Of a stretch of DNA of 64,000 bases, positions 1 to 64,000 are shown in pieces. Below the pieces are notes generated by a model. That model saw nothing but the letters and a program-made list of their open reading frames with translations. It had not been told where the DNA came from and did not search any database. The position numbers and the translations under genes are program-made. This DNA comes from Actinomycetota bacterium. Its GTDB lineage: Bacteria > Actinomycetota > Nitriliruptoria > Nitriliruptorales > Nitriliruptoraceae. Every line of letters begins with the position of its first letter. Positions within the stretch are counted from its first letter, which is position 1. The DNA lies in NCBI GenBank assembly GCA_019347575.1, contig JAHWKY010000020.1, positions 1 to 64,000 on the forward strand, given 5' to 3'.

Positions 1-1070
1 TGCGCGTAGGTCGGCTTGATGCCGGGCGCGAGGGGGTGGCGGGCGAGCTCCGACGACGGCAGCACCTGCGGGAAGCGCTCGTTGCCGGGCACCGGGTCGG
101 CGAGCAGCTTCTCGCGGATCATCGCGTTGTACTGCAGGCTCGCGAACTCGGGCGTGTTGAAGTTCAGCACCACGTCGAGCTTCTGCTCACGGGCCCAGCG
201 GCGCACCCCCGGCAGGCGGCTGTGCTCGGGGACGTAGCAGTCGACCGCGACCCCGTTCTCGGACGAGGTGAAGATCCCGCGGGGCGTGTTGAACACCAGC
301 GTGAGGTTGCCGAGTGTGTGCCCCGGAGCTGCGAGCAGCGCCACGCCGGGACCGACCAGCACGTCGCCGTGGATCAGCAGCAACCGGGACTCATCGATGT
401 CGCGGTAGGTGTCGGGCTGGTGGAAGCGGGCCTGGAAGGGGTGCACCTCGCGGACGTGTTCGAGCTCGGTGCGCGGCACGATCAGGCGCGCGTTGGGGAA
501 CGCCGCCGGGACCGGAGCATCCGGGTACCCGAGGTCGGGGGCCGGGGCGGTCGTGCCGATCAGGCGCCGGATGTCCTGGGTGTGCAGGTGGTCGAAGACG
601 AGGTAGTCGACGTCCTCGGGTGCGATGCCGAGGTCGGCGAGGTGGTCGGTGACGGTGGCGTGGCGGCGGAAGAACCACTCGATGGCGCGGTCCTTGTGCA
701 GCGGCAGACGCTCGACGCTGGTCTGCAGGTAGGGCGTCTCGATCCCGAGCTCGTAGTCGGAAGGCTCGGCGAGCAGCGTCACGGTGCGGTCGCCCTCGCG
801 CCAGCGCACGACCATCACGCGGTTGGTCATCCACACGTAGGGGACCGGGGCGCTGCACGCCTCCCACAGCGCGTAGCTGCGCGGATAGGGCAGGGTCACC
901 AGCGAGCGCGACACCAGTGCATCGACCTGGCCCTGGCGCACGAACCACTCCCGGAAAGCGGCCGTCTCGGCCGGCACGCGGGCGAGGGCACGCGCGGGCG
1001 GCTCGTCGAGCGTCACGGGCGTGAACGCCTCGATCGGCGTGAACGTGGTGGTCGTGGTGGTGGAAGGCAC
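1..1070 (-). CDS. MBL-fold metallo-hydrolase, C-terminus cut by window edge
   Basis: The minus-strand frame stays open from a GTG at 1070 to the window edge, so the C-terminus is missing (about 356 residues visible). The start is preceded by AGGAG about 6 nt upstream. The protein contains DHLHTQD, a variant of the HxHxDH metal-binding loop of metallo-beta-lactamase-fold enzymes, and later a PGHTLGN motif typical of the same fold, followed by FTSSENGVAVDCY, where a metal-bridging acidic residue is expected. The family hydrolyses many ester and thioester substrates, so the substrate here cannot be named. It is divergent from a MerR-type regulator with less than 100 bp between the starts, which suggests that the regulator controls it. 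The fold is secure; the function is unknown. Confidence 0.75.
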   Translation of the reverse strand, partial: MPSTTTTTTFTPIEAFTPVTLDEPPARALARVPAETAAFREWFVRQGQVDALVSRSLVTLPYPRSYALWEACSAPVPYVWMTNRVMVVRWREGDRTVTLLAEPSDYELGIETPYLQTSVERLPLHKDRAIEWFFRRHATVTDHLADLGIAPEDVDYLVFDHLHTQDIRRLIGTTAPAPDLGYPDAPVPAAFPNARLIVPRTELEHVREVHPFQARFHQPDTYRDIDESRLLLIHGDVLVGPGVALLAAPGHTLGNLTLVFNTPRGIFTSSENGVAVDCYVPEHSRLPGVRRWAREQKLDVVLNFNTPEFASLQYNAMIREKLLADPVPGNERFPQVLPSSELARHPLAPGIKPTYA

Positions 1071-1121
1071 CGTATAGCTCCTGGGTTAAAGACCTTATCT
1101 GACACCTGATGATGGCACATG

Positions 1122-1151
1122 TTGTGATGGGACGCAAGTCCGTGGTACAGT
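1122..1151 (+). promoter_or_regulatory. Promoter of the MerR gene, leaderless
   Basis: TTGTGA (1122-1127) and TACAGT (1146-1151) are separated by 18 bp. The -10 box ends 7 nt before the ATG at 1159, so the transcript would begin at or next to the start codon. Spacers of 18-20 bp are characteristic of MerR-controlled promoters, so autoregulation is possible. Confidence 0.5.
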
Positions 1152-1158
1152 GGCCGAT

Positions 1159-1905
1159 ATGCGGTTGCGCATCGACGAGCTCGCCCAGCGTGCGGGGGTC
1201 ACCTCGCGCAACATCCGTGCGTACCAGCAGCGTGGCCTTCTGCCCGCGCCGGAGCTCGAGGGCCGCACCGGCTACTACGGCGAGGAGCACCTGCGCCGGC
1301 TCGAGCTGATCGGCGAGCTGCAGGAGCGCGGCTTCAGCCTCGAGGCCATCCGCCACACCCTCGACGCGTGGTCATCCGGTGGCGACCTCGGCCACCTGCT
1401 GGGCTTCCGCCACCTGCTCACCGCCCCGTTCGCCGAGGAGGAGCCGCGCCGCTACGGCCTCGACGAGCTCGTCGAGCGCTTCCCCGAGGCCGCCGACGAC
1501 CCCGCCCTCGTCGAACGTGCGGTGCGACTCGGGTTGCTCGAACCCGACGCCGATGGCTTCGTGGCCCGCTCCCCGCTGCTGATCGAAGCCGGCGCTGAGC
1601 TCGCCCGAGCCGGTGTGCCCCTGCGCGCGATCTTCGACCTGGTCGTGGCGGTCCGCGCCGACCTGGCCGACATCGCGCGACGCTTCGTCGGGATCGTCGA
1701 GGAGCACGTCGTGCGGCCGTTCGAAGCCGCGGGCGGCGATGGCGACCCCGGCGAGGTCATCGAGACCGTGCAGCGCCTGCGCCCCATCGCGCTCGAGGTC
1801 GTGCGTCCCTTCCTCGCCGAGCAGATGCAGCGCGCCGTGGAGGAGACGCTCCGCGAGGTCGGCCTGCGCCTCGACCGCGACCTCGAACCGCCTGCCTCGG
1901 CCTGA
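1159..1905 (+). CDS. MerR-family transcriptional regulator
   Basis: A 248-residue protein. The N-terminus (RLRIDELAQRAGVTSRNIRAY) is a winged-helix MerR DNA-binding domain: the helix-turn-helix is followed by the wing RTGYYGEEHLRRL. The remainder is a long helical effector region with no cysteine pattern suggesting metal sensing, so a small organic ligand or none is more likely. A GTG nine bases upstream (1150) is also in frame. I prefer ATG 1159 because it lies 7 nt after a good -10 box, as at other genes here, and no Shine-Dalgarno sequence precedes either start. The gene is divergent from the MBL-fold hydrolase, its probable target. Confidence 0.88.
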   Translation: MRLRIDELAQRAGVTSRNIRAYQQRGLLPAPELEGRTGYYGEEHLRRLELIGELQERGFSLEAIRHTLDAWSSGGDLGHLLGFRHLLTAPFAEEEPRRYGLDELVERFPEAADDPALVERAVRLGLLEPDADGFVARSPLLIEAGAELARAGVPLRAIFDLVVAVRADLADIARRFVGIVEEHVVRPFEAAGGDGDPGEVIETVQRLRPIALEVVRPFLAEQMQRAVEETLREVGLRLDRDLEPPASA

Positions 1906-1982
1906 CTCCCTCTGGCGACGGCGCCTCCCGCCCTTTGTCGACGCCGCATCCGCGTCGTCGATCCGATGCTCGCACCGTGCAC

Positions 1983-2052
1983 GCGACCGAGAGCGCGGTC
2001 TCGGTCGCTGGCCTGGCACGTCACTCGCCGCCGAGAGCGTGGTCTCGGCGGC
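1983..2052. terminator. Two tandem hairpins between convergent genes
   Basis: Two perfect 9-bp stems (1983-1991 with 2000-2008; 2027-2035 with 2044-2052) share the core CCGAGAGCGYGGTCTCGG but have different outer base pairs that still pair. They lie between the convergent MerR and ABM genes and probably end transcription in both directions. No U-tract is visible. Confidence 0.55.
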
Positions 2053-2059
2053 TCCGATG

Positions 2060-2425
2060 TCAGGGGGACCCTTCGGCGTCCGGGGGGCGGCGGACGGCGG
2101 TGTCGTACGGGGCGAGGTGGCGGGTCACCAGCTCGTAGTGGGCTGAGTGCTCGTCGAACCGCAGCAGCAGCTCGCGTGCTTCGTCGGGGACGACCGATGC
2201 GGTGGCTTCGGCCCCCGCGAACTCCTCCACCGCCTGGTGGTCCTCGAAGTTCATCACGGTCACGAACTCGACCTCGTCGCCGACGTCCCGCCGCATCGCG
2301 TCGATCCCGTGCAGGCCCACGATGCCGCGCGCGATGATCGCCGGGAGGATGTGCGAGTCGAGCAGGTGCTGGTAGTCGTCCGCGTCGTCTGCTGACGTCC
2401 AGCCGTGCCACATGCGGATGATCAC
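2060..2425 (-). CDS. ABM-like small protein (dimeric alpha/beta barrel)
   Basis: A 121-residue protein starting at GTG 2425, which has a strong GGAGGG 5 nt upstream; longer readings lack such a site. The beginning (IIRMWHGWTSADDADDYQHLL) and the central segment VGDEVEFVTVMNFEDHQAVEEFAG follow the pattern of antibiotic-biosynthesis-monooxygenase-like ferredoxin-fold proteins: a strand, a helix, and then a strand carrying F-V-T. Such proteins form dimers and range from monooxygenases to stress-related proteins of unknown role. Substrate and partner are unknown. The gene is divergent from the lipoprotein-like gene that follows. Confidence 0.65.
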   Translation of the reverse strand: MIIRMWHGWTSADDADDYQHLLDSHILPAIIARGIVGLHGIDAMRRDVGDEVEFVTVMNFEDHQAVEEFAGAEATASVVPDEARELLLRFDEHSAHYELVTRHLAPYDTAVRRPPDAEGSP

Positions 2426-2484
2426 GTTGGCCCTCCGGTGCGACGGGGGAACGTTAGAGGGAACGCGAGCGGTCGGTACCTTCC

Positions 2485-3441
2485 ATGCTCCTCCCGACCT
2501 GGAGCGCCCCGCTGCGCCGTCCGATCCTGCTCGCAGTCGTCGTCGCGCTCGCGACGGGGACCGCATGCGGGTCGCGCGTGCCGGTGGATCCCGTCACGGG
2601 CCTGCCGCTGTCCGAACCGACCGCGACCGCCACGAGTGCCTTGCCACCGACCGGCGACGACGACGTCGTCGCGCCGACCGCCATCCCGACCTCGATCGGG
2701 GCCGCCCCGAGCCCGACCCCCGGCGGGGCGCCGACCGGCGAGGGACAGGCGGCGCCCGTCACGCGTCCGCCGGCCGGTGCCGAGACCGAACCGTCCGCCG
2801 AGCCCAGCGGCGAGCAGCCACCTCCGGCCGACGTGCCGATGCGCCGACCGGGGACCTACACCTACGACACGAACGGATCGACGTCGACCAGCTTCACCGG
2901 CGAGCGCGAGCTACCGCCCGAGACCACCCTGACGGTGCGCCCCGCCGACGGCGCGACCCAGGTGTCGGTCCGTGACATGCGGGGCGAGAACGGGCGCGGC
3001 TCGGTGACCGAGTCGACCCTGGTCTTCTCGACCGAGGGGGTGTCGCTCGCCCGCTTGAGGGTGACCACGGTGGTCAGCGAGGGCTTCACCGACGAGCGTG
3101 AGTGGGTCCTCGACCCGCCCGAGCTGATCGCCACTCCGAACGCGGCACCAGGGGACCGGCTCACGTTCACGATGGACGACGGCGAGACCCAGGCCGACGT
3201 CACCATCGAGGTGCTCCGCGAGGAGGCGCTGACCATCGGCGGCACCGAGGTGATCACGGTCGTGGCGCGGACCACCACGCAGCTGTCGGGCCAGGTCGAG
3301 GGGGAGCAGACCACGACCTCGTGGATCCGTCGTGAGGACTTCCTGCCCGTCCGCGAGGAGGGCAGCAGCGACGTGCGCAGCGGGCCCGTCCGGGCGCAGG
3401 GGGACTACGAGGCCCAGCTGCGCTCGCTCGACCCCGCGTAG
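2485..3441 (+). CDS. Putative secreted lipoprotein, function unknown
   Basis: A 318-residue protein. The first 30 residues form a signal sequence (RRPILLAVVVALATGTAC) ending at a lipobox-like cysteine, although the -3 residue is Gly rather than Leu. Residues 35-115 are a Pro/Ala/Thr-rich low-complexity linker typical of exported actinobacterial proteins. The C-terminal 200 residues are strand-rich (TLTVRPADGATQVSVRDM, WIRREDFLPVREEG) and resemble LppX/LprG-like or DUF3108-like beta domains, but I cannot assign a family. No clear ribosome-binding site precedes the ATG, so the exact start is uncertain. Confidence 0.7.
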   Translation: MLLPTWSAPLRRPILLAVVVALATGTACGSRVPVDPVTGLPLSEPTATATSALPPTGDDDVVAPTAIPTSIGAAPSPTPGGAPTGEGQAAPVTRPPAGAETEPSAEPSGEQPPPADVPMRRPGTYTYDTNGSTSTSFTGERELPPETTLTVRPADGATQVSVRDMRGENGRGSVTESTLVFSTEGVSLARLRVTTVVSEGFTDEREWVLDPPELIATPNAAPGDRLTFTMDDGETQADVTIEVLREEALTIGGTEVITVVARTTTQLSGQVEGEQTTTSWIRREDFLPVREEGSSDVRSGPVRAQGDYEAQLRSLDPA

Positions 3442-3450
3442 GGCGCGCCC

Positions 3451-3575
3451 CGCTGCCGCTGCCGCGCACCGAGTGGGAGCAGAACGAGGCAGATGGGCCC
3501 CGAACTGCTCCCGCTGGCGCTGCCGCGCACCGAGTGGGAGCGGAACGAGGCAGATACGCCTCGAACTGCTCCCAC
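3451..3575. repeat. Tandem 61-bp hairpin repeat, probable bidirectional terminator
   Basis: Two copies of a 61-bp unit (3451-3511 and 3512-3572) lie between the convergent lipoprotein and hydrolase genes. Each copy contains an inverted repeat: GGGAGCAG pairs with CTGCTCCC in the first, GTGGGAGC with GCTCCCAC in the second. The second copy has an additional inner stem, CGAGGC/GCCTCG. The position and hairpins suggest transcription termination. Confidence 0.6.
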
Positions 3576-3579
3576 TGCT

Positions 3580-4449
3580 CTAGGTCGTGACGAGGGGGCG
3601 GCTCGGGACGTGCTCCACGATGAACCCGGCGACCTCCGCGACCACGCCGTCGTCGCGGAGCACGCGGTCGTGGCCGAGACCCGACGTCGTCACCAGCCGC
3701 GCACCGGGCCAGGCACGTGCCAGCCGTTCGATGCTCGCGATCGCTACCTCCGGGTCATCACGGTCGCCGACGACCAAGCCGGGCACGTCGAGCCCGGTGA
3801 CGATCCGCTCCGCCGCCACGGCGGCCCACACCTCGGGTCCGAACCGGGCCTCGATGCGATCCCACAGCCCCTCGGCGGCGCGCCGGGGCAAGCGGAAGCG
3901 TTCGACGAACCGAGCCACCGCCTCGTCCAGACGCACCGCTGGAGCGATCAGGGCGACCGCGTCGACCTCGAGAGCGGCGTCGAGCGCGAGGAGCGTCGTG
4001 GGGCCACCGATCGAGTGCGCGACGACCGCGCGGGCGTGGACCGTCTCGGCGACGGTGCGCACAGCGGCGGCAGCCTCGTACAGGTTCGTGCGGCGCCCCG
4101 GACTGTCGCCGTGCGCGGGCAGGTCCATCACCACGGCGCGGTAGCCCGCGGCCGCGAGGGCGTCGGCCGCCACGCGCATCGTCGCCCCGCGCGTGCCCCA
4201 GCCGTGGACCAGCAACACCGTGGGGCCGTCGCCGGTGGCGGCGCCCGCGAGGCCGTCGGGCAACTCGAGCCGGGTCGCGCGTTCGAGCCACGCATCACCG
4301 CCAGCACGGGCCCGGGGGGTCTCGACCCGCCACGGCGTGAACCACAACGCCCCGGCCAGCGGGGCGGCCGCGCGACGCGACACGCGTCCCACGGTGCGGG
4401 TGGCGAGCAGTGTCGCGAGGGCGATGCCGCGACGGTCCTGGATCCTCAT
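3580..4449 (-). CDS. Alpha/beta hydrolase
   Basis: A 289-residue serine hydrolase. The ATG at 4449 has a near-perfect GGAGGTGA 4 nt upstream. The oxyanion-hole segment VLLVHGWGTRG is followed by the nucleophile elbow VVAHSIGGPT, in which the usual first Gly is Ala. A late GLGHDRVL supplies the catalytic His, and the Asp is probably in VVGDRDDPEV. The first 40 residues are basic and Ala-rich and may be a membrane anchor or weak export signal. The gene is divergent from an HxlR regulator, and two identical palindromes lie between them, so it is probably that regulator's target. The substrate is unknown. Confidence 0.82.
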   Translation of the reverse strand: MRIQDRRGIALATLLATRTVGRVSRRAAAPLAGALWFTPWRVETPRARAGGDAWLERATRLELPDGLAGAATGDGPTVLLVHGWGTRGATMRVAADALAAAGYRAVVMDLPAHGDSPGRRTNLYEAAAAVRTVAETVHARAVVAHSIGGPTTLLALDAALEVDAVALIAPAVRLDEAVARFVERFRLPRRAAEGLWDRIEARFGPEVWAAVAAERIVTGLDVPGLVVGDRDDPEVAIASIERLARAWPGARLVTTSGLGHDRVLRDDGVVAEVAGFIVEHVPSRPLVTT

Positions 4450-4505
4450 CGTTGTCACCTCCGGGGCTGGCTCGACGTCCTGGCGACGTCGAGCTTGGCG
4501 AGTTA

Positions 4506-4553
4506 GTTGCGGAACGCAACGGACGATAGCCGGGGTCAGTTGCGCAACGCAAC
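4506..4553. promoter_or_regulatory. Twin operators, probable HxlR binding sites
   Basis: Two palindromes with the same half-sites, GTTGCG-3 nt-CGCAAC, lie at 4506-4520 and 4539-4553. Their centres are 33 bp apart, close to three helical turns. The second covers the -35 region of the hxlR promoter; the first lies just after the -10 (TATCGT) of the divergent hydrolase promoter. The arrangement fits repression of both genes by the HxlR protein. Confidence 0.7.
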
Positions 4554-4561
4554 TCACGGGC

Positions 4562-4567
4562 TACGAT
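4562..4567 (+). promoter_or_regulatory. -10 box of the HxlR gene
   Basis: TACGAT ends 7 nt before ATG 4575, implying a leaderless transcript. With a 17-bp spacer the -35 would be GTTGCG, inside the second operator. Confidence 0.5.
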
Positions 4568-4574
4568 GGGATCC

Positions 4575-5066
4575 ATGGGAACCGACTTCGGCGCGATGGC
4601 CTGCTCGATCGCCCGCACGCTCGACGTGGTGGGTGAGCGCTGGGCGCTGCTCATCATCCGCGACGCGCTCTACGGCGTGCGGCGGTTCGAGGACTTCCAA
4701 CGCGACCTCGGCATCGCGCGCAACGTGCTGACCAACCGACTCAACGAACTCGTCGAGGCCGGCGTGCTCGAGCGCAGGCTCTACGAGGAGCACCCGCCCC
4801 GGTCGGAGTACGTGCTGACGGCCAAGGGCCGCGAGCTGCTACCGGTCATCCTGGCGATGATGTGGTGGGGCGACCGCTGGACCGGCGACGGACCGGCGCC
4901 GGTGATCTTGACCCACACCACGTGCGGCGAGGTGACCCGTCCTCACGTCACCTGCGACCGTTGCGGCGAGCCCATCCGCGCCGGCGAGGTCCGCGCCGAG
5001 CCGATCCCCGTCGATGCCGAGGTGTGGGAGCGCATCCAGGCCGCCCGAGCCGCCGTCAGCTCCTGA
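4575..5066 (+). CDS. HxlR-family transcriptional regulator
   Basis: A 163-residue winged-helix protein. ACSIARTLDVVGERWALLIIRDALYGVRRF is the classic HxlR/DUF24 N-terminus, including the conserved cysteine at residue 10 that in some members senses oxidants or electrophiles. FQRDLGIARNVLTNRLNELVEAGVLERR is the recognition helix and wing region. Unusually, the C-terminus adds CGEVTRPHVTCDRCGEPI, a possible zinc-binding Cys cluster. ATG 4575 is chosen over the in-frame ATG 4566 because it sits 7 nt after the -10 box. The twin palindromes upstream are its likely operators, for itself and the divergent hydrolase. Confidence 0.9.
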   Translation: MGTDFGAMACSIARTLDVVGERWALLIIRDALYGVRRFEDFQRDLGIARNVLTNRLNELVEAGVLERRLYEEHPPRSEYVLTAKGRELLPVILAMMWWGDRWTGDGPAPVILTHTTCGEVTRPHVTCDRCGEPIRAGEVRAEPIPVDAEVWERIQAARAAVSS

Positions 5067-5082
5067 CGGTCACATCCGTGTT

Positions 5083-5115
5083 GGTACATCGCAACCGCAG
5101 AGGGTGCGAAGTACC
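5083..5115. terminator. Imperfect hairpin between convergent genes
   Basis: GGTACATCGCAACC can pair with GGTGCGAAGTACC around a short loop, with one mismatch and a bulge. It lies just after the hxlR stop and before the convergent SDR stop. Confidence 0.4.
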
Positions 5116-5141
5116 TACATCGATGGAGACTCGACGGGCAC

Positions 5142-5921
5142 TCAGGTCGGCCGGGTGATGCCGAGGAGCGCGCGTGGATCGTCGAGCCACGCGTCGAGCA
5201 GCTGCTGACCCAGCGGGTCCGCGCCGACCTTCATCGGTGGTGCCGCCGCGGTGATGGCGTCGACGATGCGGACCGCAGCCTCGTCGACGGCGGTGGTCAT
5301 CGGCTCGATCGCCAGCCTCCCTGCGTGGGCGTGGCCGGCCAGCTCGGCGTAGCCGTCGAACGCCGCTGCCTCGGGGACCCGCGCTGAGGCGGCGAGCATG
5401 TCGGTGGCGACCGGGCCGGGCAGCACCTCGACGACGCTGATCCCGAACGGGGCGAGCTCGACCCGCAGGGTCTCCGACAGCGCCCCGACCGCCGCCTTCG
5501 ACGCGCGGTACACACCGTAGAACGGCATCGGCACCACGAGGGACGAGGACGTGACGTTCGCGATGACCCCACCGCCGGCAGCTCGCAGCACGTGGATGGC
5601 GCGGCGTGTCACCTCGACCAGTCCGAACAGGTTGGTCTCGAACACCCTGCGCCAGTCCTCGAGCGGCTGGTGCTCCACCGGCAGGTAGTCGCACTCGATG
5701 CCGGCGTTGTTGACCAGGATGGTCAGGTCGTCGGGCACCTCGATCGTGTCGGGATCGGTCACGTCGAGCCGGGCGATCTCGATCGCACCACCGCTCGAGA
5801 CGAGATCCTCACCAGCGGCCGGATCGCGCATCGTCGCCACGACCGGGATGCCGCGGCTAGCGAGCTCGAGCGCGACCGCGCGGCCGATGCCGCGGCTCGC
5901 GCCGGTGACCAACGCGGTCAT
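5142..5921 (-). CDS. Short-chain dehydrogenase/reductase (SDR)
   Basis: A 259-residue classical SDR. It shows the nucleotide-binding motif TGASRGIG near residue 8, the structural NNAG, the catalytic Ser in NVTSSSL, and YRASK (Tyr and Lys of the active site). ATG 5921 has GGGAGGCG 4 nt upstream. It is 13 nt downstream of an enoyl-CoA hydratase on the same strand, so the two are probably cotranscribed and may act on a common acyl-CoA or alcohol substrate. The C-terminal extension beyond the Rossmann core is typical of extended-substrate SDRs. Substrate unknown. Confidence 0.85.
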   Translation of the reverse strand: MTALVTGASRGIGRAVALELASRGIPVVATMRDPAAGEDLVSSGGAIEIARLDVTDPDTIEVPDDLTILVNNAGIECDYLPVEHQPLEDWRRVFETNLFGLVEVTRRAIHVLRAAGGGVIANVTSSSLVVPMPFYGVYRASKAAVGALSETLRVELAPFGISVVEVLPGPVATDMLAASARVPEAAAFDGYAELAGHAHAGRLAIEPMTTAVDEAAVRIVDAITAAAPPMKVGADPLGQQLLDAWLDDPRALLGITRPT

Positions 5922-5934
5922 CGTTCGCCTCCCA

Positions 5935-6690
5935 CTATCGGCCGGTGAACCGCGGGGCGCGGCCCTCGGCGAAGGCCGCGGCACCCTCGCGAGTGTCGTC
6001 CATGTCGACCAGCTCGAGCGCTCGTCGTCGGGCGACCTCGGCGAGCTCGTCGGGAGGCTGCGTCGACGCCGCGTACGTCAGCACCTTGGAATCACGCAGA
6101 GCCGCCGGGGCGAGCACCGCGATGCGCTCCGCCCAGGCCAGAGCCGCCCCGAGCGCCCCGCCGTCGTCCACGACGCGGTTGAGGAAGCCCATCTCGGCGA
6201 GTCGCTCCGCTGGCGCCTGCTCGTCGGCCAGCAGCGCCAGCTCGAGCGCGTGCCCGGGTGCGATCCGCCGCGCCAGCGCCGCCAGCCACGGCGTGGGCAG
6301 GTTCCAGCGCGCCTCGGGCAGGCCGAACCGCGCCGACCGTCCGGCGATGCGCAGGTCGGCACCGGTCGCGATCATCATCCCGCCGCCGAGGCACACGCCC
6401 TCGATCGCCGCGATCACCGGCTTGTCGGCGAGCCCGTCGGCGACCTCGGGGTAGGGCGGGTCATCGAACCCGCCGCCGGCGGCCGCCGCGATGTCCGCCC
6501 CGGCGCAGAAGTCGTCGCCCGCTCCCGTCACCACGCCGACGCGCAGGTCGGGGTCGCCATCGAGCACGCCCCGCAGCGCCCCGACGGCGTGCAGGCCCGG
6601 CCCGTCGTAGGCGTTGCGACGGTCGGGGCGGGTGAGGGTCGCGATCAGCACCGCGCCCCGCCGCTCGTACCTGACGTAGCCGTCACCCAT
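5935..6690 (-). CDS. Enoyl-CoA hydratase/isomerase family protein
   Basis: A 251-residue crotonase-fold protein. ATLTRPDRRNAYDGPG near the N-terminus and VVTGAGDDFCAGADIAA form the CoA-binding and oxyanion-hole region. The stretch AAIEGVCLGGGMMIATGADLRIAG carries the second oxyanion Gly. The position of the usual catalytic Glu in hydratases is occupied by LPEARW, which retains Glu, so hydratase activity is plausible. ATG 6690 follows a TAGCGT box by 7 nt with no Shine-Dalgarno, so translation is probably leaderless. It is upstream of the SDR in a two-gene operon. Confidence 0.85.
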   Translation of the reverse strand: MGDGYVRYERRGAVLIATLTRPDRRNAYDGPGLHAVGALRGVLDGDPDLRVGVVTGAGDDFCAGADIAAAAGGGFDDPPYPEVADGLADKPVIAAIEGVCLGGGMMIATGADLRIAGRSARFGLPEARWNLPTPWLAALARRIAPGHALELALLADEQAPAERLAEMGFLNRVVDDGGALGAALAWAERIAVLAPAALRDSKVLTYAASTQPPDELAEVARRRALELVDMDDTREGAAAFAEGRAPRFTGR

Positions 6691-6697
6691 GGGGTGA

Positions 6698-6703
6698 ACG
6701 CTA
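6698..6703 (-). promoter_or_regulatory. -10 box overlapping the recD stop codon
   Basis: TAGCGT on the minus strand ends 7 nt before ATG 6690. Its first three bases are the TAG stop codon of recD, so the promoter of the next gene uses the stop codon of the previous one. Confidence 0.45.
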
Positions 6704-8653
6704 CCCCCACAACAACTCGCGGAGTCCGGAGTTGCGCGCGACGCCTCGCTCGACCCCGGCACGGACCGAGGCCTCGGTCCCGAGCACGGTGAGGCGCTGT
6801 TGCGCGCGGGTGACTGCGGTGTACAGCAGCTCGCGGGTCAGCACGCGCGAGGTCGGGTCGGGCAAGACGACGACCACGTGGCCGAACTGGCTGCCCTGGC
6901 TCTTGTGGATCGTCATCGCGTGGACCGTCTCGACGTCCTCGAGACGGGTGGGGCGGAACAGGCGCGCCCCGTCCGGTCCGGGGAACGCCACGACGAGGCG
7001 GTCGTCGTCACCCACGACGGTCACGCCCTGGTCGCCGTTCCACAGCCCGAGGCGGCGGTCGTTGCTGGTGACGAGCACGGGGCGGCCCTCGTGCCACGTG
7101 CGGTGGGGGGCGAAGCCCGGTGCGGCCGCTGTGAGCCACGACTCGATCAGTGGCACCCACCCCGAGACGCCGGCGGGGCCCCGGCGGTGCCCGCAGAGCA
7201 CGCGCAGCTCGTGCAGGTGGGCGAGTGCCTCGTCGACGCGCCCAGCCATCGCCGCGCGCACGACCGCCCCGCCGGCGCCGCACACCGCGTCGTGCACCGT
7301 GCCGAGGTGGTCGGCGCTGCGGTCGGCATCTCCGGGCGCGTCGAGCCAGGTCAGGTCGTCGTAGCCGCCGCGCAGCACGTCGACCGCGGTGTCAGCGTCG
7401 CCGGACCTGGCCGCGGTGGCCAGTGCGGCGATCCCCGAGTCTTCGCGGAAGCGGTGCACCCGGGTCAGCACCACGATGCCAGCGGCGATGGCGCCGTGCG
7501 GCTCCGCCGGAGCCGCAGCGGTTCGGGCACCGTCGCTGGCGCGGACCGGTCGCTCCGGATCGCTGCCACCTGCGCCAGCGGTCGCTGCGGGACCGACGAT
7601 GTCGCCGAACACGGTGCCCGCCTCGACCGACTGGAGCTGGTCGGGGTCCCCCACGAGCACGATGCGGGCGTCCTCCCGGAGCGCGTCGAGCAGCTTCGCC
7701 ATGAGCGCGAGCGACACCATCGAGGTCTCGTCGACCACGATGACGTCGTGGGGGAGGGGGTCCTCGGCGCGGTGGCGGAAGCGCGTGGGGTTGCCCGGGT
7801 TCCAACCGAGCAGACGGTGCAGGGTCGTCGCGGTCGACCCGCGTAGCCGGTCGCGCACCTCGTGGGACGTGTCGAGCTCGCCGGCGGCGTCGTGGATCGC
7901 GACCGTCAAGCGGTCGGCGGCCTTCCCGGTCGGTGCGGCCAGGCCGACCCGAGGCGCCCGCGCCCCGCCTACCTCGGCCACCTCGTGCAGCGTCGCGAGT
8001 AGCCGCGCGACCGTGGTGGTCTTGCCCGTGCCCGGCCCGCCGGCGATGACCGCGACCCGGCGGCGGACGCCGGTCTCGGCAGCCACACGCTGGCGATCGT
8101 CGTCCTCGACGCCAGGGAAGAGGCGGTCGAGGATGGCGGCGAGCGCGCGGTCGTCGACCCGCGCCTCGGCGAGCTGCGCCCGCCGCTCCAGCTCGGTCGC
8201 CACACGCCGCTCGTAGCGCCAGTAGCGGTCGAGGTACAGCCGCGTGTCGACGAGCGTGAGCGGCTGGTGCCCGGCGCTCACCGCGTCGAACAGGGTGGGC
8301 TCGCCGTCACGGTCCGGCGTCCCGATCGCGACGGCGGGGGAGCTGCGCACGAGCTCGACCCAGTCGGCGAGGTCGGGCCAGGCCAGCGCGTCGGTGGGAA
8401 CGGTCGCGTCGTCGTCGGGCGCGACCGTGTCGGCGACCGTCGCGAGGTCGGCGCAGACGTGACCGAATCGGGGCGCGCGGACGGTCAGGGCGATCGCGAG
8501 CAGGACGTCGTCGCGGTTCTCGCCGGTCAGCCGGCAGATGACGCGTGCGGCGTGGACGTCCGCGGGTCCGAGGATGCCCGCCGCGTTGAACGGTGCGAGG
8601 CGCTGCGGTGGGCGTGCGACCGAGCGCACGTCGGAGGGTTCGCGCTCGATCAT
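6701..8653 (-). CDS. recD: Exodeoxyribonuclease V alpha subunit RecD
   Basis: A 650-residue superfamily-1B helicase, the fast 5'-3' motor of RecBCD in double-strand-break repair. Walker A is GGPGTGKTTT near residue 204, and Walker B/DEAD-like VIVVDETSM is near 304. GDPDQLQSVEAG follows as motif III, and MTIHKSQGSQF (near 580) and YTAVTRA form the C-terminal helicase motifs. The first 150 residues match the RecD N-terminal domain that contacts RecC. It is the last gene of recC-recB-recD. Its ribosome-binding site is one arm of a perfect hairpin in the recB-recD gap, which may throttle its translation. Confidence 0.95.
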   Translation of the reverse strand: MIEREPSDVRSVARPPQRLAPFNAAGILGPADVHAARVICRLTGENRDDVLLAIALTVRAPRFGHVCADLATVADTVAPDDDATVPTDALAWPDLADWVELVRSSPAVAIGTPDRDGEPTLFDAVSAGHQPLTLVDTRLYLDRYWRYERRVATELERRAQLAEARVDDRALAAILDRLFPGVEDDDRQRVAAETGVRRRVAVIAGGPGTGKTTTVARLLATLHEVAEVGGARAPRVGLAAPTGKAADRLTVAIHDAAGELDTSHEVRDRLRGSTATTLHRLLGWNPGNPTRFRHRAEDPLPHDVIVVDETSMVSLALMAKLLDALREDARIVLVGDPDQLQSVEAGTVFGDIVGPAATAGAGGSDPERPVRASDGARTAAAPAEPHGAIAAGIVVLTRVHRFREDSGIAALATAARSGDADTAVDVLRGGYDDLTWLDAPGDADRSADHLGTVHDAVCGAGGAVVRAAMAGRVDEALAHLHELRVLCGHRRGPAGVSGWVPLIESWLTAAAPGFAPHRTWHEGRPVLVTSNDRRLGLWNGDQGVTVVGDDDRLVVAFPGPDGARLFRPTRLEDVETVHAMTIHKSQGSQFGHVVVVLPDPTSRVLTRELLYTAVTRAQQRLTVLGTEASVRAGVERGVARNSGLRELLWG

Positions 8654-8654
8654 G

Positions 8655-8693
8655 CCTCCCCCCTTGAGGGGGGAGGGGCCGGCGTTGCCGGCC
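8655..8693. promoter_or_regulatory. Two perfect hairpins in the recB-recD gap
   Basis: CCTCCCCCC/GGGGGGAGG (8655-8663 with 8668-8676, TTGA loop on the plus strand) is followed by GGCCGGC/GCCGGCC (8677-8683 with 8687-8693). On the recD mRNA the first hairpin ends immediately before the start codon and contains its purine-rich ribosome-binding site. Confidence 0.6.
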
Positions 8694-8714
8694 TGGGGGG
8701 TGGACTCGGAGTCG

Positions 8715-11700
8715 TCACGCCGCGATCTCGGCGCCGTCGAGCAGGTCGCTGAGTCCGGTCACGAGGGCGCTCGGCGGCCGCCAGGTGAACACTCCGCAGA
8801 CGTCGTCGCCGACCGTGGGCGTGTCCGCGCCCAGCATCCCGCGGACGAACAGGTAGAGCACGCCCCCGAGGTGGCGGGCCGCGTCGTAGCCGGCAACGCG
8901 CCAGCGCAGGTAGCGGTGCAGGGCGGCGCTGTAGAGCAGCGCCTGCAGCGGGTAGTGGCTGTGGCGCATGGCCTCGGCGAGGGCGGCGGGGCGGTAGTGC
9001 CACGCGGTCAGCGGCTCGTCGCGGGGCGCCAGTCGGTTGGTCTTGTGATCGACGACGACGTAGCGATCGTCCACTCGGAGCACCACGTCGATGCTGCCCG
9101 TGAGGAAGCCGCGGAGGTCCCGCTCGAGCATCCAGGTGGGCAGGTCGTCGGCGTAACCGGCGAGGGGGTCGGTGTGGGGGAGGTGGGTGCGGAGCAGGTG
9201 GGCGATGTCACCGACCCGGACCCGCGTCGTGGGCGTGACGCCTCCGGCGAGCGGCAGCTCGAAGGCCATCTCGTCACGCCGGTCGCGGCGGGGGAACGAG
9301 GCGAGCGTCCGCCCGTCGGTCAGAGGGCCGAGGGGGGTCGCGATCACGTGCATCAGTGCCGAGACCCACGGGGCGGCGTCTGCGATGTCGAGTTGGCGCC
9401 GCTGCGCCTGCCGCGCGACGTGGGTCGTCAGCTCGTCGTCGAGGTCGTCGGCGGCCCAGTCGGATCCCTCGAGCACGGCGTGCACGAAGGTGCCGACCTC
9501 GGCTCCGCCAGCCAGATCGCTCCAGGGTGATGCGTGCGCGTGCAACGACGCCAGATCGTCATCCGCCACGAGCGGGATCACGGATGGCTCGTCGTCGGTG
9601 GTGTCGGTCTCGGGTTCGCTGGCGACCTTGCGCTCGACGTCACTACGGGGATCGGCCGCGACCGCGCTGTAGGAGGTGCGGTGCCACGCGGTGTCGATGG
9701 GGCGCTCGAACGGCGCCGCGCGCAGGTCCGGCTGGGCCGCATCCCGGGGCGACCACGGTCCCGCGACCGGCTGCGGTGGTGTGGTCTCGACCACGAACGT
9801 CCCCTCGGCACGTCCCTCGATGGAGCGGCACAGCTCGAGGATGCGGTCGTCGTCGAGCACCCGCGAGGGGTTGGTCGTCACGCACGTGTCGCGCCCCACC
9901 CGGTTCAACAGCACCCGCCCCATCGCGGACCACTCGGGCTTGCCGGCGGGGGCGTAGTAGGCGACGACCTGGTGCTCGGCGCGGGTGAGCGCGACGTAGA
10001 GCAGCCGCAGCTGCTCGCCGCGCTCCTCGTGCTCGGCGCGTTCCCGGTGCGCGTTCGCCTCGGGTGTGTCCTCCCCGCCGACGTCGATCGTGCGCGCCCC
10101 GTCGGGGCCGTGGAAGGAGTGGATGTCGGTCTCGAACCCGCCGGACGACCACAGGAAGGGCACGTAGACGATGGGGAACTGCAGGCCTTTGGCACGGTGG
10201 ATGGTGAGGATCTGCACCGCGTCGTCGTCCGATTCGAGCCGGCGCAGCTTCTCGTCGTCGCCTTCGGCGGTGCGACGCGCCTCGTCGATGCGCGCCCGCA
10301 GCCACGACGTCAGCGCCGTGGGTCCGAGATGCTCGGCCGCGGCGGCCGCGTGGAGCTGCTCGCCGATGTGCTCGAGGTCGGTGACGTGGCGCTCGCCATC
10401 GGGGCGACCGAGCAGCCGCGCGTGGACCCGCTGCTGCAGGACCACGGTCCGCAGCAGCGAGGTGACATCGCGGTTGCGCAGCACGTCGGTCCAGTGGTGG
10501 ACCGCGTCGTGCAGGTCGTCCCAGTCGTCGTCGCTGGCTGCCGCGACACGGTCACCGTTCCAGCCCACGAACGCCGACAGCGCCAGGGCCCGGACCCGCG
10601 CCCCCGACGCGGGGCGCTCGATCGCCTCGAGCAGCCGGAGCCAGTCGCTCGCCGCGGCGGTCTCGAACACGCTGCCGACACCGTTGATGATCGCGGGCAC
10701 GCCCGCGGCCACGAGCGCGGCGTGGACGCGCGCGGCCTCGTCGTTGCTGCGCACCAGCACGGCGACGTCGCCGGGGGCGACGCGGTCCCGGCGCTCGGTG
10801 CCGTCGGCGTCGCGGTCGACGATGTGGGCATCGGAGGACAGCAACGTGACGATGTCGTCGGCGACGTCATCGGCGATGTGGTTGCGCGCCTGGTCGGCGT
10901 TGATCTTGCGCTGGTACACGCGCATCCGATCGTGACGGGGGACCAGGCGCAGACGGAAGGCCGCGTCGACCGGCGCCCCCACGAGCCTCGGGTCGGCGTG
11001 CGCGGGCGCGTGATCGACCGGGCGGAACGCGATGTCGTCCTCGCCGAACGTCGCGCCCGCCAGGACGCACTCGAGGGCTCGCAGCAGGCGCGCGTCGGAG
11101 CGCCAGTTGGTCCCCAGCGTCCGGCGCGTGACCGATGGCGTGCGGACGGCGGCGAGGTAGGCGTACACGTCCGCGCCACGGAAGGCGTAGATGGCCTGCT
11201 TGGGATCTCCGATGAGCACGAGCGCGGAGCCGTCGGCATCCTCGAACGTGGCCCGCAGGATGTCCCACTGCACCGGGTCGGTGTCCTGGAACTCGTCGAT
11301 CAACGCGATCGTGTAGTGGTCGCGGATCGCCCTGCGCACGTCGTGCCCGCGCGCCTCGTCGAGGACGGCCGCACGCAGCCGCGTGAGCAGGTCGTCGTAG
11401 CTGATGCGGCGGCTGCGACGCTTGCGTCGTTCGGCGTCGTCGCGGATCGCGTACGCGAGGTCGACCCGCAGCCGCGCGATGGGGTTGTCGGTCTGGAGGG
11501 GTAGCAGCGGGGTGATGGGGTTGCCCATCACCACACGGGCGATCTCGAGCGCCTTCCGGCGAGGCAACTGCCCATCGCCGCCACCGTGGAAGCGCCGGAC
11601 GAGGCAGTCGTCGACGGTCTCCTCGACGAGGTCCGCGAGGTCCTCGACCAGCTCGGCATCGCGCTCCAGGTCGCTGGCCAGCCCCAGGCCCTGCAGTACG

Positions 11701-12092
11701 TGCTGGCAGAAGCCGTGGATCGTGCTGATCGTCGCGGCGTCGAACTCCGTCAGCGCCTCGCTCAGGCGGGCGTGACGCAGAGCCAGCTCGTCGTCCTCGA
11801 CGTCGGCGATCAGCCCGAGCACCGGATCGCTGGTAGACGGCGCCCCGCCCGCCAGTACGGCCTCGAGGTGGGTCGTGGCGGTCACGAGACGACGCCGCAC
11901 GCGTTCGCGCAGTTCCGCGGTCGCCGCGCGCGTGAAGGTGAGGATGAGCAGCTGGGGCAGCCGCGCGTGTCCTTCGGCGACGTAGCGGGTGGCGAGGCCG
12001 GCGATGGTGTAGGTCTTGCCGGTGCCCGCGCTCGCCTCGAGGACGGTCGTGCCCCGAGGGAGCGGGTCGGTCAGCGACATGACGTCCGTCAC
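8715..12092 (-). CDS. recB: Exodeoxyribonuclease V beta subunit RecB
   Basis: A 1125-residue helicase-nuclease. ASAGTGKTY near the N-terminus is Walker A, LTFTRAATAELRERV is motif Ia, and IDEFQDTDPVQW is the UvrD-type motif II. LTIHRAKGLQFPIVYVP and YVALTRAEHQ are motifs V and VI. The C-terminal SIDVVLR...YVVVDHKTN is the PD-(D/E)XK nuclease site of RecB. GTG 12092 overlaps the recC TGA (GTGA), and AAGGA lies 6 nt before it, so the two subunits are probably translationally coupled. An ATG 12 nt further in (MSLTDPLPRG) is an alternative start. Confidence 0.95.
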   Translation of the reverse strand: MTDVMSLTDPLPRGTTVLEASAGTGKTYTIAGLATRYVAEGHARLPQLLILTFTRAATAELRERVRRRLVTATTHLEAVLAGGAPSTSDPVLGLIADVEDDELALRHARLSEALTEFDAATISTIHGFCQHVLQGLGLASDLERDAELVEDLADLVEETVDDCLVRRFHGGGDGQLPRRKALEIARVVMGNPITPLLPLQTDNPIARLRVDLAYAIRDDAERRKRRSRRISYDDLLTRLRAAVLDEARGHDVRRAIRDHYTIALIDEFQDTDPVQWDILRATFEDADGSALVLIGDPKQAIYAFRGADVYAYLAAVRTPSVTRRTLGTNWRSDARLLRALECVLAGATFGEDDIAFRPVDHAPAHADPRLVGAPVDAAFRLRLVPRHDRMRVYQRKINADQARNHIADDVADDIVTLLSSDAHIVDRDADGTERRDRVAPGDVAVLVRSNDEAARVHAALVAAGVPAIINGVGSVFETAAASDWLRLLEAIERPASGARVRALALSAFVGWNGDRVAAASDDDWDDLHDAVHHWTDVLRNRDVTSLLRTVVLQQRVHARLLGRPDGERHVTDLEHIGEQLHAAAAAEHLGPTALTSWLRARIDEARRTAEGDDEKLRRLESDDDAVQILTIHRAKGLQFPIVYVPFLWSSGGFETDIHSFHGPDGARTIDVGGEDTPEANAHRERAEHEERGEQLRLLYVALTRAEHQVVAYYAPAGKPEWSAMGRVLLNRVGRDTCVTTNPSRVLDDDRILELCRSIEGRAEGTFVVETTPPQPVAGPWSPRDAAQPDLRAAPFERPIDTAWHRTSYSAVAADPRSDVERKVASEPETDTTDDEPSVIPLVADDDLASLHAHASPWSDLAGGAEVGTFVHAVLEGSDWAADDLDDELTTHVARQAQRRQLDIADAAPWVSALMHVIATPLGPLTDGRTLASFPRRDRRDEMAFELPLAGGVTPTTRVRVGDIAHLLRTHLPHTDPLAGYADDLPTWMLERDLRGFLTGSIDVVLRVDDRYVVVDHKTNRLAPRDEPLTAWHYRPAALAEAMRHSHYPLQALLYSAALHRYLRWRVAGYDAARHLGGVLYLFVRGMLGADTPTVGDDVCGVFTWRPPSALVTGLSDLLDGAEIAA

Positions 12093-15000
12093 GACAGATC
12101 CTTCACGGTCTCGCAGCTGACCAGGGGGTGCCACAGGCTCGCGGCGAGGTGCAGCAGACGGCTGTCCTGGTCGATCTGGCTCAGCAGCGCCGCCTCGACC
12201 TTCTTGGCCTCGTCGGCGATCAGGTCGAGAGGTGGGGGATCGGTCTTGCGGTGCAGCCACTCCGCCCGCTCGAGAGCGGCCCGCGACACGAGGGCTGCCA
12301 GCGCATCGCTGCGCTCGTCGTCGCGCACCGACCGGCGTGCGAGGTCGGCGAACGGTAGAGCGCGCCCGAACGCCAGCACGTGGTAGTCATCGGCGTTCTC
12401 CGACCACGATCGGTACGGCGTCGCCTCCCAGCGCTTGGTGGCGTAGGCGTCCGGCGGCTTGTTGTGCAGGATCGACTCGAGGCACGCCAGCGCGGTGTCG
12501 CACGGCAGCGGCAGCGGCTCGCACAGTCCCCGGTCGTACAGGGCGACGAGCCGCTGCAGGTGCATCCGCGCGTCGTCGTGGCTGGTACCGGTGAGGACCG
12601 ACACCGATGCCCCGTCCCCGCCGCGCTGGCGCCGCCCCGCCGTCACGACCGTGAGGTCTCGGTCAGGCTGAGCGACCGTGGCGGCCAGCAGGTGCACCCA
12701 CGACTCCAACCGATGCTTGGCGCCGAGCCGGCTGTAGCGCAGCGCCGTCGCGACGGCGCCCCGGACGCCGGAGATCGCCCCGACGATCGTGCGCCCGTCG
12801 TCGAGGTCGACGGTGACGTCGAGCGTCTCACCTGCGCCGGGCTTGGCGCCGTGGTCGGCTGCGAGCGCCAGGATCGAGTCGGTCGTGGCAGTGATCTCGC
12901 TGAGGTCCTCGTCGGCGAGCGCCCCGGGAGGCAGCACGCCCCGAGCGCGGAGCGTCGCGATCACGTGGTCGCGCTCGTGACCCGCGATCGCGGCGTCGAT
13001 GAAGCGCTGGCCGACCTCCCACTTGGCCAACCCGTCGAGATCGATCGGGATGGCGTCGGAGGGCTCCTCGGCGCTCGACGGCAGCGACACCTGCATGCGC
13101 GTCCGCACGAACGCCTTGACCGGATGGGCCAGGAACGCGATCAGATCGCGCAGCTCGATGGTGTCCGCGTCGTCGGCGGAGGTCAGCGGGGCGGTGAGGA
13201 AGGCCGGTGCGGGCTCGCGCTCGGCCAACGACGCGCGCGCGGCGTCCAACCCGTCGGCGTCGAAGCTCCAGGGGCCAGGGACCCCGAGCATGCCGTCGCG
13301 GTAGTTGCGCGCGTCGAACGGCTGCAGCGGGTGGTGGATGGTGATGCGCTCGCTGGCCGGACCACCGTCCGACGTGCGCACGCTGCGGTCGATGACATCG
13401 CACAGCTCGCCGAGAGGGACCGCCGGTGGACGCGGCTCGTTGGTGCGCTCGTCACGGGCGCGGTAGGTCACGATGAGCTGCTCGGTGGCGGCGAGGACGG
13501 CGTCGAGCAGCAGCTGACGGTCCTCGGAACGGGGGTCGCGATCGCCGACGCGGGGCGCGCGGTCCACGAGGTCGTCGCTGTCGGAGATACTGCGGCGTGG
13601 GAAGCTCTCGTCATCCAGCCCGAGCAGGCACACGAGGCGGTGGGGGACCGAACGCATCGGGACGAGCGTGCACACGACCAGGTCACCGGTGCGCTGCCCG
13701 GCACGGCTCGGCCGCCCCGCGAGCCGGTCGGCGAGCAGCGAGCGCACCTCGGCCAGCGACAACGGCACCGCACTGGGCACACCGTCGCGCGACGCCTCGG
13801 CGACGACGTCGTCGAGCACGTTCGCGAGCTGCACGCGCTGCCAGCGCGTCTCGAAGCGGGTGGCGGTCAGCGCGTCGGCGACCGCGGTGATCGCGCCGCG
13901 CCACGCCCCGATGGGCTGGCCGGCGCGCAGCGACGCGACGGCGTCGGCGAGCCGCTCGACGAACTCGACGAAGCGTCCACCGAGGTCGACATCGGTGCCC
14001 TCGATGCCGTCGTAGGGGGCGGTGTCACCCACCAGGCGGAACTCCTCGTCGGCCATGGCGACCCCGAGGAGCAGTCGGTCGAGCCCGGCACGCCACGAGT
14101 TGGCGTCGATCGGGGGCAGGTCGTGCTCGGCGCGGTGAGCCCCGTCTATGCCCCAGCGGACGTTGAGGTCGGCGACCCACGCCTCGAGGCGCTCGACCGC
14201 GTCGTCGTCGAAGCCGAAGCGGTCCCGGACCGGCTCGCGGGTGGCGAGATCGAGCACCTCGGACGCGGTGAGCCGGCCGTCGGCGAGATCGAGCAGGTCC
14301 GCGACGACGCGGAGCAGCGGGTTGGTGCGCCGGATCGAACGGTCGGCCAACCGCACCCGCAGGTCGGGTCGGCCGGGACGGTCGTCGTCCGCGACGGCCT
14401 GGGCTCCGAAGACGGCCTCGATCAGCGGGGCGAAGTCCTCGATGTCGGGGCACATCACGATGATGTCGCGCGGTTCGAGCGTGGGGTCGTCGGCGAGGGC
14501 GTGCAGGACGGCGTCGCGGAGCACCTCGACCTGTCGCGTGCGGCCGTGGCAGCCGTGGATCTGCACCGACCGGTCGTGCTCGTCGAGGGCGGGGCGCTCG
14601 GCGCCGAGCGCCGGCAGCGGCCGGTCCTCGACGATGTCCCGCTGCAACCGACCCAACAACGTGAGCGGTTGCGACCCTCCTGCGGATCTCCGTTCGGGCT
14701 CGACGCGAGGCGCCATCGACGGCGCGGATGCGCGGTCGCCAGAGGAGAGCACGAGTTGCATCTCGCGGGCGTCGCGGCCCCACGAGCGCACGATCGGGTG
14801 CCGTGCCGCCTCGCGGGTGGGGTCGTGCTCGCGCAAGGGCAGGGTCGCCCCGTCGGTGCGCTCGCGGATGGCATCCCAGAGCACGGGCGAGGAGTGGAGC
14901 AGCAACAGGTGCACGTCGCGGTGCAGCGCCAGGGCCTCGAGCACCTCGACCGAGCTCGCGGGGATGGCGGTCAGACCGAACAGCGCGATGCGCTCGGGCA

Positions 15001-15640
15001 GCTCGACCGTCCGGGGCGTGCTCCGCAGGACCTCGACGCATCGCGCCAGTCGTTGCGCGGGCGATGGTCGCCCGACGTATGCGTTCACCGCACGCCACAG
15101 GCGGGGCTGCCACACGAGGTCGGGGCGCAGCGGCTCCCCGTCGGCACCCACGTCGCGCTCGTGGAGCCACGCCCGCAGCATCTCGGGGCGGTGCACGCCG
15201 TAGCGGTCGAAGAGGTCGGCCACGTGCCGCAGCGCGGCGAAGCGGCGGTTGGAGGGTCCCCCCGCATCGCCGAGGTGCGCCGCCAGCGGGCCGAGGCTGG
15301 CGGGTGCGACCTCGGTCGTGGCGACGAGCTCGAGCAGCGACCACACGAGCCGATCGGGATGCCAGGGGTCCTCGTCGGGGTCGGTCCCCGTCGTCGTCGC
15401 GAGGACGTCGCCGACGAGGCGCATCGGGAACGGGAAATCGATGTTCGCGGCGACGCCGTCAGCGCCCCGGGATCCGACCCCGAGGCGGGTCGCGAGCTCC
15501 TGGGCGATCCACCGCTCGATGCCGCGCGAGTGGACCGCCACGACCTCGGTGGCGAGCGGATCGGCGAGCGGCTCACGGAGCACGTCAGCGAGCGCCCCGA
15601 CCAGTCGGTCGGAGCGTTCGGCGCGGTGGATGTGGAGCAC
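12089..15640 (-). CDS. recC: Exodeoxyribonuclease V gamma subunit RecC
   Basis: A 1183-residue protein. Beginning at GTG 15640 it reads LHIHRAERSDRLVGALADVL, exactly the style of RecC N-termini; longer readings add sequence unlike the family. GGGGAGG lies very close (3-4 nt) upstream. VVAVHSRGIERWIAQELATRLG and IDFPFP are conserved RecC segments. RecC is a catalytically dead helicase-nuclease that holds RecB and RecD and recognises Chi-like sites. It is first in the operon recC-recB-recD. The promoter is probably in the 15.70-15.75 kb region on the minus strand, next to a long inverted repeat. Confidence 0.93.
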   Translation of the reverse strand: MLHIHRAERSDRLVGALADVLREPLADPLATEVVAVHSRGIERWIAQELATRLGVGSRGADGVAANIDFPFPMRLVGDVLATTTGTDPDEDPWHPDRLVWSLLELVATTEVAPASLGPLAAHLGDAGGPSNRRFAALRHVADLFDRYGVHRPEMLRAWLHERDVGADGEPLRPDLVWQPRLWRAVNAYVGRPSPAQRLARCVEVLRSTPRTVELPERIALFGLTAIPASSVEVLEALALHRDVHLLLLHSSPVLWDAIRERTDGATLPLREHDPTREAARHPIVRSWGRDAREMQLVLSSGDRASAPSMAPRVEPERRSAGGSQPLTLLGRLQRDIVEDRPLPALGAERPALDEHDRSVQIHGCHGRTRQVEVLRDAVLHALADDPTLEPRDIIVMCPDIEDFAPLIEAVFGAQAVADDDRPGRPDLRVRLADRSIRRTNPLLRVVADLLDLADGRLTASEVLDLATREPVRDRFGFDDDAVERLEAWVADLNVRWGIDGAHRAEHDLPPIDANSWRAGLDRLLLGVAMADEEFRLVGDTAPYDGIEGTDVDLGGRFVEFVERLADAVASLRAGQPIGAWRGAITAVADALTATRFETRWQRVQLANVLDDVVAEASRDGVPSAVPLSLAEVRSLLADRLAGRPSRAGQRTGDLVVCTLVPMRSVPHRLVCLLGLDDESFPRRSISDSDDLVDRAPRVGDRDPRSEDRQLLLDAVLAATEQLIVTYRARDERTNEPRPPAVPLGELCDVIDRSVRTSDGGPASERITIHHPLQPFDARNYRDGMLGVPGPWSFDADGLDAARASLAEREPAPAFLTAPLTSADDADTIELRDLIAFLAHPVKAFVRTRMQVSLPSSAEEPSDAIPIDLDGLAKWEVGQRFIDAAIAGHERDHVIATLRARGVLPPGALADEDLSEITATTDSILALAADHGAKPGAGETLDVTVDLDDGRTIVGAISGVRGAVATALRYSRLGAKHRLESWVHLLAATVAQPDRDLTVVTAGRRQRGGDGASVSVLTGTSHDDARMHLQRLVALYDRGLCEPLPLPCDTALACLESILHNKPPDAYATKRWEATPYRSWSENADDYHVLAFGRALPFADLARRSVRDDERSDALAALVSRAALERAEWLHRKTDPPPLDLIADEAKKVEAALLSQIDQDSRLLHLAASLWHPLVSCETVKDLS

Positions 15641-15741
15641 GATCCTCCCCGTTGGCGGCTGCGTCGGCTCGCCGGCGTCGTCCCGGCGGCGATCCCCGTG
15701 CCCACCGGCGACAGAGTACGGGGCAGCTGTGACAGCGCCCC

Positions 15742-15826
15742 CTAGGAGGGTGGTGCCCAACTGTGGCGCACGTCTGGCCGGTCCAGATCGCCCAGCCGCA
15801 CACCACGCTGAGCACCACCCTCCTAG
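15742..15826. repeat. Perfect 15-bp inverted repeat in the recC/kinase divergent gap
   Basis: CTAGGAGGGTGGTGC (15742-15756) and its exact complement (15812-15826) flank 55 bp that can fold further, including TCTGG-CCGGT-CCAGA. It lies upstream of both recC and the histidine kinase. It may be an attenuator, a terminator or a protein-binding site; the sequence alone does not decide. Confidence 0.6.
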
Positions 15827-15850
15827 CCTCCGTTAGGGTGAGCTCGGACT

Positions 15851-15877
15851 TCAAGTTCCCCGGCATCCGGCCGAAAG
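15851..15877 (+). promoter_or_regulatory. FliA/WhiG (sigma-28)-like promoter
   Basis: TCAAGTTC (15851-15858), 11 bp, then GCCGAAAG (15870-15877). The known sigma-28 pattern is TAAAGTTT-N11-GCCGATAA, and the spacing here is exact. It precedes the histidine kinase start at 15905. A second site of the same pattern lies at 27882-27908. Confidence 0.5.
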
Positions 15878-15904
15878 ATGTACCGAGGGAAGAAGGGGAG
15901 TCCT

Positions 15905-17524
15905 GTGGGGGACGGCGTCGTCACCAAGGCTGGCACGACGCGTGGCCGTGAGCGCGCGTCGATCGGTCAGCTCCACCCCGACATCAGCGTCACGCTGGAC
16001 AGGGTCGAGCGCCGTCGCGCTCACCTGTGGGGCGTCGCGGCGCTGTTCATGGTGGGGGTGTCGGCGATCCTGGCCGTCACGCTGTCGGGCATCGACGCCA
16101 GCGAGGTCATGCCGGACTCGCCCACCCTGCGCTGGTCGTTGTTGGCCATCGGCGCGACGTTCCTGATCTACGTCGTCGACCAGGAGCGGCGGCTGCGTAG
16201 CCTCACCCGCCGGTTGTTCGAGGCGGAGGTGCTCGCGGCCGCGCTCCACAGCCGCATCAGCGACCTGACGACGTTGACGCGCGTCGGGCACCTCGTCAAC
16301 TCGTACCTGACGATGGAGGAGGTGCTCGAGGTCCTGCTCGACGCGGTCTTCGAGCTGACCGACGCCAGGCGCGGATCGGTCACCTTCCTCGAGGGCGACG
16401 ACCTGGTTGTGGCGGTCAGCGCCGGCGCCGATGCGCCGCCACGCGGGGCGCTGCATCCCGCGGATCGCGGCGTCGCCGGCTGGGTCGTGGCCCACCGCGA
16501 GCCGCTCCTCATCAGCGGGCGTCTCGACACCAGCCAGTTCCCCGGCCACATCGAGCGCGCCGGCAAGCCGGGCTCGTCCATCTCGGCGCCGCTGATGGCC
16601 GGCGACGAGCTCATCGGCGTGCTGTCGGTCGAACGTGGCGCGGGCCAGCCACCCTTCGACGAGATCCAGCTGCGGTCAGTCGCCCTCTTCGCGGCTCAGG
16701 CCGCGACCGCGGTGATCAACGCCCGTCGCTACGAGGAGGAGCGGTCGCGCGTCGAGTCGCTGGCGACCGCCCTCGAGCGCCGCAGCGAGTTCGTCGCCAC
16801 GCTCGTGCACGAGCTCAAGAACCCTCTCACCGCCATCGTCGGGTTCTCGTCCGTGCTCGGACAGCGCGCCGACGCCGTCGAGGGCGAGGTCCGTGACCGG
16901 ATGATCACCTCGATCGGCGACCAGGCCCAGCGTCTGCGCGACATGGTCGAGGAGGTCCTCAACGTCGCCAGCGCCGACGCGGGCGCCGACCTGGCGCGCA
17001 AGCCGGTGATGATCCGCGAGCTCATCGACGCCGCGGTCGCCAGCGCGCACGCGGTCGCGATCGCTCGCGACGGTCAGCCCCGTGCGATAACGGGCACCGT
17101 CCCCGACGACCTCCCCGTCGTCTACGGCGACGCCACCGCGTTGTCGCGGGTCGTCGCGAACCTGCTCGAGAACGCGGTCAAGTACTCGGACGCGGCGACC
17201 CCCGTCCACGTCGAGGTCACACACGGCGCCAGCGAGGTGCGGATCGGCGTGATCGACAACGGGCCGGGCATCCCGGAGGACCAGCAGGAGTTGATCTTCG
17301 AACGCTTCCGTCGCTCGACCGAAGGACGCGCCGCTGGCGCCGGCCTCGGGCTGTACATCGTGCGGTCGCTCGTCACGGCACACGGCGGCAAGGTGTGGGT
17401 CGAGTCCGAACCCGGCGCCGGATCGACCTTCATCGTCACGCTGCCCGTGCGTGTGGCAGAGCGATCCGACGAAGTCGACGTCCCCGAACCGTCCGCCGTC
17501 GCGAGTCCACAGAGCACGAAATGA
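15905..17524 (+). CDS. Membrane-associated GAF histidine kinase (orphan)
   Basis: A 539-residue sensor kinase. Two membrane segments (about 41-61 and 76-91) are followed by a GAF domain (about 138-275) and a HisKA domain with LVHELKNPLTAIVGFSS, giving His302 as the phosphorylation site. The ATPase domain has NLLENAVKYS (N box), DNGPGIP (G1) and GAGLGLYIV (G2). No response regulator is adjacent, so the partner must be elsewhere. GTG 15905 has GGGGAG 4 nt upstream. The FliA-like promoter suggests co-regulation with motility or development genes, which is inference. Confidence 0.88.
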   Translation: MGDGVVTKAGTTRGRERASIGQLHPDISVTLDRVERRRAHLWGVAALFMVGVSAILAVTLSGIDASEVMPDSPTLRWSLLAIGATFLIYVVDQERRLRSLTRRLFEAEVLAAALHSRISDLTTLTRVGHLVNSYLTMEEVLEVLLDAVFELTDARRGSVTFLEGDDLVVAVSAGADAPPRGALHPADRGVAGWVVAHREPLLISGRLDTSQFPGHIERAGKPGSSISAPLMAGDELIGVLSVERGAGQPPFDEIQLRSVALFAAQAATAVINARRYEEERSRVESLATALERRSEFVATLVHELKNPLTAIVGFSSVLGQRADAVEGEVRDRMITSIGDQAQRLRDMVEEVLNVASADAGADLARKPVMIRELIDAAVASAHAVAIARDGQPRAITGTVPDDLPVVYGDATALSRVVANLLENAVKYSDAATPVHVEVTHGASEVRIGVIDNGPGIPEDQQELIFERFRRSTEGRAAGAGLGLYIVRSLVTAHGGKVWVESEPGAGSTFIVTLPVRVAERSDEVDVPEPSAVASPQSTK

Positions 17525-17586
17525 GCGGCGCAGGAACCTCCCGCTAGCACGTCGAAGCTCCCCCCGACCTCGAGGGAAGGGCTCAC

Positions 17587-19413
17587 GTGGGCACACGCCG
17601 TCGCGGCCTGGCCACCATCGCCGTCCTGACCGTCGTGGCCGCTGCTGCTGCAGCGTCGCCGGTGGCCGCGGACCACCACCAGACGACGAGCGGACAGAGC
17701 CAGCCCATCTACGGCAGCTCGGTCGTGGAGCAGTACCGCGTCCCCACCGAGCACGGGACCATCTACGGCGTGGTCGAGCGCCCCGTGGTCCCCGCGGACG
17801 TGAAGGTGCCCGTGATCCTCACGTACTCGCCCTACAACCTCACCGCGACCCCCATCGGCACCGAGGTCCGCTTCGGCGACGGCGTCGCCAGCTACTACGT
17901 GCCACGCGGGTACGCGCGGGCGATCTTCGATCTCGTGGGGACCAAGGACTCGGGCGGCTGTTACGACTTCGGCGGGAAGAAGGAGGGCGAGACCGGCGCG
18001 GCCGTCGTGGACTTCCTCGGCCGCCAGGCGTGGTCGAACGGCAAGGTGGGGATGATCGGCGGCTCCTACGACGGCACCACCCAGTACGCCACCGCCATCG
18101 AGGCGCCCGAGCACCTCACCACCATCGTGCCCCAGGTCGCGATCGACCGCTGGTACGACTACCCCTACGAGCACGGGGTCCGGCGCTTCTCCGGCTTCGG
18201 CACGCCGCTGCTGTTCGACTACGGCTACGCCACGGCGCCGCCGCTCAACGTCGCTGACGACCCGGTCGCCTGGGCCGAGGCCACGATCGGGCACGTCAAC
18301 CCGTGCAGCCGCGTCGAGCACCAGATCCGCGGCTACGGCTACGACCCCGTCTACGACGACTTCTGGCTCGAGCGCGACTACCGCCAGCACGCGCGGAACG
18401 TGACCGCGTCGGTGCTGATCGAGGGCGGCTGGCGCGACATCAACGTCCAGCCGGTCGGCTCGACCCGGTTCTGGCAAGCTCTGCCCGACGATCACCCCAA
18501 GAAGCTCGTGATCGGCCAGTGGGGCCACAACGCTGCCGACTTCGACGACTCCGACGACATCCGCCACGCCTGGTTCGACCACTGGCTGCTCGGCCTCGAC
18601 ACTGGCGTGATGGAGCTGCCGCGGGTCGATTCCGGCCTGCGCGGAGGTGAGCGCATCCAGGCCGACCACTGGCCGCCGTTGCGGACCCGCAACGCGCCGC
18701 TCGGATTGACCGGAGCGGCGGCTCAGGAGGTCGATGAGCTCGGTCAGGTGCTGGCGTCGACGACCTGGACCGACGCCGACACCCAGCTGTCCGAGGCCCG
18801 GCTCCTGCGCGACTGCCGGCCGTCGCGGACCTCCCTGCCGGCCGAGTACGTGTGCACCCAGTTCCTCGGTGAGCCGCTCGAGGCATCGGTGCGCATCTCG
18901 GGTACCCCGCTGCTCGACCTCGAGGTCGTGTCGGAGGCTCCGGGTGGGCTCGAGGAGGTCGCGACCCAGCTCGCGGTCGTGCTGTTCGAGCAGTACCCCG
19001 ACGGCCAGCGCATCGCGATCACCCGCGGGATGCTCAACATCCTCAACCGCGACGGGCTCGACACCAGCGTCCCGGCCGTCTCCGGGGAGCCGTACCGCGC
19101 GACCGTCGAGCTCGACGACACGGAGTGGCGCGTGCCCGCCGGGGCGCGACTCGGTCTGGCGATCGGCTCGCACAACCGCAACGTCGCGTTCGTCCCCGAC
19201 GACGACACCTACGCGACCAACGCGATCGCGGTGGCCGGTGCTGACGCCACGCCGTCGGTGCTGCGCCTGCCCGTCAGCGAGGGGCACACCGCGGTCGGCA
19301 TCCCTGATCCCGACGACGAGGAGAGCGGCGGCGCCACGGGTCCGTCGGCCGAGGCGCGGACGACGGCCCTGGAGGTGGAGCGGAGTGAGCGACGCGGCGG
19401 CGTCCTGCCCTGA
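17587..19413 (+). CDS. CocE/NonD or X-Pro dipeptidyl-peptidase (S15) family hydrolase, secreted
   Basis: A 608-residue exported protein starting at GTG 17587 after GGAAGGG. The signal peptide is about 1-29 (RRRGLATIAVLTVVAAAAAASPVAA). The catalytic domain shows IGGSYDGTTQ, the G-x-S-Y-x-G nucleophile elbow of the S15/CocE family. GQWGHNAADFDD probably holds the catalytic His. The C-terminal third (APGGLEEVATQLAVVLFEQYPDGQR onwards, with VELDDTEWRVPAGARLGLAI) is the jelly-roll PepX_C domain. Known members cleave proline peptides or hydrolyse cocaine and glutaryl amides. The substrate is not predictable; extracellular peptide or ester use is likely. Confidence 0.85.
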   Translation: MGTRRRGLATIAVLTVVAAAAAASPVAADHHQTTSGQSQPIYGSSVVEQYRVPTEHGTIYGVVERPVVPADVKVPVILTYSPYNLTATPIGTEVRFGDGVASYYVPRGYARAIFDLVGTKDSGGCYDFGGKKEGETGAAVVDFLGRQAWSNGKVGMIGGSYDGTTQYATAIEAPEHLTTIVPQVAIDRWYDYPYEHGVRRFSGFGTPLLFDYGYATAPPLNVADDPVAWAEATIGHVNPCSRVEHQIRGYGYDPVYDDFWLERDYRQHARNVTASVLIEGGWRDINVQPVGSTRFWQALPDDHPKKLVIGQWGHNAADFDDSDDIRHAWFDHWLLGLDTGVMELPRVDSGLRGGERIQADHWPPLRTRNAPLGLTGAAAQEVDELGQVLASTTWTDADTQLSEARLLRDCRPSRTSLPAEYVCTQFLGEPLEASVRISGTPLLDLEVVSEAPGGLEEVATQLAVVLFEQYPDGQRIAITRGMLNILNRDGLDTSVPAVSGEPYRATVELDDTEWRVPAGARLGLAIGSHNRNVAFVPDDDTYATNAIAVAGADATPSVLRLPVSEGHTAVGIPDPDDEESGGATGPSAEARTTALEVERSERRGGVLP

Positions 19414-19420
19414 GCGGGAA

Positions 19421-19436
19421 CTGCCTCTTCGGGCAG
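19421..19436. terminator. Small hairpin between convergent genes
   Basis: CTGCC-6 nt-GGCAG stem shortly after the CocE-family stop and before the convergent endonuclease stop. Confidence 0.3.
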
Positions 19437-19452
19437 CGACGTCGGTGCAGGC

Positions 19453-20256
19453 TCAGGCGAGCAGCTGGCGGATGGTGACGATGTCGCGCGTCTGACCGCC
19501 GTCCTCCGAGGGGGTCTCGACGATCGCCGCCGGTACGCCGAGCTCGGCGCAGGTGACGATCATCGCCTCGAGCGTCTCCAGACCCATCTGGCCCTCGCCG
19601 AGGTTGACGTGGCGGTCGCGTCCCGCCCCGGCTGCGTCCTTGGAGTCGTTGACGTGGAGCAGGTCGATGCCGTCGGTCGCCTCGGCGAACGCCTTCACGT
19701 AGCCCATCGGGTCGGTCGCCGCATCCGGATCGCCGGCCCACGCGTGACACGTGTCGAAGCACGCCCCGATCGGGACAGCCAGATCCTCGGCTCGCAGCAC
19801 CTCGAAGAGCCGTGCCAGATCGGCCAGGTGGCGGCCCGGGGCGGTCCCGCCGGACGCGGTGTTCTCGATCAGCACGGGGACGGGGGAGTCGAGTCGGTGC
19901 GCGAGGTCGATCCAGCGGTCGAGCGCCGCCGTCATGTCCCCCCCACCGGCCGCGTGTCCCGCGTGCACCACGACCCCGGCGATGCCGCAGCGCTCCGCCT
20001 CGTCGAGGGTCGCCTGCAGGTTCAGCGCGGTCTTCGCGCGCACCTCGGCGTTGCCGGATGCGGGGTTGCACAGGTACGGGGCGTGGGCGGCGACGACGAT
20101 GCCGCTGCCGCACAGGTCGGCCGCATCGGGGCGGTGCAGCGGGTGCTTCCACACGCGGGGCGCCGAGAGGTGGATCTGCGCGCAGTCGGCGCCCCGCTCC
20201 GCCATCGCACGAGCCGGATCCTTCGACGGCACCGATGCCCCGATGCGCACGCGCAC
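19453..20256 (-). CDS. nfo: Endonuclease IV (AP endonuclease family 2)
   Basis: A 267-residue TIM-barrel nuclease of base-excision repair that cuts 5' to abasic sites. The zinc ligands are visible in order: VVAAHAPYL, VVVHAGHAAGGG, LIENTASG, FDTCHAWAGD, HVNDSKD, RHVNLGEG and VETPSEDG. GTG 20256 has GGGAGG upstream at good spacing. It is 29 nt downstream of a methyltransferase gene on the same strand, so both may share a transcript. The length is slightly short for the family but all motifs are present. Confidence 0.92.
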   Translation of the reverse strand: MRVRIGASVPSKDPARAMAERGADCAQIHLSAPRVWKHPLHRPDAADLCGSGIVVAAHAPYLCNPASGNAEVRAKTALNLQATLDEAERCGIAGVVVHAGHAAGGGDMTAALDRWIDLAHRLDSPVPVLIENTASGGTAPGRHLADLARLFEVLRAEDLAVPIGACFDTCHAWAGDPDAATDPMGYVKAFAEATDGIDLLHVNDSKDAAGAGRDRHVNLGEGQMGLETLEAMIVTCAELGVPAAIVETPSEDGGQTRDIVTIRQLLA

Positions 20257-20285
20257 ACCTCCCTCTCGGTCGAGGAGGGTACGGG

Positions 20286-21263
20286 TCAGGGTCGGGTCAG
20301 CCGGAGCACGCCGACCGAGAGGGCCGTGATCGCCTCACGGTCGTAGTAGGCCAGCCACGCGGCGACGCGGCGCTCGCCCTCGGGTGACGCTGCGTCACGG
20401 ACGAACGCGCGGGCGTACGACTCCGGTTCCCAGCGGCGTTCCTCGACGACCTCGCCGACGAGACCGGTGCGCGACCACCACCCGCGTGGGTCATCGCTGC
20501 TGATCCAGCTTGCGAGCAGGATGGCCGTGCCGCGGTCGCTGAGGTGGTCCGGAAGAGCGCGGATCAGATCGCGGCAGAAACGGTCGCCGCGTTGGGGTGC
20601 GTCGCGGTAGGCGAGCTCGGCCGCGGGTGAGATGACGAACGGCGGGTTGCACGCGATCAGATCGAAGCGGTCGTCCCTCACCGGCTCGAAGCGGTCGCCT
20701 CGTCGCACGTCGATGTCCGGGGCGGCGTTGAGCCGTACGGTCATCCCCGCGAGTCGCACGGCGCGCTGCGTGAGATCGGTCGCGACGACCGCATCGCTCC
20801 AGCGGCGCAGCTGCAGCGCGAGGTAGCCCGGGCCGGTCCCGAGGTCGAGCGCCCGGGCCGCGGGTTCGCGGGGGAGGGCCGCGAGGAGCTGTTCGGTCGT
20901 CACGCTAGGGCCGGGGACCACGTCCTCAGTGGCGGCTCCGTGCTCGAAGTCGCAGACGATGTGGAAGCCGCCGTGAGGCGTGATGCGCAGCGGGGCGACG
21001 ACGCGATCGCCGTCGGGGCGGAGCAAGCCCGCAGCCACCCACGCGTCGAGATCGGTCGGTGCCAGCGCCGCCTCCGCGGCAGCGCGCTCCACCGCCGCCC
21101 CGACCCCGAACAGCACGGCGATCGTGTCCCGGCGCTCGTCGCCGCTGCTGGAGGCGAGGCGCACGCTGCCGTCCGAGGCACGGGCCACGGCGAAGCCCTC
21201 GAGGCCCTCGTCGTCGTACCCCATCGCGACGAGCGGGGCGCGGAGCGCGGCGAGGTCGACCAT
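20286..21263 (-). CDS. SAM-dependent methyltransferase (RsmC/PrmC-like MTS family)
   Basis: A 325-residue protein starting at ATG 21263. Residues 1-125 form an N-terminal helical and wing-like domain, then ALDLGTGPGYLALQL (motif I, about 140-147), VVATDLTQRAV (motif II) and LIACNPPFVI (about 206-209). NPPF is the N/Q-P-P-F/Y signature of enzymes that methylate exocyclic or amide nitrogens: rRNA guanine, DNA adenine, or glutamine in release factors. It is not clearly any named member. A TACGGT box 6 nt before the ATG suggests leaderless translation. It is upstream of nfo. Confidence 0.85.
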   Translation of the reverse strand: MVDLAALRAPLVAMGYDDEGLEGFAVARASDGSVRLASSSGDERRDTIAVLFGVGAAVERAAAEAALAPTDLDAWVAAGLLRPDGDRVVAPLRITPHGGFHIVCDFEHGAATEDVVPGPSVTTEQLLAALPREPAARALDLGTGPGYLALQLRRWSDAVVATDLTQRAVRLAGMTVRLNAAPDIDVRRGDRFEPVRDDRFDLIACNPPFVISPAAELAYRDAPQRGDRFCRDLIRALPDHLSDRGTAILLASWISSDDPRGWWSRTGLVGEVVEERRWEPESYARAFVRDAASPEGERRVAAWLAYYDREAITALSVGVLRLTRP

Positions 21264-21306
21264 CGCCTCACCGTAGACCCGCGGCGGTCCTCCGCGATCC
21301 GAGCAG

Positions 21307-21335
21307 TTGTTGACTGACCGTCGGTCATGTACGGT
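21307..21335 (+). promoter_or_regulatory. Promoter with embedded TetR-type palindrome
   Basis: TTGTTG (21307-21312), 17 bp, TACGGT (21330-21335). Between the boxes is the perfect palindrome TGACCG-T-CGGTCA (21315-21327), of the size and style bound by TetR-family repressors. No tetR gene lies nearby, so the regulator would act in trans. Confidence 0.5.
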
Positions 21336-21365
21336 CCGGGTTGCGCGGACCTGGGAGGGGATGGG

Positions 21366-22073
21366 ATGGAAGGTCACGACGCAGCAGCGCTGCGGACGGC
21401 CGGAACGCTCGCGCTGGTGGGCGGGATCGTCGCGGCGGTCGCGAACCTGGTGCACCCGGTCATCGACGACACTGCGACCACCGAGGAGATCATCGCGCTG
21501 GTCGGGGACACGTGGTACTGGACCCCGCTGCACCTGCTGATCGGCGCTGGCGTCCTCATCCTCGTCGCGGCGTTCGCCGTCGCCGCCCCGACCTTCCCGC
21601 GCCCTCGAGCACGGCAGGCCGCACAGGCCGCCGTCGTGCTCGGCGTGTTGTCGGGGGCGATCTTCGTGATCCAGATCGCGGGCATCGACGGCATCGCGTT
21701 CCGCTACCTCGCCGACGCGGGCACCGACGCCGAGCTCGTCGCGCTGCTGCAGGACCTCGACGTGGCGCTGCTGTCGCTGTCGATCGCGCTGTTCATGGGT
21801 GCGACGGCGGCTGTGTTCGGCATCGCGCTGCTCGCGGACGCGCGCTACCCGTCGTGGCTCGGCTGGCTCGCCGTCGTCGCCGGGGTGGGCAACCTCGTGA
21901 CCGGACTGATCCAGAGCTTCGCCGGGCTGTCGGACCTGACGGTCACGTACCTGTTCCGTCCGCTCGCGGGCGCGGTGATCGTGGTCATCATCGGCTTCGG
22001 CGTCACCGCCCGGCGTCTCGGGTCGCCGTCGGAGACCGAGCAACCGGTCGAGCGGGCGCCGGCATCCGCGTAG
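21366..22073 (+). CDS. Six-helix integral membrane protein, function unknown
   Basis: A 235-residue protein with about six hydrophobic segments: TLALVGGIVAAVANL, LHLLIGAGVLILVAAFAV, AVVLGVLSGAIFVIQI, LLSLSIALFMGATAAVFGIAL, WLGWLAVVAGVGNLVTGL and LAGAVIVVIIGFGV. The helix 1-2 loop has VHPVIDDTATTEEIIALVGDTWYWTPLH, a DUF4386-like pattern, but I would not assert the family. ATG 21366 is chosen because GGGAGGGG lies 5-6 nt upstream and it gives a clean N-terminus; ATG 21327 lies in the promoter. Its promoter contains a TetR-type palindrome, so it may be induced by a small molecule. Confidence 0.75.
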   Translation: MEGHDAAALRTAGTLALVGGIVAAVANLVHPVIDDTATTEEIIALVGDTWYWTPLHLLIGAGVLILVAAFAVAAPTFPRPRARQAAQAAVVLGVLSGAIFVIQIAGIDGIAFRYLADAGTDAELVALLQDLDVALLSLSIALFMGATAAVFGIALLADARYPSWLGWLAVVAGVGNLVTGLIQSFAGLSDLTVTYLFRPLAGAVIVVIIGFGVTARRLGSPSETEQPVERAPASA

Positions 22074-22177
22074 GTCGTTCTTGACCCCAGGGATACAGAA
22101 CCACCTACCTCGATGAGTGTCGGAGGGGAGCGGTAGGGTCGCCCCGCTCCCACCGACCCCCCACCGCGAGCGACGAC

Positions 22178-24802
22178 GTGACGTTCCCAGGCCCCGACGC
22201 GCTCGGTCGCGGCCTCGTCCTCGGCGTCGACGACGAGGCGCCGGCTCCGTTCACCGGGCGGGAGCCCCTCGTGGTCGACGCAACGGTGCTCACCGATCCC
22301 GCCCCGATGGCCGATCGCATCCACCGGGCGTGGCGAGGACGCGAGCGCTACCTGGTCCGCCTCGCTGTGCCCGTCGAGCAGCTCACCGCCCCCGAGGTCG
22401 AGCGACGACCGCCGTACGAGCTCGACGCGGACTTCGAGTTCGCCCGGACGCGCCTGCGCTACCTGATCCTCGCCAACGCCTACTGGGCGGTCGGCATGAC
22501 TCCGACGTGGCAACTCACCGAACTCGCCCTGCGGCTGGGCTGCTCACCCGGCACGTCGACGGATGTGCGTCTGCCTGATGGATGCGACGTCTGGCTCGAC
22601 GGCGGACCCCGCGAGGACGTCGCGGACCTGCCGCTGCTGCACCGTGACACGCTCGAGCTGGGCTCGCTGCAGCCGCGCCCCGCCATCCCGGTCGACCACG
22701 ACCTCGCACCTGACCAGCGGGGCGCGATCGAGCACGGCAGCGGACCGGCACGCATCATCGCGCCAGCCGGGTCGGGCAAGACGCGCGTGTTGACCGCGCG
22801 GCTGCGCGAGCTGCTGGCGGGGCGCGGGCACGAGCCGACGATCGTGACCGCCGTGGCCTACAACAACCGCGCCGCAGCCGAGATGCGGGCACGCACCGAC
22901 GGCCTCGGGGCGAACATCCGCACGCTGCACTCGCTGGGGTTGTCGATCTGCAACCGTTTCGGACGGCGCCGGCTGCTCGACGAGCGCGAGATCCGCGACC
23001 GCCTCGAGCGCCTCGTCAGGGTCGCGCGGCAGCAGAACCAGGACCCGCTCGCCCCGTACCTCGAGGCGCTGGGCGAGGTCCGGCTCGGCCTGCGCCACCC
23101 CGAGGACGTCGAAGCCGAACGCGACGACGTCGATGGCTTCGCCGCCGCGTTCGACCGCTACCGCGACGGGCTCGCGCGCGACGGCGTGATGGACTTCGAC
23201 GAGCAGATCTACGGCGCCATCGAGGTGTTGCTCACCGAGCCCCGCATCCGCGCCGAGGTGCAGCGCTCCTGCCGCTACCTCCTCGTCGACGAGTTCCAGG
23301 ACCTCACCCCCGCGTTCCTGATGCTGGTGCGCCTCGTGTCCGCCCCGACCTGGGACGTGTTCGGCGTCGGCGACGACGACCAGGTGATCTACGGCTACGT
23401 CGGGGCGACGCCGCGCTACCTCATCGACTACCGCGAGCTGTTCCCCGAGGCAGCCGCGTACGCCCTGGAGCTGAACTACCGCTGCGCGCCCGGGGTCGTG
23501 GCGGCGGCGTCCAACCTGCTGAGTCACAACCTCGAACGCATCGACAAGACGATCCACGCGGCGCCGGGGCGCGCCGCACACGACGACGACCTGCGGGTCG
23601 AGGCGGTGCCGACGCGGGAGCTGGCGGGCCGGGCCGTCGACCTGCTCCAAGGATGGCGCGACGACGGGACCGACGCGACCGCGGTGGTGCTCGGGCGCGT
23701 GAACTCGGTGCTGCTGCCGGTGCAGGTCGCACTGAGCGAGCGGGGCGTGGGCCACTCGGCGCCGCTCGACCGCAACGTGCTCCAGCGCACCGGGTTGCGG
23801 GCCGCGCTGGCGTGGTTGCGTGTCGGACTCGACCCGGAGCGGATGAGCAACCGGGACGTCGAGGAGGTGCTGAAGCGACCCTCGCGGCAGCTCACGACCG
23901 TCCTGCGCGACCGCCTGCGCAGCCGGCCGCGCTGGTCGCTGACCGGACTCGACGAGCTCGCCGATCGGGCCGATCTCAGTGGAGCGCAGGCGGGGCGGCT
24001 GACCGAGTTCCTCGCCGACATCGAGGACCTGACCGACCGCATCACCCAGGGCGCCGACACGGCGGCCTGCCTGGCCTTCATCCGTCACGACATCGGGCTC
24101 GACGACGCGGCGACCCTGCTCGACGGGCGCGCCGTGCGTGGCAGCGCGTCGTCGTCTCACGCCGACGACCTCGACGCGCTCGAGCAGCTCGCCCCGCTGC
24201 ACCCCGACCCCGGCGGCTTCGAACGCTGGCTACGGGAGGCGCTCGCCGTGCCGGCGGATCCCGATGGTGTCCTGCTGTCGACCATCCACCGGGTCAAGGG
24301 ACTGGAGTGGGACCGTGTCCTCGTCGTGGGCGCGACCGCCTCGCTGTTCCCCCACCACCTCGCCGACTCGGTCGAGGAGGAGCGACGCATCTTCCACGTC
24401 GCGATCACCCGCTCGCGCCGGCACACCGTGGTGCTGGCCGATGCCGACCGACCATCACCCTTCCTCGACGAGCTCGAGAAGCGACGGCGCCCCGACGAGC
24501 GGCCGTTGCAGCTGGCGCGACCGTCGGCACCCGCCTCGAGGCCGCAACCAGCCGTCTTCGAGCCGGTCGGCTCCGCCGACCCCGAGGTGTTCGAGGCGCT
24601 ACGAGCGTGGCGGACGGAGCGCGCTCGCCAGGACGGCCTACCCGCCTACATCATCGCGTCGAACGCGATGCTCGAGGACGTCGCTGTGCGCCTGCCCGCC
24701 ACTCTCGCCGAGCTGCGTCGCTGCCACGGCATCGGCCCGAAGAAGCTCGACCTGTACGGTGAGGAGATCCTCGCCGTCCTCGAGTCGCAGGGTCGAACTT
24801 GA
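22178..24802 (+). CDS. UvrD/Rep-family DNA helicase with HRDC-like C-terminus
   Basis: An 874-residue SF1A helicase. About 175 residues of uncharacterised N-terminal sequence precede DQRGAIEHGSGPARIIAPAGSGKTRVL (Walker A near residue 200). Motif II is LLVDEFQDLTP (near 370), motif III is GVGDDDQVIYGY, motif V is STIHRVKGLEWDRVLVVG, and motif VI is HVAITRSRRHT. The last 80 residues (RAWRTERARQDGLPAYIIASNAML...CHGIGPKKLDLYGEEIL) are an HRDC-like nucleic-acid-binding domain, as in UvrD2. The N-terminal extension is unusual. The TGA stop lies within a 50-bp palindromic repeat that also occurs after the LigD-polymerase gene. Confidence 0.9.
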   Translation: MTFPGPDALGRGLVLGVDDEAPAPFTGREPLVVDATVLTDPAPMADRIHRAWRGRERYLVRLAVPVEQLTAPEVERRPPYELDADFEFARTRLRYLILANAYWAVGMTPTWQLTELALRLGCSPGTSTDVRLPDGCDVWLDGGPREDVADLPLLHRDTLELGSLQPRPAIPVDHDLAPDQRGAIEHGSGPARIIAPAGSGKTRVLTARLRELLAGRGHEPTIVTAVAYNNRAAAEMRARTDGLGANIRTLHSLGLSICNRFGRRRLLDEREIRDRLERLVRVARQQNQDPLAPYLEALGEVRLGLRHPEDVEAERDDVDGFAAAFDRYRDGLARDGVMDFDEQIYGAIEVLLTEPRIRAEVQRSCRYLLVDEFQDLTPAFLMLVRLVSAPTWDVFGVGDDDQVIYGYVGATPRYLIDYRELFPEAAAYALELNYRCAPGVVAAASNLLSHNLERIDKTIHAAPGRAAHDDDLRVEAVPTRELAGRAVDLLQGWRDDGTDATAVVLGRVNSVLLPVQVALSERGVGHSAPLDRNVLQRTGLRAALAWLRVGLDPERMSNRDVEEVLKRPSRQLTTVLRDRLRSRPRWSLTGLDELADRADLSGAQAGRLTEFLADIEDLTDRITQGADTAACLAFIRHDIGLDDAATLLDGRAVRGSASSSHADDLDALEQLAPLHPDPGGFERWLREALAVPADPDGVLLSTIHRVKGLEWDRVLVVGATASLFPHHLADSVEEERRIFHVAITRSRRHTVVLADADRPSPFLDELEKRRRPDERPLQLARPSAPASRPQPAVFEPVGSADPEVFEALRAWRTERARQDGLPAYIIASNAMLEDVAVRLPATLAELRRCHGIGPKKLDLYGEEILAVLESQGRT

Positions 24803-24843
24803 ATGCCTGGGGGCAACTGGCTGCACCCGAGTATCCAAGTTCG
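24794..24843. repeat. 50-bp palindromic element, copy 1
   Basis: Ends are CGAACTTG and CAAGTTCG, and the arms pair over about 20 bp with a few mismatches around a short loop. It is the same length as 32834-32883 and about 85% identical to it. Both copies contain the TGA stop of the upstream gene in their first bases (ACT TGA). Possible terminator or insertion-type repeat. Confidence 0.7.
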
Positions 24844-24859
24844 CGAGGGCGGGGCGCCG

Positions 24860-25098
24860 CTACTGCCGACGGCTCACGGTGGGTCGGACGTCGGGGTTGA
24901 ACACCGCGATCTCCTCGGTCGGCGGCAGGCAGTCCTCGGGATGTCCACGTCGAGCACGTCGGGCCACAGGTAGTCCCCACCACCGCTGACCTCGTCGCCG
25001 ACCGATGCCTCCCCCCCGGACGGCAGGCGCACGACGAGTGGGTCGGGTGACGCGATGGTGGTCCCGTGTGGACACACCACGGGGTACCCCGCGTCCAC
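24860..25098 (-). pseudogene. Frameshifted small gene, family unknown
   Basis: On the minus strand, coding-like sequence runs from a region near GTG 25098 through PHGTTIASPDPLVVRL, PSGGEASVGDEVSGGG and DYLWPDVLDVDIP. It then continues in another frame as EDCLPPTEEIAVFNPDVR to a TAG at 24860-24862. One extra base in the C-run near 24940 would restore a single protein of about 75 residues. The upstream end runs into a tandem repeat, which may mark where the gene was broken. It could also be a sequencing error. No family is recognised. The gap between the helicase and PhoD genes holds only this, the palindrome and the tandem repeat. Confidence 0.5.
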
Positions 25099-25257
25099 GC
25101 GCGTTCCCGTCAGCGGCCGGGGCGGGGCGGGGGCGAGCGTCCCGACGCAACCACGCGTCCACGCGCGTTTCCGTCAGCGGCGGGCGTGGCGGGGGCGAGC
25201 GTCCCGACGCAACCACGCGTCCACGCGCGTTTCCGTCAGCGGCGGGCGTGGCCGGGC
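25092..25257. repeat. Tandem repeat, 62-64 bp unit, about 2.6 copies
   Basis: Units start at 25092, 25156 and 25218, each beginning CGTCCACGCGCGTT and containing CCGTCAGCGGC. The last copy is cut by the 3' end of phoD. The first copy differs most (length 64, several changes), so the array is ageing or has moved. No promoter or terminator is obvious. Confidence 0.75.
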
Positions 25258-25264
25258 GCCGAGG

Positions 25265-27046
25265 TCAGAGGACGGGGAGGAGCCTCGCGGAGCCGCGGCG
25301 AACCTCGAACGCTCCGTTCGGCGCGTCGTTGACGCTGGCGTCCGGATCCTCGACGGGGTTGTAGTTGGGCGGGTTGAGCAGCGGCAGGCCCAGGATCCGC
25401 TGGCGCGCCACGACGCGGTCGGCGCGGACGTCGACGAGGACGTAGCCGTTGCTGTCGAAGTCGACGTAGCGCACGTGCTTGTTCGCCGCGATGGCGGCGA
25501 CTCCCACCGGGTTGGTCGAGCCGTGCGGGAACGGGGTCCCGATCGACAGCATCCCGAGCCGCTCGTTGAAGTTCTCCGACGAGATGCCCGGGCACACGAA
25601 CTCGGTCGCGACCGGCTCGCCGACCGGAGCGTCGCCCTGTTCGACGTACGCCTCCGATGACCAGCCGGTGTGGATGTCGCCGGTGAGGAAGACCACGTCG
25701 GGGACGGGCCCGCCGCCCTCGTCCCCCCTCAGGTAGCCGAGGACCTCGCGCCGCTCGGGTTGGTAGCCGTCCCACTGGTCGGTGTTCACCGGCAGCCCGT
25801 CACGGTGGTAGGTCACGGGGAGGGGTTCGGCCTCGGGGCGCTGCGTGAGGTCGGCGACCACGGCGCCGATCGCGTCCGGCAGCACCACCATGTTCAGCGG
25901 CGTGATCATCAGCTGGTTGCCGATCAGCTTCCAGCGCGTCCCGGCGTCGCGCAGCGCGTCCTTGAACCACGCCTTCTGACCAGCACCGAGGATGGTGCGG
26001 TCGGGATCGCTGATGCCGGGCTCGTCGATGTTGCTGGTCGGGTTGAAGTTGCGGTTGGTCCCACCGACGCCCTCGGACCGGAACGAGCGCGAGTCGAGCA
26101 TGATGATGTCGGCGAGGTCGCCGTAGCGCAGCCGCCGGTGGATCCCGCGGGGATCGGGGCGATCCTCACGCGCGGGGAGGTACTCGAAGTAGGCCTGCAT
26201 CCCGGCGGCCTCGCGGTCGGCGTAGGGGATCTCGGCGGGGTCCTCGTTGTCGCCGTGGTTCACCGCGCCGGTGGCCCAGCGGTCGCCCGCCACCTCGTGG
26301 TCGTCCCAGACGCAGATGAAGGGGTGCATGCGGTGCGCGGCGCGCAAGTCGGGATCGGCGCGGTACTGGCGGTACCGCTGCCGGTAGTCCTCGAGCGTGT
26401 AGGTCTCGCCGGCGGGTGCGCCGGACGCGTCCACGTGGATCCGCGGGTAGGTGCGTCGTGACGTGGGGAGGTAGGCCTCGTACTCGTAGATGTAATCGCC
26501 GAGGAACAGCACGCCGTCGAGGTCCTGCGCGGCGATGTCGCGCCACACCGAGTACCAGCCCTGCTGCAGGTCCTGGCACGAGGTCACCGCGAGCCGCAGG
26601 CGGTCGGTCGTGAGCGGGGCGGTCCGGGTGCGGCCCACCACCGACGCGCTGGTCCCGGCGACGAACTGGTACCAGTAGCGCTGCCCCGGCTCGAGCCCCG
26701 TCGGCACCGCGACGTAGGTGCCGTCGCCGTTGGGCTGCGCCTCGCCTTCCGCGACGACGTCGGAGGGATGCAGCGTGGCGGGGGGCACATCCCCGAGCCC
26801 CGCGGCCGGTGCGACGCGGAAGCGGACCGCGCCGACACCGCCGTCGCGGCGGGTCCACAGGATCACGCTGGAGGGGCCGGGATCGAACGACGCCACCCCG
26901 AGCGAGAACCCGGTGCCCACGTCCGGATCGGACCCGGCGGCGAGGAGCACCGCCCCACGCAGCGGCGGAGCGGCGGCCACCAGGGTGAGCGCACCTGCTC
27001 CCTGGAGGAAGCGCCGACGGCTGAGCCTGACACGCACGTCATCCAT
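25265..27046 (-). CDS. phoD: Alkaline phosphatase PhoD, Tat-exported
   Basis: A 593-residue secreted phosphodiesterase/phosphatase. The N-terminus RLSRRRFLQGAGALTLVAAAPP is a twin-arginine signal, as usual for PhoD, which folds with Ca/Fe in the cytoplasm before export. A fibronectin-like N-terminal domain (about 50-150) is followed by the metallophosphatase core: GVLFLGDYIYEYEA, CVWDDHEVAGDRW, IIMLDSRSFR and VVFLTGDIHTGW. The enzyme releases phosphate from esters and teichoic acids. ATG 27046 has no clear ribosome-binding site. A 42-bp palindrome lies in the divergent gap to plsC. Confidence 0.9.
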   Translation of the reverse strand: MDDVRVRLSRRRFLQGAGALTLVAAAPPLRGAVLLAAGSDPDVGTGFSLGVASFDPGPSSVILWTRRDGGVGAVRFRVAPAAGLGDVPPATLHPSDVVAEGEAQPNGDGTYVAVPTGLEPGQRYWYQFVAGTSASVVGRTRTAPLTTDRLRLAVTSCQDLQQGWYSVWRDIAAQDLDGVLFLGDYIYEYEAYLPTSRRTYPRIHVDASGAPAGETYTLEDYRQRYRQYRADPDLRAAHRMHPFICVWDDHEVAGDRWATGAVNHGDNEDPAEIPYADREAAGMQAYFEYLPAREDRPDPRGIHRRLRYGDLADIIMLDSRSFRSEGVGGTNRNFNPTSNIDEPGISDPDRTILGAGQKAWFKDALRDAGTRWKLIGNQLMITPLNMVVLPDAIGAVVADLTQRPEAEPLPVTYHRDGLPVNTDQWDGYQPERREVLGYLRGDEGGGPVPDVVFLTGDIHTGWSSEAYVEQGDAPVGEPVATEFVCPGISSENFNERLGMLSIGTPFPHGSTNPVGVAAIAANKHVRYVDFDSNGYVLVDVRADRVVARQRILGLPLLNPPNYNPVEDPDASVNDAPNGAFEVRRGSARLLPVL

Positions 27047-27122
27047 CAGTGAGGGGTTCGCCACCGCGCCCCGGGACTCCTGCGCCACGGGCGGCCACGG
27101 TGGTGGGGTTGAACCGGGTGAG

Positions 27123-27164
27123 GTTGAAGTGTTGAGTACGTCAGAGCGCACCCAACGCTTCAAC
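27123..27164. repeat. 42-bp palindromic element, copy 1
   Basis: GTTGAAGTGTTG pairs with CAACGCTTCAAC over 12 bp with one G-T type mismatch. A second element of exactly 42 bp, in inverse orientation, lies at 28999-29040. Copy 1 covers the region upstream of the -10 box of plsC, where an operator would be. Confidence 0.65.
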
Positions 27165-27175
27165 GTCGGCGCTCC

Positions 27176-27181
27176 TACCCT
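27176..27181 (+). promoter_or_regulatory. -10 box of plsC
   Basis: TACCCT ends 6 nt before GTG 27188, implying a leaderless mRNA. The 42-bp palindrome occupies the upstream promoter region. Confidence 0.4.
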
Positions 27182-27187
27182 CACAGC

Positions 27188-27862
27188 GTGAGCGCGCCCC
27201 GCCCCGAACCGACCGGCGACCCCGTCCGCGTGCCGCGGGACACCTGGCTCTACCGGCCGCTCGCCGTGTTGGTCGGTGCGCTGGGACGCGTCCTGGCGCG
27301 CACCGACGTGCGGGGAGCGCATCACGTGCCACGGTCGGGTCCGGGCCTCGTCGTCGCCAACCACATCAGCCACCTCGACACCATCGTGCTGTTCGCGGCT
27401 CTGAGTCGGCTGGGGCGACGGCCCCGCTTCACCGCGCACGCGGGGACCTGGGCCGTGGGGATCCTGGGGTGGCTGTTCGAGCAGGGAGGGGTCATCCCGG
27501 TCCACCACGGGGAGGGGCCGGAACGCTTCGCGGCGGACGTGCTGGCGTTCCTCGACGCCGGGGAGCTGGTCGTCGTCTACCCCGAGGGGACCATCCCGCG
27601 CTCGCCGCAGGACCGCCGGGCCCGTCCCGGTGCAGGCCTCGCCGCGGCTCGATCGACCGCCCCGGTCGTCCCCGTCGCGATGGCCGGCATCGCGCCCTGG
27701 ACCGGGTTCCCGATGCGTCTACGCCAACCCGCCACGGTGACGTTCGGGGCGCCGATGCAGGTCCCGCCACTCGCGCCCGACGCGAGCCGGGATGCCCAGA
27801 TCCGCACCTCGGAGGCGCTCCTGGACCGTATCGACCAGTTCCTGCCAGCCCCACGGACGTGA
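27188..27862 (+). CDS. plsC: 1-acyl-sn-glycerol-3-phosphate acyltransferase (PlsC family)
   Basis: A 224-residue membrane-peripheral acyltransferase of phospholipid synthesis. It carries VANHISHLDTIVLF, the HX4D catalytic motif, then PRFTAHAGTWAVG, GVIPVHHG and VVVYPEGTIPRS, the EGT substrate-binding block. VVPVAMAGIAPW is motif IV. The family transfers fatty acyl groups to lysophosphatidic acid, but several actinobacterial paralogues use other acceptors, so the exact acceptor is uncertain. The gene is divergent from phoD. The start GTG is inferred from the -10 box spacing. Confidence 0.85.
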   Translation: MSAPRPEPTGDPVRVPRDTWLYRPLAVLVGALGRVLARTDVRGAHHVPRSGPGLVVANHISHLDTIVLFAALSRLGRRPRFTAHAGTWAVGILGWLFEQGGVIPVHHGEGPERFAADVLAFLDAGELVVVYPEGTIPRSPQDRRARPGAGLAAARSTAPVVPVAMAGIAPWTGFPMRLRQPATVTFGAPMQVPPLAPDASRDAQIRTSEALLDRIDQFLPAPRT

Positions 27863-27881
27863 GGCGTGAGCCACCGTGGGT

Positions 27882-27908
27882 TCAAGTTCTCGGGTCATCC
27901 GCCGACCA
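27882..27908 (+). promoter_or_regulatory. FliA/WhiG (sigma-28)-like promoter
   Basis: TCAAGTTC (27882-27889), 11 bp, GCCGACCA (27901-27908). The -35 octamer is identical to that at 15851 and the spacing is the same. It drives the Pro-rich membrane protein at 27963, about 50 nt downstream. Confidence 0.5.
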
Positions 27909-27962
27909 TTGACAGCGGGTAAGCGCGGATCGGTTCGGGTAGGAGCGACCAAGGTGGGCGGC

Positions 27963-28997
27963 ATGGACGGCGCCGGGGGTTCGACCGAGTTCGACGACCT
28001 GCTGGCCGAGCTCGACTCGGTGAGCGGGCCGCCGCCTCCTCCCGCGGCACCACCGCCGGCGGTGCCCGCCACGGCGTCGCCTCCGGTCGCGCCGGCTGCC
28101 GTCGCGTCGCACCGGCCGACCGAGTCCCAGCCGTCGCCGGCTGGCGCCTCGAAGCCCCAGCCTCCCGACAGCATGGGGTTCTTCGGGACCAGCCCCGCCA
28201 GCACCCCGCCCGCTGCGCCGCCGTCCGCTGCTCCTGCAGCTGCACCACCGGGGGGACCCTCACCTCCGGGCGCGCAGCCCCCGCTGGGCCGGTTCGGCGC
28301 GACGGAGCCGGTCAAGGTCACGAGGCGCGGGAAGGGCACGGGCCTCGGCGGCCTCGCGATCTTCCTCGGCGTCGTGTGCCTCGGTATCGCCATCGTCATC
28401 CCGCAGTTCTGGTTCCTCATCGGCCTCACCTTCGCCGGTGCCGCGTTCCTCGGCGGCATGACCTTCCGCCACGCCATCAACTACGACACGCCAGGACGCA
28501 CCACCGGCGGTATCGCGGTCGTGCTGGCGGTCCTCGCGATCATCACGTTCGTGATCGGGCTACAGCGCGAAGCCAACCGAGCCACCGAGACCACTGGAGG
28601 TGGGCTCTTCAGTGCCATGAGCGGAATCGAGATCGAGTCCGAGGTGCGCACGCTGCTCCTCGACGGCACCGGAACCGCCACGGTCTCGCTGGACGGTCAG
28701 GTGCTCGAGGTACCGCTCGAGGCGTGCGACTTCAGCGACCCGGCTGTGGGTGTCGACCAGGCCGCGCGGGGCGCCGCCACCGACGCCGGTCGGGACCTGA
28801 CCGTGACGCTGCTGTCGTCGACGATCGGCGAGACCGAGGACGCCGTGTCGGTCGGGCTCGGTGCCAACGGCTACGTGCTGACCGGCCGCAACCTGTTCAC
28901 GGTCGAGGGCGGGACCCTCACGGTGGCGGGCGAGATGCGTGAGGCCTTCGGCCCCGGCCGGGTCCAGATCAGCCTCACCGCCACCTGCAGCGCCTGA
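27963..28997 (+). CDS. Pro/Ala-rich membrane protein, function unknown
   Basis: A 344-residue protein. Residues 1-110 are a low-complexity Pro/Ala/Ser linker after an acidic start (FDDLLAELDSVSG). Hydrophobic segments GLGGLAIFLGVVCLGIAIVI, FWFLIGLTFAGAAFLGGM and GGIAVVLAVLAIITFVIGL follow, so there are about three membrane helices. The C-terminal 125 residues contain two similar halves (VSLDGQVLEVPLEACDF and VGLGANGYVLTGRNLF) and are probably extracytoplasmic beta structure; the two halves resemble a lipid- or protein-binding module, but none is identified. ATG 27963 has AAGGTGGG upstream. The FliA-like promoter links it to the kinase at 15905. Confidence 0.7.
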   Translation: MDGAGGSTEFDDLLAELDSVSGPPPPPAAPPPAVPATASPPVAPAAVASHRPTESQPSPAGASKPQPPDSMGFFGTSPASTPPAAPPSAAPAAAPPGGPSPPGAQPPLGRFGATEPVKVTRRGKGTGLGGLAIFLGVVCLGIAIVIPQFWFLIGLTFAGAAFLGGMTFRHAINYDTPGRTTGGIAVVLAVLAIITFVIGLQREANRATETTGGGLFSAMSGIEIESEVRTLLLDGTGTATVSLDGQVLEVPLEACDFSDPAVGVDQAARGAATDAGRDLTVTLLSSTIGETEDAVSVGLGANGYVLTGRNLFTVEGGTLTVAGEMREAFGPGRVQISLTATCSA

Positions 28998-28998
28998 G

Positions 28999-29040
28999 GT
29001 TGGAGCATTGAGCGCGTCGCGACGTACTCAACGCTTCAAC
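28999..29040. repeat. 42-bp palindromic element, copy 2
   Basis: GTTGGAGCATTGAG pairs with CTCAACGCTTCAAC over 14 bp with two G-T type mismatches around a GTCGCGAC centre. It is the inverse of copy 1 and begins just after the stop of the upstream gene, 80 bp before the oxidoreductase start. Confidence 0.65.
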
Positions 29041-29119
29041 GGAGCAGCGTCGCCCAGCACTGGCTTCCCGCTGGGGCGCGCAGGTGACAGACTGGCCGCG
29101 ACCCCGTAAGGGAGCACCC

Positions 29120-31354
29120 GTGGCCACCCGCACCGCCGTCCGGACCTGCCCGCTGTGCGAGGCCACCTGCGGTCTCGTGCTGACCCTCGAAGGGAACCGC
29201 ATCGTCGGGGCGGCAGGCGACCCCGACGACGTGTTTAGCCACGGCTACGTCTGCCCCAAGGGCGCCACCTTCGGTGAGCTCGAGCACGATCCGGACCGGC
29301 TCACCCGGCCGCTTGTCCAGGTGGACGGCCGCCACCGGGAGGCGACCTGGGACGAGGCGTTCGCGATCATCGCCGAGCGCTGGACCGCGGTGGTCGACCG
29401 GCACGGCACGGAGGCGACCGCCGTTTACGTCGGCAACCCCAACGTGCACAACCTCGCCGGCAGCCTCTACCTGCGGCCGCTCCTGAAGCTGCTGAGGACC
29501 CGGAACCTGTTCAGCGCGTCGAGCGTGGACCAGCTCCCCAAGCACGTCTCCAGCGGCTACCTGTTCGGTGATCCCCTCGCCATCCCGGTGCCCGACATCG
29601 ATAGCACCGACTGGCTGCTGATGCTGGGCGCGAACCCGCGCATGTCCAACGGGAGCCTGTGCACCGCCCCGGACTTCCCCGGCCGTCTCGACGCGCTGAA
29701 GGCACGGGGCGGCAAGCTCACTGTCGTCGACCCCCGTCGTAGCCGCACCGCGCGCAAGGCGGACGAGCACGTCTTCATCCGCCCCGGCACCGACGGCCAC
29801 CTGCTGCTCGCGATGGTCGCGGAGCTGTTCGCCGCCGACCTCGTGGATCTCGGGGCACTGGTCAACGTCGTCGACGGTCTAGAGGTCGTCGAGCAAGCGG
29901 TCGCCGGATGGGACGCCGAGCAGGCGGCCGCTGTCACCGGCGTCGAGGCCGACACCATCCGGCGGCTGACCCGTGAGCTCGCCGCCGCCGACCGCGCCGC
30001 CGTCTACGGCCGCATGGGCACGACCACGGTCGCGTTCGGAACCGCCACCTCCTGGCTGGTCGACGTGCTCAACATCCTGACCGGCAACCTCGACCGCCCC
30101 GGCGGGGCGATGTGGCCCCTGCCCGCACACGCGATCCCGTCGCGGTGGCGGCGGGGAGGGTGGCGTACGGGGCGCTGGACGTCGCGCGTCCGTGGGTTCC
30201 CCGAGGCGATCGGCGAGCTCCCCGTCGCGACGCTCGTCGACGAGATCGAGACGCCGGGGGAGGGCCAGGTCCGCGCCCTGCTGACGGTGGCAGGCAACCC
30301 CGCCCTGTCGACGCCGGACAGTGCTCGGCTCGATCGTGCGCTCGCGTCGCTGGAGTTGATGGTCTGCGTCGACATCTACCTCAACGAGACCACCCGCCAC
30401 GCCGACGTGATCCTGCCGGCGGAGCCCTCGATCGCGCGCAGCCACTACGACGCGGCCTTCTACGGCCTCGCGATCCGCAACGTCGCCAACTACTCGCCTC
30501 CGGTCGTCGACCTCGACGAGGGCCAGGAGCGCGAGTGGCGCCTGCTGCTGCGGCTGGCCGGTGCCATGACCGGCCAGGGTCCCGACGTCGACCTCGATGC
30601 TGCCGACGGCTTCGTGGCGCTCGGCCTGGCGGGCCAGCTCACCTCGTCCGAGGAGTCCCGCGTCCACGGGCGCGACCCGGAGGAACTGCTCGCCGCCACC
30701 GCGCCCCGCACGGGCCCGGAGCGGCTGCTCGACCTGATGCTGCGGGCCGGTCCGTACGGCGACGGCTTCGGGGCGCACCCGGACGGTCTCACGCTGGCGA
30801 CGCTCGAGCAGAACCCCCACGGCGTCGACCTCGGGGCGCTCCAGCCGCGCATCCCCGACGTGATCCGCAACGACGGGGGGCGCATCGACCTCGCCCCGGA
30901 GCTGCTGGTCGCGGACGTGGCTCGGCTCCGGGCCCCGGCTGCTGCGAACGGCGGGTTCCTCCTCGTCGGTCGGCGCCACCTGCGCAGCAACAACTCGTGG
31001 GGGCACAACGTCCCGAGCCTGCGCAAGGGACGCGACCTGTGCACGCTGCACCTGCACCCCGACGACGCCACTGGTCTCGGCGTCGGTGACGGGGACGAGG
31101 TGCGCCTCAAGTCCGCGGCGGGCGAGGTCGTCGCCCCGGTCGAGGTGACCGACGACATCATGCGGGGCGTGATCAGCCTGCCCCACGGCTACGGCCACGA
31201 CCTCGACGGCATCGAACTGTCGGTCGCGAGCGTCAACCCCGGCGTGAACGTCAACATCCTGGCCGACGGGTCGGTCGATCCGGTCTCCGGCAACGCGGTG
31301 CTCAACGGCGTCGCCGTGACGCTCGAGCGTGTCGCTGCCCCTGCGGCGGTGTGA
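29120..31354 (+). CDS. Molybdopterin-dependent oxidoreductase
   Basis: A 744-residue DMSO-reductase-family enzyme. The N-terminal Cys10-x2-Cys13-x3-Cys17-x27-Cys45 binds a [4Fe-4S] cluster, followed by the conserved PKG. Domain-2 and -3 motifs include GANPRMSNGS, VVDPRRSRTARKADEHVFIRPGTD and GTATSWLVDVLNILTGNLDRPGGAMWPL. The C-terminal cap (HLRSNNSWGHNVPSLRKGRDLCTLHLHP...DATGLGVGDGDEVRLKS) is the molydop_binding domain. No Tat signal, so it is cytoplasmic. GTG 29120 has AGGGAG 5 nt upstream. The substrate (formate, thiosulfate or another) cannot be named, since the Mo ligand residue is not obvious. It is first in an operon with YbaK and LigD-polymerase genes. Confidence 0.87.
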   Translation: MATRTAVRTCPLCEATCGLVLTLEGNRIVGAAGDPDDVFSHGYVCPKGATFGELEHDPDRLTRPLVQVDGRHREATWDEAFAIIAERWTAVVDRHGTEATAVYVGNPNVHNLAGSLYLRPLLKLLRTRNLFSASSVDQLPKHVSSGYLFGDPLAIPVPDIDSTDWLLMLGANPRMSNGSLCTAPDFPGRLDALKARGGKLTVVDPRRSRTARKADEHVFIRPGTDGHLLLAMVAELFAADLVDLGALVNVVDGLEVVEQAVAGWDAEQAAAVTGVEADTIRRLTRELAAADRAAVYGRMGTTTVAFGTATSWLVDVLNILTGNLDRPGGAMWPLPAHAIPSRWRRGGWRTGRWTSRVRGFPEAIGELPVATLVDEIETPGEGQVRALLTVAGNPALSTPDSARLDRALASLELMVCVDIYLNETTRHADVILPAEPSIARSHYDAAFYGLAIRNVANYSPPVVDLDEGQEREWRLLLRLAGAMTGQGPDVDLDAADGFVALGLAGQLTSSEESRVHGRDPEELLAATAPRTGPERLLDLMLRAGPYGDGFGAHPDGLTLATLEQNPHGVDLGALQPRIPDVIRNDGGRIDLAPELLVADVARLRAPAAANGGFLLVGRRHLRSNNSWGHNVPSLRKGRDLCTLHLHPDDATGLGVGDGDEVRLKSAAGEVVAPVEVTDDIMRGVISLPHGYGHDLDGIELSVASVNPGVNVNILADGSVDPVSGNAVLNGVAVTLERVAAPAAV

Positions 31355-31364
31355 GCACGAGCAC

Positions 31365-31835
31365 GTGACGGTCGAGACGCCCGCGCTCGCTGCGCTGGAT
31401 GCCCTAGGCGTGGAGCACCGCGTCGTGCGGACCGAGCGGGCGCGCAGCGTCGAGGAGAGCGCCAGCTTCCAGGGCATCGAGGTCGGGGCGCTGCTGAAGT
31501 CGCTCGTGGTGCGGCGGCGTGCGGACGACTACGTGCTGGTGCTCGTGCCGGGCGACCGCCGCATCGATTGGCCGGCGCTGCGTGCCCACCTCGGCGTGTC
31601 GCGGCTGAGCCTGCCCGACGCCGACGAAGCGTTCGAGGCGACCGGCTACGAGCGTGGTGCGATCACCCCGTTCGGGGCGCGGGGCGAGTGGCCGGTTCTC
31701 GTCGATGCGGCCGCCCTCGAGCACGAGACGGTGGCCGTCGGGGGCGGGGCGCACGGTGTCAACGTCCACCTCGCCCCGGCCGATCTCGTCGCCGCGACGG
31801 GCGCCGACGTCGTCGCCGTCACCGAACCGAGCTGA
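31365..31835 (+). CDS. YbaK/EbsC-family protein (Cys-tRNA(Pro)/aminoacyl-tRNA editing)
   Basis: A 156-residue trans-editing domain protein. Family members hydrolyse mischarged tRNA, mainly Cys-tRNA(Pro). The recognisable blocks are VEHRVVRTERARSVEESAS, the conserved lysine region GALLKSLVVRR, YVLVLVPGDRRIDWPALR and GAHGVNVHLAPADLVAATGA. GTG 31365 is 10 nt after the oxidoreductase stop. It is followed 2 nt later by the LigD-polymerase start, so all three are one transcript. The specificity (Pro, Cys, Ala) is not readable from sequence. Confidence 0.82.
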   Translation: MTVETPALAALDALGVEHRVVRTERARSVEESASFQGIEVGALLKSLVVRRRADDYVLVLVPGDRRIDWPALRAHLGVSRLSLPDADEAFEATGYERGAITPFGARGEWPVLVDAAALEHETVAVGGGAHGVNVHLAPADLVAATGADVVAVTEPS

Positions 31836-31837
31836 GC

Positions 31838-32842
31838 GTGGCCAAGAACGAGACCCACGTCGAGGTCGACGCCCATCTCGTGCGGGTGTCCAGCCCCGAC
31901 AAGGTCGTCTTCCCACAGCAGGGCTGGACCAAGATGGACATCGTCAGCCACTACCTGCGTGTGGCCAACGGGGCGGTGCGCGGCATCTACGGGCGGCCGA
32001 GCAACCTCAAGCGCTGGCCCAACGGCGTCGAGGCCGACCCGTTCTACCTCCGCCGCACCAAGCCCTCGTCGGACATCGAGACGCAGGTGGTCGCGTTCGC
32101 GGCGGCTCACCCTGGACCGATGTGGATCCCGCGCAGCGCCGCCGACATCGTGCGCATGGTCCACCTCGGCTGCGTCGACCTCAACCCCTGGCCGAGCCGG
32201 GCGGAGGACGTCGACCACCCCGACGAGCTGCGTCTCGACCTCGACCCCACACCGGGCGTCACCTTCGACGTGGTCAAGCGCGTCGCCAAGGTCGTCCGCG
32301 AGATCCTCGAGGAGGACGGGCTGATCGTGTGGCCCAAGACCTCCGGCTCACGGGGCTTGCACCTCTACGTCCGACTCGCGCCCCGGTGGACCTTCCACGA
32401 GACCCGCCGCGCGGTCCTCGCCGTTGCCCGGGAGGCCGAGCGCCGCACCGACGAAGCGACGACCGCGTGGTGGAAGGAGGAGCGCCACGGCGTGTTCATC
32501 GACTTCAACCAGACCGCGCGCGACAAGACCATCGCCTCGGCCTACAGCGTGCGCCCCACCGGGTACGTGTCCACGCCCTTCACGTGGGACGAGCTCGACG
32601 ACATCGACACGCGCGACTTCCCGATGGACCGCTCCGGCGACCGGTGGGACGAGGCCGGCGGCGATCCGCACGCTGGCATCGACGACGCCCCGTGCGACCT
32701 CACCCCGACGTTGCGGCGGGTCGTACGCGACGAGGAGGAGCACGGCCTCGGCGACGCGCCCTGGCCGCCGCACTACCCCAAGCAGCCCGGCGAGCCGCTC
32801 CGCGTCGCCCCGTCCCGCCGCGCCGACCGCGATGGAACTTGA
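31838..32842 (+). CDS. Stand-alone LigD-type DNA polymerase/primase (PolDom)
   Basis: A 334-residue protein homologous to the polymerase domain of DNA ligase D, used in bacterial non-homologous end joining. Motifs: SSPDKVVFPQQGWTKMDIVSHYL, LRLDLDPTPG (the two metal-binding Asp near 132/134), WPKTSGSRGLHLYVRL, and ARDKTIASAYSVRPTGYVSTPFTWDEL. Neither the ligase nor the phosphoesterase domain is present, and no ku gene is in the window. GTG 31838 lies 2 nt after ybaK. Similar split enzymes occur in several actinobacteria. Its last codons and stop lie in a 50-bp palindromic repeat. Confidence 0.9.
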   Translation: MAKNETHVEVDAHLVRVSSPDKVVFPQQGWTKMDIVSHYLRVANGAVRGIYGRPSNLKRWPNGVEADPFYLRRTKPSSDIETQVVAFAAAHPGPMWIPRSAADIVRMVHLGCVDLNPWPSRAEDVDHPDELRLDLDPTPGVTFDVVKRVAKVVREILEEDGLIVWPKTSGSRGLHLYVRLAPRWTFHETRRAVLAVAREAERRTDEATTAWWKEERHGVFIDFNQTARDKTIASAYSVRPTGYVSTPFTWDELDDIDTRDFPMDRSGDRWDEAGGDPHAGIDDAPCDLTPTLRRVVRDEEEHGLGDAPWPPHYPKQPGEPLRVAPSRRADRDGT

Positions 32843-32883
32843 CTACCTGGGGGCACTCAGCTGCACCCGAGTATTCAAGTTCG
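32834..32883. repeat. 50-bp palindromic element, copy 2
   Basis: Same length and structure as 24794-24843, with about seven changed positions. It overlaps the 3' ends of the convergent LigD-polymerase and methyltransferase genes and contains the TGA stop of the former. Confidence 0.7.
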
Positions 32884-33492
32884 CGCGGCGGTTGCGAGGA
32901 AGAGAGGGAAGGTGCCGGACTCCTTCTCGACGACGTGGCACGGCTGGAAGCGTACGTCGGTGAAGCCGGCCGCCTCGAGCTGGGTCGCCAGCGCCCCGCG
33001 CTCGAAGCCGTGGTGGCCTTCGAAGTCGTGGTCGTCGGAGTGGAACGAGCCGTCCTCCTCCTCGAGGTCGGCGACGCAGAGGCGACCCCCCTCGGCCAGC
33101 AGCGCGGCGAACGCGGTGAGCACGCTTGCCACGTCGTGGATGTGGTGCAGCGTCATCACCGTGACGACGAGGTCGAAGCGTTCGCCCGATGGGGCGGATG
33201 CCGCCGCCAGGTCCAGGTCCCAGACCCGGCTGTCCGCGGGCAGCCGTCCGTCCCCGATCTTGGCGGCGATCACCTCGCGCATGCCGACGGACGGTTCCGC
33301 CAACGTGATCGCCCCGACGTGCTCCGAGAGGAACTGGCTGACCATGGCCGTGCCCGCTCCGTACTCGAACAGGCTCGTCTCCGACCCCAGCGCGACGGCA
33401 CCACGGATCGTGTCTGCCACGACCCGCGCCCGTTCGACCTTGGCGGGATCGTCGTCCCACGTCGCTGCGCGCTCGTCGAAGTCGGTAGCCAC
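32875..33492 (-). CDS. Class I SAM-dependent methyltransferase
   Basis: A 205-residue protein. FDERAATWDDDPAKVERARVVAD is typical of the small-molecule methyltransferase N-terminus. SLFEYGAGTAMVSQFL is motif I, with Tyr in place of the usual second Gly, ITLAEPSVGMREVI is motif II, and FDLVVTVMTLHHIHDV is motif IV. HSDDHDFEGHHGFERG is a His-rich loop that could bind metal. GTG 33492 has GGGAGGG 7 nt upstream. It lies 18 nt after the SnoaL-like gene. Its C-terminus overlaps the palindromic repeat. The substrate is unknown. Confidence 0.82.
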   Translation of the reverse strand: MATDFDERAATWDDDPAKVERARVVADTIRGAVALGSETSLFEYGAGTAMVSQFLSEHVGAITLAEPSVGMREVIAAKIGDGRLPADSRVWDLDLAAASAPSGERFDLVVTVMTLHHIHDVASVLTAFAALLAEGGRLCVADLEEEDGSFHSDDHDFEGHHGFERGALATQLEAAGFTDVRFQPCHVVEKESGTFPLFLATAART

Positions 33493-33510
33493 GGTCGCTC
33501 CCTCCCGAGC

Positions 33511-33930
33511 TCAGGCGTCCCAGAACGGGTCGACCCGGTAGGGGTCGTCGGTGATGGACCACATCTCGACGATCGCGCCGTCCTCGAGGTGCGCCACGAT
33601 GACCAGCGAGTACGCGATCGACTCGCCGCCCCGCTCGGCCGTGACGTCGATCAGCGCGACCGCGTCGGAGTCGTTGGCGAAGATCTCGAACGGGGAGGTG
33701 TTGAAGGTGCCGCCGGTCAGCTCGTCGATCCGGCGGAACAGGCCCACGATCGCGTCGCGCCCGACGTAGGTGCCCGAGATCCGCGAGCGGCCGTTGACGC
33801 GGTAATGGCAGTGCTCGTCGAGGACGGCAGCCGCGGCCGCGTAATCCTCCGCGGCGAAGGCTTCGAACGCCGCGCGGATGCGCGCGGCGGTGGGGTGCTC
33901 CGAGCCCGAGCCCGACGTCGGTGAGGCCAT
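33511..33930 (-). CDS. SnoaL-like (nuclear transport factor 2 fold) protein
   Basis: A 139-residue cone-fold protein: AARIRAAFEAFAAEDYAAAAAVLDEHCHYRVNGRSRISGTYVGRDAIVGLFRRIDEL, then IFANDSDAVALIDVTAERGG and EDGAIVEMWSITDDPYRVDPFWD. Members include polyketide cyclases, isomerases and proteins of unknown role. His and Asp residues in the pocket hint at acid-base chemistry, but no reaction is assigned. ATG 33930 follows a CTACGT-like box by about 7 nt, so it may be leaderless. It is upstream of the methyltransferase. Confidence 0.78.
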   Translation of the reverse strand: MASPTSGSGSEHPTAARIRAAFEAFAAEDYAAAAAVLDEHCHYRVNGRSRISGTYVGRDAIVGLFRRIDELTGGTFNTSPFEIFANDSDAVALIDVTAERGGESIAYSLVIVAHLEDGAIVEMWSITDDPYRVDPFWDA

Positions 33931-34013
33931 CGTGGCAACGTAGACCCTCGCCGAGGGGTGCGCGAAGACGGGCGGCCGAACGGACCCGCTACGACGCGCG
34001 TCGACCGGACTCG

Positions 34014-34880
34014 CTAGGACGGACGGCCGACGAGCTCGGCGCTGACCTCCCACAGCTTGCGGGCGAGGTCGTCATCGCGTGCGACACGCGACGGCTTCAC
34101 CTCCCGCCGGCCCTTGTAGTAGCGGCCGGTCCGCCCCTCGAGCTGCGGGGCGCCGGCGACGAAGACCGACGTCCGCGCTCCCTGCTCGGGGGTCTTGAAG
34201 AAGGGCCGCGCCAGCCACAGGCCGATCCGCAGCAGCCCCGTCGTGTCGCTGCCCCAGCCGGTCCGGACCGTGCCGGGGTGCAGCGCGTTGGACGTGACCC
34301 CCGAACCCTCCAGGCGTCGGGCGAGTTCGCGAACGAACAGCACGTTCATGAGCTTGGTGCGCGCGTACTCGACGAGACCCACGAAGGGCCGGTGCTCGCT
34401 GTCGAGGTCGTCGAAGTCGATGCCCCGCGCCGACCGGTGCGCCGCGGATGCCACCGTGACGATCCGTGCCGGAGCGGCGGCCCGGATCCGATCGAGGAGC
34501 AGGTCGGTGAGCAGGAACGGGGCGAGGTGGTTGGTCTGGAACAGCATCTCGTGCCCGTCGACGGTCTCGCGCCGCTCCGACAACGTCAGGCCGGCGTTGT
34601 TCACGAGCACGTCGAGCCGCTCGTGGCGCGCCCCGAACGCATCGGCGAACCTGTGGACGTCGGTCAGGTCGGCGAGGTCAAGCGTCATCGCCTCGAGCGC
34701 GGCCGACGGGACTTCGTCGCGGATGCGCTCGATCGCCTCGTCGGCCCGCTGCTGCGAACGCGACGTGATGACCACCTGCGCGCCGCGGCGCGCCAGCCCG
34801 ATCGCGGTCCACTCGCCGATACCCGAGCTACCGCCCGTCACCAGGACGGTCCTGCCCGACAGGTCGGTCGCGTCCGTCAC
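34014..34880 (-). CDS. SDR-family oxidoreductase (retinol-dehydrogenase-like)
   Basis: A 288-residue SDR: VLVTGGSSGIGEWTAIGLARRG (cofactor), DVLVNNAGL, RIVTVASAAHRSA (Ser), YARTKLMNVLF (Tyr, Lys) and NALHPGTVRTGWGSD. It follows the RDH11-14/WWOX-like branch, with an NADP-preferring Ser-Arg-Ser after strand 2 (ITSRSQQR). GTG 34880 has GGAGGTGA upstream. The HD-GYP-LuxR gene stops 3 nt upstream, so they are cotranscribed. The substrate is unknown. Confidence 0.85.
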   Translation of the reverse strand: MTDATDLSGRTVLVTGGSSGIGEWTAIGLARRGAQVVITSRSQQRADEAIERIRDEVPSAALEAMTLDLADLTDVHRFADAFGARHERLDVLVNNAGLTLSERRETVDGHEMLFQTNHLAPFLLTDLLLDRIRAAAPARIVTVASAAHRSARGIDFDDLDSEHRPFVGLVEYARTKLMNVLFVRELARRLEGSGVTSNALHPGTVRTGWGSDTTGLLRIGLWLARPFFKTPEQGARTSVFVAGAPQLEGRTGRYYKGRREVKPSRVARDDDLARKLWEVSAELVGRPS

Positions 34881-34883
34881 GTG

Positions 34884-36479
34884 TCACCTCCGCTGGTAGC
34901 GGGGGAGCGGTCGCGTGGCGGGATCGGGTGGGGTCAGGCGTGTCCGATCCACGATCGCGTGTTCCACCGCGGCGAGGGTCGCCGCGGCCCGGCTGCTCAC
35001 CCCGAGCTTCATCCCGATGGTCTGCAGGTGGCTCGCGACCGTTCGGGTCGTGATGTGGAGCCGTTCGCTGATGCGCTCGTCGTCCTCTCCCTCGGCCGCG
35101 AGCCGCAGAACCTGGACCTCTCGGTGGGTGAGCGCGGCGGGCCACGTGGTCCGCCCCGGAGGTGGGGTGCGTCGCGCGGCCGCGTGGAGGGTGGCCTCGA
35201 CGCTGTCGCGGCCGAGCCGGCCGTCGCTCACCTCGCGGCGCAGATGCTTGGCTGCATCGTCCGGATCCAGCGCGGGACGGTAGGGGCGCGGCTCGGTCAG
35301 GGCCTGGTAGACGTCCGCGGCGGCGAGGATGCGGCCCAGCAGCGGCTGATCCGCCTCGGGGGCGGCGCGGTGGTAGCCGGAGCCGTCGAGACGCTCGTGG
35401 TGTCGACCGACGATCGTTCCCAGGTGCGCGAGCGTGGTGCTGCGTGCCAGCAGACGTTCCGAGTGCTCGCTGTGGCTGCGGATGCTGCGCCACCCGCGCT
35501 CGTCGGGCTCGTCCTCGTCGGTCCAGACCCCGAGCGGAACGGCGACGCGTCCGAGGTCGTGCAGGCAGCCGGCGTGCAGCAGCGAACGGATGTCGGTGCG
35601 GGCGAGGTCGAGCTCCCTCGCCGCATCCGAGGCCAGCGCCCCGACCGCCGCCGAGTGGCCGGTGAGGAAGGGGATCTTCAGGTCGCCGAAGTGCCCGACC
35701 GCGGCGATCGCGTCGTCGAGGTGCTCTTCGGCGATCGTGTGTCGCGGGGTGGGTTCGGCGCCGAGCATGTCGTCCCAGCCGAGCTGCGGTCGCCGCGCGA
35801 GCACGGTCGAGGCCCGCCGGTCCACCAGATCGACCAGCACCGGATCGTGGTCCTTCCCGGAACGCTCTCGCAGCGGTGCGACGAGGTCCTCGGGATGGTC
35901 GGCCGCGGGGGCGGCCAGGACGTGCGCTATCCGGGCGATGCGCGCGGTGACGGGGGTGGACTCACGGCTGACGCCGTTGGGCCAGCCGTGCCCGTCCCAG
36001 CGTTCGTGCACGTGGTGGAGCGCGAGCCCGACCCCGGAGCGCAGCCCGAGCCAACGCGACAGCGTCGAAGCGGCCTCGGCGTCGGCTCGGTACACGCGGT
36101 GCAGCACCCGCGGTCCCAGGGCCAGTCCGCGCAGTGTCGCGCGCGCACGCCCCGCCCGCTTGCCGTCCGCGGCACCGCGCGCGACCCGCGCCATCGCCCC
36201 GCGCGGGCGGCGCAGGTCGACGTCGGCGACGCGGCTCTGGGCCGCGATGTCGTCCTCCGCGAGGACCTGAAGTTCGCGGGCACGGGCGGTGCAGCCGAGG
36301 TCCCGCAGCAGCGCCACGTAGAACGCCTCGTGGCGGTCCACCGGGTCGAGCTCGAGCAGCTCGGCGATGCGGACCGCGAACACCGCAGCGCGCAGGCCCT
36401 GACCTGCCGGTCGGCCCTCTGCGAGGTCGGTCGCCAGCGACACCACACCGGCGAGCTCCGCCAGGCGAAGGCGCCTCAC
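34884..36479 (-). CDS. Tandem HD-GYP-like protein with C-terminal LuxR DNA-binding domain
   Basis: A 531-residue protein with an unusual composition. Near 155-166 it has HHVHERWDGHGW, a GYP-like motif of a first HD-GYP module whose upstream HD is degraded to RD (residue 60). The second module has HD at 307-308 (LHAGCLHDLGR) and HHERLDGSGYH at 360-369; the classic P of GYP is His here. Residues 448-510 (LTHREVQVLRLAAEGEDDERISERLHITTRTVASHLQTIGMKL) are a LuxR helix-turn-helix. HD-GYP domains usually hydrolyse cyclic di-GMP, so it may sense or degrade a signal and bind DNA directly. GTG 36479 overlaps the CoA-transferase TGA. Confidence 0.85.
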   Translation of the reverse strand: MRRLRLAELAGVVSLATDLAEGRPAGQGLRAAVFAVRIAELLELDPVDRHEAFYVALLRDLGCTARARELQVLAEDDIAAQSRVADVDLRRPRGAMARVARGAADGKRAGRARATLRGLALGPRVLHRVYRADAEAASTLSRWLGLRSGVGLALHHVHERWDGHGWPNGVSRESTPVTARIARIAHVLAAPAADHPEDLVAPLRERSGKDHDPVLVDLVDRRASTVLARRPQLGWDDMLGAEPTPRHTIAEEHLDDAIAAVGHFGDLKIPFLTGHSAAVGALASDAARELDLARTDIRSLLHAGCLHDLGRVAVPLGVWTDEDEPDERGWRSIRSHSEHSERLLARSTTLAHLGTIVGRHHERLDGSGYHRAAPEADQPLLGRILAAADVYQALTEPRPYRPALDPDDAAKHLRREVSDGRLGRDSVEATLHAAARRTPPPGRTTWPAALTHREVQVLRLAAEGEDDERISERLHITTRTVASHLQTIGMKLGVSSRAAATLAAVEHAIVDRTRLTPPDPATRPLPRYQRR

Positions 36480-37597
36480 GGCGAGCGCTCCAGGTCGCCC
36501 TGGTGCTCACCCAGGCCGGGCGCTGCCGCGGGGGGCTGGCTGCCGTGCAGCGGCCCGCGCACGAGCCGGTACGCACCGGCTCCCTCGCCCACCTCGACGA
36601 CGATGCCGCGCGCGGCGACGTAGGGCGTGGCGATCGCCTCGAGCAGTGACAGCACCGGGGCGTTGGGGACCTGAGCCGCATCCAGTCGGCGCTTGGCCTC
36701 GTCACGATCGAGTCGACCGAGCGCTCCTGCGACGACCTGATCGACTCGGTCCCGAGCGACACGGCGCCCTGCCCCGGTCCGCAGCGTCGGGTCGGATGCC
36801 AGCTCGGTCAGCCCCAACGCGTCGCAGAGTCGCGGCCAGAACTTGTCGGCAAGGGCCGCGACCACCAGCCAGCCACCGTCGGCGGTCGCGTAGGCGCGGT
36901 AGGGCACCACCTCGTGGTGCCCTGATCCGACCCGGGGCGGCTCGTCACCGGTGTGCAGCGCGGCCGTGGCCATGTACGACAGCAGCGGCAGGGTGGCGTC
37001 GAGCAGCGGGATCTCGATGTGGGTGCCTCGCCCCGTCCGCTGTCGCGCCACCAGACCGCCCAGTGCCCCCAGTGCCGCCCACAGGCCGGCGGCGAGGTCG
37101 CTGATCGGTACGCCCGCACGCGCTGGTGGGCCGCCCGGTTCACCCGTGACCGCCATGATGCCGGCCTCGGCCTGCACGGTGACGTCGAACGCACCCTCGT
37201 CGCTGCGCTCCGACCCGCGTGCGTAGCCGCTCACGGTGACGTGCACGAGGTGCTGGTGGCGCGTGGCCACGGTCTGCGGATCGAGGCCCAGGTCGCGGGC
37301 GGCGCCGGGGCGGAAGTTGTCTACGAGCACGTCGACGTCCCCGAGCATCCGGTCGAGCGCGGCCCGGTCGTCGGCGTCCGTGAGATCGAGGACGACCCCA
37401 CGCTTGCCGGTGTTGAACGTGGCGAAGTACAGCGACCGACCGTCGGCGTGGGGACCGATCTCGCGTGCGGGGTCCCCTTCGGGTGCCTCGACCTTCGTGA
37501 CCGTCGCGCCCATCTCGGCGAGCACGTGCGCGGCGAAGGGGCCCGCCAGGACCCGCGACAGGTCCACGACGCGCACACCTTCGAGCAGCCCGGTCAC
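36476..37597 (-). CDS. CaiB/BaiF-type (family III) CoA-transferase
   Basis: A 373-residue CoA-transferase: VRVVDLSRVLAGPFAAHVLAEMGATVTKVEAPEGDPAREI, then YFATFNTGKRGVVLDL, DVLVDNFRPGAARDLGL, and FDVTVQAEAGIMAVTGEPGG, where the family's catalytic Asp lies. The family moves CoA between carboxylic acids, such as carnitine, formate/oxalate or aromatic acids. GTG 37597 is chosen because GGGGAGG lies 5 nt upstream; the GTG 6 nt earlier is inside that site. It is followed by HD-GYP-LuxR with a GTGA overlap. The upstream region is occupied by two copies of the 33-bp structured repeat. Confidence 0.85.
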   Translation of the reverse strand: MTGLLEGVRVVDLSRVLAGPFAAHVLAEMGATVTKVEAPEGDPAREIGPHADGRSLYFATFNTGKRGVVLDLTDADDRAALDRMLGDVDVLVDNFRPGAARDLGLDPQTVATRHQHLVHVTVSGYARGSERSDEGAFDVTVQAEAGIMAVTGEPGGPPARAGVPISDLAAGLWAALGALGGLVARQRTGRGTHIEIPLLDATLPLLSYMATAALHTGDEPPRVGSGHHEVVPYRAYATADGGWLVVAALADKFWPRLCDALGLTELASDPTLRTGAGRRVARDRVDQVVAGALGRLDRDEAKRRLDAAQVPNAPVLSLLEAIATPYVAARGIVVEVGEGAGAYRLVRGPLHGSQPPAAAPGLGEHQGDLERSP

Positions 37598-37614
37598 ATC
37601 CACCTCCCCGCGCT

Positions 37615-37673
37615 GTGCTACCGCTTCGCTACTTGAGCACTGTCGCTGTGCTACCGCTTCGCTGCTTGAGCAC
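37615..37673. repeat. Structured repeat family, array A (2 units)
   Basis: Two 26-bp cores at 37615-37640 and 37648-37673, period 33 bp, oriented minus. Each has an outer stem GTGCT/AGCAC and inner GC-GAA-GC. They lie between the CoA-transferase start and the MarP-like stop. Confidence 0.85.
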
Positions 37674-37699
37674 TGGCGGGCGTGACGGTACCGGGTTGC

Positions 37700-38875
37700 T
37701 CAGACGCACCGTCCCGTGCCCGGGGCGGGTGGGGACTCGAGGAACGCCCGCAGCTCGGATGCGTCGAGCGCGAACGACGACGTCGCGCGATCAGGTGACA
37801 CAGCGAAGACCGCACCGGCGATGCCGCCCGACTGCGTGATCACGGCCGCGCCCGAGTCGCCTCGCTGCAGCTCGGCCGCCAGGAACATGACCTGGCGCTC
37901 GACCCGCGCTTCGTCGTAGATGTCCTTGCCCACGGTCGGCTGGATCGAGCGGACCGTGCCGGGTGCCACCCGAGGCTCGTTCTGGCCACCCGGGTAGCCG
38001 ATGATGGCGACGCCCGACTCCTCGGATGCCTCGGTCAGCTGCAGCGGCTGCTGTCCCAGACCGGGGACGTCCAGCAGGGCGAGATCCCGCGCGGGATCGA
38101 AGGTGACAACGTTGGCCGGGAGCACCTGTCCATCGGGGCGGCGTACCTCGACGACGTCGGCGCCGGCGATGACGTGCGCGTTGGTCACGACTCGGTCGAC
38201 CGCCACCGCGAAGCCGCTGCCCTCGAAGCGGGCATCGCATCCCTGGGATTCCACGTTGACGGTGGAGGCGGTGACGGCCGCGACGACCTCGGGTGCGACC
38301 GGGACCTCCGATGGCGGGGGTCCCGTGTCGGGTGTCGGCCGCAGGTCGGCGAACACCTCGGGGAAGCGCGTGCGGTCGACCAGCGTCTGGATGGTCGCGA
38401 CGGTGTCCGGGGGTTCGGGCGTCACACCTTCGACCCAGCCGGCGATCGCCGAGCCCCGGATCTGTTCCGAGGCGGTCGGTGAGAACGCCGCCGCGACCGG
38501 GGCAGCCAGCCAGACGAAGACGACCAGACCGACGACCCCCGCGACGGCCCCGGCGCTGCGATCGATGGTGCGCAGCGACGACCGCTGCACGCTCGTCCGT
38601 AGCTGCCAGCCGACCACCTCGCCCAGGGCCATGCCGGCGCCGACGGTGAGGAACAGCACGACGAGTCCGACGCCCATCCTCGTGAGGGGTTCCGCCGTAT
38701 CGAAGGCGCCGAGCGCGAAGGGCACGGTCACCGTCGTCGCGAGCAGTCCCACGATGAGTCCCGCCCAGGACGCTCCGCGGGCGAGGAAGCCCATGCGGTA
38801 GCCACCGATCGCCGCGACGATCAGCAGGACAGCCAGCAGCAGGTCGAGCAGGTTCACCGCCGTACTGTGCTGCAT
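37700..38875 (-). CDS. marP: MarP-like membrane serine protease (CvpA plus trypsin domain)
   Basis: A 391-residue protein. Four membrane helices in residues 8-130 form the CvpA/colicin-V-production-like domain. The extracytoplasmic protease domain follows, with His234 (VVTNAHVIA), Asp264 (FDPARDLALL) and Ser341 (ELQRGDSGAAV). Mycobacterial MarP uses the same architecture to cleave a cell-wall hydrolase and protect against acid and oxidative stress. Cysteines 213 and 390 could form a disulfide. ATG 38875 has GAGGA 5 nt upstream. The substrate is not known here. Confidence 0.9.
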   Translation of the reverse strand: MQHSTAVNLLDLLLAVLLIVAAIGGYRMGFLARGASWAGLIVGLLATTVTVPFALGAFDTAEPLTRMGVGLVVLFLTVGAGMALGEVVGWQLRTSVQRSSLRTIDRSAGAVAGVVGLVVFVWLAAPVAAAFSPTASEQIRGSAIAGWVEGVTPEPPDTVATIQTLVDRTRFPEVFADLRPTPDTGPPPSEVPVAPEVVAAVTASTVNVESQGCDARFEGSGFAVAVDRVVTNAHVIAGADVVEVRRPDGQVLPANVVTFDPARDLALLDVPGLGQQPLQLTEASEESGVAIIGYPGGQNEPRVAPGTVRSIQPTVGKDIYDEARVERQVMFLAAELQRGDSGAAVITQSGGIAGAVFAVSPDRATSSFALDASELRAFLESPPAPGTGRCV

Positions 38876-38952
38876 CCGGTCCTCGTGGCACGCATCCGGC
38901 CCCCGGCCGACCGGCCACGCCCCGCACGCCCCGAGTGGACCCCCACCAGGCG

Positions 38953-38967
38953 GTGTGCGAGGCTCCG
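38953..38967 (+). promoter_or_regulatory. Shared upstream box, copy 1
   Basis: GTGTGCGAGGCTCCG lies 23 nt before ATG 38991. The identical 15 bases lie 22 nt before ATG 39732. The distance to the start is conserved, so it may be a common promoter or leader element. Confidence 0.35.
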
Positions 38968-38990
38968 TCCGGTGCTGTCCGCGGGGAACG

Positions 38991-39674
38991 ATGTTCGAAC
39001 GGTTCACGGAGCAGGCGCGGCGTGCGGTCGTGCTCGCGCAGGAGGAGGCACGGCGCCTGCACCACGACTACATCGGCACCGAGCACCTACTCCTGGGCCT
39101 GATCAAGGTGGGCGACGGGGCCGGCGCCACGGCCCTGACGGAACTCGGCGTCTCGCTGACCGCCGTCCGCCACCAGGTCGAGTCCATCGTCGGGCCTGGA
39201 CGACATGTACCCGTGGGGCACGTTCCCTTCACCCCGCGCGCCAAGAAGGTGCTGGAGCTCAGCCTCCGCGAGGCGCAGCAGCTCGGCGAGGACTTCATCG
39301 GCAACGAGCACGTCCTCCTCGGGCTGCTCCGTGAGGGGGAAGGGCTCGCGGCACTGATCCTGATGAAGCTGGGTGTGGACCTCGAGCGGATGCGCGAGAC
39401 CGTCGTCCGGGTCCTTGATGAGCAAGCATCCCGGTCTTCCCGACGGCGCCGGTCCAATTTCGTCGAGGCTGGCACCGGGGCGCTCGAGGTCGTTCGCGCA
39501 GCGGCGGGAGCCGATCCGCCCCGATGCCCCCACTGCCGCTCGTCCATCGACGAACAGCTGCGTACGTCGCGCTTGCCGGCGACCGACGACACGGGGGCGG
39601 CCGCCACGGTGCTGGTCGTCTGGTGTGGGGTCTGCGGGACCAACCTCGGCGTGATCGGGGTGGACGGCGGTTGA
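38991..39674 (+). CDS. Clp N-domain protein with C-terminal zinc-ribbon-like module
   Basis: A 227-residue protein. The first 145 residues are a double Clp-N repeat: FERFTEQARRAVVLAQEEARRLHHDYIGTEHLLLGLIKVGDG, then FTPRAKKVLELSLREAQQLGEDFIGNEHVLLGLLREGEG, as in ClpC. No AAA+ domain follows. The last 80 residues have CPHCRSS and WCGVCGTN, two CxxC pairs suggesting zinc binding. It could act as an adaptor or decoy for ClpC or its substrates, which is inference. ATG 38991 has GGGGA 4 nt upstream. A 15-nt box upstream is shared with the next gene. Confidence 0.82.
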   Translation: MFERFTEQARRAVVLAQEEARRLHHDYIGTEHLLLGLIKVGDGAGATALTELGVSLTAVRHQVESIVGPGRHVPVGHVPFTPRAKKVLELSLREAQQLGEDFIGNEHVLLGLLREGEGLAALILMKLGVDLERMRETVVRVLDEQASRSSRRRRSNFVEAGTGALEVVRAAAGADPPRCPHCRSSIDEQLRTSRLPATDDTGAAATVLVVWCGVCGTNLGVIGVDGG

Positions 39675-39694
39675 CGTTGGCCCCACCGTCCCGT

Positions 39695-39709
39695 GTGTGC
39701 GAGGCTCCG
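39695..39709 (+). promoter_or_regulatory. Shared upstream box, copy 2
   Basis: Identical 15-base sequence to 38953-38967, placed 22 nt before ATG 39732. Confidence 0.35.
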
Positions 39710-39731
39710 CCGACCACCAGGGGAGGGACGG

Positions 39732-40142
39732 ATGACCAAGGGACGTGGTCCGATCGTCGAGCAGCTGCGGACGCATCCGCTGTTCGACGGGCTGAGCGAC
39801 AAGGACCTCGACGCGGTCGCCGGGCTGGTCGAGCCCTTGCAACTGCGAGCCGGCGCCACCGTGATGCTCGAGCGCTACCACGGCGAGCAGCTCCTGGTGA
39901 TCGTCTCCGGCAGCGTCGAGGTCACTCGCGATGGCGAGCACGTCGCGACGGTCGACGCGGGCTCGTTCGTGGGCGAGATGGGGATGCTCCGTGGCGAGGA
40001 CCGTTCCGCCACCGTGCGCGCGGCCAGCGACGTGAAGATGCTCACCGTCGACCGCACGTCCTTCGACGACCTGGTCGAGCGGTTCCCGGTCATCCGCAGC
40101 CGGCTCGAGGACGAGATGCGGGCCCGCGAGGACGGCGCGTAG
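39732..40142 (+). CDS. Cyclic-nucleotide-binding (Crp-like) domain protein
   Basis: A 136-residue single-domain protein. The cNMP fold is visible: LRTHPLFDGLSDKDLDAVAGLVEPLQLRAGATVMLERYHGEQLLVIVSGSVEVTRDG, then FVGEMGMLRGEDRSATVRAASDVKMLTVDR. The GEMGML...RSATVRA region is the phosphate-binding cassette, with the usual Glu and Arg. There is no DNA-binding domain, so it is a regulatory subunit or sensor that needs a partner. GGGAGGG lies upstream of ATG 39732. It ends 11 nt before the convergent hydrolase. Confidence 0.85.
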   Translation: MTKGRGPIVEQLRTHPLFDGLSDKDLDAVAGLVEPLQLRAGATVMLERYHGEQLLVIVSGSVEVTRDGEHVATVDAGSFVGEMGMLRGEDRSATVRAASDVKMLTVDRTSFDDLVERFPVIRSRLEDEMRAREDGA

Positions 40143-40153
40143 CGAGCGGCGCC

Positions 40154-41317
40154 TCAGGCACCTCGCGTGATCGCGCCACCGATCGTGGCCCAGGCAGGAT
40201 GCCGGGGGTCGATCACGTCGAAGTGGCCGGCACCGTCGATGACGACGTGATCGACCGCGTCGCCGCTCGCCCGAGCGGCGACGGCGTAGGTCGCGCCCTG
40301 GGAGGCAGGGACGAGCCGATCGTCCGCTCCGTGCACCACGGTCTGCGGCACTCCGATCGGGACCAGCTCCAGCGGCGACGCCTCCGCGAGGCGGGAGGAG
40401 CGGTCCCCGATGAACCGCGACACCGCACCTCCTCCGAGCCCGTCGCGGTGTGCAGTCGGCAGATCGAGCACGCCTCCCAGCGTGACCACGTGGACGGGGC
40501 GGGGCCGACCGGGATCGTGCGCGGCGCTGGCTGCGTACCACACCGCTAGTTGCGCCCCGGCCGAGTGCCCGGCCAGCGTGAGTCGCGACGTGTCGAGTGG
40601 CAGCCGCTGGGCGAGCTCCTCGAGGTGTCCGATGCCCGCTGCTACATCGTGGGCGGTGGTGGGCCACCCACCGTGGCCACCCACGCGTCGGTACTCGAGG
40701 TTGACGGTGACGGCACCGGCGCTGGTCAGGTCGACGGCGACACCCTCCATGAGGTCCCGCTCCCAGGGCTGGAGCCAGAACCCCCCGTGCAGGAGCACCA
40801 CGACCGGGTGCCGACCGTCTCCGACAGGTAGGCGCACGTCGGCCACGAGATCGGGGTGGTCGCCGTAGCTGAAGGTCTGCACCGGCCACACCTTGCGGTG
40901 GACCAGGTGGTGCAGCGCCCACCGGAACCCGTCCGCGCCCCGCCCGTGGATCGTCCACACGCACGCCGGACTCAGCAGCGATGCCGGTGCGCCGGGAAGG
41001 GAGCGGTCGCGGAGCTGTACCTCGACGACCGGGATAGACACCTCGAGCAGCGCCGCGGCGAGCGCCTGGGACTCGAAGGCGAGGGGGCCGGGGTGGAGCA
41101 CGACACCGTCGTAGTCGGCGGCTGCATCGCGGAGTCGCTCCAGCAGCGCCTCGTCGCTGCGCGGCTGGTCGATGTCGACCCGCACGCCCACCTCGGCTCC
41201 CCAGATGTCGCACAGCGCGTCGAGCTCGCGCAGGTCCCGCGGCGCCGCCAGCGGTCCATGGCGATCGACGGCGGCGTCCGGGCCGTGCAGGACCAGGACG
41301 CGACCCACGCCGTTCAC
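40154..41317 (-). CDS. Fusion: degenerate dehydroquinase-II-like domain plus alpha/beta hydrolase (possible formylkynurenine formamidase)
   Basis: A 387-residue two-domain protein. Residues 1-140 resemble type II 3-dehydroquinate dehydratase (VLVLHGPDA, DYDGVVLHPGPLAFESQALAAAL, IPVVEVQLRD, HGRGADGFRWALHHL). The catalytic positions are lost: the EVHLSN His is Gln99-Leu-Arg-Asp, and the LGxRxPxxYG loop is absent. Residues 150-387 are an alpha/beta hydrolase with HGGFW (177-181), GHSAG (nucleophile Ser252), Asp332 and His365, the pattern of kynurenine formamidase-like esterases. GTG 41317 overlaps the acyl-CoA dehydrogenase stop. With kynA and kynU nearby, formamidase is a good guess but unproven. 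Confidence 0.8.
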   Translation of the reverse strand: MNGVGRVLVLHGPDAAVDRHGPLAAPRDLRELDALCDIWGAEVGVRVDIDQPRSDEALLERLRDAAADYDGVVLHPGPLAFESQALAAALLEVSIPVVEVQLRDRSLPGAPASLLSPACVWTIHGRGADGFRWALHHLVHRKVWPVQTFSYGDHPDLVADVRLPVGDGRHPVVVLLHGGFWLQPWERDLMEGVAVDLTSAGAVTVNLEYRRVGGHGGWPTTAHDVAAGIGHLEELAQRLPLDTSRLTLAGHSAGAQLAVWYAASAAHDPGRPRPVHVVTLGGVLDLPTAHRDGLGGGAVSRFIGDRSSRLAEASPLELVPIGVPQTVVHGADDRLVPASQGATYAVAARASGDAVDHVVIDGAGHFDVIDPRHPAWATIGGAITRGA

Positions 41318-42441
41318 TCGCTGGCTCCCAGCAGCGAGCGGGCGATGATCGTGCGCTGGATCTCCGACGTCCCCTCGTAGATCCGCGTCGCGCGGACGTC
41401 GCGGTACAGGTGCTCGAGCAGGTGTCCGCGCTGGAGCGCTCGCGCCCCGTGGATCTGCACCGCCGCATCGATCACGAACTGGGCGGCCTCGGTGGCGTAG
41501 AGCTTGGCCATCGCGGATCGCTGGGTGAGCTGGTCGGTCCGGCCCTCGTCGTACGCCGCCGCTGCGGCGTAGACCAGCAACCTGGCCGCCTCGAGCCGCG
41601 TCGCCATGTCCGCGAGGGGATGCGAGACGGCCTGGAACTCGGCGATGGGATGACCGAACGCCTCTCGGTCCCGGGCGTGCTGCACCGCCGCGTCGAGCGC
41701 GGCCTGGCCCATGCCCACCGCGAACGCCCCGACCGAGGGACGGAACAGGTCGAGGGTGCGCATCGCGACGCGGAACCCGTGGTCGACCTCGCCCAGGACC
41801 GTCTCGGCACGGACGCCGTCGAACGTCAGCGTGCCGATCGCGTGCGGGGCGAGCAGATCGAGCGGCTGGCCCGCGAGACCATCGCTGTCGCCCGCGACGA
41901 CGAACGCGGTCACCCCACGCGCACCCGCTTCCGGCGTCGTCCGAGCGAAGACCGTGTACACGTCGGCCGACGGTGCGTTGCTGATCCACGTCTTGGTTCC
42001 GCTGAGGCGCCAGCCGTCGCCGTCGGGGTCAGCCTTCAGGGCGATGGCAGCGGCGTCGGAGCCGGCATCCGGCTCGGTCAACGCGAACGCGGCGATCGCC
42101 TCACCCGATGCCACGGCCGGGATCCACCGCTGTGCGACCTCGTCGCTCGCCGACTGCAGGATGGGGTAGGCGCCCAGGCCCTGCACGGCGAGGGCGGTCT
42201 CGGCCGCCGTGCTCTCCTGTGCCAGACCCTCGCGCAACACGCACAGCTCGGTGGCGTTGACGGTCGTGTCGGCACTGCCGCCGTGCGTCCGGGGGAAGAG
42301 GCGGGGGAGCAGTCCCGATGTGCCGAGCAGGCGGACGAGCTCGCGGTCCACGCGCCCGGTCTCGGGACCGAGCTGGGGCACGACGTGGTCGCGCGCGATG
42401 CGCCGCACATCGTCGACCCGGCGCGCTAGTCCGTCGTCCAA
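41314..42441 (-). CDS. Acyl-CoA dehydrogenase
   Basis: A 375-residue FAD-dependent dehydrogenase. Blocks: LVRLLGTSGLLPRLFPRTHGGS, FALTEPDAGSDAAAIALKA (flavin), GWRLSGTKTWISNAPSADVYTVFART, HARDREAFGHPIAEFQAVSHPLADM, and QIHGARALQRGHLLEHLYRDVRATRIYEGTSEIQRTIIARSLLG, with the catalytic Glu in YEGTSEIQ. TTG 42441 is chosen because GGGAGG lies 8 nt upstream. It is divergent from the flavin-reductase/ACMR-like operon. It may act on a reduced cyclohexane-carboxyl-CoA intermediate, which is inference. It is followed by the hydrolase fusion with a GTGA overlap. Confidence 0.88.
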   Translation of the reverse strand: MDDGLARRVDDVRRIARDHVVPQLGPETGRVDRELVRLLGTSGLLPRLFPRTHGGSADTTVNATELCVLREGLAQESTAAETALAVQGLGAYPILQSASDEVAQRWIPAVASGEAIAAFALTEPDAGSDAAAIALKADPDGDGWRLSGTKTWISNAPSADVYTVFARTTPEAGARGVTAFVVAGDSDGLAGQPLDLLAPHAIGTLTFDGVRAETVLGEVDHGFRVAMRTLDLFRPSVGAFAVGMGQAALDAAVQHARDREAFGHPIAEFQAVSHPLADMATRLEAARLLVYAAAAAYDEGRTDQLTQRSAMAKLYATEAAQFVIDAAVQIHGARALQRGHLLEHLYRDVRATRIYEGTSEIQRTIIARSLLGASE

Positions 42442-42478
42442 CGACCCCGCCTCCCGCGACGTGCCGAGGGTGCGGCCC

Positions 42479-42496
42479 CCACCGTAGCTACGGTGG
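42479..42496. promoter_or_regulatory. Perfect 18-bp palindrome in a divergent promoter
   Basis: CCACCGTAGCTACGGTGG is an exact palindrome midway between the divergent acyl-CoA dehydrogenase and luciferase-like genes. Each strand reads TACGGT inside it, a possible -10 for both directions. It is a likely operator coordinating the two operons of the anthranilate island. No other copy was noticed in the window. Confidence 0.6.
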
Positions 42497-42541
42497 CGCG
42501 GCACGCGTGGCAGGATGCGCGACACGGAGCGGGAGGTCGGT

Positions 42542-43393
42542 GTGCGGGTCGGAGTGGGTCTGCCCACCACCACGCCCCGCGACGATCCCGCCGTCCTGCT
42601 CGACTGGGCGCGCGACGCCGAGGCCGGTCCGTTCACGAGCCTCGGCGTGGTGGACCGGGTCGTCTACGACAGCCACGATCCGCTGACCACGCTCGCGGCT
42701 GCCGCGGCCGTCACCGAGCGGGTACGTCTGGTGACGATGATCGCCATCGCCCCGATCCGCAACGCCACCATCCTCGCCAAGCAGGCCGCGTCCATCGATG
42801 CGCTCTCGGGTGGACGGCTGGTGCTCGGCCTGTCGTTGGGGGCACGCGAGGACGACTACCTCGCGACCGGTGCCGCGTGGCGTGACCGCGGGCGCAGCTT
42901 CGACCGCCAGCTCGCCCGCATCCGCGAGGTGTGGGAGGACCCGGCGATCGGACCTCACGGAGGGGCGCAGGACGGACCGCCCCTCCTGGTCGGTGGGGGA
43001 AGCGCCCCCGCGTTCCTGCGGACCGCGCGGTCCGCCGATGGCTACGTCCACGGAGGCGGCCCTCCACGAGCGTTCGACAGTGCGGCATCACACGCGCGCA
43101 GCGCGTGGGTCGATGCGGGGCGACCCGGCGAGCCGCAGCTGTGGGGCCAGTCGTACTTCACGCTGACCGACCCGGACGCCGGTGACGCCTACCTGCGCGA
43201 CTACTACGCCTTCACCGGCGCGTTCGCCGAGCGCATCGCCGCCGACCTACTCACCTCCCCCGAGGCGGTGCAGGACCGCGTCCGCGGCTACCGCGACGCC
43301 GGCTGCCAGGAACTCGTGCTGCTTCCTGCCACCTCCGATCCCTCCGAGCTGTCCCGCCTGGCCGAGGCCGTCGCCCCGGTGGTGAACGGGTGA
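42542..43393 (+). CDS. LLM-class (luciferase-like) flavin-dependent oxidoreductase
   Basis: A 283-residue TIM-barrel protein using FMN or F420. It shows VRVGVGLPTTTPRDDP, DRVVYDSHDPLTTLAAAAAVTERVRLVTMIAIAPIRNATILAKQAASIDALSGGRLVLGLSLGAREDDYLATG and the C-terminal helices. GTG 42542 has GGGAGG 5 nt upstream. It is first in a five-gene operon with the two-domain flavoprotein, SDR, enoyl-CoA hydratase and RidA. A monooxygenase or reductase step in the ring-degrading pathway is plausible, but no substrate is shown. Confidence 0.85.
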   Translation: MRVGVGLPTTTPRDDPAVLLDWARDAEAGPFTSLGVVDRVVYDSHDPLTTLAAAAAVTERVRLVTMIAIAPIRNATILAKQAASIDALSGGRLVLGLSLGAREDDYLATGAAWRDRGRSFDRQLARIREVWEDPAIGPHGGAQDGPPLLVGGGSAPAFLRTARSADGYVHGGGPPRAFDSAASHARSAWVDAGRPGEPQLWGQSYFTLTDPDAGDAYLRDYYAFTGAFAERIAADLLTSPEAVQDRVRGYRDAGCQELVLLPATSDPSELSRLAEAVAPVVNG

Positions 43394-45540
43394 GGGTCGC
43401 CATCGTCGGAGGTGGACCGGCCGGGCTCTACCTGGCGATCCTGCTCCTGCGTGACGAACCTGGCCACGATGTCGTCGTCTTCGAGCAGAACCCCCGAGGC
43501 GCGACGTTCGGCTGGGGCGTCGTGTTCAGCGAGGACACCCTGACCGAGCTGCGTGACGCCGACTACGAGACCTGGCTCGACCTCGACCGCCACCTCGTGC
43601 GCTGGGGTGGCATCGACATCCACCGCCACGACGAGACGGTACGTGCGAGCGGCCACGGCTTCTCCGCCATCCGGCGCCTGACGCTGCTGCAGCGTCTGGC
43701 TGCACGTGCCACCGCACTCGGCGCCGATGTGCGCTACGAGACGGCGGCCGACGCGCTCGTCCTCAGCGACGAGTACGACGTCGTCGTGGCGGCCGATGGC
43801 GTGCACAGCCCGACGCGCCAGCAGCTGCAGAAGGAGTTCGGGAGCTCCGACGCGGAGCACGGTGGCACCTTCGCCTGGTTCGGCACCGACCACGTCTTCG
43901 AGGTGTTCACGTTCATCTTCCGCGAGACCGACCACGGCCTGTTCACGGTCCACGCCTACCCGTTCGACGCCGGCTTCAGCACGTTCATCGTCGAATGCGA
44001 CCACGACACGTGGCGGCGCGCCGGACTGGACACGATGACCGAGGACGACAGCCTGGCGTTCTGCCACGACCTGTTCGCCGATCACCTGCGGGGCGGGAGG
44101 CTGCTGTCGAACCGGTCGGTGTGGCGGCGCTTCACCACCGTGCGCAACCGCTCGTGGCACCACCGCAACGTCGTGCTGGTGGGGGACGCGGCGCACACCG
44201 CCCACTTCTCGATCGGGTCGGGGACCAAGCTCGCGATGGAGGACGCGATCGCGTTGTCGAAGGCCTTCGTCGCGCACCCCGGCGATCCGGATGCGGCCTT
44301 CACCGACTACGAGCTCGAGCGTCAGGGACCGGTCGAGCGCTTCCAGGAAGCCGCCATCGACAGCGCCGACTACTTCCTCGCGCTCGTGCGCGGCCGCTAC
44401 CGCGGTCTGTCGCGCGAGCAGTTCGTGTTCAACCTCCTCACGCGCAGCGGACGCATCCTGCGCAGCGACCTGCAGCAGCGCGATCCCCGCACCGTCGCGG
44501 CGGTCGACCGCAACCTCCGTCATCGCAGCAGCGGTGAGACCCGCCTGATCGGCGCCCCGCCCTCGCTCGCGAGCTTCCGCGTCGGGTCGCTGGTCCTCGC
44601 CAACCGCATCGCGTTGCAGCCGCCTCCCGGTGACACCGCTCGCGAAGGCACGCCCGGGACACCCGAGTTCGCGACGTACGGCCGCGCCGCCGCGACCGGT
44701 GCCGGGCTGATCATCACCGAGCCCGTCGCCATCTCGGCACACGGCCGGGTCACCAGCGGCTCCCCGGGTCTGTACCGGGATGAGCACGTCGCGGCGTGGC
44801 GCCGCATCGTCGAGACCGTCCACGGAGAGGGCGCGGTCATCGCGGCCCGCCTGGGTCACTCGGGGCGGCGGGGCGCGACCCGGCCCCGTCAGCGCGGCCT
44901 GGACCGTCCGCTTCGCGACCACGCCTGGACGGTGCCGGCGCCGTCACCGCTGCCGTACACCCCGTGGAGCCAGGAGCCGGCAACAGCGGAGGCGGACGGC
45001 TCGGTGATCGAGGACGTGCGTCGGGCCGCCCACCGGGCGCGCGAGGCCGGCTTCGACCTGCTGCTCCTGGATGCCTCCGACGGCTACCTGTTCGCGAGCT
45101 ACCTGTCCCCGCTGACCAACCACCGCGACGACCACTACGGGGGCGACCTGCTGTCGCGGCTGCGGTACCCCCTCGAGGCGTTCGCCGCGGCCCACGAGGG
45201 TTGGGGCGAGGGACCCGTCGGTGTGCGGCTCACGGTCGACGACCGCGTGCCCGGCGGGCTCACCGCCGACGACGGCGTCGAGCTCGCACGCGCGTTCGTC
45301 GACGCCGGAGCGGCCCTGGTGGCCGTCGCCGCGGGCCACACCGTCCCGCGCATCTCGACCTCGCAGACCTACCGGCGACGGTTCCTGGTGCCGCTGGCCG
45401 ACCGGATCCGCAACGAGGCCGGGGCGCGGACTCTCGTCGGAGGCAACGTGACCACCTTCGACGAGATCGACACCATCGTCGCAGCGGGGCGCGCCGATCT
45501 CGTGGTGCTCGACCCCGTGCGCTTCCTGGAGGAGAGCTGA
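43390..45540 (+). CDS. Bifunctional FAD monooxygenase/OYE-type reductase (2-aminobenzoyl-CoA or salicylyl-CoA type)
   Basis: A 716-residue fusion. Residues 1-380 are a class A flavin hydroxylase with RVAIVGGGPAGLYLAILLL, VVAADGVHSP and LVGDAAHTAHFSIGSGTKLAMEDA (near 265). From about 386 to the end is an old-yellow-enzyme reductase: GSLVLANRIALQPP, AARLGHSGRRG, LSPLTNHRDDHYGGDLLSRLRYPLEAF and RADLVVLDPVRFLEE. Two characterised enzymes have this architecture: 2-aminobenzoyl-CoA monooxygenase/reductase, which hydroxylates and then reduces the ring of anthraniloyl-CoA, and salicylyl-CoA 5-hydroxylase. The nearby kyn genes favour the former. GTG 43390 overlaps the upstream stop (GTGA); the stop touches the SDR start (TGATG). 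Confidence 0.85.
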   Translation: MRVAIVGGGPAGLYLAILLLRDEPGHDVVVFEQNPRGATFGWGVVFSEDTLTELRDADYETWLDLDRHLVRWGGIDIHRHDETVRASGHGFSAIRRLTLLQRLAARATALGADVRYETAADALVLSDEYDVVVAADGVHSPTRQQLQKEFGSSDAEHGGTFAWFGTDHVFEVFTFIFRETDHGLFTVHAYPFDAGFSTFIVECDHDTWRRAGLDTMTEDDSLAFCHDLFADHLRGGRLLSNRSVWRRFTTVRNRSWHHRNVVLVGDAAHTAHFSIGSGTKLAMEDAIALSKAFVAHPGDPDAAFTDYELERQGPVERFQEAAIDSADYFLALVRGRYRGLSREQFVFNLLTRSGRILRSDLQQRDPRTVAAVDRNLRHRSSGETRLIGAPPSLASFRVGSLVLANRIALQPPPGDTAREGTPGTPEFATYGRAAATGAGLIITEPVAISAHGRVTSGSPGLYRDEHVAAWRRIVETVHGEGAVIAARLGHSGRRGATRPRQRGLDRPLRDHAWTVPAPSPLPYTPWSQEPATAEADGSVIEDVRRAAHRAREAGFDLLLLDASDGYLFASYLSPLTNHRDDHYGGDLLSRLRYPLEAFAAAHEGWGEGPVGVRLTVDDRVPGGLTADDGVELARAFVDAGAALVAVAAGHTVPRISTSQTYRRRFLVPLADRIRNEAGARTLVGGNVTTFDEIDTIVAAGRADLVVLDPVRFLEES

Positions 45541-46277
45541 TGGGCCGCACCGCTGTCGTCACGGGAGGCAACAAGGGCATCGGCCGCGCGGTGGCCGCCC
45601 GCCTGGTCGAGCTCGGCCACGACGTCACGGTGACCGGCCGGGACGAGCAGGCCCTGTCGGCGGTCGCGTCCGAGCTGGGGGTGCAGACAGCCGCGTTCGA
45701 CATCACCGACGAGGACGCGGTGGGGGCGTTCTTCGACGGCCGCTCGGTGGACATCCTGGTGGCGAACGCGGGGCGCGATCTTGCTGCGCCGGTGCACCGC
45801 ACCAGCCTCGAGGACTGGAACACGATCCTGGCGATCAACGCGACCGGGGTTTTCCTCTGCATGCGCGCCGTCATCCCCGGGATGAAGGAGCGTGGGTGGG
45901 GCCGTATCGTCACCCTGGCTTCGGTGGCGGGGGTGCAGGGCATGCGCTACACGGGCGCCTACGCCGCCTCGAAGCACGCGGCCGTGGGGTTGACCAGGGC
46001 TGCCGCGCACGAGCTCATCGGGACCGGCGTTACCGCCAACGCGGTCTGCCCGGCGTTCGTCCGCACCGAGATGGTCGAGCGCACGCTCGCGAACATCCAG
46101 CAGCGCACGGGGCGCTCCGAGGACGACGCCTTGCGCGATCTGCTGCAGGTCCAGGCCCTCCCGCGTCTCATCGAGCCCCAGGAGGTGGCCGCGGCCGTCG
46201 CCTACCTCGCCTCCGAGGACTCAGGCGCGGTCAACGGGCAGACGATCGTGATCGAGGGCGGGGAGGTGCAGCGGTGA
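45540..46277 (+). CDS. SDR-family dehydrogenase
   Basis: A 245-residue SDR: TAVVTGGNKGIGRAVAARL, SVDILVANAGRD, RIVTLASVAGVQGM (Ser), YAASKHAAVGL (Tyr, Lys) and VNGQTIVIEGG at the end. It is of 3-oxoacyl/3-hydroxyacyl-CoA dehydrogenase style. ATG 45540 shares its A with the preceding TGA (TGATG), and GGAGGAGAG lies just upstream. It probably oxidises or reduces an alcohol intermediate between the flavoprotein and hydratase steps. The last bases of the gene are duplicated 56 bp downstream. Confidence 0.87.
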   Translation: MGRTAVVTGGNKGIGRAVAARLVELGHDVTVTGRDEQALSAVASELGVQTAAFDITDEDAVGAFFDGRSVDILVANAGRDLAAPVHRTSLEDWNTILAINATGVFLCMRAVIPGMKERGWGRIVTLASVAGVQGMRYTGAYAASKHAAVGLTRAAAHELIGTGVTANAVCPAFVRTEMVERTLANIQQRTGRSEDDALRDLLQVQALPRLIEPQEVAAAVAYLASEDSGAVNGQTIVIEGGEVQR

Positions 46278-46343
46278 GCGGCTTCCGGTGCTCGGTTCCG
46301 GCGAGCGTGGACGGTCGCGAGGTGCAGCGGTGAGCGGCTTCCG
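46263..46343 (+). repeat. 56-bp tandem duplication of a translation-start region
   Basis: A 25-bp sequence containing GAGGTG (ribosome binding), the end of the SDR gene and GTGAGC occurs at 46263-46287 and again at 46319-46343. The offset of 56 bp is not a multiple of three, so only the second GTG is in frame with the hydratase. Confidence 0.85.
46274..46333 (+). CDS. Possible 19-residue leader peptide created by duplication
   Basis: The first GTG (46274), which overlaps the SDR stop, opens a 19-codon frame ending EVQR and TGA at 46331-46333. That stop overlaps the GTG of the hydratase (GTGA). The peptide has no family and would exist only if ribosomes use the old start. It could act as a coupling device: ribosomes terminating here could re-initiate on the hydratase. 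Confidence 0.3.
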   Translation: MSGFRCSVPASVDGREVQR

Positions 46344-47160
46344 TGCGTCCGCGCCGCTGACCTCCGACTGGGAACACCTGCGGTTCGAGGTTTCGCAGCG
46401 CGTGGGCACCGTGACGTTCACACGCCCCGACAAGCTGAACGCGCTGACGCTCGACGTGTACGCCGACCTGCGCGACCTGCTGGCCGAGATCGAGCATCGC
46501 GGTGACGTCGATGCGCTGGTGATCGCGGGGGAGGGGCGCGGATTCTGTGCCGGCGGCGACGTCCACGCGATCATCGGGGCGCTGCTCGAGCGGGGCGACA
46601 AGCGCGAGGTGTTCGCGTTCACGCGCATGACCGGGGCGGTCGTGCAGCGGATGCGCGAGCTGCCGGTGCCGATCGTCGCCGCGGTCAACGGCGTGGCGGC
46701 GGGGGCCGGGGCGGTCATCGCACTGGCCGCCGACCTGCGCGTGCTGGCGCGGTCGGCGAGCTTCCGGTTCCTGTTCACCCAGGTCGGCCTAGCCGGCGCC
46801 GACATGGGGTGCGCCTACCTACTGCCGCGGGTCGTGGGGCTGGGGCGGGCGACCGAGATGCTGCTGCTCGGTGACGCCGTCGACGCCGAGTCGGCCGAGC
46901 GCTACGGGTTGGCGAACCGGGTCGTCGATGACGACGCGCTGATGTCGGAGGTGTCGGCGCTGGCGCGGCGGCTGGCCGACGGGCCGACGTGGGCGGTGGC
47001 CGCGACCAAGAACCTGCTCACGCGCGAGCAGGACACCTCGCTCGGGGCCGCCATCGACCTCGAGGCGTGGACCCAGGCGTTCCTGATGACGGCTGAGGAC
47101 CACGCGGAGTTCTACGCCGCGTTCCAGGCGGGGCGCGACCCCCAGTGGCGCGGCCGCTGA
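46330..47160 (+). CDS. Enoyl-CoA hydratase/isomerase
   Basis: A 276-residue crotonase protein: FEVSQRVGTVTFTRPDKLNALTLDVY, LVIAGEGRGFCAGGDVHAI (oxyanion hole), VPIVAAVNGVAAGAGAVIALAADLRVLA, FLFTQVGLAGADMGCAYLLPRVVG (the usual catalytic Glu is Gly-Ala-Asp here) and AATKNLL. GTG 46330 is the second copy of a duplicated start; the ribosome-binding GAGGTG is 7 nt upstream. In 2-aminobenzoyl-CoA degradation such enzymes handle ring-derived enoyl-CoA and sometimes cleave the ring. It is followed by RidA. Confidence 0.87.
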   Translation: MSGFRASAPLTSDWEHLRFEVSQRVGTVTFTRPDKLNALTLDVYADLRDLLAEIEHRGDVDALVIAGEGRGFCAGGDVHAIIGALLERGDKREVFAFTRMTGAVVQRMRELPVPIVAAVNGVAAGAGAVIALAADLRVLARSASFRFLFTQVGLAGADMGCAYLLPRVVGLGRATEMLLLGDAVDAESAERYGLANRVVDDDALMSEVSALARRLADGPTWAVAATKNLLTREQDTSLGAAIDLEAWTQAFLMTAEDHAEFYAAFQAGRDPQWRGR

Positions 47161-47174
47161 CGAGAGGTGAAGCG

Positions 47175-47588
47175 ATGACGACCGGACACCGGCTGATCAA
47201 CCCCGACGGGTTGCTGCCTCCCAAGGGCTTCAGCCACGTGACCGTCCCGCTCCCGGGGCGGCTGGTGTTCGTCGCGGGACAGACGGCGCACGACGCGGAC
47301 GGCAACATCGACGACGGCTCGATGGCGGGTCAGGCGGCTGCAGCGCTACGCAACCTCGCCACCGCCGTGGCGGCTGCCGGGGCCAGCCCCGATCAGCTTG
47401 TGTCGCTGCAGATCTTCGTGACCGACGTCGCCGCTTACCGCGACGCGCTCGGGCCGATCGGTGAGGCGTGGCGCGAGCACCTCGGGGCGCACTACCCGGC
47501 GGTGTCGCTGTTCGGCGTCACCGAGCTGTTCGACCCCGAGGCCTCCATCGAGATCGTCGCCACCGCCGTCATCCCCGGCCCCACCTGA
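47175..47588 (+). CDS. RidA/YjgF-family enamine/imine deaminase
   Basis: A 137-residue chorismate-mutase-like trimeric protein: PKGFSHVTVPLPGRLVFVAGQTAHDADGNI, MAGQAAAALRNLATAVAAAGASPDQLVSLQIFVTD, YPAVSLFGVTELFDPEASIEIVATAVI. RidA proteins hydrolyse reactive enamines to ketones and ammonia. The product expected from 2-aminobenzoyl-CoA monooxygenase/reductase is an enamine, so a RidA in this operon is chemically sensible; that link is inference. ATG 47175 has GAGAGGTGA 4 nt upstream. It is last in the operon starting at 42542. Confidence 0.87.
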   Translation: MTTGHRLINPDGLLPPKGFSHVTVPLPGRLVFVAGQTAHDADGNIDDGSMAGQAAAALRNLATAVAAAGASPDQLVSLQIFVTDVAAYRDALGPIGEAWREHLGAHYPAVSLFGVTELFDPEASIEIVATAVIPGPT

Positions 47589-47589
47589 T

Positions 47590-47676
47590 CCCCCGCGCCC
47601 CGCTCCGTGTCGGATGTGTCTCGCAGGTGAGGCCAGGTCTCCACGCAGCGGGGCGTGGGGGGGCGGGGCGCGGGGG
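47590..47676. terminator. 14-bp perfect inverted repeat between convergent operons
   Basis: CCCCCGCGCCCCGC (47590-47603) is complementary to 47663-47676, with 59 bp between. It lies between the ridA and trpB2 stops. It would form a large stem in either transcript. Confidence 0.45.
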
Positions 47677-47684
47677 CAGGGCGC

Positions 47685-49046
47685 TCAGGCGATGACGGGG
47701 ACCTTCTCCATGGCGGCGCGGACCTTCTCCTCGGGGTACTCGAAGTCCTCGAGGCGCCCCGACAGGTACTCGTCGTACGCCTGCATGTCGAAGTGGCCGT
47801 GGCCGCACATGGCGGTGAGGATGACCTTCTCCTCGCCCGTCTCGCTCGCCTTCTGTGCCTCGCGCACCGCCGCGGCGATCGCGTGGGTGGGCTCCGGGGC
47901 GGGGATGATCCCCTCGGTCTGGGCGAACAGCACCCCGGCCTTGAAGCACTCCGTCTGACCGATCGCCTCCGCCTCGACCAGCCCCAGCTCGTAGATGTGG
48001 CTCAGCAGCGGCGACATGCCGTGGTAGCGCAGGCCACCCGCGTGGATGGGGTCGGGCACGAAGTCGTGGCCGAGCGTGTGCATCTTGACGAGCGGCGTCA
48101 TGCCGGCGGTGTCACCGAAGTCGTAGCGGTACTCGCCCTTCGTGAACGACGGACACGCCGCGGGCTCGACGCACCGGATGGTCGGGTCCATGTTCCCGGC
48201 CATCTTCTCGCGCAGGAACGGGAAGCTCAGACCGGCGAAGTTCGACCCACCGCCGGTGCAGCCGACGATGACATCCGGCGTGTCGCCGACCTTCGCGAGC
48301 TGGAGCAGTGTCTCCTCGCCGATGATGGTCTGGTGCATCAGCACGTGGTTCAGGACGCTGCCGAGCGCGTACTTCGTGTGGTCGTCCTGGGCGGCCACCT
48401 CGACCGCCTCGCTGATCGCGATGCCCAGGCTCCCGGGGGAGTCGGGCGCGTCCTTCAGGATGGCGAGGCCCGCCTGGGTGATGTCGCTAGGAGACGCGTG
48501 GACGGTGGCGTTCCACGTCTCCATCATCACGCGCCGGTACGGCTTCTGGATGAACGAGGCGGCGACCTGCCACACCTCGCACTCGAGGCCGAACATGGCA
48601 CAGGCGAGCGCGAGCGCCGATCCCCACTGGCCCGCCCCGGTCTCGGTGGTGAGCTTGCGGACGCCCTCCTGGGCGTTGTAGTAGGCCTGTGGGACCGAGG
48701 TGTTGGGCTTGTGGGACCCCGTCGGCGAGACGCCCTCGTACTTGTAGTAGATCCGCGCCGGGGTGCTCAGCGCCTTCTCGAGCCGGTGCGCCCGGTACAG
48801 CGGGCTCGGCCGCCACATCCGGTACGCGTCGAGGACCGGCTCGGGGATGTCGATGTAGCTGTCGGTGCTGACCTCCTGCATGATCAGCGCCATCGGGAAC
48901 AGCGGGGCGAGGTCCTGTGGACCGATCGGCTCGTGCGTCCCCGGGTGCAGCACCGGCGGTGGAGGCTCCGGCAGATCCGGGATGATGTTGTACCAACGGG
49001 TCGGCATCTCCGATTCTTCGAGCAGGATCTTGGTCTGGTCCGCCAT
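47685..49046 (-). CDS. trpB: Tryptophan synthase beta-like protein, TrpB2 type
   Basis: A 453-residue PLP enzyme of the TrpB2 branch, recognised by [68 protein letters not shown] (PLP lysine), [14 protein letters not shown] and [12 protein letters not shown]. TrpB2 proteins condense indole with serine, often without TrpA. ATG 49046 has CAGGGAG about 6 nt upstream. It is the third gene after kynA and kynU, 43 nt downstream of kynU. No trpA is present. Its role next to a Trp-degrading pair is unclear: indole salvage or a balancing reaction. Confidence 0.9.
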
Positions 49047-49089
49047 GTCGGGCTCCCTGGTCGTCGCACTCCCGGTGCGCTGACGATAG

Positions 49090-50238
49090 TCAGCCGAGGG
49101 CGGACCGTGCGCGGGCCAGGAGTTCATCAACGTCGCCCTCGTCGTGGTAGACGCCGAACCCGACCCGCAGGCGGTCGCCGCGATGGTCGGCGATCACCTT
49201 CTCGCGCCGTAGTGCGGCGCGGATCTCGGCGGCCTGGGGCGAGCGGAAGGTGAGGAAGTTGCCGCGATCCGGGACGTCGCAGGGCGGGAGCAGCTCGCCG
49301 AGGTCGAGGTCGGCGGTGGCGTCGACGAACCGCTCCTGCAGCCCGCGCACGTGGGCGTGGATGGCCTCGACGTCGATGCCCTCGGCCGCGAGGAGCCGCT
49401 GCACCGCGTTGAAGCGGTAGAGCGCTGAGGGATCGAACGTCGAACCCCAGAACCGGTCGGCGCCGTGCTGGTAGCGGACCCTGTCGTCGACCCCCTGATC
49501 GAGGTCGCTGAACGCGGCGAACCAGCCGGTGTCGACGGGGCGCTCCCCGTAGCCAGGGGGGACGTGGAGGAACACCGCCCCCTCACCCGACATCGCGTAC
49601 TTGTAGCCCCCGGCGAGGTAGAAGATCCGGGGTCCGAGGGCGCGCAGGTCGACCGGCAGCGCCATGAACGCGTGGTAGCCATCCACCACGACGAAGGTGG
49701 CATCGTCGGGGACCGCGGCCAGCAGCCGCGGCAGGTCGGGCACGACGTAGCCGGAGTCGAAGAACACGTGGCTGAGGAACACCAGATCGTGCTCGCCCAC
49801 GCGCGCGGCGTCGGCGAAGCGGTCGGTGAAGGTCGCGAACGGCTCGGCCGGGACACGCTCGACCACCGCGTCGCCGGCCTCCTGCAGGCGGCGCGACTGG
49901 CGGCTGAAGCTGTGGAACTCCGCATCGGTGGTCAGGATGCGGGCGGGGCGTGGCAGGCACGAGATGATGCGCAAGACGAACTCGTGGGTGTTCGGGGCGA
50001 AGACCATCGACATCGGGTCGCTGAGGCCGACGGTGTGGGCGATGTGCCCCTGCGCCTCGGGGATGACGGTCTCGAAGACGTGATCCCACTTGTCGTCGTG
50101 CATCGCGGCCGCGTCGAGCCACGCCTGCTGCTGGGCGTCGAAGGTTGCGTCGGGCCACGGGTGGTGGCTGTGCGCAGCGACGTGAAGGCGCTCCGGGTCG
50201 GACGTGAGGAACCGCGAGAACGCGTGCTTGAGGTTCAC
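49090..50238 (-). CDS. kynU: Kynureninase-like PLP enzyme (class V aminotransferase fold)
   Basis: A 382-residue protein, probably kynureninase (kynurenine to anthranilate plus alanine). [85 protein letters not shown] (PLP lysine in GYKY), [11 protein letters not shown] and [30 protein letters not shown] fit the family. GTG 50238 overlaps the kynA stop (GTGA), which supports coupled tryptophan degradation. The sequence is divergent from typical KynU, so a related cysteine-desulfurase-type enzyme cannot be excluded. Confidence 0.8.
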
Positions 50239-51344
50239 CCGCCGGACCACCGGAACTGCATCGCCTGGCGCATGTCCTCCGGCAGCTCCGGCAGGTGAGA
50301 ACGGGGGATCAGGAACGTCGCGAGGTCGAAGAGGTCGCGGAAGACGCGGTGCCGCTCGGCGGCCTTGCGCAGGTACGCCGCCCCGCTGGTCCCTCCGGTG
50401 CCGATGCGCCCGCCGATCATGCGCTGCGCCATCAGGGCGTGGCGGTAGCGCCACGTCGTGAACCCCTCGTCCACGTCCATCAGCGCTTCGAGCAGCCGGA
50501 ACGGCAGCTGCATGATGGGTTCGTCCCGGTACAGCGTGATCTCGAGTGCGGCGAGGAACGCCATCCGGGACAGGTGCCGGTAACCGCGCGCCATCAACGC
50601 GTCGTAGCGCTCGTCGTCGAACAGCGCCTCGTAGTGCGCGACCGTCTCCTCGAACCGCTCGAGCTGAGCCTGGCGCGTCCCCTCGTCGAGGTTGGGGTTG
50701 GTCTCGATCAACCGACGATCGCGTCCGATCATCTCCTCGACGGCCCCGCGGTAGGCGGTCCAGAAGTCGAACCCTTCCCAGCTCAGGAACGGCGTGCGTT
50801 CGAGCCAGCGCTCGACGTGGTCGATGAGCGCGGGCTCCTCCTCCGAGTCCAGCAGCTGCTGGGCGTGCACCGACGTGAGACGGGAGTGGTACGGCGCCCC
50901 GTCGATCTTCAGTCGGTACGCGGGATCGAGGCCGAGTCGGTTCTCGATGAGGCGGAACTGCACGCTCTGGAAGCCCGATGCGGGGATGAGCATGTCGCGG
51001 AAGTCGAGGAAGTCCAGCGGCGTCATCGTCTCGAGCACCGAGATCTGGTCGATCAGCAGCCGCTGGATCTCGATGATGCGGCGCAGGTGACTCACCGTGC
51101 GCCCGACGTCCCGCTCGGCGACCTCGTCCTGACCCATCATCTGCAGGACCGCATCGAGCTCCCACAGGATCTGCTTGAACCACAGTTCGTAGGCCTGGTG
51201 CACGATGATGAACAGCATCTCGTCGTGCGCGGTCGTCCCGGCCTTCGCGCTCTCGAGCCGCTGCGCCCCGAGCACGTCGTCGAGGTGGAGGTAGTCCGCG
51301 TAGTAGAGCGGAGCGTCCCCGCCAGCCGTGGCGTCGTCGGTCAT
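50235..51344 (-). CDS. kynA: Tryptophan 2,3-dioxygenase
   Basis: A 369-residue haem dioxygenase that opens the indole ring to N-formylkynurenine. Landmarks: YYADYLHLDDVLGAQ, MLFIIVHQAYELWFKQILWELDAV, RDMLIPASGFQSVQFRLIE, DEGFTTWRYRHALMAQRMIGGRIGTGGTSGAAYL. The proximal haem His lies in the W-R-Y-R-H segment. ATG 51344 follows TAGGGT by exactly 7 nt, a leaderless arrangement. It is first in kynA-kynU-trpB2. An inverted repeat lies near its -35 region. Confidence 0.93.
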   Translation of the reverse strand: MTDDATAGGDAPLYYADYLHLDDVLGAQRLESAKAGTTAHDEMLFIIVHQAYELWFKQILWELDAVLQMMGQDEVAERDVGRTVSHLRRIIEIQRLLIDQISVLETMTPLDFLDFRDMLIPASGFQSVQFRLIENRLGLDPAYRLKIDGAPYHSRLTSVHAQQLLDSEEEPALIDHVERWLERTPFLSWEGFDFWTAYRGAVEEMIGRDRRLIETNPNLDEGTRQAQLERFEETVAHYEALFDDERYDALMARGYRHLSRMAFLAALEITLYRDEPIMQLPFRLLEALMDVDEGFTTWRYRHALMAQRMIGGRIGTGGTSGAAYLRKAAERHRVFRDLFDLATFLIPRSHLPELPEDMRQAMQFRWSGG

Positions 51345-51351
51345 GGGCCCG

Positions 51352-51357
51352 ACCCTA
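51352..51357 (-). promoter_or_regulatory. -10 box of kynA
   Basis: TAGGGT (minus strand) ends 7 nt before ATG 51344. The upstream -35 region is overlapped by an inverted repeat at 51378-51413. Confidence 0.5.
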
Positions 51358-51377
51358 CCCTCGCGCCCCCAGCGTGG

Positions 51378-51413
51378 GGCTCCGCGGCTCCTCGAGGCTC
51401 TCCTCGCGGAGCC
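51378..51413. promoter_or_regulatory. Inverted repeat upstream of kynA
   Basis: GGCTCCGCG (51378-51386) and CGCGGAGCC (51405-51413), perfect arms with an 18-bp gap. One arm overlaps the kynA -35 region. It is a possible operator or relic of the neighbouring pseudogene. Confidence 0.4.
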
Positions 51414-51449
51414 GCCTATTGCCGCGAGCACGTCGCCTCGGCTCCGTAC

Positions 51450-52057
51450 GTGTTACCGAACTGCAGGCTCCGCGATGAGACCCTCGCTGCGCCGCTCCGC
51501 CGCGCGCCCCACGTCGGTGTTCCGGTCACCTCGGTCGCTCGCACGATCCTCGATCTCGCCGCGGAGGTCACACGCCAGCGGCTGGCCGACGTCCTCTACG
51601 ACGCGTGGCGGCATGGGTTGGTCACGCCGCTGGAAGTGGCATCGTGCCTGGGTGAGTTGGGGAGGGTGCGGGGTGCTGCGAAGCTGCGGCGGGTGCTGGC
51701 AGGCGCTGACCCTGCGCTCGCGCGGACCCGTTCCATCGCCGAGATCGTGGGCTTCCTCGCGATCCGCGACTCCGGGCTTCCCATCCCGTCGTCAACCACC
51801 GTGTGGAGGCGGCGGGGCGCCGTTACGAGATCGACCTCGCCTGGCCGGATCGCGACAAGGGCCTGGAGATCGACGGGAAGGCGTGGCACTCGATCGCGCC
51901 GGACGTCGCCGCCGACGAGGCGCGCCAGGCCGACCTCGAGGCGGCGGGCTGGGACATCGACCGCGCCCCGGCTTCGGTCGTGCTCACCGACCCCGATGCC
52001 TTCGTGGCCCAGGTCCGCGCCCACCTCGCCGCGCCCGCTCGGTCGATGTCCCGCTGA
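51450..52057 (+). pseudogene. Frameshifted, N-truncated AbiEi-like/DUF559 protein
   Basis: Coding similarity runs from about 51450 (DETLAAPLRRAPHVGVPVTSVARTILDLAAEVTRQRLADVLYDAWRHGLVTPLEV) in one frame to about 51795 (AIRDSGLPIP). It then continues in the next frame as VVNHRVEAAGRRYEIDLAWPDRDKGLEIDGKAWHS and LEAAGWDIDRAPASVVLTDPDAF, ending at 52057. One missing base near 51795 explains the break. The first half matches AbiEi-type antitoxin-like proteins and the second is a DUF559 (Vsr-like) nuclease fold with EID/EIDGKAWH. The N-terminal wing is missing. The 51345-51450 stretch upstream holds the kynA promoter and an inverted repeat. Confidence 0.7.
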
Positions 52058-52147
52058 CGTTGCGATGTGGCACCGGAACCGGGACACCGATGCCAGGGAG
52101 CAGCTGGCCCAGCCGGCGCCCCGACGCGACCGGCGGTCCGACCAGGG

Positions 52148-53755
52148 TCAGCGGAGGCGCAGCGCCCCGACCCCGGCGAGCACCAGACCGAGGAACGCCA
52201 GCCCGGCCCCGGTGGTTGGCAGCGGAGGACCGTCCGGGGCGGGGTCAGGCGCCGGAGGCGGAGCGGGAGCCGGTGCACCACCACCCGCGGACCGGAACGC
52301 CACGCAGTCGTCGAGCGGTTCGCCGGCGACGCTGTGCCGCGACGCGCGCTCGTCGAGCAGCAACCCGATCACCGGCTCCGCGGTCTGGCCCATGTCCACG
52401 AACACGCCGGCGTCGACCCCAGCGGACCCGATGTCGTGGAGTTCGAAGGCGGTCCCGACTGTCTCGGCCTGGTCTGCGGTGAGCAGGTAGCCACACGGCG
52501 GCGGGTCGGCGAACGACGTCGACTCGGCCTGGCCCGTGCCGGTTACCGTCGTGTCCTCGAACTGGCCGTTGAAGAACAGCGGGGCGCTGCGGTCCTCGCC
52601 CTCCTGCTCCTTGACGACGCGGGACTCCTCGGCGGTCGCGCGGACCTGCTCGCCGTTGGCTCGGTAGTACTCCAGCGTGCACTCCATGACGCGGTAGTGG
52701 CCATCCACGCGGCGGTTCTGGTTCGCCGCGGAGTCGAGTTCGCCGGTCGGGTTGCGCGGGTCGGGCAGCAAGCCCGACTCGATCAGGATCCCGAGGCTGT
52801 GCCGCAGCCCCGCGGCGTTGCGCGAGATCCCCTCGTCCGGTCCTCCGGCGGTCTGGGTCAGGTCCTGGTCGCCGAACTCGTTGATGCCGTACTCGTCGCC
52901 GCTGAACCCCTCCTCCTCGAGGCAAGGATCGATGTGGTCCTGCAGGAACGTCTTCGCCAGGTCGCGTACTGGCTTGTGGACGTTGAGGTTGCGGGGCCAC
53001 ATGTAGGTGATGTGGTCGTCGTAGAACAGCGGGGTCTGGCCGTACTCGTGGTGGTCGAGGGCCATGTCCGGGGTCCAGTCACGGATCACACGGGCGATGG
53101 CGCGTGCCTCGAGCGTCTCGAGGTTGAGGTGGTCGCGGTTGATGTCGATGCCGTCGGCGTTCCACCGGGTGTTGGCCTCGCGGCCGTCGGGGTTCGCGGT
53201 CGGCATGAAGATGATCGTGTGGTCCTCGAGCTGGCTCACGAGCGTGGGGTCGTCGGTGAACGCGAGATCACGGATCCAGCGCAGGCACCCTTCACGCGGC
53301 GCCGGCTCGTTGCCGTGCTGGGTGCAGAAGATGAACACGGTCGGCTCCTCCTGCGCTGCTTCGACACCGCGGGGCGTGGGGTGGCCGACCTCGACGAGGT
53401 GCAGCGGCCTGCCCTGGACGCTCTCGCCGACGACGCTGACCTCGACGCGGTCGGACCCGTCGGCAACCGCCTCGAGGAAGGCCAGCTCGCCCTCGTGCGA
53501 GGTCCACTCGGCCCCGCCGCTGGCCTCGAACTCGGTGGTCGGCGGTCCGTCCTGGGCGAGCGCCGGCAGCGCGATCGATCCGGCGAGCAGCAGCGATGAG
53601 GCGACGATGACAGCACGGAACCTGTGCTCAAGCAGCGAAGTGGTGGCACGGAGCCTGTGCTCAAGCAGCGAAGTGGTGGCACGGAGCCTGTGCTCAAGCA
53701 GCGAAGCGGTAGCACGGAGCCTGTGCTCAAGCAGCGAAGCGGTAGCACGGAGCAA
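52148..53755 (-). CDS. LPTTG-anchored M14 zinc carboxypeptidase with repeat-derived N-terminus
   Basis: A 535-residue exported peptidase. TTG 53755 has GAGAGGG 5 nt upstream. Residues 5-48 are four 11-residue units (TASLLEHRLRA-like) encoded by the 33-bp repeat. A signal segment (VIVASSLLLAGSIALPALAQ) follows. Catalytic zinc motif TQHGNEP (His147, Glu150), the second His in ALDHHEYGQ, and the catalytic Glu in LGILIESG are present, so it is likely active. The C-terminus is Pro/Ala-rich, then LPTTG (512-516), a hydrophobic helix and RLR, a sortase signal. Without the repeats the N-terminus would read MLRAVIVASS. No other in-frame ATG, GTG or TTG lies before the signal. Confidence 0.85.
   Translation of the reverse strand: MLRATASLLEHRLRATASLLEHRLRATTSLLEHRLRATTSLLEHRFRAVIVASSLLLAGSIALPALAQDGPPTTEFEASGGAEWTSHEGELAFLEAVADGSDRVEVSVVGESVQGRPLHLVEVGHPTPRGVEAAQEEPTVFIFCTQHGNEPAPREGCLRWIRDLAFTDDPTLVSQLEDHTIIFMPTANPDGREANTRWNADGIDINRDHLNLETLEARAIARVIRDWTPDMALDHHEYGQTPLFYDDHITYMWPRNLNVHKPVRDLAKTFLQDHIDPCLEEEGFSGDEYGINEFGDQDLTQTAGGPDEGISRNAAGLRHSLGILIESGLLPDPRNPTGELDSAANQNRRVDGHYRVMECTLEYYRANGEQVRATAEESRVVKEQEGEDRSAPLFFNGQFEDTTVTGTGQAESTSFADPPPCGYLLTADQAETVGTAFELHDIGSAGVDAGVFVDMGQTAEPVIGLLLDERASRHSVAGEPLDDCVAFRSAGGGAPAPAPPPAPDPAPDGPPLPTTGAGLAFLGLVLAGVGALRLR
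53624..53748. repeat. Structured repeat family, array B (4 units, in frame in carboxypeptidase)
   Basis: 26-bp cores begin at 53624, 53657, 53690 and 53723, period exactly 33 bp. All four lie inside the N-terminal codons of the M14 carboxypeptidase and contain no stop in that frame. Confidence 0.9.
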
Positions 53756-53848
53756 CGCATCCCTCTCGTGGTCTCTTCTAACCGGCAGCGAACCTAGCGC
53801 TCATCCGCACAAGTAGCCTGCGGGGCGGAGGCGCACGGGAGAAGTGGC

Positions 53849-55360
53849 GTGGGGTTCGAGGTGCCGGTGCGGTTCAACCTCGCCGATCACTTCCTCACGG
53901 CGCGGCTCGAGGCCGGCGACGCGGACCGCGTGGCGCTCCGGCTCGACGACCGTGACGTGACCTACGCACAGGTCCACGCCCTGAGTCAGGCCTTCGCCGC
54001 GCGCCTCATCGAGCTCGACGTTCGGGTCGAGGAGCGCGTCGTCATCGCGCTGCCCGACGGCGCGGCCTACGTCGGGGCGCTGTTCGGGATCGTCACGGTC
54101 GGGGCGGTCGTCGTGATGGTCAACCCCGACCTGCCCGCGGACGCACTCACGGCGATCCTGCACCAGAGCCGGGCCCGGGTCCTCATCACGGACGAGAGCG
54201 GACGGACCGACGAGGCGGTCGCCAGCGCCCGCACCGTGCAGCACGTGCTCACCGTCGACCCGGCCGTGGGCCCGTCGACGAACCGTGAGGCCGTCGCGAC
54301 GGCAGCGACCCACCGAGACGACGCCGCGATCTGGCTGTTCAGCGGCGGCACGACCGGCGCCCCGAAGGCGGTGCCACAGACCCACCGCTCCTTCGCCAAC
54401 ACGACCGAGCGCTACGGCAAGGGCGTGCTCGGGATGCGCCCCGACGACATCACCATCTCCGTACCCAAGCTCTACTTCGGCTACGCGACGGGTTCGAACC
54501 TGCTGTTCCCGTTCTCGGTCGGCGCGTCGACGGCGCTGTTCGCCGAACGCGCCACGCCCGAGGCGTTGTTCGAGCGCATCGCGCGCCACGACGCCACGAT
54601 CCTTGTCACCGTCCCGAAGATGGTCAGCGCGATGCTCGATCAGGACGAGCCGACGGACCTGTCGAGCCTGCGTCTCGCGACGTCGGCGGGAGAGGCCCTG
54701 CCGGCCAAGCTGTACCAGCGGTGGGTCGATCGCTTCGGTGTCGAGCTGCTCGACGGCCTCGGTACCGCCGAGATGTGGCACATCTTCCTCAGCAACCGCC
54801 CCGACGACGTCCGTCCCGGGACGCTGGGTCGTGCGGTGGTTGGCTTCGAGGTGCGGGTGCGCGACGAGGAGGGGGCCGATCTGCCTCACGCCCAGGTCGG
54901 CCACCTGTGGGTGAGGGGCGACTCGCGCGCGCTCGGGTACTGGCACAACGCCGACGAGACGGCGCGGACCTTCCGTGGTGAGTGGGTGGTCACGGGCGAC
55001 CTGGTCTCGCAGGACGCCGACGGCTACGTCAGCTACGTGGGGCGAGCTGACGACGCGCTCAAGGTCGGAGGCAAGTGGGTCATCCCCTCCGAGGTGGAGG
55101 GTTGCCTGCTCGAGCACGACGCCGTGCGCGAGGCGGCGGTGATCGGGGTGCCCAACGACGCCGGCCTCACCGAGCCGGTGGCGTTCGTTCTCCTCGGCGA
55201 TGTCGAGACCTCGCACGGCATCGAGGCGGAGCTGCGCCAGCACGTCCTCGACCGGCTCGAGCCGCACAAGCATCCCCGGAAGGTGGTCGTGCTCAACGAC
55301 TTCCCCCGCACCCACCTCGGCAAGGTCGACCGTGGCGCCCTGCGCCGATCGGGGACCTGA
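53849..55360 (+). CDS. Benzoate-CoA-ligase-family AMP-forming ligase (possible 2-aminobenzoate-CoA ligase)
   Basis: A 503-residue acyl-CoA synthetase. FNLADHFLTARLE at the start and KLYFGYATGSNLLFPFSVGAS are characteristic of benzoate/aminobenzoate-CoA ligases. The AMP-binding loop is FSGGTTGAPKAV; WVVTGDLVSQDADGYVSYVGRADDALKVGGKWVIPSEVEG is the hinge, and HLGKVDR has the catalytic Lys. GTG 53849 has GGGAGAA upstream. It is separated from the kyn operon only by the pseudogene and carboxypeptidase. The aromatic acid it activates is not proven; anthranilate from kynureninase is the contextual candidate. Confidence 0.88.
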   Translation: MGFEVPVRFNLADHFLTARLEAGDADRVALRLDDRDVTYAQVHALSQAFAARLIELDVRVEERVVIALPDGAAYVGALFGIVTVGAVVVMVNPDLPADALTAILHQSRARVLITDESGRTDEAVASARTVQHVLTVDPAVGPSTNREAVATAATHRDDAAIWLFSGGTTGAPKAVPQTHRSFANTTERYGKGVLGMRPDDITISVPKLYFGYATGSNLLFPFSVGASTALFAERATPEALFERIARHDATILVTVPKMVSAMLDQDEPTDLSSLRLATSAGEALPAKLYQRWVDRFGVELLDGLGTAEMWHIFLSNRPDDVRPGTLGRAVVGFEVRVRDEEGADLPHAQVGHLWVRGDSRALGYWHNADETARTFRGEWVVTGDLVSQDADGYVSYVGRADDALKVGGKWVIPSEVEGCLLEHDAVREAAVIGVPNDAGLTEPVAFVLLGDVETSHGIEAELRQHVLDRLEPHKHPRKVVVLNDFPRTHLGKVDRGALRRSGT

Positions 55361-55432
55361 GCCGCCGCAGGCGGCGGCCGAGCCCGACCCCGATCGGGGA
55401 CCTGACGCCGCTCCCGGTAGCGTGCCCGCCCC

Positions 55433-56854
55433 ATGGGAAGCTGGCCGCTCGAACCGGATCGCGACGAGTTCCTCGCGATGGCACGCGAGGTCGTCGGTCG
55501 CGTCGCCGACTTCGTCGAGACCGTCGCCGAGCAACCCATGCGCCCATCCGACCGTGCCCTCGACCTCGTCGCCGAGGTGCCCGGCGATCCTCCTGAGGAC
55601 CCCGGCGATCTGGCGACGCTGCTCGACCTCGTCGGCGCGGGCGCCCTCGAGGCCTTCAACACCACCGGCCCCGGATACCTCGCCTACATCCCCGGAGGTG
55701 GCGTCGTCACCGCGGCGCTCGCCGACCTTTACGCCGACGCGACCAACCGCTACGTCGGCCTGGCCGCCGCCGCACCCGTCCTGGTCGCCATCGAGCAGTC
55801 GGTGCTGGCGTGGTTCGCACGTCTCTTCGGACTGCCCGACACCGCGCAGGGGATCCTGACCAGCGGCGGCTCGCTGGCCAACTTCTCCGCCGTCGTGGCG
55901 GCGCGGTCGCAGCATCTCGGCGAGGGCGTGGCCAGCGGGACGGTCTACGTCGGCGAGCACACGCACGCATCCGTGGCGAAGGCGGTACGGCTGGCGGGGT
56001 TCCCCGAGGACAACGTGCGCGTCGTGCCCTCCGGCGCCCACCACCGCATGGACGCCGACGCCGTCCGCGAGGCGGTCACCGCCGATCGGCTCGCCGGTCT
56101 GCGCCCCGCCCTCCTCGTCGCCAGCGCGGGCACGACCAACACCGGCAGCGTCGATCCCCTGACCGCTCTCGCCGACGTCGCTGCCGACGAGACCCTGTGG
56201 CTGCACGTCGACGCGGCGTACGGCGGCTTCTTCGTCCTCACCGAGCGCGGCCGCGAGCGCTTCCGCGGCATCGAGCGGTCGGACTCGATCACCCTCGACC
56301 CGCACAAGGGCATGTTCCTGCCCTACGGGGTCGGGGCGCTGCTGGTGCGTGACGGCGAACGGCTGCGACGCGCCCACGCCGACGCGGCGGTCTACCTCGC
56401 CGACATCCAGGACGTCTACGCCGAGGCGGGGCTGCCGAACTTCTCGGAGCTGTCCCCGGAGCTGACCCGGGATTTCCGCGGGCTGCGCGTGTGGCTGCCG
56501 CTGCACCTGCACGGCGTCGCCGCGTTCCGGGCAGCGCTGGACGAGAAGCTCGACCTCGCGTCTGTCGTGTACGAAGGCCTCGTTGCGGATGGCCGCTTCG
56601 ATGTCCCGTACGAACCCGACCTCAGCATCGTGCCCTTCCGGCTCCGGGAGGCGGACGACGCCAGGAACCGCGCGCTGCTCGAGGCCATCAACGCCAGCGG
56701 GCGTGCGCTCGTCAGCGGCACGGTGATCGCCGGTGAGTACTGGCTGAGGGTCGCCGTCCTGGCCCACCGCACCCACCGTGACCACATCGACGAGTTCCTC
56801 GCCATCGTCACGGACGCCGCGGACCGCGCGCAGGCCGGCAGGACGGTCGCGTGA
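55433..56854 (+). CDS. Group II PLP-dependent decarboxylase (aromatic amino-acid/glutamate type)
   Basis: A 473-residue enzyme: FNTTGPGYLAYIPGGGVVTAALADLYADATNRYVGLAAAAPVLVAIEQSVLAWFARLFGLP, TSGGSLANFSAVVAAR, HVDAAYGGFF (PLP Asp), SITLDPHKGMFLPYGVGALLV (PLP Lys). The family decarboxylates Trp, Phe/Tyr, Glu or diaminobutyrate. The kyn genes nearby make tryptophan or an aromatic analogue attractive but unproven. ATG 55433 follows TAGCGT by 9 nt. The LOG gene starts in its last codons (GTGA). Confidence 0.85.
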   Translation: MGSWPLEPDRDEFLAMAREVVGRVADFVETVAEQPMRPSDRALDLVAEVPGDPPEDPGDLATLLDLVGAGALEAFNTTGPGYLAYIPGGGVVTAALADLYADATNRYVGLAAAAPVLVAIEQSVLAWFARLFGLPDTAQGILTSGGSLANFSAVVAARSQHLGEGVASGTVYVGEHTHASVAKAVRLAGFPEDNVRVVPSGAHHRMDADAVREAVTADRLAGLRPALLVASAGTTNTGSVDPLTALADVAADETLWLHVDAAYGGFFVLTERGRERFRGIERSDSITLDPHKGMFLPYGVGALLVRDGERLRRAHADAAVYLADIQDVYAEAGLPNFSELSPELTRDFRGLRVWLPLHLHGVAAFRAALDEKLDLASVVYEGLVADGRFDVPYEPDLSIVPFRLREADDARNRALLEAINASGRALVSGTVIAGEYWLRVAVLAHRTHRDHIDEFLAIVTDAADRAQAGRTVA

Positions 56855-57411
56855 CGACGATCCAGCGCGTGTGCGTCTTCTGCGGCACCTCGGCGGGTGA
56901 CGACGAGGTATACGCCGACGCCGCTCGCGACTTCGGCACCGCCCTCGCCGAAGCGGGCATCGACCTCGTCTACGGCGGGTCGAGCCTCGGCATGATGCGG
57001 CTCGTCGCCGACGCCGTCCTCGACCGGGGCCGTCAGGTGATCGGGGTGATGCCGCGTCACCTGACCGACCGCGACGTCCCCTACGAACGCGCCACCGAGC
57101 TGCACCTCACCGAGACCATGCACGAGCGCAAGGCCCACATGTTCGAGCTCGCCGACGCGTTCGTGGCGCTGCCGGGCGGGCTGGGCACGCTCGACGAGCT
57201 CATGGAGATCTCGACCTGGGCCCAGCTCGGCCTGCACGACAAACCCATCGCGATCCTCAACGTCGCGGGCTACTTCGACCAGCTGGCCTCGTGGCTGGAC
57301 CACGCCGTCGAGCACACCTTCCTGGCTCCGCGCCACCGCGAGCGGATCGCCGTCCTCGACGACCTCGCTGCTCTGCTCCACTACCTGAGTGCTCAGGTAG
57401 CGAAGCGGTAG
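56851..57411 (+). CDS. LOG-family protein (nucleotide phosphoribohydrolase)
   Basis: A 186-residue Rossmann-like protein: RVCVFCGTSAGDDEVYADAARDFGTALAEAGIDLVYGGSSLGMM, VIGVMPRHLTDRDVPYERATELHLTETMHERKAHMFELADAFVALPGGLGTLDELMEISTWAQLG. PGGLGTLDE is the catalytic signature of LOG proteins, which release free bases from nucleoside monophosphates. GTG 56851 overlaps the decarboxylase TGA. Its last eight residues (LSAQVAKR) and TAG stop are encoded by the structured repeat, so the natural C-terminus was probably changed by repeat insertion. Confidence 0.88.
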   Translation: MTTIQRVCVFCGTSAGDDEVYADAARDFGTALAEAGIDLVYGGSSLGMMRLVADAVLDRGRQVIGVMPRHLTDRDVPYERATELHLTETMHERKAHMFELADAFVALPGGLGTLDELMEISTWAQLGLHDKPIAILNVAGYFDQLASWLDHAVEHTFLAPRHRERIAVLDDLAALLHYLSAQVAKR

Positions 57412-57480
57412 CACGACGTGAGTGCTCAGGTAGCGAAGCGGTAGCACGACGTGAGTGCTCAGGTAGCGAAGCGGTAGCAC
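57389..57480. repeat. Structured repeat family, array C (3 units)
   Basis: 26-bp cores at 57389, 57422 and 57455, period 33 bp, plus orientation. The first core carries the stop codon of the LOG gene. Confidence 0.9.
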
Positions 57481-57512
57481 GACGTGTACCACCGGACCCG
57501 GGGAGGCGATCC

Positions 57513-58283
57513 GTGAACGACCTGTTCTCCGTAGATGGCAAGGTGGCGCTCGTGACCGGCGGCACCCGCGGCATCGGGCTGATGATCGCCCGCGGTTTCG
57601 TCGAGGCCGGCGCCAGGGTCTACGTGGCCTCGCGCAAGGAGGACGCGGTCGCGGCGGCCGAGAGGGAGCTCGGGGAGGTCGGCGAGGCGGTCGGCGTCCC
57701 GGCGGACCTGTCCACGAAGGAGGGCTGCGACCGGTTGGCGGCGACGATCGCCGAGCAGGAGGACGAGCTGCACATCCTCGTCAACAACGCCGGCGCGAAC
57801 TGGGCCGCTCCGATCGACGAGTTCCCCGAGAGCGGCTGGGACCGGGTGCTCGACCTCAACGTCAAGGGCGTGTTCCACCTGACCCGGGCGCTGTTGCCGC
57901 AGCTCCGAGCCGCCGGCGACGCCGACGACCCCGCCCGCGTCATCAACATCGGATCGATCGATGGCATCCACGTGCCGCTGTTCGAGACGTACGCGTACTC
58001 CTCCAGCAAGGCGGCGGTCCACCAGCTCACGCGCCACCTCGCCAAGCGGCTGGCCAGCGAGCACATCACGGTCAACGCCGTCGCCCCTGGGCCGTTCGAG
58101 TCCAAGATGATGGAGTGGACGCTCGACAACTTCCGCGAGCAGATCGAGCAGTCCTGTCCGCTGGGGCGCATCGGCCGCCCCGAGGATATGGCCGGTGTGG
58201 CCATCTACCTGGCCAGCAAGGCGGGGGCCTACGTCACCGGCGCCATCATCCCCGTCGACGGCGGCATCGCCACCACACGCTGA
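57513..58283 (+). CDS. SDR-family dehydrogenase
   Basis: A 256-residue classical SDR: GKVALVTGGTRGIGLMIARGFVEAGARVYVASRKED (NADP-type Ser-Arg-Lys), LHILVNNAGANWAAPIDEFPESGWDRVLDLNVKGVFHLTRALLPQL, INIGSIDG, YAYSSSKAAVHQLTRHLAKRL (Tyr, Lys), VDGGIATTR at the end. The N-D-N-A-G variant NNAGAN and AAPIDEFPESGW are seen in 3-oxoacyl reductase-like and cyclic-alcohol SDRs. GTG 57513 has GGGGAGG upstream. It is flanked by repeat arrays C and D. The substrate is unknown. Confidence 0.87.
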   Translation: MNDLFSVDGKVALVTGGTRGIGLMIARGFVEAGARVYVASRKEDAVAAAERELGEVGEAVGVPADLSTKEGCDRLAATIAEQEDELHILVNNAGANWAAPIDEFPESGWDRVLDLNVKGVFHLTRALLPQLRAAGDADDPARVINIGSIDGIHVPLFETYAYSSSKAAVHQLTRHLAKRLASEHITVNAVAPGPFESKMMEWTLDNFREQIEQSCPLGRIGRPEDMAGVAIYLASKAGAYVTGAIIPVDGGIATTR

Positions 58284-58288
58284 GTGAA

Positions 58289-58377
58289 GCCCTCAAGTAG
58301 CCCGGAGGGCGGTAGGGCAACCCGAGAGGGGCGGTAGCACAACTCAGGTGCTCAAGTAGCCCGAAGGGCGGTAGCAC
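58289..58377. repeat. Structured repeat family, array D (2 full, 1 partial, divergent)
   Basis: A unit at 58289-58318 has outer stem GCCCT/AGGGC and inner stem GCCC-GGA-GGGC. A partial lies at 58321-58340. A unit at 58348-58377 has outer GTGCT/AGCAC and inner GCCC-GAA-GGGC. Both stems therefore keep pairing despite changed bases, unlike random sequence. Confidence 0.85.
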
Positions 58378-58380
58378 AAC

Positions 58381-58926
58381 TCAGAGGTACTGGCCGGCAC
58401 CGCCGCCGCCGGGGGGCTGGTCGCCCTGACCGCCCTGGCGCAGGGCCTTCATCTGGGCGGCTTGAGCGGCCATGTGCTGGGTGGCCATCGAGGCCTGGAT
58501 GCCACGGAACAGACCTTCGAGCCACCCGACGAGCTGCGCCTGTGCGACACGCAGTTCGCTCGCGCTCGGCGTGCGTTCGTCGGTGAACGTCGCGAGCGCG
58601 ACCTCCTCGAGCTCGTCGCGGAGGTCGTCGCTGATCAGTCCAGAGAGGGCGCTGAGGGAGCGGTTGTGGATCTCGGCGAGACGCTCGCGCCCCGCCTCGT
58701 CGAGCTCGGTGGTCTTCACCTGGTTGAGCATCGACTGCACCATCGTGGCGATCCGCAACAGCTTCGAGGGGTGGTCGACCTCCTCGGTTGCGCCGTCCTG
58801 CTCCTCCGGCGGATCGTCCTGGCGCACGACCAGGAAGGTCGGACGGTCCTCGTCGGTCTGGTCCGCTGGACCGGCCTCGTTCGGGGCGGCCGCGACCTCG
58901 GGCTCGACGCCCTCGGTGTCCGACAT
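58381..58926 (-). CDS. bpa: Bacterial proteasome activator Bpa/PafE
   Basis: A 181-residue all-helical protein of the DUF2587 family. Core: SKLLRIATMVQSMLNQVKTTELDEAGRERLAEIHNRSLSALSGLISDDLRDELEEVALATF, then ELRVAQAQLVGWLEGLFRGIQASMATQHMAAQAAQMK. The C-terminus GQYL is the HbYX-like tail that opens the 20S proteasome gate without ATP. N-terminal 55 residues are acidic and disordered. ATG 58926 has AAGGGA upstream. No proteasome subunit gene is in the window, but the gene implies one exists. Array D abuts its stop. Confidence 0.93.
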   Translation of the reverse strand: MSDTEGVEPEVAAAPNEAGPADQTDEDRPTFLVVRQDDPPEEQDGATEEVDHPSKLLRIATMVQSMLNQVKTTELDEAGRERLAEIHNRSLSALSGLISDDLRDELEEVALATFTDERTPSASELRVAQAQLVGWLEGLFRGIQASMATQHMAAQAAQMKALRQGGQGDQPPGGGGAGQYL

Positions 58927-59013
58927 GCACGTTCCCTTCGCGATGGGGACCGCAAGCCTCGCCCCTCGTGGGCGCGAACTGCAAACGCCAGCCCCCGCCG
59001 GACGCTCCCGGCC

Positions 59014-59985
59014 TCAGTCGAACAGCCCCACCTGTTCGCCCTCGATGGGCACGTTAGGAGGTTCTGGCAGCACGATCGTGAGCCCGTCGGCGGGTCCGTC
59101 GTCGGGCGGCGGAGGCTTCGGCGGCAGGGGACCGCGCTCGAACGCCCAGCGGAACACGCCAGCGGCACGACCGAGACCGGCTGCCGTGAGCGTCGCATCC
59201 ATCTGGTCGACGTCGATGGCGGCCCCGAGCAGCGCCGCGACGTCGATGTCGTGGGTCCCCAGCGGGGACATGAGCAGCAGGTTGCGCTCGACGTCGTCAC
59301 GGGCGGCCCGCAGTTCGGCGGCGACTTTGTGGTCGAGGTAACGGAGGTTGGCGTAGATCTCCTCCACCGAGCCGAACGAGCGCAACAGCTTGGCGGCGGT
59401 CTTGCGACCGATGCCGCGAACGCCGGGCAGGTCGTCCGACGGGTCGCCGCGGAGCGCCGCGAGCTGTAGGTAGAGACCGGGCGCGACGCCGTACTCGGCT
59501 TCGACCGCGGCGACGTCGTAGATGCGGATGTCCGACATCGTCCGGCGAGGTCGCAGCAGGATCACGCGATCGGTGACGACGGCGGTCAGGTCGCGGTCGG
59601 AGGACAGCACGTGGCAGCGGGCCGGAGGGAGACGGTGGATCGCTTCGGCGGTCGCGGCGAGCAGGTCGTCCGCCTCGTAGCCGTCCGCCGTCACGACGTG
59701 GAGGCCGCACGCGGCGAGCGTGGAGGCAGCCAGCGCGATCTGCTCGGTGAGCAGTGGATCGTGGTCGTCCCGACGCGACTTGTACTCGGGGTAGAGCTCG
59801 CGACGCATCGAGGTTGGGGAGTCGAAAGCTACGACGACGGCGTCGTAGGGACCGTAGATCCAGGCGCTCGCCAGCATCCTTACGATGCCGTCGGTGACCC
59901 ACGGCCCACCGGTGGCCTCCTCACGCAGGGCGTGCCACGCGCGGTGCGCGAGCGAGTTACCGTCGACGGCGAGCAGGGTGGTCAC
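59014..59985 (-). CDS. 5'-3' exonuclease (FEN/PolA N-terminal-like)
   Basis: A 323-residue stand-alone structure-specific nuclease: LLAVDGNSLAHRAWHAL, VVVAFDSPTSMRRELYPEYKSRRDDHDP, YEADDLLAATAEA, VLSSDRDLTAVV, and the helix-hairpin-helix LRGDPSDDLPGVRGIGRKTAAKLLRSFGSVEEI. The acidic metal ligands match PolA 5'-nuclease. It would remove flaps or RNA primers. GTG 59985 has GGGGGA just upstream inside the loop of a 7-bp hairpin, so initiation could be modulated. The Pro-rich tail is unusual. Confidence 0.9.
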   Translation of the reverse strand: MTTLLAVDGNSLAHRAWHALREEATGGPWVTDGIVRMLASAWIYGPYDAVVVAFDSPTSMRRELYPEYKSRRDDHDPLLTEQIALAASTLAACGLHVVTADGYEADDLLAATAEAIHRLPPARCHVLSSDRDLTAVVTDRVILLRPRRTMSDIRIYDVAAVEAEYGVAPGLYLQLAALRGDPSDDLPGVRGIGRKTAAKLLRSFGSVEEIYANLRYLDHKVAAELRAARDDVERNLLLMSPLGTHDIDVAALLGAAIDVDQMDATLTAAGLGRAAGVFRWAFERGPLPPKPPPPDDGPADGLTIVLPEPPNVPIEGEQVGLFD

Positions 59986-60001
59986 CGATCCCCCGATCGG
60001 T
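59984..60001. promoter_or_regulatory. Hairpin around the exonuclease ribosome-binding site
   Basis: ACCGATC-CCCC-GATCGGT, perfect 7-bp stem with a 4-nt loop. On the minus-strand mRNA the purine-rich ribosome-binding sequence is in the loop and the GTG start partly in the stem. Confidence 0.45.
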
Positions 60002-60011
60002 CCTCTTGGGT

Positions 60012-60071
60012 GTGCTATCGCTTCGCTTCTTGAGCACTTTCGGGTGTGCTACCGCTTCGCTGCTTGAGCAC
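60012..60071. repeat. Structured repeat family, array E (2 units)
   Basis: 26-bp cores at 60012-60037 and 60046-60071, spaced 34 bp, minus orientation. They lie between the exonuclease start and the oxidase stop. Confidence 0.85.
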
Positions 60072-60093
60072 TCTTGCGTCAGCACGCACGACC

Positions 60094-61242
60094 CTACCCG
60101 GCCTCGGACCCGGAGAAGCGAGCCGGATCGAACAGGCTCAGGTCGAGGTCGGTCGTGCCGTCGATGACGAGGGCGGCTACCGCCTCGCCGATGACGGGGC
60201 AGAACTTGTAGCCGTGCCCCGAGAAACCCGCCGCGATCATCACGTTCGGGGCGTCGGGGTGCGGACCGACGACGAAGTGGCCGTCCGGCGTGTTGGTGTA
60301 GCGGCACACCATCGCCTCCGACGGGGCGACGTCGAGCGCTGGGAGGCGCTCCCGAAGCACCGCGCGGAGCTCGGACTCGTCCTCGGACCGGACCTCGGGG
60401 TCGAGGTCGGCGAGTTCGCCGGTGTCACCGCCGTGGTGGAAGGCCACCTTCGGGCCCTCGCCCCGCAGCCCCGGTGCTCCGTAGATCGCCGGACCGTCAC
60501 CGCGGCTCCACATGAAGATGGGGAGGTCCGGCGGCTGCAGCTGCGGGTCGTCGGTCCCCCGCTGGAACCAGAACATGCACTGACGCTCGACGACGAAGGG
60601 GACGTCCAGCTGCAGCAGCCCGGCCGCCCACGGTCCCGGCGCGAGCACGAGCCGGTCGACGAACAGCGGCGGACCCTGGTCGACGTCCAGCCGGATGCTC
60701 TCGTCCTCCGCCGTCCACGAGTTCACCGCCATCCCGACGCGCAACCTCGCGCCGGAGGCATCAGCCACCCGCAGGTGCGCGCGCTGGGCCGCCTCCGGGA
60801 AGACGATCCCGGCGTCGGCCTCGTAGACCGCGACCTCGTCCTCGGCGAGCCGGAGCGCCGGGAAGCGCTGTCGGACCTCGGCGGCGTCGAGCCGTTCGTG
60901 CTCGAGATCGTGTGCCTCGGCGCTCCTGAGGGTTCCGGTCACGACGTCGTCGTCCTCGCGACCGATGAACAGGCCCCCGGTGATCGTGAGCAGGCGGGTG
61001 CCAGCGTCGGCCTCGAGGTCCGACCAGGCGGCGTAGGCGCGTTCGAGCAGCGGCACGTAGCTCGTGCCCTCGAAGTAGGCCTTGCGGATGATCCGGCTGC
61101 GGCCGTGCGACGAGCCGTGGACGTGCGGCGGCGAGTGGCGGTCCAGGCCGACCACGGATCTACCCCGACGGGCGAGGTGGCACGCGATCGCTGCGCCGAT
61201 GCCACCGAGGCCGACGACCGCGACGTCGTAGCGGTCCACCAC
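60094..61242 (-). CDS. SolA-like FAD-dependent oxidase (N-methyltryptophan/sarcosine oxidase family)
   Basis: A 382-residue flavoprotein. N-terminal YDVAVVGLGGIGAAIACHLARRGRSVVGLDR is the FAD-binding Rossmann fold. GSSHGRSRIIRKAYFEG is the family's conserved flavin-contact loop, and IAAGFSGHGYKFCPVIGE is near the C-terminus. Cys in MVCRYTNTPDGHF aligns with the cysteine that anchors FAD covalently in monomeric sarcosine oxidase, as far as I can judge. Substrates of the family are N-methyl amino acids, including N-methyltryptophan. GTG 61242 has no strong ribosome-binding site. The Trp-related context is suggestive only. Confidence 0.85.
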   Translation of the reverse strand: MVDRYDVAVVGLGGIGAAIACHLARRGRSVVGLDRHSPPHVHGSSHGRSRIIRKAYFEGTSYVPLLERAYAAWSDLEADAGTRLLTITGGLFIGREDDDVVTGTLRSAEAHDLEHERLDAAEVRQRFPALRLAEDEVAVYEADAGIVFPEAAQRAHLRVADASGARLRVGMAVNSWTAEDESIRLDVDQGPPLFVDRLVLAPGPWAAGLLQLDVPFVVERQCMFWFQRGTDDPQLQPPDLPIFMWSRGDGPAIYGAPGLRGEGPKVAFHHGGDTGELADLDPEVRSEDESELRAVLRERLPALDVAPSEAMVCRYTNTPDGHFVVGPHPDAPNVMIAAGFSGHGYKFCPVIGEAVAALVIDGTTDLDLSLFDPARFSGSEAG

Positions 61243-61444
61243 GCCCGCTCACTTCCGTCCGACGGCTGCGACCTGGACGAGCCTACGGCCAGCACCGCCA
61301 CGACGACGTGATACCTCGACCCCGACTCCCGACGAGACGAACCGGGTGTGGGGCGGTCGGATGACTTCCTCCAAGCCGCGGCGACCGGCTGCGCCGCGAA
61401 GTACGGTTCGTCGGTCGGGCGGCGTCAACGGGGAGATCGCCACC

Positions 61445-63685
61445 GTGCGTCTGAAGAGCATCGTCTTGCTGGCCGTTGCGTGCGTGGCGGTCACCGCGTC
61501 CCCCGCTGGCGCCGACTCCGACAAGGTGGTCGACGTCCAACTCGCGTCGGTCCGCACGAACGGCGAGTCCGGGTCCGGCCACTTCCAGCGCCCCGCCCTC
61601 AGCAGCGACGGCCGTTACGTCACCTTCCTGGGGCCGGGGTCGGCGCTGCTGCCGGGTGGTGACGAGACACGCCGCGACATCTACATCCGCGATCTCGTCG
61701 CGGGCTCGACCGAGCGGGTTCTGACGGGAGCGATCGGCGATCGCTGGAACCCGGATGTGAGCGACGATGGCCGCTACGTCGTGTTCCAGACCGACCTCCA
61801 ACGCGTGCCAGCGGACACCGACGAGGACCACGACGTCTACCTCCGCGACCGCGAGACCGGCGACGAGACCCTGCTGTCCGGGTCGGTGCCGGGTGACGCC
61901 GTCGAGCCTTCGATGTCCGCCGACGCGGGCACCGTGGCATTCCGGAGCACGGGTGTCTGGGTCGTCGACACCGGAACCGCCGTCGCGGTGCAGGTCGAGA
62001 GCGAGGCCGCGGCCCCGCTCACGGCACACGCCCTGTCGCGCAGCGGCCGGTTCCTGACGTTCGTGACCGGTGAGGAGGTGGTCCTCCACGACCTCGAGAC
62101 CGACAGCGAGGTCAGCGTCGCGCAGCTCGGCGAGAGTTCATGCCCCGTGGTCGAGGGTGGCTCGCGGACGGCTGCCCCCGTGGTCGCCGACACCGGTGAC
62201 GTCGTGTACCGCAACTCCTCGTGCAGGCCGAGGCTGTGGACCCGATCGGACGGTGAGAACCACCCCGCGTACCACACCCGCAGCGGCGCGCCCTTGCGGG
62301 AGGGCTTCGCCCCATCGGGGATGCCCGCGATCAGCGCGGACGGGTCCGTTGTCGTGTTCGCGTCGGCGGCACCTGACCTCACGCCTGGGATGGTCAACTG
62401 GGGCGGTGGCAACCGGCCGAACCTGGCGTCGTACGTGCGTTCCGACACCGGAACCGAGACGGTCCAGCTCGTCAGCTACACGTCCGAGGGACGCGTCGTC
62501 GGCGGCGACCACGAGACCGACCGGACCCTCCACGACCGACACCCGAACGCCCCCACGATCTACGACCACCCGGCTGCTGTCAGCGCCGACGGACAGGTCG
62601 TGGCGTGGTCGTCGAGGCTCGCGGGTCTCGCGGGTGAGGACACCAACCCGGGGCTCGACGTGTACGTCCGCGGTGCCGAGGCGGGGTGGCAGGCACCCCC
62701 GTTCGCGTGCCCCGACGGGGCGTACTTCTCGACCGTCGAAGAGGAGTGCCAGGACGTCGTGCGTCGCCTCGCTGGCGCGGACCGGTACGTGACGGCGGCG
62801 CTGGTCGGGGCGCTGCACTTCCAGGCGGCCGCGGATCACGCCGTCGTGGCATCCGGCCAGACGTTCCCCGACGGGCTGACCGCCGCAGTGATCGCCGGTC
62901 GCGCCGCCGAGACAGTCTTCCTCGTCCGGCGCGACGACGTGCCGCATCCGACGACGGACGAGATCCTGCGTCACTTCCCCCACGCGGTCTCGCTGGCCGG
63001 AGGACCCGCGGCCATCTCGGAGGAGGTGCAGGAGGAGCTGAACGGCTTCTACGACCCGGTGTTCAGCCTCGACGCGCGCGACCGCGTCGGCGGCACCGAT
63101 CGCTACGCGACCGCGGCGCTGCTGTCGCAGCGCGCCAACCGCACCGGCACACCCGTGCACGTCGCGAGCGGTGAGGACTGGCCGGACGCGCTGACGGGCG
63201 CGGTCGCCGCGATCCGCGATGGCGCCGCACTTCTGCTTGTCCGTCGCGAGGTCATCCCGGAGGTGACCCGAGAGGAGCTCGATCGGCTGCGTCCCGCCTC
63301 GATCACGGTGCTGGGTGGCCCCGCAGCCGTCAGCGATGCGGTCGCCGCAAAGCTCGCCGGCCACACGTCCGGAGACGTGAGGAGGTTGTGGGGAGCGGAT
63401 CGGTACGCCACCGCGGTCGCGATCAGCCGAGCGGCCTTCCCCGACCCCGACGCCGTCGACACGGTTTACATCGCGACCGGCGAGCAGTTCGCGGATGCCC
63501 TCGGGGCGGCCGCCGGGGCTGGCATGGTCGGCTGGCCGGTCCTGCTCGTCCCGTCCGACGGACCCGTGCCCGATGCGGTCCGGGACGAACTCGAGCGGCT
63601 CACACCCGACGGTCTCGTCCTGCTGGGCGGTGAGGCCGCACTCGGCCCGGCGGTCGAGGCGGAGCTCGCTGGGCTCCTGGGCTGA
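61445..63685 (+). CDS. Secreted beta-propeller protein with three CWB2 cell-wall-binding repeats
   Basis: A 746-residue surface protein. GTG 61445 follows GGGGAGA, and the signal peptide is RLKSIVLLAVACVAVTASPAGA. Residues 30-440 contain repeated SSDGRYVTFLG, SDDGRYVVFQTDL, SADAGTVAF, SADGSVVVFAS and SADGQVVAWSS, a WD40-like (PD40/TolB) propeller. From about 470 come three cell-wall-binding type 2 repeats, marked by LAGADRYVTAALVG, VGGTDRYATAALLS and LWGADRYATAVAIS, each followed by a VLxGGxAAxS-type strand. CWB2 anchors proteins non-covalently to secondary wall polymers. It ends with a clean TGA. A ligand for the propeller is not known. Confidence 0.88.
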   Translation: MRLKSIVLLAVACVAVTASPAGADSDKVVDVQLASVRTNGESGSGHFQRPALSSDGRYVTFLGPGSALLPGGDETRRDIYIRDLVAGSTERVLTGAIGDRWNPDVSDDGRYVVFQTDLQRVPADTDEDHDVYLRDRETGDETLLSGSVPGDAVEPSMSADAGTVAFRSTGVWVVDTGTAVAVQVESEAAAPLTAHALSRSGRFLTFVTGEEVVLHDLETDSEVSVAQLGESSCPVVEGGSRTAAPVVADTGDVVYRNSSCRPRLWTRSDGENHPAYHTRSGAPLREGFAPSGMPAISADGSVVVFASAAPDLTPGMVNWGGGNRPNLASYVRSDTGTETVQLVSYTSEGRVVGGDHETDRTLHDRHPNAPTIYDHPAAVSADGQVVAWSSRLAGLAGEDTNPGLDVYVRGAEAGWQAPPFACPDGAYFSTVEEECQDVVRRLAGADRYVTAALVGALHFQAAADHAVVASGQTFPDGLTAAVIAGRAAETVFLVRRDDVPHPTTDEILRHFPHAVSLAGGPAAISEEVQEELNGFYDPVFSLDARDRVGGTDRYATAALLSQRANRTGTPVHVASGEDWPDALTGAVAAIRDGAALLLVRREVIPEVTREELDRLRPASITVLGGPAAVSDAVAAKLAGHTSGDVRRLWGADRYATAVAISRAAFPDPDAVDTVYIATGEQFADALGAAAGAGMVGWPVLLVPSDGPVPDAVRDELERLTPDGLVLLGGEAALGPAVEAELAGLLG

Positions 63686-63736
63686 CCCGGCGTCGTCGTG
63701 CTCGTCAGCGCCGGACGCGGGTCCGGGGTCAGCCCG

Positions 63737-63838
63737 TCACGCGGGTCGCTCGCCCCGTAGGTAGCGCAGGACAGCGACGACGCGGCGGTTCTCGTCGTCG
63801 TTCGGGGGGAGGTCGAGGTACCCGATGCCGTCGCTGCG
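63737..63838 (-). pseudogene. Short C-terminal coding remnant
   Basis: The minus strand reads IGYLDLPPNDDENRRVV and then AVLRYLRGERPA before TGA. This is protein-like sequence with no start: an in-frame stop lies just upstream near 63845. It may be the end of a deleted gene. No family is assigned. Confidence 0.35.
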
Positions 63839-63840
63839 TG

Positions 63841-64000
63841 ATGCTCACGCGGTCGCTCGACGACGGGGTGAACTGGACGACGCAACGGCTGGCGGGTCCG
63901 TTCGCCGAGGGGGCGGTCGAGCACTGGGCTCTCGGTTCGGGACCGGTCAGCTACCAGCTCGGTCTCGCCACCGGTCGCCGCTCCCAGCTCGTCACGGCGT
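63841..64000 (+). CDS. Partial gene at window edge, possible sialidase/BNR-like fragment
   Basis: From ATG 63841 the plus frame is open to the edge (53 residues): LTRSLDDGVNWTTQRLAGPF followed by an EGAVEHWALGSGPVSYQLGL segment. R-S-x-D-D-G-x-x-W is the Asp-box (BNR) pattern of sialidase-like propellers. Because it begins abruptly next to a reverse remnant, it could be a truncated or broken gene. The start is uncertain. Confidence 0.4.
   Translation, partial: MLTRSLDDGVNWTTQRLAGPFAEGAVEHWALGSGPVSYQLGLATGRRSQLVTA

Follow-up and report, generated by a model that had tools for sequence, protein, structure and literature searches.

Operons that join tryptophan 2,3-dioxygenase (TDO), kynureninase (KynU), and a formamidase have been described in Streptomyces. 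The set in S. roseosporus is Orf3245-3244-3243, with Orf3243 the predicted formamidase (PMC9058172), while the TDO-KynU-formamidase genes of S. coelicolor (Zummo 2012) are taken here as cited in PMC4243253. The last steps of a route leading further, from 2-aminobenzoyl-CoA to 2-amino-5-oxocyclohexenecarbonyl-CoA, are described for Azoarcus evansii (PMC4539516). For the type II dehydroquinase of Corynebacterium (DHQD), alanine replacement of N12, R19, Y24, N75, H81, E99, H101, R108, or R112 abolishes activity (PMC10772564).

The stretch of DNA analyzed here, 64,000 nucleotides from an Actinomycetota bacterium and referred to as the window, encodes a protein of 387 amino acids in which a type II dehydroquinase domain, inactive to judge by its residues, is followed by an alpha/beta-hydrolase. 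No paper describing a dehydroquinase-hydrolase fusion was found in the open-licence literature searched; both families are known, but their pairing and the graded decay reported below appear undescribed in those papers. The gene probably encodes a serine-hydrolase N-formylkynurenine formamidase whose N-terminal domain is a dead descendant of AroQ, kept under relaxed purifying selection.

A dehydroquinase domain fused to a serine hydrolase

The fusion gene is a single open reading frame at 40154..41317 on the minus strand, a reading backed by Pfam and AlphaFold2 (AF2). It starts with GTG, with GGGAG upstream, and its initial GTGA overlaps by 4 nt the stop of the upstream gene of the same operon, which encodes an acyl-CoA dehydrogenase (ACAD; 41314..42480, minus strand) and is a conserved neighbor. 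The dehydroquinase-like domain spans residues 6-141 (40895..41302) and the hydrolase domain residues 150-387 (40157..40870). Pfam model PF01220 (DHquinase_II) matches residues 7-138 with E=4.6e-14 and 52.8 bits, against a cutoff of 23.3; residues 7-139 match solved dehydroquinases in a phmmer search of PDB (2uyg, E=4.6e-13); and hhalign aligns the domain to 18 standalone AroQ sequences with a probability of 99.5% and E=2.6e-22. The hydrolase segment, compared to AroQ as a control, reaches 0.7%, so the assignment stands far above chance. AF2 models the whole chain as a monomer with a mean pLDDT of 94.3 and pTM of 0.93, and pLDDT exceeds 90 across most of the dehydroquinase-like domain. Evidence for the dehydroquinase fold is thus profile-based plus AF2 secondary structure, the structural matches listed being taken up by the hydrolase domain. 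These results establish the identity of both halves, as a preliminary description made from sequence had proposed.

The closest dehydroquinase to the window's domain, at 40% identity, is an intact homolog at locus L075. Alignment to it shows the replacements N12D, Y24A, N75H, H81F, H101Q, R108S, and R112A, a loss of seven of the nine essential residues; E99 is kept and, less surely, R19. The lid loop is two residues shorter. From its sequence, then, the domain is judged catalytically dead, and the preliminary description was right that the catalytic Tyr loop is gone and that a His has become Gln. The domain does not reach aroQ equivalog level (55.8 bits by NCBIfam model TIGR01088, cutoff 169.85), and the window genome carries a standalone aroQ on another contig.

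The hydrolase half is intact. BD-FAE matches residues 164-342 (1.3e-17) and Abhydrolase_3 residues 173-365 (1.5e-10) in Pfam. Alignment places an HGGFW oxyanion-hole motif at residues 177-181 (40775..40789) and a catalytic triad, already claimed in the preliminary description, of Ser252 in GHSAG (40562..40564), Asp333 (40319..40321), and His365 (40223..40225), all on the minus strand. H177, G178, G179, W181, and the three triad residues are near-invariant in a 27-row alignment, and F180 is variable. The alpha/beta-hydrolase fold, Ser-Asp-His triad, and HGG motif by which a serine-hydrolase kynurenine formamidase is recognized are all present. By fold comparison, the nearest solved structures are HSL-type esterases; Drosophila kynurenine formamidase 4e15 ranks 48th (E=4.9e-13, TMq 0.55), with many esterases scoring similarly.

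Stages of decay in the fused domain

Thirteen other genomes of the same class, plus three more distant ones (G057, G177, G278), encode the fusion; a scan of genome contigs with the fusion returned hydrolase-only relatives. In four genomes (loci L074, L075, L076, and L089), missed in the preliminary description, the fused dehydroquinase is intact, with all active-site motifs, and is the sole type II (PF01220) gene of its genome. No kyn genes lie near these four. The DHquinase_II score falls from 180 bits at L075 to 53 in the window and 18 at L085, and Pfam detects no such domain at L077, L081, L086, L060, or L071. Profile-profile probability to AroQ likewise declines from 99.5 for the window to 94.7 (L080/81/88), 92.7 (L077/78/79/83), 90.2 (L085), 8 (L082/86), and 1.4 (L060/71), against 0.7 for the control; for the last two groups, kinship to AroQ is drawn from a short motif at the domain's end and from membership in the hydrolase clade. 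At L082 and L086 only about 100 amino acids of the domain are left. The best-kept part of the decayed domain is the strand-helix that ends it, GRGxxGxxWAxxHL, which immediately precedes the hydrolase. Since the front end of the fusion is intact in some relatives and far more worn in others, the decay of an enzyme can be traced in stages; the intact-to-decayed series is established, and the window is one stage of it.

A tree of the hydrolases unites all decayed fusions with the intact L075 and L076 in one clade (support 96/93) and leaves the positions of L074 and L089 open. Tests of a single clade for all fused dehydroquinase domains gave p-AU values of 0.23 and 0.19, which neither reject nor establish it. 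As a separate observation, L074:8168-12112 (G057) and L138:6415-8852 (G045) represent the same locus, with aminotransferase, aroQ, and lipoate-ligase-like genes; the hydrolase is fused to aroQ there in G057, and G045 is without it.

Constraint reverses along the series. The intact pair conserves the dehydroquinase more than the hydrolase (78% vs 50% identity; dN/dS 0.17 vs 0.43), while decayed pairs conserve the hydrolase more than the N-domain (54-72% vs 43-60% identity; dN/dS 0.23-0.39 vs 0.35-0.58), with the dN/dS values, Nei-Gojobori estimates on high-GC genomes, to be read as indicative only. Decay graded down to the undetectable, under constraint weaker than that on the hydrolase, is what a neutral relic without a role and heading for loss would leave. 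We consider such a relic unlikely, since the N-domain dN/dS lies below 1 in ten of ten decayed pairs, AF2 confidence is high over most of the domain, and complete loss of the N-domain was not seen within the fused clade.

Kynurenine gene neighborhoods

Around the fusion, the window encodes much of a probable tryptophan-degrading route. On the plus strand lie an LLM-class oxidoreductase in a divergent operon (42545..43393), a 2-aminobenzoyl-CoA monooxygenase/reductase-like protein (ACMR, an FAD monooxygenase plus OYE; 43390..45540) that is PRK08255-like at 748 bits, under the 1078 cutoff, and takes its function from context, a short-chain dehydrogenase (SDR1; 45540..46277), and an enoyl-CoA hydratase family protein (ECH; 46366..47160; PRK08258 at 361.6 bits, over cutoff). 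These are followed on the minus strand by a TrpB-like PLP enzyme (47685..49052; TIGR01415 over cutoff), a KynU-like gene (49090..50154), and kynA, encoding TDO (50235..51341; PF03301 at 1.3e-106, TIGR03036 below cutoff). The KynU-like gene has no NCBIfam match at 1e-5, and its assignment comes from context and from 55-61% identity to the gene beside kynA in relatives. A benzoate-CoA ligase family member (53849..55360, plus strand; TIGR02262 over cutoff) is a candidate anthranilate-CoA ligase. Together, these genes fit conversion of tryptophan through N-formylkynurenine, kynurenine, anthranilate, and 2-aminobenzoyl-CoA to 2-amino-5-oxocyclohexenecarbonyl-CoA.

The formamidase step is otherwise without an assigned gene, because the KynB model TIGR03035 has no match at all in the window genome, the fusion protein included, and canonical KynB was rejected as the formamidase there; among 24 genomes it has none over cutoff. 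The fusion would fill this apparent gap. A second family member in the window genome (L084:4925-6846) overlaps a gene whose product is a class-V PLP enzyme containing KYNU_C and scored by the kynureninase model at 96 bits, below cutoff; beside this kynureninase-like gene, the paralog is an alternative formamidase candidate.

Further features of these genomes may be recorded. The TrpB-like enzyme recurs next to TDO, kynU, or the fusion (window, L080, L081, L086, L088, L097, L101, L111), and in several relatives lacking the fusion (L105, L106, L110, L111) TDO has a nadD-like gene rather than kynU next to it or close by. Intergenic tandem units of 33-34 bp with the core AGTAGCGAAGCGGTAGC occur in the window at 37611-37675, 53612-53753, 57379-57486, and 60008-60072; the core is found at 67 places genome-wide with at most one mismatch, against none for a reversed control, and the units are a dispersed short tandem repeat family.

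Within the class, decayed fusions adjoin kynA/kynU, TrpB-like, or 2-aminobenzoyl-CoA genes in 11 of 12 cases, the window included, where L081 qualifies by the TrpB-like gene alone and L082 by ACAD alone. For hydrolase-only homologs of the same class the count is 0 of 12, L084 with its distant KynU-like neighbor being among them. The difference (Fisher p=9.6e-6) is indicative only, since related genomes are not independent. The fusion is encoded with TDO and/or kynureninase in the window and at L085, L088, and L080 (KynU), and hydrolase relatives are so encoded at L073 and L037-L039. At L085 the order is kynA-kynU-fusion with end-to-end overlaps of 4 nt. At L094-L096 a kynA-kynU operon has no adjacent formamidase; elsewhere in these genomes, the fusion belongs to an ACAD-SDR-ECH-RidA operon. 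Outside the class, a hydrolase-only relative completes a TDO-KynU-hydrolase operon at L073, and others directly precede kynU in Haliea, Arenicella, and Glaciecola. Recurrence of the fusion and its linkage are thereby established, bearing out the kyn connection first drawn from the window alone.

That linkage extends to genes further down the route, and the hydrolase could instead act in the 2-aminobenzoyl-CoA branch, for example as a thioesterase or as a ring-opening hydrolase on the ACMR product. The fusion shares an operon with ACAD in the window and at L082/L086 and with ECH-RidA at L077-L079 and L083, and no TDO was found in G310, which has both fusion and ACMR. Yet L115, L117, and L118 have ACMR, ACAD, SDR, ECH, and RidA and lack the hydrolase; L085 sets the fusion directly after kynA-kynU; and no such CoA genes were detected around the hydrolase-only relatives that adjoin kynU. 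L115 and L117 carry, besides LLM, a PF04199 cyclase and a ThDP enzyme, apparently isatin hydrolase and isatinate decarboxylase, and at L118 a PF04199 cyclase (E=3e-6) follows RidA in the position held by the fusion in f4 genomes. No hydrolase of the fusion's family occurs in the 2-aminobenzoyl-CoA clusters L115, L117, L118, L121, and L122. Its absence from clusters with an apparent isatin route ties the hydrolase to the upper kynurenine route rather than to the CoA part, and a role in the lower branch seems quite improbable. Clusters L115, L117, L121, and L122, with PF04199 cyclase and ThDP decarboxylase, are themselves what would be expected for isatin or indole-acetate breakdown.

No better a prospect is a general esterase without a specific kynurenine role, its linkage incidental: the nearest solved structures are broad esterases, and some family members bear signal or lipoprotein peptides, but linkage to KynU/KynA comes up repeatedly in distinct family branches. 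The hydrolase beside kynU in marine Gammaproteobacteria opens with an apparent signal peptide (L037:9842-11970, L038:9839-11944, L039:10001-11880), which suggests a candidate exported formamidase.

N-formylkynurenine formamidase, as the preliminary description had suggested, remains the best reading of the gene context. The enzyme would join TDO to kynureninase, Ser252 serving as nucleophile and the HGG motif as oxyanion hole to remove formate by the acyl-enzyme route usual in the family. Set against this are the structural proximity to HSL-type esterases rather than fly kynurenine formamidase, the acyl-CoA dehydrogenase as nearest operon partner in the window, and the L084 paralog. Fused genes and kynU-linked hydrolase-only genes, moreover, lie on separate branches of the hydrolase tree, so a common function is not guaranteed, and G057, with an intact fusion but no TDO, may use its hydrolase in another role.

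The N-domain would descend from an active AroQ once joined to a member of this hydrolase family. Along the lineage linked to kynurenine genes, the shikimate step would fall to a separate aroQ, and the fused domain would have lost catalysis while its fold was kept, probably as a packing or oligomerization element; packing is suggested by the position of GRGxxGxxWAxxHL. Active type II dehydroquinases form dodecamers of trimers, and the preliminary description had put forward oligomerization or ligand sensing as possible roles for the dead domain. That the dead domain senses quinate, shikimate, or an aromatic intermediate to control the hydrolase, a conversion known for inactive enzyme domains and compatible with the confidently predicted fold, is very doubtful, given loss of the substrate-binding H81 and R112, shrinkage at L082/L086 with no shared new pocket motif, and conservation that is best beside the hydrolase. 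More tentatively, the ancestral fusion may have been bifunctional, a dehydroquinase for tryptophan biosynthesis and an N-formylkynurenine formamidase for its breakdown, as it might still be in genomes like G247 (locus L075), where no type II dehydroquinase or formamidase candidate other than the fusion was found; the biosynthetic half would have become a dead scaffold in the window lineage, its graded stages preserved.

Comparison with described systems

If these assignments are correct, an enzyme of tryptophan breakdown bears at its N terminus a dead version of one that normally serves to build tryptophan. The fusion would then be a third candidate architecture for the formamidase, which is less conserved than any other enzyme in the kynurenine pathway. 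Intact, dead but recognizable, and barely recognizable forms make up a natural series in which the change of a catalytic domain into a structural one after fusion can be studied. They also pose an annotation risk, as intact and early-decay forms may be mislabeled plain AroQ or esterase.

With type II 3-dehydroquinate dehydratase (AroQ, PF01220), the window domain shares the fold and the sequence profile over residues 7-138, but it differs in its missing active-site residues, shortened lid, attached C-terminal hydrolase, and score far under aroQ equivalog cutoffs. The Streptomyces TDO-KynU-formamidase operon has the same gene order as the hydrolase-only homolog at L073 and lacks the dehydroquinase domain; that gene order is what suggests Orf3243 belongs to the window hydrolase family. 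Bacterial KynB (cyclase family, PF04199/TIGR03035) shares the proposed reaction, although its metal-dependent fold is unrelated to the window hydrolase. The alpha/beta-hydrolase kynurenine formamidases of eukaryotes (KFase/AFMID; Drosophila 4e11/4e15; PMC4243253) share the fold, the Ser-Asp-His triad, and the likely reaction; the window protein is bacterial, only about 16-19% identical, nearer to HSL-like esterases, and, unlike them, carries an N-terminal dehydroquinase domain.

Follow-up and report, generated by a model that had tools for sequence, protein, structure and literature searches.

A duplicated stop/start junction and its 19-codon relay frame between an SDR gene and a hydratase gene of an actinomycetotal bacterium

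What happens to an operon when the stop/start overlap between two of its genes is present twice? The question is raised by a junction in a member of the Nitriliruptoraceae (Actinomycetota; assembly GCA_019347575.1), within positions 1 to 64,000 of contig JAHWKY010000020.1, a stretch of 64,000 nucleotides referred to here as the window. Between the genes for an SDR-family dehydrogenase and an enoyl-CoA hydratase family protein lies a 19-codon open reading frame with a -4 overlap at each end. The preferred reading, given a probability of about 0.6, is a near-neutral local duplication of an SD sequence and the adjoining GTGA, in which coupling was kept and the short frame (the relay) arose as a by-product.

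The duplicated junction

The genes of the run are ordered LLM oxidoreductase, FAD/FMN fusion enzyme, SDR, hydratase and RidA. The first two overlap at 43390-43393, and the fusion gene meets the SDR gene in a TGATG (45538-45542). By sequence the run resembles an operon for the degradation of CoA-bound aromatic compounds; the score of the fusion enzyme does not reach the cutoff of the NCBIfam model that it fits best. The features of the run are:

42515-43393, plus strand: luciferase-like (LLM) oxidoreductase, first gene of the coupled run
43390-45540, plus strand: fusion of FAD-binding and FMN oxidoreductase parts, like salicylyl-CoA/2-aminobenzoyl-CoA hydroxylase (NF006101, 748 bits, below the cutoff of 1078)
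45540-46277, plus strand: SDR-family dehydrogenase, 245 codons, TGA stop at 46275-46277 (frame read; Pfam adh_short_C2, 2.7e-50)
46263-46287, plus strand: repeat copy 1, 25 bp, with SD-like GAGGTG, the last SDR codons, GTGA and the first relay codons
46274-46333, plus strand: relay frame, 19 codons, VSGFRCSVPASVDGREVQR and stop, in -4 overlap with each neighbour
46288-46318, plus strand: inner segment, 31 bp, with no second occurrence in the assembly when 3 mismatches are allowed
46319-46343, plus strand: repeat copy 2, 25 bp, with SD-like GAGGTG, the end of the relay frame, GTGA and the first hydratase codons
46330-47160, plus strand: enoyl-CoA hydratase family protein, 276 codons from GTG 46330 (NCBIfam NF006107, 363.8 bits against a cutoff of 330)
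47175-47588, plus strand: RidA-family protein, the next operon gene after the hydratase (Pfam Ribonuc_L-PSP, 6.2e-21)

The GTG at 46274 overlaps the TGA of the SDR gene, and the frame that starts there ends in a TGA at 46331-46333 that is overlapped by the hydratase GTG at 46330, just as a preliminary description of this DNA had reported. The hydratase start is backed by N-terminal conservation (FR-x-S) in 15 relatives. A start at the in-frame GTG at 46288 is unlikely, since no SD-like sequence is seen by eye 5' of it and the conservation sets in near 46330. With the textbook anti-SD sequence, pairing is predicted at -14.7 kcal/mol for copy 1 (relay) and -9.6 for copy 2 (hydratase); the range predicted in ten relatives is -4.5 to -15.4 kcal/mol. 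The 3' end of the 16S rRNA was sought in the assembly and not found.

The comparison set consists of fifteen loci whose hydratases are 61-71% identical to this one. An SDR C-terminus, identified from the frames, lies directly 5' of the hydratase in 11 of the 15. Seven of these junctions are a -4 [AG]TGA overlap (L004, L005, L006, L007, L010, L012 and L013), and in the other four the genes are separated by about 25 nt (L008, L009, L014 and L015). The preliminary description had called for a look at the same junction in related genomes; when the 90 bases 5' of each start were inspected by eye, a second copy was present in none of the fifteen.

The repeat, GAGGTGCAGCGGTGAGCGGCTTCCG, is exact over 25 bp (46263-46287 and 46319-46343, spacing 56) and, with up to 3 mismatches allowed, has no further occurrence in the 4.89-Mb assembly. 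It exceeds chance: the longest local repeats in six third-order Markov simulations of 464 kb, matched in size and third-order composition to a 464-kb sample of the genome, were 15-16 bp. The event was originally described as a 56-bp duplication. The duplicated junction is real, but identity extends over 25 bp only and 56 is the spacing. At that offset 15 of the other 31 positions match where 8.7 are expected, a level reached by 1.5% of window positions.

The arrangement had also been called uncommon, a term that does not suit this genome as far as short local duplications are concerned. A hand count of the 464-kb sample gave about 25 loci with exact local repeats of at least 20 bp, 20-300 bp apart. 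In the sample, repeats of at least 20 bp have distances between 26 and 202, and a spacing of 56 is unique to the SDR/hydratase junction. Nor is the relay geometry rare in the genome. A relay scan of the same sample gave 18 hits, of which not every one is genuine. Judged by eye, two resemble ribosomal protein genes; another two represent one frame, three carry a 65-bp element described below, and the SDR/hydratase relay is itself among the hits. In a junction survey of ten rows, the distances at non-element junctions leave a remainder of 2, 1 or 0 mod 3 in 5, 2 and 1 cases, respectively, very few rows from which to read a preference. Short frames that overlap each neighbour through NTGA and lack the 65-bp element also occur at 61308-61364 of the window (plus strand) and at 13206-13307 of sample locus L122 (minus strand); both may be due to chance.

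Other repeats are found in the window. Tandem duplications of 62 bp and 61 bp lie at 25086-25256 and 3449-3578, and 62-bp repeats with a palindrome like GGACCCGGTAGCCGGGTCC also occur in sample loci L116 and L126. A second dispersed repeat, with the core GTGCTCAAGTAGCGAAGCGGTAGCAC, forms tandem arrays with a period of about 31-39 bp at 37611-37675, 53612-53753, 57379-57486 and 60008-60072 of the window, as well as in loci L114 and L126.

A 65-bp family at coupled junctions

The relay scan of the 464-kb sample also surfaced a near-identical short frame at separate junctions. It belongs to a 65-bp family whose core pattern matches 60 copies in the assembly, 30 per strand; the reversed pattern, used as a control, has zero matches there. 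The copies form 37 arrays of 1-3 units, mostly 65 bp apart (arrays in L140-L187). Of these arrays, 34 start and 35 end at [AGT]TGA. Relay chains are unbroken in 27 of the 37, usually with 22 codons per unit; in 20 of the 27, the retrieved DNA contains an open frame of 90 codons or more on each side of the array. Among the ten non-relay arrays, five have a frame or indel change, two lack the 5' overlap, one is without the 3' overlap, and two run into the end of a contig.

One copy is in the window:

8650-8718, minus strand: 65-bp element with relay frame VTTPSPPPRPATPAPPPSRGEA and stop, between a recB-like gene (8715-12260) and a recD-like gene (6701-8653)

The flanking genes encode a UvrD/PDDEXK (recB-like) protein and a RecD-like protein. 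Relatives of the RecD-like gene are present in 31 of 41 genomes, this one counted, and the recB/recD junction is a plain -4 overlap in 14/14 other loci fetched.

The 65-bp unit has a predicted hairpin in which the SD-like GGGGGGAGG pairs with CCTCCCCCC. Translation of the short frame would open this hairpin, which would make the 65-bp relay close to obligatory. A pattern for such a hairpin immediately 5' of RTGA is found 47 times in this genome, once in each of three others and not at all in the other 62 of the 66 genomes of the class. The 65-bp core itself is absent from the other 34 genomes of the family, the other 65 of the class and the other 395 sampled from the phylum, and no match was found in viral contigs or plasmids. 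The SDR/hydratase unit is not a copy of this family, since its core and its inner part are both confined to that one junction in the assembly. The 65-bp family is more interesting than the duplication first singled out in the window and merits a study of its own.

Origin and effect of the second copy

A local duplication would have copied the SD and the GTGA stop/start overlap between the two genes. The SDR gene would then keep the stop of copy 1 and the hydratase gene take the start of copy 2, so that neither protein is altered. With a spacing of 2 mod 3, what lies between the copies reads as a 19-codon frame; barring an intervening stop, an in-frame relay arises at one duplication length in three. 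Ribosomes finishing the SDR gene at 46275-46277 would start again at GTG 46274 and read the relay to its stop at 46331-46333, where a second reinitiation, at GTG 46330, would follow; direct initiation from the second SD would be a parallel route to the hydratase. Translation of the leader and a regulatory role for it are hypothetical. The earlier claim that coupling is preserved through a relay stands as far as the geometry is present and the hydratase start is supported, but the preservation is true almost by construction: each copy has an SD, a stop and a start, so any tandem duplication across a GTGA spares the SDR stop and the hydratase start. Most likely the event was near-neutral, and hydratase output shifted little at most.

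How the inner 31 bp originated bears on this reading. Relay residues 1-11 (VSGFRCSVPAS) read like the hydratase N-terminus, where relatives have FR-A/G/S-S, and the final eight residues (VDGREVQR) read like the SDR C-terminus, IEGGEVQR. Outside the exact core, and measured against random frames, the resemblance of residues 6-11 (CSVPAS) to the hydratase N-terminal profile has a P of 0.022 and that of residues 11-14 (SVDG) to the SDR C-terminus a P of 0.15; the summed resemblance has a P of 0.019. This double likeness, together with the match at 15 of the 31 inner positions (P about 0.015), weakly favours duplication of a whole 56-bp tandem unit whose middle later decayed. A possible objection comes from the contrast in changes, 0 of 23 at free core positions vs 16 of 31 in the inner part (Fisher 1.5e-5), a lead only, as the 23 free positions were counted by hand and the core boundaries drawn from the data. 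Taken as such, it would count against simple neutral decay of the inner 31 bp and point to selection on both initiation regions, to copy conversion or to a filler origin. The last of these, a 25-bp duplication joined by 31 bp of unrelated sequence, for example through templated end joining, would have the same neutral outcome. It would account for identical cores around a very different middle without selection, and the inner resemblance reaches a P of about 0.015-0.02 and no stronger. Yet the rest of the assembly, searched with 3 mismatches allowed, offers no template for the 31 bp, partial matches of 16-17 nt in the sample are such as chance would be expected to give at this GC, and the inner part is in register with the hydratase N-terminus plus the SDR C-terminus. 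Filler is considered unlikely.

Selection on both SD/GTGA modules would imply a relay that sets the hydratase:SDR ratio, in the manner of a bicistronic design or a MIRU-type unit. Perfect cores flanking a diverged inner segment are what such a role would leave, and the 27 relay-forming arrays of the 65-bp element show that relays are at least tolerated in this genome. Against it, nothing special about the peptide is apparent by eye, and the relay has no counterpart in relatives. The folding of the duplicated stretch is ordinary (z -1.36 and 0.06) and Rfam has no match at E up to 1 over 45500-47000, on which grounds an attenuator or structured regulatory leader was rejected as well; a functional relay is quite unlikely. 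An assembly artefact, from a strain mixture or k-mer joining, comes to mind with a genome in 120 contigs and an estimated contamination of 4.59%. The site is, however, interior to an 85-kb contig, 56 is not a recurring repeat distance in the sample, and the two copies have different middles, which is not what k-mer joining gives. Ordinary short reads can contain a span of 81 bp, the length of the whole duplicated stretch, and such an artefact is very improbable. The near-neutral duplication with its relay as by-product is retained as the main reading.

Known systems and meaning

The relay is a variant of a known arrangement, closest to the mycobacterial MIRUs and to synthetic bicistronic designs. 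In a bicistronic design (BCD) a short leader frame carries the SD of the next gene and ends overlapping its start. BCD cassettes share with the relay a leader frame that holds the downstream SD and an end that overlaps the next start; they are engineered and placed at the 5' end of a transcript, whereas the relay is natural and lies between two genes. MIRUs, according to a 2025 review, are short units at a start codon with an internal frame coupled at -4 to the gene, and expression is thought to be little changed (PMC12548453). They are dispersed repeats, reported at 41 locations in M. tuberculosis H37Rv (PMC2734929). The 56-bp unit is like a MIRU in its internal frame coupled at -4 (NTGA) spacing and unlike one in being built of its own flanks at a single locus, with no dispersed copies. 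The 65-bp family has dispersed units in the 40-100-bp range, tandem in places, inserted at stop/start overlaps with a -4 coupled frame. This is the anatomy given for mycobacterial MIRUs in the review, with which it was compared by description (PMC12548453). Another short frame between two operon genes is mgtQ of Salmonella, located between mgtC and mgtB, which affects translation of the second gene (PMC8092293). It is reported to work through alternative stem-loops and ribosome-destabilising residues, neither of which is seen at the relay (PMC8092293). A literature search that covered papers free of subscription found only mycobacterial descriptions of elements at coupled junctions.

The junction is a clear example of how copying an NTGA overlap does no harm, by the way it is built, and provides a relay frame at no cost. 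A speculative and improbable extension is that the junction is a newborn coupling unit: duplication of an NTGA at 2 mod 3 would make in one step a module of start, short frame, SD and stop/start that could lie harmlessly between any pair of coupled genes, and MIRU-like families could begin in this way and then spread. If this were true, the genome would show both ends of the process: the birth of a unit in place at 46274-46333 and, in the 60-copy family with its hairpin-locked SD, the mature stage. Together, the duplication and the MIRU-like family bear on the origin and tolerance of elements that target translationally coupled junctions.
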